21,387 nt of DNA. Origin: a virus. Of this stretch, positions 1-21,387 are shown in pieces. Positions within the stretch are counted from its first letter, which is position 1. Every line of letters begins with the position of its first letter. The notes under the pieces are model-generated. The model did not search any database, had not been told where the DNA came from, and worked only from the letters and a program-made list of their open reading frames with translations. The stretch lies in IMG/VR virus record IMGVR_UViG_3300023116_004668, positions 1 to 21,387 of that record. One strand, 5' to 3'. Both the position numbers and the translations under genes were made by a program.

Positions 1-1508
1 CTATCAGTAACTTTTTCAGAAAAGTTCATGTGCAGCACCGCACCGCTCTTTAAAGCAGTTCTTTCAAAACGATTCAAAGCCTTAACATTTTTATTTGGGA
101 AATTAGATTTAAATAACAAATTAGATATAGCATCAGGCAGCGTTGCCTTTTGAACAAAAAATCCATCATTAATAATATACTCAGAAGCGAACTTAGTCCA
201 ATCACTTGTTGATGCACCAACAGTCATGCTTGAGGTAGAAGAAGACCACTCATCAACATAAGACTCAGTATAAGGAATGTATTCAAAAGACTCAAATCTA
301 ACCACAGCTCCAGCATCGTGACTTCTAGCAATGGAATTATTGTAACCTCTCTGCGAGATTATAAGGTTAGTTCCATTGTCAGTAGAGTCAACCAAAACAT
401 ACTCACGATTCTCATTATCAGGATCTATAACGACAACATACTCATTACCACTAGAACCAGCAGGCAAGTCTTCAACATTAGTAATAGAAATAGTTGTGTC
501 AGAGTTAGAAATAGAACTCCTTAAAAGTTTATCAATGTACAAAGAATCAGTTTTTTGAATCTGCCAGCCCACAGACGACAGAATCTTAACATTCTTCTTC
601 ATATAAGGACCGTACTCAGAAGATGATGAAAATACACTATACTTTTTACCTGTATTATCAAAATCCACACTAACTGAACCCGAAGCAGAACCGGCTATAG
701 GAAGCTCAGTAGCATGCAAATCCCTAGTCTTATCATAACTAAAACTGACCACATCGTCAGAAACATCAACTTGGTATATAGGATTTACTTCCTGAATTCT
801 AGCATAATCTTGAGGATTTCTTGTGCTTAGAATTGTTAGTCTAACCTTATAAATAGTATCTTTAGCTTGAGAACTACCACTATATGAAGTTAGCAAATCC
901 GGTAAATGATGATCGTAATAATATGAACTTGACGGCATTGTCACAATCTCGTTATACCAAGGATCTGCAATTGAGGTACCCAAAGAATTTTTAGCCCAAA
1001 CTTCCAACTGGTAGGTATGAACTTGACCGTACAGCTCAGAAGTTAAGACTCTAATTAAATTACACTTCCTATCATCAAACTCAAATTCAACCTGCGGACT
1101 GACAGAAAAAGAATAACCGCCATAAGTAGGATGCAAAGAGGCAGTCGAAACAGCACCAGACCACCACCCAAACTCATAATTATCAACAAGATTATTAGGC
1201 ATAACATACCAAGAACCATCAGCTCTAATAACATTACCATCAACATCTTTTGCATCAGCGACACCCCAAGCATAAGACTGCCTCTCAAAACCATTCATCA
1301 TCTGTTCAGCAGTAAAATAATACCCAAGAGAACCGACCGCTGTACTCGAATGCCGATGTTCAGTGTTAATAGAAGTCGAAAGCCCAGTAGTGTGCTTGCT
1401 TTCAACCCAATTAACAAGAACTTTTGGTTTTATAAACTGCGCTGGAGAAGAGATTTTTTGATCAAATGTTTCACTAAAAGTTTTACCGTAAATATCAGAT
1501 GCAATCAT
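1..1508 (-). CDS. Tail-tip / minor tail protein, receptor-binding candidate (3' end outside window)
   Basis: The frame is open from the ATG at 1508 to the window edge, giving 502 codons without a stop; the C-terminus lies outside. Its ATG shares one base with the upstream TAA (TAATG) and has a strong GGAGGAGG ribosome-binding site four bases upstream. Residues about 110-180 (ending in RKCNLIRVLTSELYGQ and beta-rich sequence) resemble a jelly-roll, discoidin-like carbohydrate-binding fold; this is inference. Residues about 333-404 match the small beta domain common in phage tail proteins, with a pattern of xTTISITNVEDLP, then a tyrosine/valine strand, then RGYNNSIARSHDAGAVV. No enzyme motif is visible. 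Codons are strongly T-ended: about 19 of 21 Phe are TTT. Its place directly after the distal tail genes supports a tail-tip, hub or adhesin role, but the exact subunit cannot be named. Confidence 0.72.
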   Translation of the reverse strand, partial: MIASDIYGKTFSETFDQKISSPAQFIKPKVLVNWVESKHTTGLSTSINTEHRHSSTAVGSLGYYFTAEQMMNGFERQSYAWGVADAKDVDGNVIRADGSWYVMPNNLVDNYEFGWWSGAVSTASLHPTYGGYSFSVSPQVEFEFDDRKCNLIRVLTSELYGQVHTYQLEVWAKNSLGTSIADPWYNEIVTMPSSSYYYDHHLPDLLTSYSGSSQAKDTIYKVRLTILSTRNPQDYARIQEVNPIYQVDVSDDVVSFSYDKTRDLHATELPIAGSASGSVSVDFDNTGKKYSVFSSSSEYGPYMKKNVKILSSVGWQIQKTDSLYIDKLLRSSISNSDTTISITNVEDLPAGSSGNEYVVVIDPDNENREYVLVDSTDNGTNLIISQRGYNNSIARSHDAGAVVRFESFEYIPYTESYVDEWSSSTSSMTVGASTSDWTKFASEYIINDGFFVQKATLPDAISNLLFKSNFPNKNVKALNRFERTALKSGAVLHMNFSEKVTD

Positions 1509-2812
1509 TAGACCTCCTCCAACTGAAGCTGACAGTCCCACAAGTATACACCATTAGACACATCTCTTCTTATCAGATTCTCCGAATACCCCGTGACCAT
1601 AACGGTATAAGAGTCTTCTGAATATGGAGTTTCCCCATCCGTATCAAAATTCAAAATCTTTACAGTATGCACATCTGGATCGGCAGCTATGCTTTGAATC
1701 TTATTCCTACCAAACCTTAAATCGGCAGTATCATCCCTTTCACCCGGTAAATAACTCCAACTAATATCAAAAGTTCTACGTCCATTAGCATTTTTGTAAT
1801 ACCTAGACTTAGAAGATTCCCAATTGACATTCTCTACAAAGGACCTAACAACGTTTGTAGTCATCTTTCTATTGTGCTCAGACAAAGGCATATTGTCAAT
1901 CACAACAAGAGTTCTAGGTGTTCTGACATCCTCCCCAGTCCTTGAAGCATTGAACGCAGTTGCGCCTGCCCACAAAACTCTTGTAGAAATATTTATCGAA
2001 GATGCGGCCCCCAAAATCTCACGACCAATCGTTGTCACAAAAACAGTTTGATCTAAAGCTGCACCGGCGAGCAGTATCTCCAGCGCAGTAGCAGAAAGAT
2101 CACCAGAACCGGAAGTTGAACTAGAACCCTTAGCAAATTTCAAAGCAACAGCAGACACATTAGAAGATATAACAATCGAAGAAGACCCTAAAGCAAACTT
2201 CAGAGAAACCGCAGACAAATCGACATCACAAGTAGTGATTGCAGTAGAAGCAAGCAGAATCTCCAAAGCAGTCGAATTGACAGTAAGCGAGCCAGAAGTA
2301 GACAAAGCAATTGCAGGTATCTTCAAAGCATCAATGGTCGTAGTTACAGAACCACTTAGAGCAGAATCAATAAGCTGACCTCTTCTCCCAACAACCGTCA
2401 AATTTGAAGACACAGAAATGGCAGACGACCCCAACAACACCTCTGTTCCAACAACATCAGCAGAAGAAGTTACTGCAATCCCAGATGCCGCCTTCGCAAA
2501 CTTCAAGCTTGTAACAGTTGCAGAAGACTCACCATCAATAAAGACTATGCCTTTAAGAACCTCTGTAGCTACCGTAACAGTTCCAGCATCACCATCAAGA
2601 TCAGGCTGAATTAGTAAAATCTCTCTTGCAACAGCGGTAACTGACGACTGAGCAGATAAAGAAGCAGAAGCGAGAGAGGCTTTAACCGCCACAACGGTTA
2701 CAGAACCTTCACCGCTAGCTATAATCTTAGGATAATCAGGATCATTACCATAGAAATCCGTAGAACCCGGCTTATAGCTAAACGAATAAGTAGATCTATT
2801 CCAACTACCCAT
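1508..2812 (-). CDS. Distal-tail-like protein with twelve 20-residue repeats
   Basis: The 434-residue protein has three parts. Residues 1-42 are a short aromatic N-terminus. Residues 43-283 form a tandem array of about twelve 20-residue units (one of 21) rich in Ser, Ala, Val and Thr, each starting with a strand such as LKFAKG, LEILLA or TEVLLG. Residues about 284-434 resemble the whole 132-aa protein encoded just upstream: both have a basic/aromatic stretch, then Y-(I/L)-P-(S)GE, and end in a GYSENLIRRD-like or QYSETILRRD-like motif plus an E-E-(V/A) terminus. The C-terminal domain is therefore probably a distal tail (Dit-like) or tail-tip ring subunit, with the repeats as an extension that may project from the virion. 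Start ATG is fused to the previous TAA (TAATG). Function is inferred from order and paralogy. Confidence 0.7.
   Translation of the reverse strand: MGSWNRSTYSFSYKPGSTDFYGNDPDYPKIIASGEGSVTVVAVKASLASASLSAQSSVTAVAREILLIQPDLDGDAGTVTVATEVLKGIVFIDGESSATVTSLKFAKAASGIAVTSSADVVGTEVLLGSSAISVSSNLTVVGRRGQLIDSALSGSVTTTIDALKIPAIALSTSGSLTVNSTALEILLASTAITTCDVDLSAVSLKFALGSSSIVISSNVSAVALKFAKGSSSTSGSGDLSATALEILLAGAALDQTVFVTTIGREILGAASSINISTRVLWAGATAFNASRTGEDVRTPRTLVVIDNMPLSEHNRKMTTNVVRSFVENVNWESSKSRYYKNANGRRTFDISWSYLPGERDDTADLRFGRNKIQSIAADPDVHTVKILNFDTDGETPYSEDSYTVMVTGYSENLIRRDVSNGVYLWDCQLQLEEV
1509..1520 (-). promoter_or_regulatory. Strong ribosome-binding site inside the end of the upstream gene
   Basis: On the minus strand GGAGGAGG (1520-1513) lies four bases before the ATG at 1508. 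The same bases encode the last residues (L-E-E-V) of the upstream tail protein. The stop and start codons are fused as TAATG, so the two genes are probably translationally coupled. Confidence 0.75.
1964..2686 (-). repeat. Protein-level tandem repeat, 12 x 20 residues (60-bp unit)
   Basis: Units begin at residue 43 and repeat every 20 residues, with one 21-residue unit (the eighth). Typical units are LKFALGSSSIVISSNVSAVA, LKFAKGSSSTSGSGDLSATA and TEVLLGSSAISVSSNLTVVG. The pattern is two short hydrophobic strands separated by a Gly/Ser turn, which suits a beta-solenoid or a chain of beta-hairpins. DNA identity between units is low, so the array is old or diversified rather than a recent expansion. 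Confidence 0.85.
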
Positions 2813-3210
2813 TACGCCTCCTCTACACTAAAGCTCAAATTATAATAAATGCATTGTGAAACAGGATCTCTTCTAAGAATAGTCTCACTATATTGGTCAA
2901 TAAAACCATAAAACTCAACATCAACCCCATTCGGATCATCACGATAATTCACCAAAATCTTAGGAGGAGACTTAGTAGCCAAACTATAAATATAATCCCT
3001 GGCTTTTCTTGAATCAAAAGCATGAGACTCACCAGAAGGAATATAGTTGTACTGAACCTGAAGACTCTTCTTGTTACGACTGAAAAACCTTTTCTGACGG
3101 CCCGCAGAAGTCTCCACGTTTGAAGCATTAATTGTTTCAGATGAAGAGAACTTAGCACCACCAACAGTCAACTCTTGACCATCTAAACTTAAAAACTTAA
3201 CATAAGCCAT
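2812..3210 (-). CDS. Distal tail-like / minor tail protein, single-domain paralogue
   Basis: This 132-residue protein directly follows the tape measure gene, where siphophages usually encode the distal tail (Dit) protein that closes the tube and anchors the tip. It is predicted beta-rich with a basic aromatic segment (RQKRFFSRNKK) followed by a YIPSGE motif and a C-terminal QYSETILRRDP motif. The same series of motifs appears in the C-terminal domain of the next gene, so the two are likely paralogues. It is shorter than typical Dit proteins, so it may be only the N-terminal ring-forming part. The ATG shares a base with the tape measure TAA (TAATG). The upstream GGGAG (3225-3221) is ten bases away, so translational coupling probably contributes. 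The Dit assignment is from position and paralogy, not a recognised signature. Confidence 0.68.
   Translation of the reverse strand: MAYVKFLSLDGQELTVGGAKFSSSETINASNVETSAGRQKRFFSRNKKSLQVQYNYIPSGESHAFDSRKARDYIYSLATKSPPKILVNYRDDPNGVDVEFYGFIDQYSETILRRDPVSQCIYYNLSFSVEEA
2813..2823 (-). promoter_or_regulatory. Strong ribosome-binding site inside the end of the upstream gene
   Basis: GAGGAGG (2823-2817) lies four bases before the ATG at 2812 and encodes the E-E of the upstream protein's C-terminal V-E-E-A. Stop and start are fused as TAATG. The arrangement is almost identical to that at 1508-1520. Confidence 0.75.
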
Positions 3211-6200
3211 TAGAACGAAGCTCCCTTGTAAGTAGTGTAGATCGGATCAGTTATACCGTATCTACGGTCATCAGTTCTCTTATGGTTAATATTGTAATCT
3301 TTAAGCATCTTCCTAAACCACTCATCCTCACCGATAAAATTATCAACATAGATATTTGTTGTGTTGTTAGTATTGTAGCTATTTACAATGCCAGCACCCT
3401 TGCCATAGTCAGGTCTTGGAATACCAAACTTGATATCTCTTGTATCAGGTAAGTAAGGCAAAGTGCTAATACCACCACCCATATTCAATCTTTGCTTATT
3501 AAGAGACTCAAGAATTTTAGAAGTCAAACCAATTCTATCAACAGCAGCCTTATTAAGAACATACTCGCCACCATGAAGAATAGCAGGAACAGCAGTGCTG
3601 CCGAAGCCCGGAACAGCAAAGCCACCAACACCATAACTAGCAACTCCACCCTTACCATAAGGAACAATACCACCCTTAGCACCAACAAACTGGCCTCCAG
3701 TGCCAAAGAAACCTTGACGGAACAACTTATCGAAGTAAGCCTGCAATTGCGCCTTCATCGCACCCTGCGGAAGTCTAGCAATCTCCTTATTGATCTTCTC
3801 CTGCTTCTCCGCTAAAGTATCTGACTTATTAAGAGTTCCGGTGATGTTCAAAATGTTCTCTTTCATGGCTGCAACAGCACGATTCATATTGTCAGCAGAG
3901 CCACCGAATGCCCTTCCGTAACCACCACGATCAACCTTAGCAAACAGAGCATCCTCAAGAGCCTCAGACAACCAGTCACCACCAGAAGTAACATCAGTCA
4001 AAGAAGTACCAATAGTGTTAATACCTCCAGCAGCACCAGAAGTAGCTGCCTCAATCTTAGCCATAGAAGTAATAATATTCTTTGTCAGCTCATCCATACC
4101 ATCAGCAATATCATCCACAATGCTATTGGTCGAACCAAGCATCTTGGCATACTCTCTCTGAATAATCAGGTTAGCTTCAACAAGAGCATCTTCCATGATG
4201 CCATCAGGATCAAATGCTTCAATAGCATCATTCATTTCCTGAATAACAGGTTCAATTTCATCCGTAACTATTGCATCAAATGCAGCACCAATAGCTGTTC
4301 CCACAGCAGTGACTTCGCCAGAAAGACCTTGCAGATAGCCTTCAGGATCAGTGAACTGATTATTAATTCCAGACAACATCGCAGCAGTTGCCCCAAGAAT
4401 CGTATTTGGATCATTAGCACCAGACTCAAGACCAAATATGTCTTTAGCACTCTGAACCAGCTCATTCAGTGGAGTTTCAAAGAACCCAACCGTTGGGTCT
4501 GTGTACTGATTAATCAGATCAGGTATTGCAGTGTAATAATCTTCGAAGGCGCTGAGCATGTCCTCAGAAGCAAGCTGAGCCTCACCAACAATAGCTTGGA
4601 ACTGAGCCTCAAGCTCTTCCTGATTGTAAGTACCATGCTTACCAATTTCTTCAACAAACTTCTCAAAATTAGAAATAATCTCATCAAAAGTCTTAGCAGC
4701 ATCTTCCTTTTGACGTTCAAGAATTGCACGAACAATATCCCTCTGCCTCTGCTGCTCTTCCCTTACACGATCTCTACTAATCTTCTTATCTTCAGCAGCA
4801 TTATCAGCATCAGTCTTTCTCTGCTCAAGATCCATCATACGAGCATCATCAACACGACCCTCATAGATTGCTAAAGCACGATTTCTTCTATAATTCTCCT
4901 GCTGCAACGCACGATCACGCATCCTCTGGCGATCCTGCTCAATACGCTCCTGCTCCTTAAACAGATCCTGCTCTGCTTTCTCCAAAGCATCAATCGCAGC
5001 AATCTGCTCATCAAACACCGACAAATAAGCATCCTTCTGATTCTGAAGTTGCTCAGTCAAATCACTCTTAAGTTTCGAAATAGCATTACCCAAAATATCA
5101 ACAACAGCATCAATAAACTTCTGAGCACCATCAAGCAAAGCATCCTTAACAGAATTTGCGGCATTCTCAGCATTCTCAGTTAACGACTCACCACCGGCAT
5201 CAATAGCCTGAGCATAAGCATAACCAATATCTTCCGACAACTCCCGAATGTCTCTAACAGTATCACTCTCAACCTTAAACGGAAGGGCATCAAAAGAAAC
5301 ACCATACTTTCTTTCAAACTCAGCCCTTGCCTCTTCTTTCTTCTCAGCAATACTTGCAATAAACTCATCAAACTTTTCATTACTAAACTCAATAGCACCA
5401 TCCAAGAACTGATCAATCTTCTCCTGAAGACCGCTGCCCTCATACTCAGGAATATCAAGATTAGCAAGGAAGCCAGACAGACCGCCCGTGACATTATCCA
5501 TGTCACCACCCTCACCAAACAACCATTCATTAATCTGATCAACAACATTACCCTTGCTGCCAGACAAAGCGTCCTCAATAGACTGAGACATCGAATCTTT
5601 CCAACCCTCAACAGTGTCTGAATCAAAAACCTGAGTCAACGCATCTGAAGCGTCATCAAACCCTATATCCATAAACTTATTAAGATCATCCTCTAGACCG
5701 CCAGTAAATTCAGTAAATGCGTTATTGTTCCAATCATATTCAAGCAACGAATCCAGCGCATCCCCCACCAGACCCGCTCCAGCGCTAACTCCACGCGCAA
5801 TACCATTGGCAAGACCATCACCAATATCAATTCCGGTTGAATATTCAAAACCTTTAGACGCATAATAAGTAGGGTCAAGCCACTTCACCCAGCCACCAAC
5901 CTTTTCAGCAGCAGCCTCAAGGAACCTAGCAAGAAGAACGATCATTTCACCAAGAATCTTTCCAAAGCCCGGAATCAAATTAACAAGGGTGAATAGAATC
6001 TTAGTAACAAGTTTTCCAGTCATCTTTACAGACCACAGTTGGAACTTAGCCCAAGCTTCAAGCATGGCAAAAACAATATCAGGAATATATGTAGGTAGGC
6101 TAAACAATATATCAGTAATCTTTAAAATAGCTATTGCAAAATACTTAACCAAAGTAGGACCAAATGTTTGAGAAACAAATTCCAAAATCTTACTAAACAT

Positions 6201-9200
6201 CGAGACAGCTTTAGGAATAAATTCCTTAAGCTTTGTAAGCATAAACGCAATCAAACCTTTCCAAATTGGAGCAAGAATCTGAGTGACGCTCATCATATAA
6301 AGCTTAATACGATCCATCGCCCGACCAAATGCCTCGCTAGACTTCTCAGATTCACCAGAAATCAAAGCACCAATACCTTTAAAGATATCCGAAACAATGT
6401 TGATTAACTGCCTCATTGCACTCACGGCTTTATCGACAAACTTCTTGAACCCTTCAGATTGAGTCAATCTTTCTATTGCACCCGAAATCTTTTCAATACC
6501 AACAAGAACAAGCGCAGACAAGTTCGAGAAAGCACCACCAGCATCATCAGCACCAGAACTAAGCCCAAACAAGCTTGCAATACCTTTAGCAAACGGAGTA
6601 AACAAAGCGGTAAGAGCAGCCTTCAATTTAGCAACAGCAGCACTAAAACGCTCCTTCAAACTAACCGCTCTTTCTTCAGCATCACCAGTTGCCTTAAATG
6701 CCGTTGTAAGCCTCTTAATTGCAATAACAACAGCAACAAGACCGGCAATAGCAGGACCAAATATCAAACCAGCAGTAACAAGCTTAGTAACTTTCTTCAG
6801 CACACCAAACATTGACTTACCAATTGTAACAACAGTGCTAACCACCGTTTTGGCAAGCTGGCTTGCTGCCGTCATCAAACCTTTAACAAGATCAGTCGCA
6901 AGTTTAACAATACTCTTAAACACATTACCAATAGCTTTACCAATCTCAAAAAGACCACCCATGTTCTTTTGAAGCATCTGAATGACACCAGCAGCAATTT
7001 GAACAGGAGCCTTGATCAGAGAACCCAGCAGTTTAACGCTATTACCCAAAGTTGTAAGAATAGTCTTGCCCAAAGTCCTAGCAGTATTCAAAAGACCCTT
7101 TTGAGCAGTAAACACACCGCCCCAACCCTGCGTCACCATAGCCTTAGTGCCAGCAATTGACTCAGAGAAAGCCGTTCTAAAGATCTGACCACGACCAAGA
7201 GTCGTGCCTGCTTTTTGAGCAGCAGCCTGCATCTGAGCAACCCTAGCTGTGCTCTTAGCCGTAACCAAAGCAGAACCAATAACAGCAATAGCCTTACCTG
7301 TTTGGAAAGCAATCTTTCCGACAGCAACCCCCGCAGCAGCCGACAACTTCGCAAATGATAAACCAATCTTAAGAGCAGACTTGCCGATAGTCAATCCAGC
7401 AACACCAATAGTTTTACCAACATTCCAACCTTTAATGGCAATATTCTTTGCAGCAACAGCAGCAGCCTTGCCCTTCTGGAGCATCACCTTGCCGACCGTC
7501 TTCAAGAAATTAAGAACACTAACTGTATAACCCCTGATGGCGGAAAGTGTGCTAACAGCAAAAGCCTTAATTGCAGCAGCCTTAGCTTTAATAAACCCTG
7601 CAATTTGCACAGCCTGTGCCTTAATCGACTTGGCAGCCTGAATAGCAGCAGTCTTCACATACGCAGCAGCAGCCTTAGCAGAAGATGTTATATAAGCAAC
7701 AGCAGCCTTAGCAGTAGATTTCACATAAGCAGCAGCAGACTTAGCAGCAGCACGAATCATGGCAGGAGCATCTTTTAGGAACTGCGCAACCCTAAGCGCC
7801 CCTTGCTTAATTGCTTTAGCCATATTAATAAATGAAGTCTTAACGCTTATAGCAAAAGCTTCAACAGCATTAGCAGCAGAAAGAACACCATTAACGATAG
7901 CAACCTGAAGAATTCGAACCTTCCTGACAGTCTCAGCAACAAATGCCTCAATAGAGTTTCCTACCGAAATAATGTTGTTAATGACTGCAACCTGTGCGAG
8001 CCTAATTCTACTCATCGCTCCAGCAACTTTAGCTTTAGCCGCAGCAAAAGCCTTCCTCAATCCGACAGTATGCTTATCAAAGAAAACACTCAGAGCAAAC
8101 ATGATTGAACCCGGATTTTCAATCAAACTATAAACAGCCCTACCGAAAGAAGTAACCTTGGCTTTAAGCAGCCTTCCAGACTTAAGAATCATAGTTCTAG
8201 CCTTGTCAGCATAAAGAGACAGCAACAAGAACATGCTGGCCGGATCAGTCATCAACTGACCAATTCTATAGCCAGCCACCTTAACGGCGTTATAAGCCCT
8301 TTGAGCCATTGCTTTAATAGGAGCAAGACGCTCACGAATACGAGCCTCAAGCTCCCACAGAGCGGTAAACAGATTAAAGAAGAACTGATCAACTCTAGCA
8401 CCAGCATAGAAAATGGCAGCAGCAGCCTGTCTACCAGCAATCCTGACCCCACCAACAATCTTTATAGCTGTTGCTCCAATAAATTTATATGTAGCCTCAA
8501 TACCAGCGCTGATAGAAGCCGCAATTTTAGCCCCAGTGTCCTTGATGAAAGCTACGGTTTTAATTCCAGCATTCTTGATAAAAGACACAAAGGCTGTTGC
8601 AGCAGTCTTAATTGAAGTAACAATCTTAACTTGAGCAGCTTTAATAGCCGCAGACGCTTTAGACGTAACAGCCCTAATAGCAGCCATAGCTCTACCCACA
8701 ACAGCCTCAATCTTGCGAGAAGTCTTAGTTGCACCAATAGCAATCTGAGCATCAGCTATAGCCATCGAAGGCTCAGAAACAGCCCTAACGGTTGCAGCAC
8801 CAAAGACCTTTACAGCACCAGCAGTAAGAGTCGCACCAGCCTTAACTTGAGCAATAACTGGCTTAGAAGCCGCAACAACAGCAGCAGTCGCCTCTTGAAC
8901 AACAACAGGGGCATCCAAAACAACCGCTTTACCAACAGCCCTGTTATAACCAGAAATAGACTTCCTTACAGCACCAAAACCTGACTTGATAGCATTCAAA
9001 CCAGACTGAGCAGCTGTCTTAACAGAAGCAACTGCATTCTTAAACATGCCCGGAATAGATTTAACAGCACCAACAACAGTCGTGTAGTATCCACGAACAG
9101 TATTGGCAACAGCAACAGCTCCGGCTTTAAGCGACTGGAGACCCTTAACAGCGTACCCCTTAATAGTATTTGCTGCTCTTACAAGGAAAGCAGCAGCAGC

Positions 9201-12200
9201 CTTGATACCATCACCAGCAGCTTTCAACACTTTTCTAATTTGATCAGCAAGGAACGAAGCAAAGACCTTAAGTTTATCAACACCAGCAGCAACAACCGCT
9301 CTAACTTGAGCAGCAGCACGCAAACCAAAAGCTTTAACCTTGACAAGCCCAGACATGACAGCAGCTGCAATATTCTTCGCTGCCACCGCAAGTCTTGCAG
9401 TCAAAGACACAAAGAAATCTTTAATATTGACCGCAACAGAAACTATCTTCTTAATAACATGGCCAGCAAAAACCTTAATCTGACCAGCAAGATAGCTTGC
9501 AGCAGCCTTAATCTTGGCACGGAAACCCGGAGGCAACAAAGTATTAGTAATAACCTTTAATTCTTTACCAATCTTAGCCCACTCAGTAACAAGAACTTCT
9601 CCACTCCAAATACCCTTAAGATCAATAGCCTGAGCCAGACGACCAGCACTCACCTTTGGTATCTTCATAGCGCCAACAGCACGACCAGCCAAACGACCAA
9701 CACCACCACCAGCCTTCTTAACAGCACCAGTCAACCTAGGAGCCATCTGAGACAACAACGATGCGCTCTCCCTACCAAAATTACTAAACCAATTACCGAC
9801 ACCACGAACACCTGCACCCAAAGCAGCCGCACCAGCTACAACCTTATCTTTACCAGCTTTAAGCTTTGTACCAATACCAGCAATAAAACCAGCTTTTCCA
9901 ATCTTTCCAAACTGCGTCGCTATAACATTCAACAAAGCAACAGCAGCCCCTCCGCCTTTGGCAATAGCCTTCACAGCAGTAGCACCAGCCAACTTCAAAG
10001 GCGGAATGAACACAGCAGCAGTAGTACCAATCTTCTTAAACTCATCCCTGCTCTGATCGATAGCAAACTTGATTCTGCCACTCACCTTCGCAACATCATA
10101 AGTAAACTCACCCACTGACGCATCAACAACCTGACTCATCACCGCAAATGAATTCGCAATATCAAATGGATCAATATCATCAATCGCCTTAACAGCAACC
10201 GCTGTAGCACCTGCTGCTTCAGCCTTAGCCTCATCAACAGCAACACCCACACCCTCACCAAGCAAACCAACCGCAACCGCCAAGGCATCCAAATCATCTT
10301 GAACCTCTTGAACAGACTTAATCGTAACAGGAACAGCCTCAACAACAGACTTAGTAGCACCACCAAGACCCGCACAAATCGTTTCTGCACCAGCAGTCAA
10401 ATTCAAAGCAAGCTGCTCAACCTCACCACCAACATCAGTAACAGCATCAACTGCAACCGCCGACGCTGCTGCTGCTTGAGCACCAACTGTCGCAGTCGCA
10501 ACACCAACAGAATCAGAAAGAGCATTGAAATACACAGCAAGATGATCAGGATTAATATCATCAATAGCATTAGTTGCAACAGCAGCAGCCTGAACAGTCT
10601 CAGCCTGAACTTCATCAATAGCCGCCTGAACAGGATTCATACCAGCAACTAATGTCTGGCCTAGATCTTCAACGCTAGCACCAGTTTTTTCAATCTCCCT
10701 CAATGCGGCTTCAACAGCCTGCATCACCTTAATAGCAACAACATCAGCTTCAAGAGTTCCAGCAGCAAGTCTCTTAGCAAAAGTTGAATAATTTGCGCTA
10801 ACCTTATTCTTAAGAGTTTTATCTCCAGCAATAAGTTCACGAAGAGCCTCTGCGAGCTTCGCTCTATCCCCACCAGAAGCAGCAATTGCTTTATTGATAT
10901 AATCAATTTGAGGTTGCGTCAACTCTCTATTAAGAACAGCAAGTCTACCCTTAAGATTAGCAACCTGCCTTTGTGCCGCTGTATCTCCAGAATTAGCAGC
11001 AGCCTGAGCCGCAGCAATCTGCCTCTCTAAATTATCAACAATAGCTTGTTGAAGCTCAGCAGCCTTGAGACCCAAGCCACTCAAAGTTGCCCCTGCACCT
11101 GTAGGACCGACAGCGCCACCACGAATAAGAGGAACCGAACCTCTTGCAGCTAGCTGTGCAGCAGGAAGGCTGTCATTAATTCTTTGCTTAATAAAAGCAG
11201 CAGCCCTCATTCCAGTAAGACCTTGCGTTTTAGCTTGGGCAATCGCTTGCTTAGTAATATTTAATAGGTTGTTATTAAGTGCCTCTCTATATCTTTCGAC
11301 AGCACGGGCAACCATACGAAGCTTATCTGATTTTGTGACACCGCTCATCCCAGCAACTGCCTTCTCAGCCCTTCTTGTTATATCAGCAACACCTTGAGAA
11401 ATCTGACCTGCCGCTCTAGAATTAAATCTTTGAACAATAGACTCAGGTGTAGCAAAATTACGACCTCGCATCGGGAAAGCGTCAGTAGGCATCGCTGCAA
11501 CACGCATCACATCTTTCAGGCTGTTAACAGCAGGCGAATAACCACGAAGACTACGAGGAGTTTGTGGCCCAACCGCTCTAGTAAAATCAGTAGTTAACCC
11601 CTGAAGCCCAAAAAGCGTCTTCTGTCGTCTAGCTTGTGCTTTCGTAGCAGCAGCAAGTTCAGCTTCGGCTTCTGTTGCTGCCTTTTGTGCTGCCTGATAT
11701 TTAACATCGTTTGCAAGCTCCATAGCAACAGCTTGTTGACGTACTTCTCTAAACTTTAATTGATCTTTTAATTCTTGCTGAGTCAGCAATTTCTGTTTAA
11801 CCTGCTGCCTCAGCTCTTGCTCAGAGAATGATAGCAACTTATTCTGTGCAGTTACATCCTGAACACGGATATTAAACTGCTTCGCCATTAATGTATTAAC
11901 CTTGCTACTAAAACCTCTCTGGCTAACAATATTTCTACGCACTTTTTCTAGCTGAGCGTTTGCGCTATCATGTTTTACCCGAGCCTTAAGAGCTGCCCTA
12001 GAAGATGCTTGCAAATTTCTATGAGCATCTACAGTAGCACTTTCTAGAATCTTCATTCCAGAACTATAAGCAGTAGACGCTTTAACAGCAGGAGTTAATG
12101 CTTTATTCAAAGCAATAGCCTGAGAGTTTGCTCTCTGTATCGATCTGAACATATCAGGAGGAGTCTCAAAACGGGAGGGTAGAAGTTTACCTGCCGCCTT

Positions 12201-15200
12201 TTTGCCATATTGACCATCATTACTATCAAAACTAGAAACATCTTGCAAGAAATTACCAATACCTCGGCTGAGTGCCCCTGATGCCTTAGTATTAGCCATA
12301 GTTCTAAAACCAGCCCTACCCGGAGTTAGCGACTGCAACGCTCCTTCTTTTATGTCATCAATCAAAGAAGTAATACTTCTCGTAGTCATCTTCTTGAAAC
12401 CCATTTTTTCAAAATCCATACGTCTTAAAGCGTAAAGAACCTCAGGAGCAGGTGCCCTTCCAGCTTTAGCAAAAGCTTGCAAAATCTGTGACTGTATAAC
12501 CTTATTTAAATCTTGACCAGCTTTAGCAGCAACCTTAGCAGCTTTACCAGTTACCTTAGGAGCAGCCACCTTGGGGACAACCGGGGCTGGCGCTTGCATT
12601 GATGCAAGGGCTTTACCAAAAGCTGGACCATACCCAGCAGCAGGGATTCTCGAAACAGCAGGTTTAGGGACAGCGGTGGCTCCTGCAAGGCCCATAGAGG
12701 CACCCGCCATAGCTTTCTGATAGGCTTTTGTCGTGGGGCCAGTAACAAGCTTCTTTCTACCACCAATAGCAGAATTAATACTATCCTTAAGAGCTTGAGT
12801 CGCTGCGCTAGTAGAAGCAGTAGTCGCAGCCTTTGCAGCAACAGGAGCAGCAGCCTGTGTTGCAGAAGAAGCGGCTTGCGCAGCAGCCTGTGTTGCACTA
12901 CCCTGCATTGACGCAAGAGCTGTGCCGAGATAGCCTGTGGCGGGAGGTACGGAAGGTTTTACAACAGGTCTAGGAATAGGCTTAGGAGTAGGCTTAGGAC
13001 CAACAGTCGCAGGAGGCGCTCTTGCACCAGTAGCTCCAGAAGTAGGTGCGGAACGAACAGGGGTAGAAGGACCAACAGGTATAACACCACCAGCAGCCGC
13101 AAGTTTTGTCAATGCATCAATCTTTTTAATACTTAAGCCTTTAATACTAGCCGCAAGATGTGCCATCGCAAGAGCTTGAGCCTCTATCGCAGCAGCAGCA
13201 GCAGTCATCCCAGCAGCATTGCTAGCAAGAATCGCTTCAGTAGCAGCAAATGCAGCCAATCTATCAACAAAAGCTTGAGTCGTTGCTTTCTTCTTAGCTG
13301 CCATAGCTGTAGCTTGCGCAGCAAGCGGGCCGTGTACATTCGCAACAGCACCCGCCAAGATTTGTTCAGCAGCAGCAAGTTGCCTTGTAGCACTAGCAAG
13401 ACCCCTAACAGCAAGGATCTTTCTTTGCTGAGCCTGTGTCAACTGGACAGTTGAAGAAGCTTGAGTTTGCTGAGCAGCAGCTGTTTTAGCAGCTGCTTTA
13501 GCAAACATCTGATTTAATCGGAACAGCCTCCTAAGGTCAGCAGCATCATCACCCCCACCAGACCTAGAAGCTCTATTCAAACGCCTCTGGAACTGCTTCT
13601 TCGTACCTTTAAAGAAATATGTATCTTCACTAATCCTAGACAATTTGCTACCAAACTTATCAAGATTTTTTACTCCAGCAAGAGTATCAGCAGCTAAAGA
13701 AAAACCACCACGACCAAGCAAACTGAATCTCGAAATAGCACCAATAGTTTTAAACATCGTCCCGGCAAGAAGACCCATCACCTGAGTCAAGTTAGAAAAG
13801 ACAGAAATCAGAGGACCTAAAGCCATAGCCATCAAGAACGAACCAGCAATAAAACTCTTAGTCCCATTGCTCATCTCACTAATAAAATTAGCAATCCTCT
13901 TGATAGTAGGCATTAACGAATTCAAAGCATCAACAAGAGGCGGAATTAGCTCCCTGCTGATCCCCTTAAAAGTCTCTTTAGCCCTAGCCAGTTTCACAGC
14001 AGGTGTCTGCAAAGCTCTTTCAAGCTCTTCATTTAACTCAGAACTTGCTTCACCAATACCTCTTGCCTGAGCCAGAATAATCTTGCCAGCCTGACTGCTA
14101 ATCTGATCAAGGACATCACCGCCACCTTCAAGAGTGCTCTTAAGCTCCTGATTAGCTTCAGCCTGACCTTTAGTGATTGCCTCATACAAAGCACTTCCAC
14201 CACTATCAAAACCTTTAGCATACTCATCACCTGCAACTCTAGCAATCTGACCAAGCTCAGCAATATCGCCAGCAGTAAACAGACCACCACCTAAGGCTTT
14301 TCTTAGCTCATCCTCTAAACCAGATTCAATAACAGCCTTGTTTACGTTATCAACAATTGTGTTAGCAATGCCGTAAGCCTCACTTGCGCTATTAGCAAGA
14401 TCCTCTTGGAACCTAGACAACTCAACAAAAGCAGTGAGCATTCTGGAACCCTGACGAACACCGAACAAACGTGCATACAACTCAAGAGCACCCTGCGCAC
14501 CCTTAGCGTTCTCTAATGCAATAAATGATCTTGCCAGCTCAGCGACAGACTCAATACCAACACCGACTTCAAAGTTAAATCCACCAATACTGCCTGCCAG
14601 CTCATCAAGAATCTCCCTGTTCTGTTTAGCTGGAGCAACAAGCCTCTGCAAAGACACTTTGATAGAGTTACCAGAAGCTCCCACCTCAAATCCAGCAGCA
14701 ATCATTGGAGCAAAAGCAGCAGCTGCCTCTGAGGTTGTTAGACCATAAAGGTTTGTCACAGCAATCATTTCAGGGATTGCTTTAGACAATTTCTGCATTG
14801 TAACAACAGTATTGTTCTCAATTGTGTTAAACAGAGCAAGAGTGCCACGCACCTGATCAACCGCTAAACGGTACTGTTCAATGGTTGAAAGTCCACTGCC
14901 CATTGCACGATTAAAGTTCTGAGTGTTAACGGCACCCAAGAACAAAGCCTGAATAAATTCACGGCTAGTTGTTATATCAACATCACCAACTTTTTCAATA
15001 GCAGCAGTAAGTTCAACAAGATCGCCAATAACTTGCGTATCAGTCAAACCAATAGTTGCAAAGTCAGCAGCAATTCCCTGAACAAGATCCCTGGCTACAC
15101 CAAACTTATAGCTAACATTGTCAAGATCTCTTTCCAGCGCTTCAGCAGCTGTTCCCATTCTATCGAATCTCTTCTCCAGAACTTTTTCGTCAAAACCAGC

Positions 15201-15869
15201 TCTTTCTATTTCAACCAGCTTAAACAACACAGCTTCTTGTTGGTTGTACAAATCAAGAGTGGACTGGCCTACAATCTTATTAAACCTAACAACTTCAGTT
15301 TCTAACCGCTTAAAAGAATCCAAACCAAGCCTAAAGAACTGAATCAGTGGCAAAGTTAAACCAATAGTAAGGTTGCGACCAACATACTGAAGGTTCTTAC
15401 CAACATTCAGCAAATTCTTTGATAAAGACTGAGCATCTCTAATCGCAGAGGTAAACCTAATAGCCCTAGAAGCCTTTTGAATATTAGAAAGATTCTTTCT
15501 CGCCTGAAGAAGTTTGGTATCAAACTCAGTCGCCCGACCAATAGCTTTCCTAAATCCGGCACCTATCATATCCTTGCCGAAAGCGCTATTTAAATCATTG
15601 ACCTGCCTTCTGGTCATCTTTAAATGACTGGATAGTACAGCAGCATTCTTGGATGCATCAAGCATGGTTTTTGCGTAAACACGCTGACCATCGGCCCCAT
15701 AGCCTAAAGCAGAGTTTAACGCTTTTTGCGATCTAGCATAATTTTTTGTTTGATCATTTACACGATCAATTGTAGTAATAAGATTTTTTAAACTGCTAGA
15801 AAGATTGGTAATATCACGCTGTACGAAACCCTGCATATGGGCATTTATCAGAATGTCATAATCAGCCAT
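3210..15869 (-). CDS. Tail tape measure protein (4219 aa)
   Basis: The tape measure sets tail length and is ejected through the tube at infection. Residues about 180-495 match the TP901-type tape measure core (a helical segment from LDSFKRLETEVVRFNK to LTAFVELSRFQED, with an ITTSREF and MxKLSKAIPEM region). Residues about 668-710 and 3027-3053 are strongly hydrophobic and could be membrane-inserting. A Pro/Ala/Gly linker covers about 915-1125. Residues about 1130-3000 are Ala/Lys-rich helices with internal repeats. A charged coiled coil (Glu/Gln/Arg) spans about 3626-3740. The C-terminus carries the common tape measure motif: Gly-rich VGGFAVPGFGSTAVPAILHG followed by GEYVLNKAAV (about 4057-4115). 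No peptidase M23, lysozyme or NlpC/P60 motif was seen. The ATG at 15869 has only a weak AGG upstream. At about 0.15 nm per residue the predicted tail is roughly 630 nm. Confidence 0.97.
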   Translation of the reverse strand: MADYDILINAHMQGFVQRDITNLSSSLKNLITTIDRVNDQTKNYARSQKALNSALGYGADGQRVYAKTMLDASKNAAVLSSHLKMTRRQVNDLNSAFGKDMIGAGFRKAIGRATEFDTKLLQARKNLSNIQKASRAIRFTSAIRDAQSLSKNLLNVGKNLQYVGRNLTIGLTLPLIQFFRLGLDSFKRLETEVVRFNKIVGQSTLDLYNQQEAVLFKLVEIERAGFDEKVLEKRFDRMGTAAEALERDLDNVSYKFGVARDLVQGIAADFATIGLTDTQVIGDLVELTAAIEKVGDVDITTSREFIQALFLGAVNTQNFNRAMGSGLSTIEQYRLAVDQVRGTLALFNTIENNTVVTMQKLSKAIPEMIAVTNLYGLTTSEAAAAFAPMIAAGFEVGASGNSIKVSLQRLVAPAKQNREILDELAGSIGGFNFEVGVGIESVAELARSFIALENAKGAQGALELYARLFGVRQGSRMLTAFVELSRFQEDLANSASEAYGIANTIVDNVNKAVIESGLEDELRKALGGGLFTAGDIAELGQIARVAGDEYAKGFDSGGSALYEAITKGQAEANQELKSTLEGGGDVLDQISSQAGKIILAQARGIGEASSELNEELERALQTPAVKLARAKETFKGISRELIPPLVDALNSLMPTIKRIANFISEMSNGTKSFIAGSFLMAMALGPLISVFSNLTQVMGLLAGTMFKTIGAISRFSLLGRGGFSLAADTLAGVKNLDKFGSKLSRISEDTYFFKGTKKQFQRRLNRASRSGGGDDAADLRRLFRLNQMFAKAAAKTAAAQQTQASSTVQLTQAQQRKILAVRGLASATRQLAAAEQILAGAVANVHGPLAAQATAMAAKKKATTQAFVDRLAAFAATEAILASNAAGMTAAAAAIEAQALAMAHLAASIKGLSIKKIDALTKLAAAGGVIPVGPSTPVRSAPTSGATGARAPPATVGPKPTPKPIPRPVVKPSVPPATGYLGTALASMQGSATQAAAQAASSATQAAAPVAAKAATTASTSAATQALKDSINSAIGGRKKLVTGPTTKAYQKAMAGASMGLAGATAVPKPAVSRIPAAGYGPAFGKALASMQAPAPVVPKVAAPKVTGKAAKVAAKAGQDLNKVIQSQILQAFAKAGRAPAPEVLYALRRMDFEKMGFKKMTTRSITSLIDDIKEGALQSLTPGRAGFRTMANTKASGALSRGIGNFLQDVSSFDSNDGQYGKKAAGKLLPSRFETPPDMFRSIQRANSQAIALNKALTPAVKASTAYSSGMKILESATVDAHRNLQASSRAALKARVKHDSANAQLEKVRRNIVSQRGFSSKVNTLMAKQFNIRVQDVTAQNKLLSFSEQELRQQVKQKLLTQQELKDQLKFREVRQQAVAMELANDVKYQAAQKAATEAEAELAAATKAQARRQKTLFGLQGLTTDFTRAVGPQTPRSLRGYSPAVNSLKDVMRVAAMPTDAFPMRGRNFATPESIVQRFNSRAAGQISQGVADITRRAEKAVAGMSGVTKSDKLRMVARAVERYREALNNNLLNITKQAIAQAKTQGLTGMRAAAFIKQRINDSLPAAQLAARGSVPLIRGGAVGPTGAGATLSGLGLKAAELQQAIVDNLERQIAAAQAAANSGDTAAQRQVANLKGRLAVLNRELTQPQIDYINKAIAASGGDRAKLAEALRELIAGDKTLKNKVSANYSTFAKRLAAGTLEADVVAIKVMQAVEAALREIEKTGASVEDLGQTLVAGMNPVQAAIDEVQAETVQAAAVATNAIDDINPDHLAVYFNALSDSVGVATATVGAQAAAASAVAVDAVTDVGGEVEQLALNLTAGAETICAGLGGATKSVVEAVPVTIKSVQEVQDDLDALAVAVGLLGEGVGVAVDEAKAEAAGATAVAVKAIDDIDPFDIANSFAVMSQVVDASVGEFTYDVAKVSGRIKFAIDQSRDEFKKIGTTAAVFIPPLKLAGATAVKAIAKGGGAAVALLNVIATQFGKIGKAGFIAGIGTKLKAGKDKVVAGAAALGAGVRGVGNWFSNFGRESASLLSQMAPRLTGAVKKAGGGVGRLAGRAVGAMKIPKVSAGRLAQAIDLKGIWSGEVLVTEWAKIGKELKVITNTLLPPGFRAKIKAAASYLAGQIKVFAGHVIKKIVSVAVNIKDFFVSLTARLAVAAKNIAAAVMSGLVKVKAFGLRAAAQVRAVVAAGVDKLKVFASFLADQIRKVLKAAGDGIKAAAAFLVRAANTIKGYAVKGLQSLKAGAVAVANTVRGYYTTVVGAVKSIPGMFKNAVASVKTAAQSGLNAIKSGFGAVRKSISGYNRAVGKAVVLDAPVVVQEATAAVVAASKPVIAQVKAGATLTAGAVKVFGAATVRAVSEPSMAIADAQIAIGATKTSRKIEAVVGRAMAAIRAVTSKASAAIKAAQVKIVTSIKTAATAFVSFIKNAGIKTVAFIKDTGAKIAASISAGIEATYKFIGATAIKIVGGVRIAGRQAAAAIFYAGARVDQFFFNLFTALWELEARIRERLAPIKAMAQRAYNAVKVAGYRIGQLMTDPASMFLLLSLYADKARTMILKSGRLLKAKVTSFGRAVYSLIENPGSIMFALSVFFDKHTVGLRKAFAAAKAKVAGAMSRIRLAQVAVINNIISVGNSIEAFVAETVRKVRILQVAIVNGVLSAANAVEAFAISVKTSFINMAKAIKQGALRVAQFLKDAPAMIRAAAKSAAAYVKSTAKAAVAYITSSAKAAAAYVKTAAIQAAKSIKAQAVQIAGFIKAKAAAIKAFAVSTLSAIRGYTVSVLNFLKTVGKVMLQKGKAAAVAAKNIAIKGWNVGKTIGVAGLTIGKSALKIGLSFAKLSAAAGVAVGKIAFQTGKAIAVIGSALVTAKSTARVAQMQAAAQKAGTTLGRGQIFRTAFSESIAGTKAMVTQGWGGVFTAQKGLLNTARTLGKTILTTLGNSVKLLGSLIKAPVQIAAGVIQMLQKNMGGLFEIGKAIGNVFKSIVKLATDLVKGLMTAASQLAKTVVSTVVTIGKSMFGVLKKVTKLVTAGLIFGPAIAGLVAVVIAIKRLTTAFKATGDAEERAVSLKERFSAAVAKLKAALTALFTPFAKGIASLFGLSSGADDAGGAFSNLSALVLVGIEKISGAIERLTQSEGFKKFVDKAVSAMRQLINIVSDIFKGIGALISGESEKSSEAFGRAMDRIKLYMMSVTQILAPIWKGLIAFMLTKLKEFIPKAVSMFSKILEFVSQTFGPTLVKYFAIAILKITDILFSLPTYIPDIVFAMLEAWAKFQLWSVKMTGKLVTKILFTLVNLIPGFGKILGEMIVLLARFLEAAAEKVGGWVKWLDPTYYASKGFEYSTGIDIGDGLANGIARGVSAGAGLVGDALDSLLEYDWNNNAFTEFTGGLEDDLNKFMDIGFDDASDALTQVFDSDTVEGWKDSMSQSIEDALSGSKGNVVDQINEWLFGEGGDMDNVTGGLSGFLANLDIPEYEGSGLQEKIDQFLDGAIEFSNEKFDEFIASIAEKKEEARAEFERKYGVSFDALPFKVESDTVRDIRELSEDIGYAYAQAIDAGGESLTENAENAANSVKDALLDGAQKFIDAVVDILGNAISKLKSDLTEQLQNQKDAYLSVFDEQIAAIDALEKAEQDLFKEQERIEQDRQRMRDRALQQENYRRNRALAIYEGRVDDARMMDLEQRKTDADNAAEDKKISRDRVREEQQRQRDIVRAILERQKEDAAKTFDEIISNFEKFVEEIGKHGTYNQEELEAQFQAIVGEAQLASEDMLSAFEDYYTAIPDLINQYTDPTVGFFETPLNELVQSAKDIFGLESGANDPNTILGATAAMLSGINNQFTDPEGYLQGLSGEVTAVGTAIGAAFDAIVTDEIEPVIQEMNDAIEAFDPDGIMEDALVEANLIIQREYAKMLGSTNSIVDDIADGMDELTKNIITSMAKIEAATSGAAGGINTIGTSLTDVTSGGDWLSEALEDALFAKVDRGGYGRAFGGSADNMNRAVAAMKENILNITGTLNKSDTLAEKQEKINKEIARLPQGAMKAQLQAYFDKLFRQGFFGTGGQFVGAKGGIVPYGKGGVASYGVGGFAVPGFGSTAVPAILHGGEYVLNKAAVDRIGLTSKILESLNKQRLNMGGGISTLPYLPDTRDIKFGIPRPDYGKGAGIVNSYNTNNTTNIYVDNFIGEDEWFRKMLKDYNINHKRTDDRRYGITDPIYTTYKGASF
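7482..7745 (-). repeat. Eight 11-residue (hendecad) repeats in the tape measure
   Basis: Residues about 2709-2796 divide without gaps into eight 11-residue units, beginning AKSAAAYVKST, AKAAVAYITSS and AKAAAAYVKTA, then more divergent units (AVQIAGFIKAK, LSAIRGYTVSV). An aromatic or bulky hydrophobic residue recurs at the seventh position with Lys or Thr near the ninth. Eleven residues make close to three helical turns, so this should be one long straight amphipathic helix. Confidence 0.8.
10086..10595 (-). repeat. About four 41-43-residue repeats in the tape measure
   Basis: Residues about 1759-1928 contain four diverged units, visible as AVATNAIDDINP, AVAVDAVTDVGG, VPVTIKSVQEVQ and AVAVKAIDDIDP, spaced 41, 43 and 43 residues apart. 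The first and last are the most alike. A weaker fifth unit (ADVVAIKVMQAV) may precede them. The segment is acidic and Val/Ala-rich, unlike the basic helices around it. Confidence 0.6.
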
Positions 15870-15900
15870 AAATTACCTACTTATATAAATTATCGCATAG

Positions 15901-16197
15901 TTACTTACTTTCAGCAACGCTATAGCCCATACCAAATGGCAGAGCAGAAAGTTCATAACCAGAAGCAGCCTGCTCTTCTTCTGGCTCATACCAGTCTTCA
16001 TTAAGATCAACATCTGCACCCTGAGAGGCGGCTGCGATCTTCATATCCATAGCGACTTCATTTGAAGAAGCTCTATATAAAAGAAACATCTCCTCAAGTG
16101 TTAAGGAGTCTTCAATCTCATATAAAGATTTCCAAGCCCCGCACCTGACGAGAAGTTCCGATTCATACTTTAGGAGAGGAATGTCTTCCCAGCTCAT
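15901..16197 (-). CDS. Tail assembly chaperone, downstream frame (T-like)
   Basis: This 98-residue acidic protein (from MSWEDIPLLKYE to GMGYSVAESK) sits between the G-like frame and the tape measure, the position of lambda T. In siphophages this frame is usually made only as a fusion to the upstream chaperone by ribosomal frameshifting, and the pair keeps the tape measure soluble while the tube is built around it. The frame here is open upstream of the ATG to 16239, adding a Gly/Glu-rich PFSLSGEEGGSGEA stretch that would act as linker. The frame lies at -1 relative to the G-like gene. Independent initiation at 16197 is also possible: a GGAGAGGAAGG purine run lies 16 bases upstream, which is farther than usual. 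The role is inferred from position; I do not recognise a family motif. Confidence 0.72.
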   Translation of the reverse strand: MSWEDIPLLKYESELLVRCGAWKSLYEIEDSLTLEEMFLLYRASSNEVAMDMKIAAASQGADVDLNEDWYEPEEEQAASGYELSALPFGMGYSVAESK

Positions 16198-16213
16198 GGC
16201 TTCGCCAGAGCCG

Positions 16214-16239
16214 CCTTCCTCTCCGCTCAGAGAGAAGGG
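16214..16239 (-). promoter_or_regulatory. Hairpin and frame overlap at the G/T chaperone junction
   Basis: The two chaperone frames overlap only over CCCTTCTCTC, ending at the TGA at 16229-16227. The left arm CCTTCTCTC (16238-16230) can pair with GAGAGGAAGG (16223-16214) with one bulged G, leaving a six-base loop TGAGCG that contains the G-frame stop codon. A -1 slip would have to occur in the CCT-TCT-CTC codons, but no canonical X-XXY-YYZ heptamer is present. The structure could promote frameshifting, or could hide a purine-rich ribosome-binding site until a terminating ribosome opens it. Confidence 0.5.
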
Positions 16240-16529
16240 TCAGAACCCATTGCAGCAGCCATGACTTCGCCAAACGAACGAAGATCAAGGATGTCCTCAA
16301 GAGCATCTGGATCATTTGCAATATCAGGATCAACTTGTCGCAGAGCAATACCAGCAGCCTTAACCATGAGGTCAATATCCTCATCGCTCATACCGCCTTC
16401 AGTGTTAAGATCCTGAACGGTCTTCATAAACTCTCTAAGCTGACGAATGGTGAGAGGCTTAATAGTTCTCTCAACCCCATCAGCAAAAACAATAGTAGTT
16501 CCTTCAAAGATATCCTTATTCTTTGACAT
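16227..16529 (-). CDS. Tail assembly chaperone, upstream frame (G-like)
   Basis: The 100-residue acidic, helical protein lies directly after the major tail protein, as lambda G does. It begins with a short beta-like segment (TTIVFADGVERTIKPLT), followed by a helix (RQLREFMKTVQDL) and a helical acidic region ending GSDPSL. Such proteins bind the tape measure during tail assembly. The ATG at 16529 has AGGAG (16542-16538) eight bases upstream. Its TGA lies in the loop of a hairpin, and the T-like frame opens only ten bases before that stop, consistent with either frameshift fusion or coupled re-initiation. Assignment rests on gene order and composition. Confidence 0.8.
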   Translation of the reverse strand: MSKNKDIFEGTTIVFADGVERTIKPLTIRQLREFMKTVQDLNTEGGMSDEDIDLMVKAAGIALRQVDPDIANDPDALEDILDLRSFGEVMAAAMGSDPSL

Positions 16530-16560
16530 TTATCTTTCTCCTTTGATTATACGAGCACAA

Positions 16561-16591
16561 TGGCTCCACATGAGTATATCACATGGAGCCA
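16561..16591 (-). other. Intergenic hairpin after the major tail gene
   Basis: TGGCTCCA and TGGAGCCA form a perfect 8-bp stem around a 15-base loop, in which TGA and TCA can pair again. It lies 33 bases after the major tail stop codon and about 31 bases before the next ATG. There is no U-run directly after it on the minus strand, so it is not a standard intrinsic terminator. It may stabilise the 3' end of the major tail message or mark a processing site. The rest of 16530-16624 is AT-rich with nothing else clear apart from the ribosome-binding site. Confidence 0.6.
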
Positions 16592-16624
16592 CTGTATTCG
16601 TAGATATTTAGTTTTTAATTATGA

Positions 16625-17200
16625 TCAGGCATCATCAATGATCTTGCCGTACTCATAACCAGCATCTTCCGTCTTCGGAAGAATACGGAACTCAACAGCG
16701 AAAGTTGAAGCTTCATCACGCTTCATGTTGAGCTGAGTAGCAGCCATTGAGATGGCACGCTTGGTGTAGAACTTACGCTCCTTCGTAACCGAAGCAGTCG
16801 TACCCGGAGCCTTGCCGGTAATAACAAGAGCCTTCTCATACGGAGAAACGCTCTGCACACCGAAAAGGAAAGTGCTCGTATTTGCACCGTCGTTGTTAGC
16901 AACAACATCATCGCTACCAACCGAGTCATAGTTCCAAGCAAGAGCAAGGTTGCTCAAAGTAGCCTCAGCAAGAGTGGTCTTAACCATGACCTTCACTCTC
17001 GTCTGAATCAACTTAGCTGCGTCACCGTACTGGTCGATCTCAATGTCCACCATGTCCGGCTCCCAAGAAATTTCAACACCGTTCTGGGTAGCTCCGATAT
17101 CATCGAAAGCATCCATAGCGGAGATGTCGGTGGCTGAACTGCTGTTACCCACCTGAATAGTGGCCTCACCGACCACAATGTTTGACACGTTAACTGCCAT
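16625..17200 (-). CDS. Major tail (tube) protein
   Basis: The 191-residue, beta-rich, hydrophilic protein has the size and place (just before the chaperone pair and tape measure) of a siphophage major tail protein, which polymerises into the tail tube. Supporting stretches are GVEISWEPDMVDIEIDQYGD and an RVKVMVKTTLAEATLSNLAL segment, with a C-terminal FAVEFRILPKTEDAGYEYGK strand, as in many tube proteins with an N-terminal beta sandwich and a charged closing strand. Start is clear: ATG at 17200 with perfect AGGAGG seven bases upstream. Codon use differs from the neighbours: 11 of 11 Lys are AAG, 9 of 10 Asn AAC and 6 of 6 Phe TTC, consistent with very high expression. Confidence 0.87.
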   Translation of the reverse strand: MAVNVSNIVVGEATIQVGNSSSATDISAMDAFDDIGATQNGVEISWEPDMVDIEIDQYGDAAKLIQTRVKVMVKTTLAEATLSNLALAWNYDSVGSDDVVANNDGANTSTFLFGVQSVSPYEKALVITGKAPGTTASVTKERKFYTKRAISMAATQLNMKRDEASTFAVEFRILPKTEDAGYEYGKIIDDA

Positions 17201-17207
17201 TTTTAAT

Positions 17208-17213
17208 CCTCCT
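17208..17213 (-). promoter_or_regulatory. Consensus ribosome-binding site of the major tail gene
   Basis: AGGAGG lies seven bases before the ATG at 17200 and overlaps the TAG stop of the 65-aa gene (TAGGAGG). It is the best-spaced full consensus site in the window and fixes the major tail start. Confidence 0.8.
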
Positions 17214-17409
17214 ATTCAAGTACAAAAATCTTTTTGCCTTTTTTATCACGCCATTTAGCGATTCTCATAGCCGCATCTAACGGAATTTCGTCTTCTCTCT
17301 TACCGATTCCAACACCATTCTGCCATTCAAATTCATAAACGGTTTTACCCACTCTAGCAAAATAGCCACCGCCAGACTTGCCTATGTATGTAATAGTAGT
17401 ATACTTCAT
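17212..17409 (-). CDS. Small basic protein of unknown function (65 aa)
   Basis: Residues 1-30 look like a small beta domain (KYTTITYIGKSGGGYFARVG, then VYEFEW), followed by IPLDAAMRIAKWRD and a basic KKGKK before a short final strand. Small proteins of this style (FxW-like strand, then a PxxxAxxI helix) are frequent in siphophage neck and tail regions, but I cannot name the family. It lies between the tail terminator (20-nt gap) and the major tail gene (11-nt gap). There is no ribosome-binding site before its ATG; instead TGGTATTAT lies just upstream, so the message may start nearly at the ATG. The in-frame coding character and tight fit make it likely real. Confidence 0.62.
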   Translation of the reverse strand: MKYTTITYIGKSGGGYFARVGKTVYEFEWQNGVGIGKREDEIPLDAAMRIAKWRDKKGKKIFVLE

Positions 17410-17417
17410 ATGCTTTT

Positions 17418-17426
17418 ATAATACCA
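17418..17426 (-). promoter_or_regulatory. Possible extended -10 promoter, near-leaderless start
   Basis: TGGTATTAT (17426-17418) lies eight bases before the ATG at 17409, and no Shine-Dalgarno sequence is present. Transcription would start one or two bases before the ATG. No convincing -35 is seen. AT-rich DNA makes chance matches common, so this is tentative. If real it would give a separate promoter reading into the 65-aa and major tail genes. Confidence 0.3.
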
Positions 17427-17429
17427 CAA

Positions 17430-17849
17430 TTACACAGAACAAACTCTAAAATCAAGATTCATTCTGTACCAGCCGACCTTTTCTAAAGGTGCGACCAGAT
17501 TTGAAGATATCAGGTATGAATACAAAAACCTAACATCAGTTCCATCAATACCGCCAGAATCAGAGATTTCGTCAGCTCTGCCTAGTATCTCAATAATTCT
17601 TTCAGATATTTTAAATAGCCGATCAACATCTGTATCAAAAATAGAATACCTAATATAATCATTCCTCTTCCACCAAGTATCAGGAGCGGCTAGCGAGGGG
17701 TTATAATAGTATACAACAAAAGGCGCAGCTTCATTGTCAGTAGCTGTAACCGGAAAGTAATTCATAACTTTTCCAGCTATGGTTTCCAAAGATGAATCGT
17801 CTTTCAAATAAGTGTTTATGTCGTAAACAGGCATATGGCTAATAGACAT
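17430..17849 (-). CDS. Tail terminator / tail completion protein
   Basis: The protein (139 aa from this start) resembles gpU / DUF3168-type tail terminators: an N-terminal helix, then APFVVYYYNPSLAAPDTWWK, then a DYIRYSIFDTDVDRLFKISE strand-helix unit, and a final strand pair (GWYRMNLDFRV). These proteins cap the tail tube at its head-proximal end and form the joint with the head neck. It lies upstream of the major tail gene, as expected. The longest frame begins at a GTG (17858), but the ATG at 17849 has GAGG eight bases upstream, so I prefer it; a third ATG at 17834 is possible. The start overlaps the upstream gene by 11 bases. Confidence 0.72.
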   Translation of the reverse strand: MSISHMPVYDINTYLKDDSSLETIAGKVMNYFPVTATDNEAAPFVVYYYNPSLAAPDTWWKRNDYIRYSIFDTDVDRLFKISERIIEILGRADEISDSGGIDGTDVRFLYSYLISSNLVAPLEKVGWYRMNLDFRVCSV

Positions 17850-18198
17850 ATCCGACACCTCTTGCTTCAGCCCTAAATGCTATTCTAGTATTTATATGTA
17901 TTCTGTTTCTAACATACTGACCAATCTCTTGACCGTGGTGATCTATAAAATATTTATACAATCTCATTTTATCGTCATCAGCTCTGGTCTCTGAAGTTGG
18001 AGATATGCGAATATTAAAAATAGATTGATCAATAATCACATCAAACCAAGAAGATTTTTCTCCGAACAATTCAAGTAATTTTTCTTCAGCGTCTTGCTTA
18101 GATAATCTCAAACCTTCCTGTAGCGCTATAAAAGTAGTCAAAGACAGACCATCAACCTCGTCGCCCTTTGATTTTAATTTATGGTCAATTCTAATCAC
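17839..18198 (-). CDS. Neck / head-tail connection protein (HK97 gp10-like position)
   Basis: The 119-residue protein lies between the head-closure candidate and the tail terminator, the usual position of the HK97 gp10-type neck protein. It has an N-terminal helical half (LSLTTFIALQEGLRLSKQDA) and a strand segment (SWFDVIIDQSIFNIRIS), ending in a basic IGQYVRNRIHINTRIAFRAE region. The only available start is GTG at 18198, overlapping the upstream TGA as GTGA. No clear ribosome-binding site is seen, so translation is probably coupled to the gene before. The assignment is from position and shape; no specific motif is recognised. Confidence 0.55.
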   Translation of the reverse strand: MIRIDHKLKSKGDEVDGLSLTTFIALQEGLRLSKQDAEEKLLELFGEKSSWFDVIIDQSIFNIRISPTSETRADDDKMRLYKYFIDHHGQEIGQYVRNRIHINTRIAFRAEARGVGYVY

Positions 18199-18584
18199 AG
18201 CTGCTCAACCACCCTTCTCAAAATTGCACAAATATGATGCTTCTTCCCACCCCACCCGAACTTGGGCTGGATTGCAACAATTTCAAATGGCCCTTCTTCA
18301 ACTACATTTCCAAATCGATCTTTAATGTTTTGAACTCTATTCTCGTAGTTGATTATAGAATCATACTCTCCAGCAACAATAGCTTCATACACCGCAATGT
18401 TTTCAACATACGGGGCCAGTCTTCTATCTCCACCAGTTGTCTGAGTACTAGGTGACTGGAAATGCATAGGGATAGTTTGACTTAATGTAAAAGAAGCGAC
18501 CTTCTGTCCAGCTGCGTTAGTAGTCACAGTCTTGGCGTAAACCTCACCAGTCTGCACATATCGCAAATACCCCTTAACTGCCAT
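18195..18584 (-). CDS. Head closure / head-tail joining protein
   Basis: The 129-residue, mostly beta protein follows the adaptor, where SPP1 gp16 / HK97 gp7-type head closure (stopper) proteins are encoded. These form the ring that seals the portal channel after packaging. Visible features are the segment around YVENIAVYEAIVAGEYDSII, then RVQNIKDRFGNVVEEGPFEI and a final HHICAILRRVVEQL strand, which together suggest a small beta barrel with a loop. The ATG at 18584 overlaps the adaptor TGA by one base (TGATG) without a strong ribosome-binding site. The family call is moderate and rests mainly on order and beta-rich composition. Confidence 0.62.
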   Translation of the reverse strand: MAVKGYLRYVQTGEVYAKTVTTNAAGQKVASFTLSQTIPMHFQSPSTQTTGGDRRLAPYVENIAVYEAIVAGEYDSIINYENRVQNIKDRFGNVVEEGPFEIVAIQPKFGWGGKKHHICAILRRVVEQL

Positions 18585-19507
18585 CAGACAACGTAGTCCA
18601 TAATAAACATGGTGTAATCCATTAGAAGTATATCTGCTTCAATGTTACCAGTTGATTCATAAAAGTTATCCTTCATCCTAAACTTAAGAATATCCATATC
18701 AACCTCGTACACACCATGACGACGATACTCTGAATCGTCATTCATCAAATCTTCAATCAATAAATCAGCAGCCTGCTTAATGTTCAAAGGAACTTCAGGC
18801 CAGCCAAAATCCCCTTCAATCTTATAGTCAGAATGCTCTTTGAATGTCTTACCCATAATTCTTGAACTGTTTGTTTGAACAACATTAGATTTAAATCTTA
18901 GAAAGTATGCAGCCTCAAAGTTAAAAGGCTTTCTAACCTTTTCAATATTAGACAAGCTGCTATCAGCGTAATCATGAATAATTTCAGAATCAGAATCACC
19001 AGAATTAATTGTCACTTTTCTTAAAGTGTTAATAGCAACAGGCAAATGCAAAGCTGTATGATTTGACCCATCAATTGTTAAACTCTTATTTGGATAGTAT
19101 TCAAAAGATTGACCACAAAAAGTATCAATCACACTTCTGGCTCTTTTCTCATAATAATCAAACCTTGAAGCAAAGCTTGAAAGCTCGGAGTGATTTGCAG
19201 AGAACTCAGCCCAATTTATATAAGGAGTGTAAACATTAATGTACTGAGACTGAGAATACTGAGTTCCTGATATCTCATAAGTAAAATCAGCTCTATGCTT
19301 ACCAGCAGAATTCAAAACATATATACCCGAATCCTGCTGACCGTATGTTATCGTATACACCCCCTCAGAAGACCTTGTTGCAGCAGTAGCAGCTTGAACA
19401 ACGTCACCAAACTCATGCGTCAAAACAACACTCACAGCATTAGAGTCTGCGTCCGAAGGAAGAGTCAACGTCAGCGTTTTAGCTGTATTAATCTTGACAT
19501 CATCCAT
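18584..19507 (-). CDS. Head-tail adaptor (gp6/gp15-like) with extra N-terminal Ig-like domain
   Basis: Residues about 95-307 fit the portal-binding adaptor family: helix FASRFDYYEKRARSVIDTFC, then GQSFEYYP, a beta segment (LTIDGSNHTALHLPVAINTL followed by RKVTI), and a C-terminal GDFGWPEVPLNIKQAADLLI helix leading to the YRRHGVYEVDM region. These residues are typical of adaptors (CGRSF-like and GWxxVPxxIxxA motifs). Residues 1-93 are an additional beta-rich, Ig-like or BppU-N-like domain (LTLTLPSDADSNAVSVVLTH through a YTITYG strand) that ordinary 100-200-aa adaptors lack. The ATG at 19507 has GGAG (19517-19514) six bases upstream. It is the first clear neck gene, so portal and capsid genes are expected to the right. 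Confidence 0.82.
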   Translation of the reverse strand: MDDVKINTAKTLTLTLPSDADSNAVSVVLTHEFGDVVQAATAATRSSEGVYTITYGQQDSGIYVLNSAGKHRADFTYEISGTQYSQSQYINVYTPYINWAEFSANHSELSSFASRFDYYEKRARSVIDTFCGQSFEYYPNKSLTIDGSNHTALHLPVAINTLRKVTINSGDSDSEIIHDYADSSLSNIEKVRKPFNFEAAYFLRFKSNVVQTNSSRIMGKTFKEHSDYKIEGDFGWPEVPLNIKQAADLLIEDLMNDDSEYRRHGVYEVDMDILKFRMKDNFYESTGNIEADILLMDYTMFIMDYVV

Positions 19508-19519
19508 TTAAATCTCCAT

Positions 19520-19597
19520 TCAGCAATCGCAAAGATCGCAACCGCACTCGCAACGCTCTTCGCATCTGCAATTGCATCCGCAATACTTATTTCTCAT
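19520..19597 (-). CDS. Cys-rich microprotein (25 aa, nine cysteines)
   Basis: ATG at 19597 to TGA at 19522-19520 encodes 25 residues. Cysteines are at positions 6, 8, 10, 12, 16, 18, 20, 23 and 25, giving mostly Cys-x-Cys spacing with Gly, Asn, Arg, Glu and Asp between. This is like metallothionein or another metal-thiolate peptide, but no family is recognised. All nine are TGC, unlike the T-ended codons typical of the neighbouring genes. The stop lies 12 bases before the adaptor start. No Shine-Dalgarno sequence is present, but TATAAT lies exactly six bases before the ATG, the arrangement of a leaderless transcript. It could also be a non-coding hexamer repeat that happens to be open. Expression is unproven. 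Confidence 0.45.
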   Translation of the reverse strand: MRNKYCGCNCRCEERCECGCDLCDC

Positions 19598-19603
19598 AAG
19601 ACT

Positions 19604-19609
19604 ATTATA
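19604..19609 (-). promoter_or_regulatory. Candidate -10 box for a leaderless transcript
   Basis: A perfect TATAAT is followed by six bases and then ATG (19597), so the expected transcription start is the A of the ATG. There is no good -35 at 16-18 bases. An inverted repeat, TACCTA and TAGGTA (outer edges 19630 and 19608, 11-base spacer), overlaps its upstream edge and could be an operator. Leaderless starts of this form are common in Actinobacteria. Tentative. Confidence 0.35.
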
Positions 19610-19635
19610 CCTAAAAAACAACTATAGGTACATGG

Positions 19636-19821
19636 TTACAATTCGTCTTCTGATATAAAGATAACAGCAAGCAAATGCACAGCAAGAGCAGAAAGGCTTA
19701 TCCAAATACCCCAATTTCTAGTCTGACCAGACAGGGTGATCAAAACCAACCCTGTGCCAGCAAGAGTCCAAGCCAGAGAATAACTTTCTTTTAATACTCT
19801 TTTTAAAATCTTTTTAATCAT
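19636..19821 (-). CDS. Small membrane protein, two predicted helices (61 aa)
   Basis: A basic amphipathic start (MIKKILKRVLKES) is followed by two hydrophobic segments, about residues 14-32 (LAWTLAGTGLVLITL) and 37-56 (GIWISLSALAVHLLAVIFI), and an acidic end (SEDEL). Both termini would probably be inside the cell by the positive-inside rule, as a hairpin. Size and topology fit a small holin or other phage inner-membrane protein, but it lies in the structural region without an endolysin nearby, so I leave the function open. The start is firm: AGGAGG (19832-19827) five bases upstream and an ATGA overlap with the previous stop. Confidence 0.7.
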   Translation of the reverse strand: MIKKILKRVLKESYSLAWTLAGTGLVLITLSGQTRNWGIWISLSALAVHLLAVIFISEDEL

Positions 19822-21387
19822 TTAGACCTCCTTGATGAGCTTCCACGCTTACGTGGGCCATCAGAGCCTCCTCCGCCACCTCCCCCTGAGCCTCCAGATG
19901 TCTTAGGGCCAGAAGGACCGGCAGCAGCGCCAGCAGTTGCCGCAACAGCAGCCGTGGCTGCTACAACAGTGCGTCGCTCTTCAGTCGTAATATTCGAATC
20001 TTTAGCGACATAATCATTAAAACTCTCATCCTCAAAGATGTTTACAGACTCCTCAAACTCATCTTTAACTTCATCATCAGCCTCAGTCAAAGCAGCCGCA
20101 AGAATAACCTTTGCATCATCAGAAATCTCATCAAAATTATCGTCTTCAATCAAAACTGAGACTTCTTCAACTGTCACATCACCGTCAATAACACTTAAAA
20201 ATTCTTCCGCTAATTCTTCATCTAGTTCATCTATTTCCTGAACAATTTTAATCTCAGCATCATCAACTTCTAATAAATCAACACCTTCGGTATCAATACC
20301 CAACTCTTCAAATTCAACTTTAGCTATTTCAGCTTTTTCCTCTGCAAGCGTCAAGGGGACGGTGGTTGTTGTAGTTGTGGCTCTAGGGGCTGTTGTCGTT
20401 GTTGCAGGCAGGACAGTCGTTGTGGTTGTAGACGATGACGTTGTTGTCGGTGGCAACGATGTAGTGGTGGTTGTAGTTGGAGAGGTAGTGGTAGGTGCGG
20501 GTGGCGGGAGCGTAGTGCTCGTTGTTGTCGTCGTAGAGGACGACGTTGTTGTTACTGGCGCTGTTGATGTTGTCGTTACAGGCACCGTCGTGGAAGTGGT
20601 TGAAGTAGAAGTCGTCGTAGAAGTCGTCGTAGGAGCCACTGTGGTTGTTGGTGGCACTGTTGATGTGGTGGTTGTCGTGGTAGTGCTTGTACTTGGGGGA
20701 ACCGTAGTCGTGGTCGTGGAGGTTGTTGTCGTTGTAGATGTCGTTGATGTAGTCGTTGTGCTTGTTGATGGTGTTACCTCTTCTACTAAAAGGGTGACCT
20801 GCGTAGACCACCCAGAATATATACCCATTGTATCATTATCCGCACGAATATCAAAAACATAAGACTCACCTAAACCGCCTGTGTTTTCAAACAAACTAAA
20901 CGGCAAAGTGTAGTAAGTATTTAAAGCATTATCATCCCCAACATTGCCAGTAGCAACACCCCAACCGGCCTCTGGTGGAATCCTAAACGAAATCGCATAT
21001 CGCTCCGGCTGCACATTGCCGGTGTTAGGAGCATCCCAATCAAGATAGACACCATCAGAAGTCACTTCTCCAGTCAAATTCATAGGTGGACCGATTGTTT
21101 GAGGAACCGTAGTAGTTGTGCTAGTAGTTGTTGTAGTGGTAGCAGGGGTCGCCCAAGCCCAAGTGTTTTGACTGAACCCACATAAGGTTGAAGAAGATAA
21201 TCCTTGACAGATATCCCAAGAAGCGTTAGAAAACCAGCCATCAGGCGGGGAGTTGCTATTGATCGAATTGAAATACGGGTTGGTCAGCAGATTGGTGAGA
21301 TCACTCCACTCGGTGCTTCCGTCTAGTTTTGCTTTGAAAGCGACTTCTTTGATTTCCGTTCCGTAGTTTCCTCCCCAACCTTCGCCA
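19818..21387 (-). CDS. Thr-rich FN3-containing surface/virion protein (5' end outside window)
   Basis: The frame stays open upstream of the first in-window Met (21083) to the edge, so at least 522 residues are encoded and the start is missing. From the edge: a Trp/Asn/Ser-rich segment (about 21386-21151, ending in WAWATPA), a short Thr run (21140-21108), a fibronectin type III-like domain (about 21083-20780; DGVYLDWDAP, ERYAISFRIP and SYVFDIRADN strands), a long Thr/Ser/Pro linker (20774-20349), a very acidic helical segment (about 20348-20000), an alanine-rich hydrophobic stretch (RRTVVAATAAVAATAG), and a poly-Gly, Lys/Arg/Ser tail. Thr linkers plus the (D/E)FEESxNIF...DYV...S-N-I...RR module resemble surface proteins of marine Actinobacteria. 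It may be a head fibre, decoration or adhesin protein; its place just before the neck genes suits a head-associated role. Function unproven. Confidence 0.72.
   Translation of the reverse strand, partial: GEGWGGNYGTEIKEVAFKAKLDGSTEWSDLTNLLTNPYFNSINSNSPPDGWFSNASWDICQGLSSSTLCGFSQNTWAWATPATTTTTTSTTTTVPQTIGPPMNLTGEVTSDGVYLDWDAPNTGNVQPERYAISFRIPPEAGWGVATGNVGDDNALNTYYTLPFSLFENTGGLGESYVFDIRADNDTMGIYSGWSTQVTLLVEEVTPSTSTTTTSTTSTTTTTSTTTTTVPPSTSTTTTTTTSTVPPTTTVAPTTTSTTTSTSTTSTTVPVTTTSTAPVTTTSSSTTTTTSTTLPPPAPTTTSPTTTTTTSLPPTTTSSSTTTTTVLPATTTTAPRATTTTTTVPLTLAEEKAEIAKVEFEELGIDTEGVDLLEVDDAEIKIVQEIDELDEELAEEFLSVIDGDVTVEEVSVLIEDDNFDEISDDAKVILAAALTEADDEVKDEFEESVNIFEDESFNDYVAKDSNITTEERRTVVAATAAVAATAGAAAGPSGPKTSGGSGGGGGGGSDGPRKRGSSSRRSK
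19827..19832 (-). promoter_or_regulatory. Ribosome-binding site of the 61-aa membrane protein
   Basis: AGGAGG, also the two Arg codons near the end of the upstream protein, lies five bases before the ATG at 19821. It supports translational coupling through the ATGA stop-start overlap. Confidence 0.7.
20349..20774 (-). repeat. Low-complexity Thr/Ser/Pro linker
   Basis: About 142 residues are almost only Thr, Ser, Pro and Val (TTTTSTT, VPP, SSSTTTT blocks). On the plus strand this is a GT-rich tract, opposite to the A/C-rich plus strand elsewhere. Such linkers are extended, often glycosylated in secreted proteins, and here separate the FN3 domain from the acidic C-terminal part. Confidence 0.9.

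Follow-up and report, generated by a model that had tools for sequence, protein, structure and literature searches.

Among the described small cysteine-rich proteins, the fungal copper metallothioneins are 26 residues long and carry seven cysteines with a [CXC]-X3-[CXC] core (PMC4755600), and the bacterial protein SmtA adopts a zinc-finger fold (PMC7558416). A search of openly licensed papers recovered no phage metallothionein, although catalogues of small phage genes might mention one. Against this background we analyzed a cysteine-rich microprotein gene from a virus sequence of 21,387 nucleotides (IMG/VR record IMGVR_UViG_3300023116_004668, positions 1 to 21,387), hereafter the window.

The gene lies on the minus strand (19520..19597), running from an ATG at 19597 to a TGA at 19520, and specifies a peptide of 25 residues, MRNKYCGCNCRCEERCECGCDLCDC. 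It is held in the 128-base gap (19508-19635, as read directly from the sequence) between an upstream 61-aa membrane protein matching phrog_29041 (19636..19821, minus strand) and a downstream head-tail adaptor of 307 residues belonging to PHROG 442 (18584..19507, minus strand). Further upstream lies the C-terminal part of a predicted secreted Thr-rich protein of about 770 residues (19818..21083, minus strand). Nine of the 25 codons specify cysteine, each being TGC in the window copy, and the stop codon is separated by 12 bases from the ATG of the adaptor. This short gap includes a GGAG (19514..19517, minus strand, read directly) that is the probable Shine-Dalgarno sequence of the adaptor. On the other side, a TATAAT (19604..19609, minus strand) stands six bases ahead of the microprotein ATG; it is a -10-like box and a probable promoter. 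The gap, the frame, the number, spacing and codons of the cysteines, the 12-base distance and the position of the TATAAT had all been given in a first-pass annotation made from the letters alone, and every one of these details proved correct. Elsewhere in the window, a single ORF of 4219 residues (3210-15869, minus strand) occupies the tail gene region and probably encodes a tape measure protein or a fusion.

Cysteine-richness is a weak argument for a gene in this window, because it contains seven stop-terminated frames with at least nine cysteines among their last 25 residues, and the cysteine count alone was for this reason dropped as proof of the microprotein. The extra frames are presumably ACN (Thr) repeats read as cysteine in other frames. 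Such Thr-rich ACN repeats occupy positions 20300-20900 and constitute a trap for cysteine-based scans. No frame comparable to the microprotein was seen in 300 first-order Markov shuffles; given the seven frames, the reality of the gene had to be decided by conservation.

Homologues of the adaptor were therefore taken from IMG/VR blind to cysteine, and the region upstream of them was then inspected. Among the adaptor homologues of 64-73% identity, those in which the arrangement is preserved have MRTKNCGCGCFCTDHCDCGCDECAC, MRSKSCDCGCECEEHCTCGCEECDC, MRTKSCSCGCECGEHCDCGCDECTC or MRHKHCDCGCECEEHCDCGCEECDC immediately upstream. The first-pass annotation had proposed looking for the Cys-x-Cys pattern at the same locus of related contigs. 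The adaptor-found set comprises five distinct peptides in which 45 of 45 cysteines are retained. A scan of IMG/VR for nine cysteines so spaced, together with the Gly, the Asp/Glu and the stop, recovered 67 viral records with the motif [RK]xK-x-C-x-C-G-C-x-C-x3-C-x-C-G-C-[DE]-x-C-x-C-stop; they comprise 39 different coding sequences, which specify 34 different peptides. A scan in which the first two cysteines were freed returned only known nine-cysteine members and no partial forms, and freeing the fifth, sixth and seventh cysteines yielded no locus beyond the nine-cysteine set. When the C-terminal CxC-stop was not required, one extra true member emerged, which likewise ends in CDC-stop, the remaining matches being low-complexity cysteine runs. 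By these scans, the nine cysteines are kept as a unit.

Beyond these viral records, about 85,000 prokaryote genomes scanned with the pattern lacking the stop gave three matches, all spurious and within long repetitive frames, and the microprotein was absent from them. A tblastn search of cultured phages with the peptide gave no match, the low-complexity filter probably masking the peptide, and a search of cultured phages with the endolysin likewise gave none. The Streptomyces phages Wakanda and Wofford, which are distant in their adaptor, have no such peptide. Comparison with Pfam, NCBIfam, PHROGs and PDB recovered no match to any known metallothionein; this silence says little, because the Neurospora crassa metallothionein used as a control also lacks a Pfam match and has one strong PDB match, namely itself. 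Thus, an all-or-none nine-cysteine family of 23-33 residues (25 in the window) spans at least 67 environmental phage records with no entry in Pfam, PHROGs or NCBIfam, which agrees with the earlier suspicion that relatives might be unannotated, being too short for the usual gene callers. As WhiB genes are frequent in the contigs (28 of 37, in both lineages described below) and rare in controls (1 of 14 genomes, Corynebacterium), the hosts of the phages with the microprotein are most likely Actinobacteria.

The pattern of substitution is that of a selected peptide. Both TGC and TGT are found in every cysteine column of the 39 coding sequences, and pN/pS is 0.27 across the aligned codons and 0.53 for the non-cysteine codons. 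Since the scanning pattern itself demanded cysteine, the calculation was redone on the five adaptor-found sequences, giving 0.30 for aligned codons and 0.62 for non-cysteine codons. The free interchange of TGC and TGT, taken together with the pN/pS of 0.27, shows selection at the level of the peptide, which answers the comparison of synonymous with nonsynonymous change that had been suggested at the outset. Conservation extends beyond the cysteines to an invariant glycine in the second C-G-C, a usual glycine in the first, a lysine two residues ahead of the first cysteine, an acidic residue following the second C-G-C, and the C-terminal CxC-stop. About half of the other non-cysteine positions are occupied by Asp or Glu, and the 20-residue core has 5.6 acidic residues among its 11 non-cysteine residues and a mean of 0.08 aromatics. 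Frame 0 has no internal stop in any of the 39 coding sequences, and frame +2 has stops in all 39. An origin by chance or at the level of the DNA, for example from a hexamer repeat, would draw on the other cysteine-rich frames of the window, themselves probably Thr-repeat by-products; it would not produce synonymous interchange amid conservation, the fixed and non-periodic x3 and x2 gaps or an open frame 0, and this origin, already refuted by the comparative data, has a negligible probability. On conservation rather than cysteine count, the frame is more than chance, and by the same comparisons the microprotein is a real, unannotated and strongly constrained gene.

The downstream neighbor of the gene is the head-tail adaptor at 20 loci and a 109-113-aa LtfC-like or tail-fibre-assembly-like protein at 44. 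On the other side, 66 loci have a preceding gene, and in 58 of them it comes from a single BLAST-linked, mostly lysin cluster. These lysins are M15-like, with invariant SxHxTxRAxD and WxHxE motifs and often with PG-binding domains; the AlphaFold model of one of them shows a weak likeness to zinc LD-carboxypeptidases (LdcB), VanY and the T5 endolysin (best E 0.012), and the assignment consequently leans mainly on the motifs and the PG-binding domains. L108 instead has a glycoside-hydrolase-like lysin. At most loci the start codon of the microprotein overlaps the stop codon of the endolysin or comes right behind it. The closest relative of the window, L236, whose TM protein is 95% identical, has the order endolysin, 80-aa TM protein, ferredoxin, secreted protein, 61-aa TM protein, microprotein and adaptor, and homologues of the 61-aa membrane protein of the window are located in lysis cassettes of related phages. 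The microprotein is the last gene of the lysis cassette in most loci, directly after diverse endolysins. The first-pass annotation missed this cassette end, and also that the family is not bound to the adaptor, 44 of the 67 loci having a different downstream gene.

A second, independent lineage, L226/L245, encodes a holin-like protein of 78 residues, a 46-aa protein, an SNase, the microprotein and a small TM peptide, with overlapping stop and start codons. The SNase-family nuclease lies directly ahead of the microprotein in L128 (3355-3735), L202 (1915-2307), L226 (1960-2391) and L245, and that of L226/L245 is 51% identical to its counterpart in L128. This identity suggests transfer of the SNase-microprotein pair between lineages, the two genes apparently moving together across two phage lineages. 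In L226, a tiny ORF, MFSVLDVISVILGVIAGIAIAGYLNNRHK, begins at the microprotein stop (2463 onward) and might encode a single-TM peptide.

When 40 adaptors were placed in a tree, all 19 that have no microprotein grouped in a single clade (99/99), and the presence/absence label requires two changes as against 13.8 in shuffles, the root of this tree being unsure. The motif is missing from whole contigs of the microprotein-free clade, some as long as 105 kb. A natural deletion is found in L379/L380, in which the adaptor is 79% and the TM protein 93% identical to those of the window; near 3400-3500 the microprotein start codon is altered and about 50 bases of the middle, most of the gene, are deleted, with the endolysin, TM protein, promoter box and adaptor all intact. 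This deletion and the adaptor clade without the gene indicate that the microprotein is dispensable and is not required for lysis or assembly in general. By these comparisons it is lost outright, not cysteine by cysteine. Frameshifts or stop codons in related phages had been put forward at the outset as evidence against the gene; frame damage was encountered only in the lineage L379/L380, where it denotes dispensability and not an absence of coding. The deletion and the gene-free sister clade also provide ready natural comparisons.

These contexts bear on two alternatives that assign the microprotein to a neighboring gene product. The first is that it governs the zinc supply of the M15-type zinc endolysin next to it, either by keeping the metal back or by delivering it, and thereby helps to time lysis. 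The adjacency of the two genes makes this attractive, as do the motifs and the weak structural likeness of the lysins to zinc enzymes, but the idea is weakened by the glycoside-hydrolase-like lysin of L108, by the retention of the M15 lysin in L379/L380 after loss of the microprotein, and by the VanY-type lysins of the clade without it. Furthermore, the nearest relatives of the L154 endolysin mostly precede other genes (of 79 counted automatically, spurious frames included, some 17 are genuine members), and an obligate link to one endolysin was rejected on this ground. Zinc control of the endolysin is hence unlikely. The second alternative, a virion or assembly component in the form of a cystine-linked or metal-bound plug made beside the head-tail adaptor or tail-fibre genes, would suit a position inside the late operon and the nature of the genes that follow. 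However, the lysis setting upstream is retained where the downstream partner changes, no structural gene adjoins the microprotein in the second lineage, and the adaptor is intact after the loss in L379/L380, making a structural role improbable.

Start signals differ across the family. Twenty of the 39 coding sequences have a Shine-Dalgarno sequence, in 14 the start overlaps or adjoins the stop of the preceding gene, three are ambiguous, and two, the window/L231 and L236, have the TATAAT only, with the box six bases from the ATG; these two were assigned by eye. The surrounding TTAGGTATAAT box is invariant in five genomes (the window, L236, L379, L232 and the L269 contig), and in L232 and the L269 contig an extra segment of about 17 bases, with an SD-like stretch, separates the box from the start. 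No good -35 was found near the TATAAT box. Conservation of the box and absence of the SD leader make a leaderless start plausible in the window and its nearest relative L236. The leaderless expression originally proposed is a plausible reading for these two genomes, but most members have SD or stop-overlap starts.

The same promoter-like box, together with a run of cysteine codons just ahead of a gene, would also be in keeping with a cysteine-sensing leader peptide acting as an attenuator of the adaptor gene, an option raised in the first-pass annotation. Such a role appears very improbable: the 12 bases to the adaptor ATG contain no terminator-like site, the RNA fold z is -1.14, the Gly, acidic and Lys positions are conserved, the peptide follows the lysis cassette, not the adaptor, from locus to locus, and the downstream gene, whether an adaptor or tail-fibre-assembly-like, is no cysteine gene.

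Taken together, these observations favor a genuine nine-cysteine, acidic microprotein of actinophages that closes the lysis cassette, is probably expressed late, and for which a metallothionein-like biochemistry is the most likely, as well as a probable, reading. Nine invariant cysteines in a 20-residue acidic core devoid of aromatics, as in short metallothioneins, suggest a thiolate metal cluster. Cysteines make up 9 of the 25 residues, mostly as C-x-C, and the cysteine core has few or no aromatics, both being properties expected of a metallothionein. The metal- or thiol-binding peptide of the first-pass annotation is accordingly retained as the best account of the invariant cysteines and their CxC spacing. 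In this proposal, the nine thiolates of the core C-x-C-G-C-x-C-x3-C-x-C-G-C-[DE]-x-C-x-C would enclose a soft metal, Zn(II), Cu(I) or the like, in a small cluster; going by the beta-domains of mammalian metallothioneins, nine cysteines would suit three divalent ions or, for Cu(I), about six. The peptide might store, buffer or withhold metal (or thiol equivalents) as the cell dies, and the phage would benefit from metal and redox buffering in the terminal, membrane-damaging phase, of which control of a zinc lysin would be one special case. Late production is probable solely from the terminal place of the gene in the cassette, and metal binding and a benefit to the phage are likewise inferred.

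Nine cysteines could also form disulfides or hold an Fe-S cluster, and another thiol-based role, be it in carrying an Fe-S cluster, in redox buffering or in inhibiting a host target, is a minor possibility. It would accommodate the invariant cysteines, and the same phages carry WhiB, of an Fe-S transcription factor family, and in some cases a ferredoxin. The 4Fe-4S ferredoxin gene lies in or near the lysis cassette (L373:1267-1527; L057:2042-2287), but it is present in 2 of 24 contigs with the microprotein as against 6 of 12 in the clade without it, and was therefore rejected as a partner; moreover, 4-Cys Fe-S motifs do not resemble a pattern so dense in CxC. Returning to the metallothionein-like reading, a more far-reaching version is that actinophages carry their own minimal metallothionein, among the shortest known, within the lysis programme, in an SNase- or endolysin-linked cassette that moves between lineages, and acting on metal homeostasis at lysis; this is less likely than not, and we advance it tentatively. 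Should metal binding hold true, this would be the first phage metallothionein as far as our literature search reached, raising the question of why a phage would end its lysis cassette with a gene for metal or thiol buffering.

Several known systems share some features with the microprotein. The trp and cys leader peptides are also short ORFs rich in one amino acid and upstream of a gene, but the microprotein differs from them in the lack of a terminator, in its conserved non-cysteine residues and in having no biosynthetic gene downstream. The phage WhiB-like proteins and ferredoxins are cysteine-rich metal proteins of the same phages, but have 4-Cys Fe-S sites, their own folds and Pfam matches, and are unrelated to it. 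SmtA/BmtA and MymT resemble it as small, cysteine-rich bacterial proteins, MymT coming from Actinobacteria, the probable host phylum; however, they are about twice its length, show no recognizable similarity and are not phage genes. The fungal copper metallothioneins (Neurospora crassa/Agaricus bisporus, Family 8, 26 residues) share with it the length, the CxC-dense cysteines, the [CXC]-X3-[CXC] element and the scarcity of aromatics. They differ in having seven cysteines instead of nine, in the X5 and X2 spacings, in few acidic residues, and in a terminal X3 past the last cysteine where the microprotein ends in Cys-stop, and no sequence homology between the two was detected. In functional terms, the short metallothioneins, as typified by this 26-residue fungal form, are probably the closest analogue of the actinophage microprotein.
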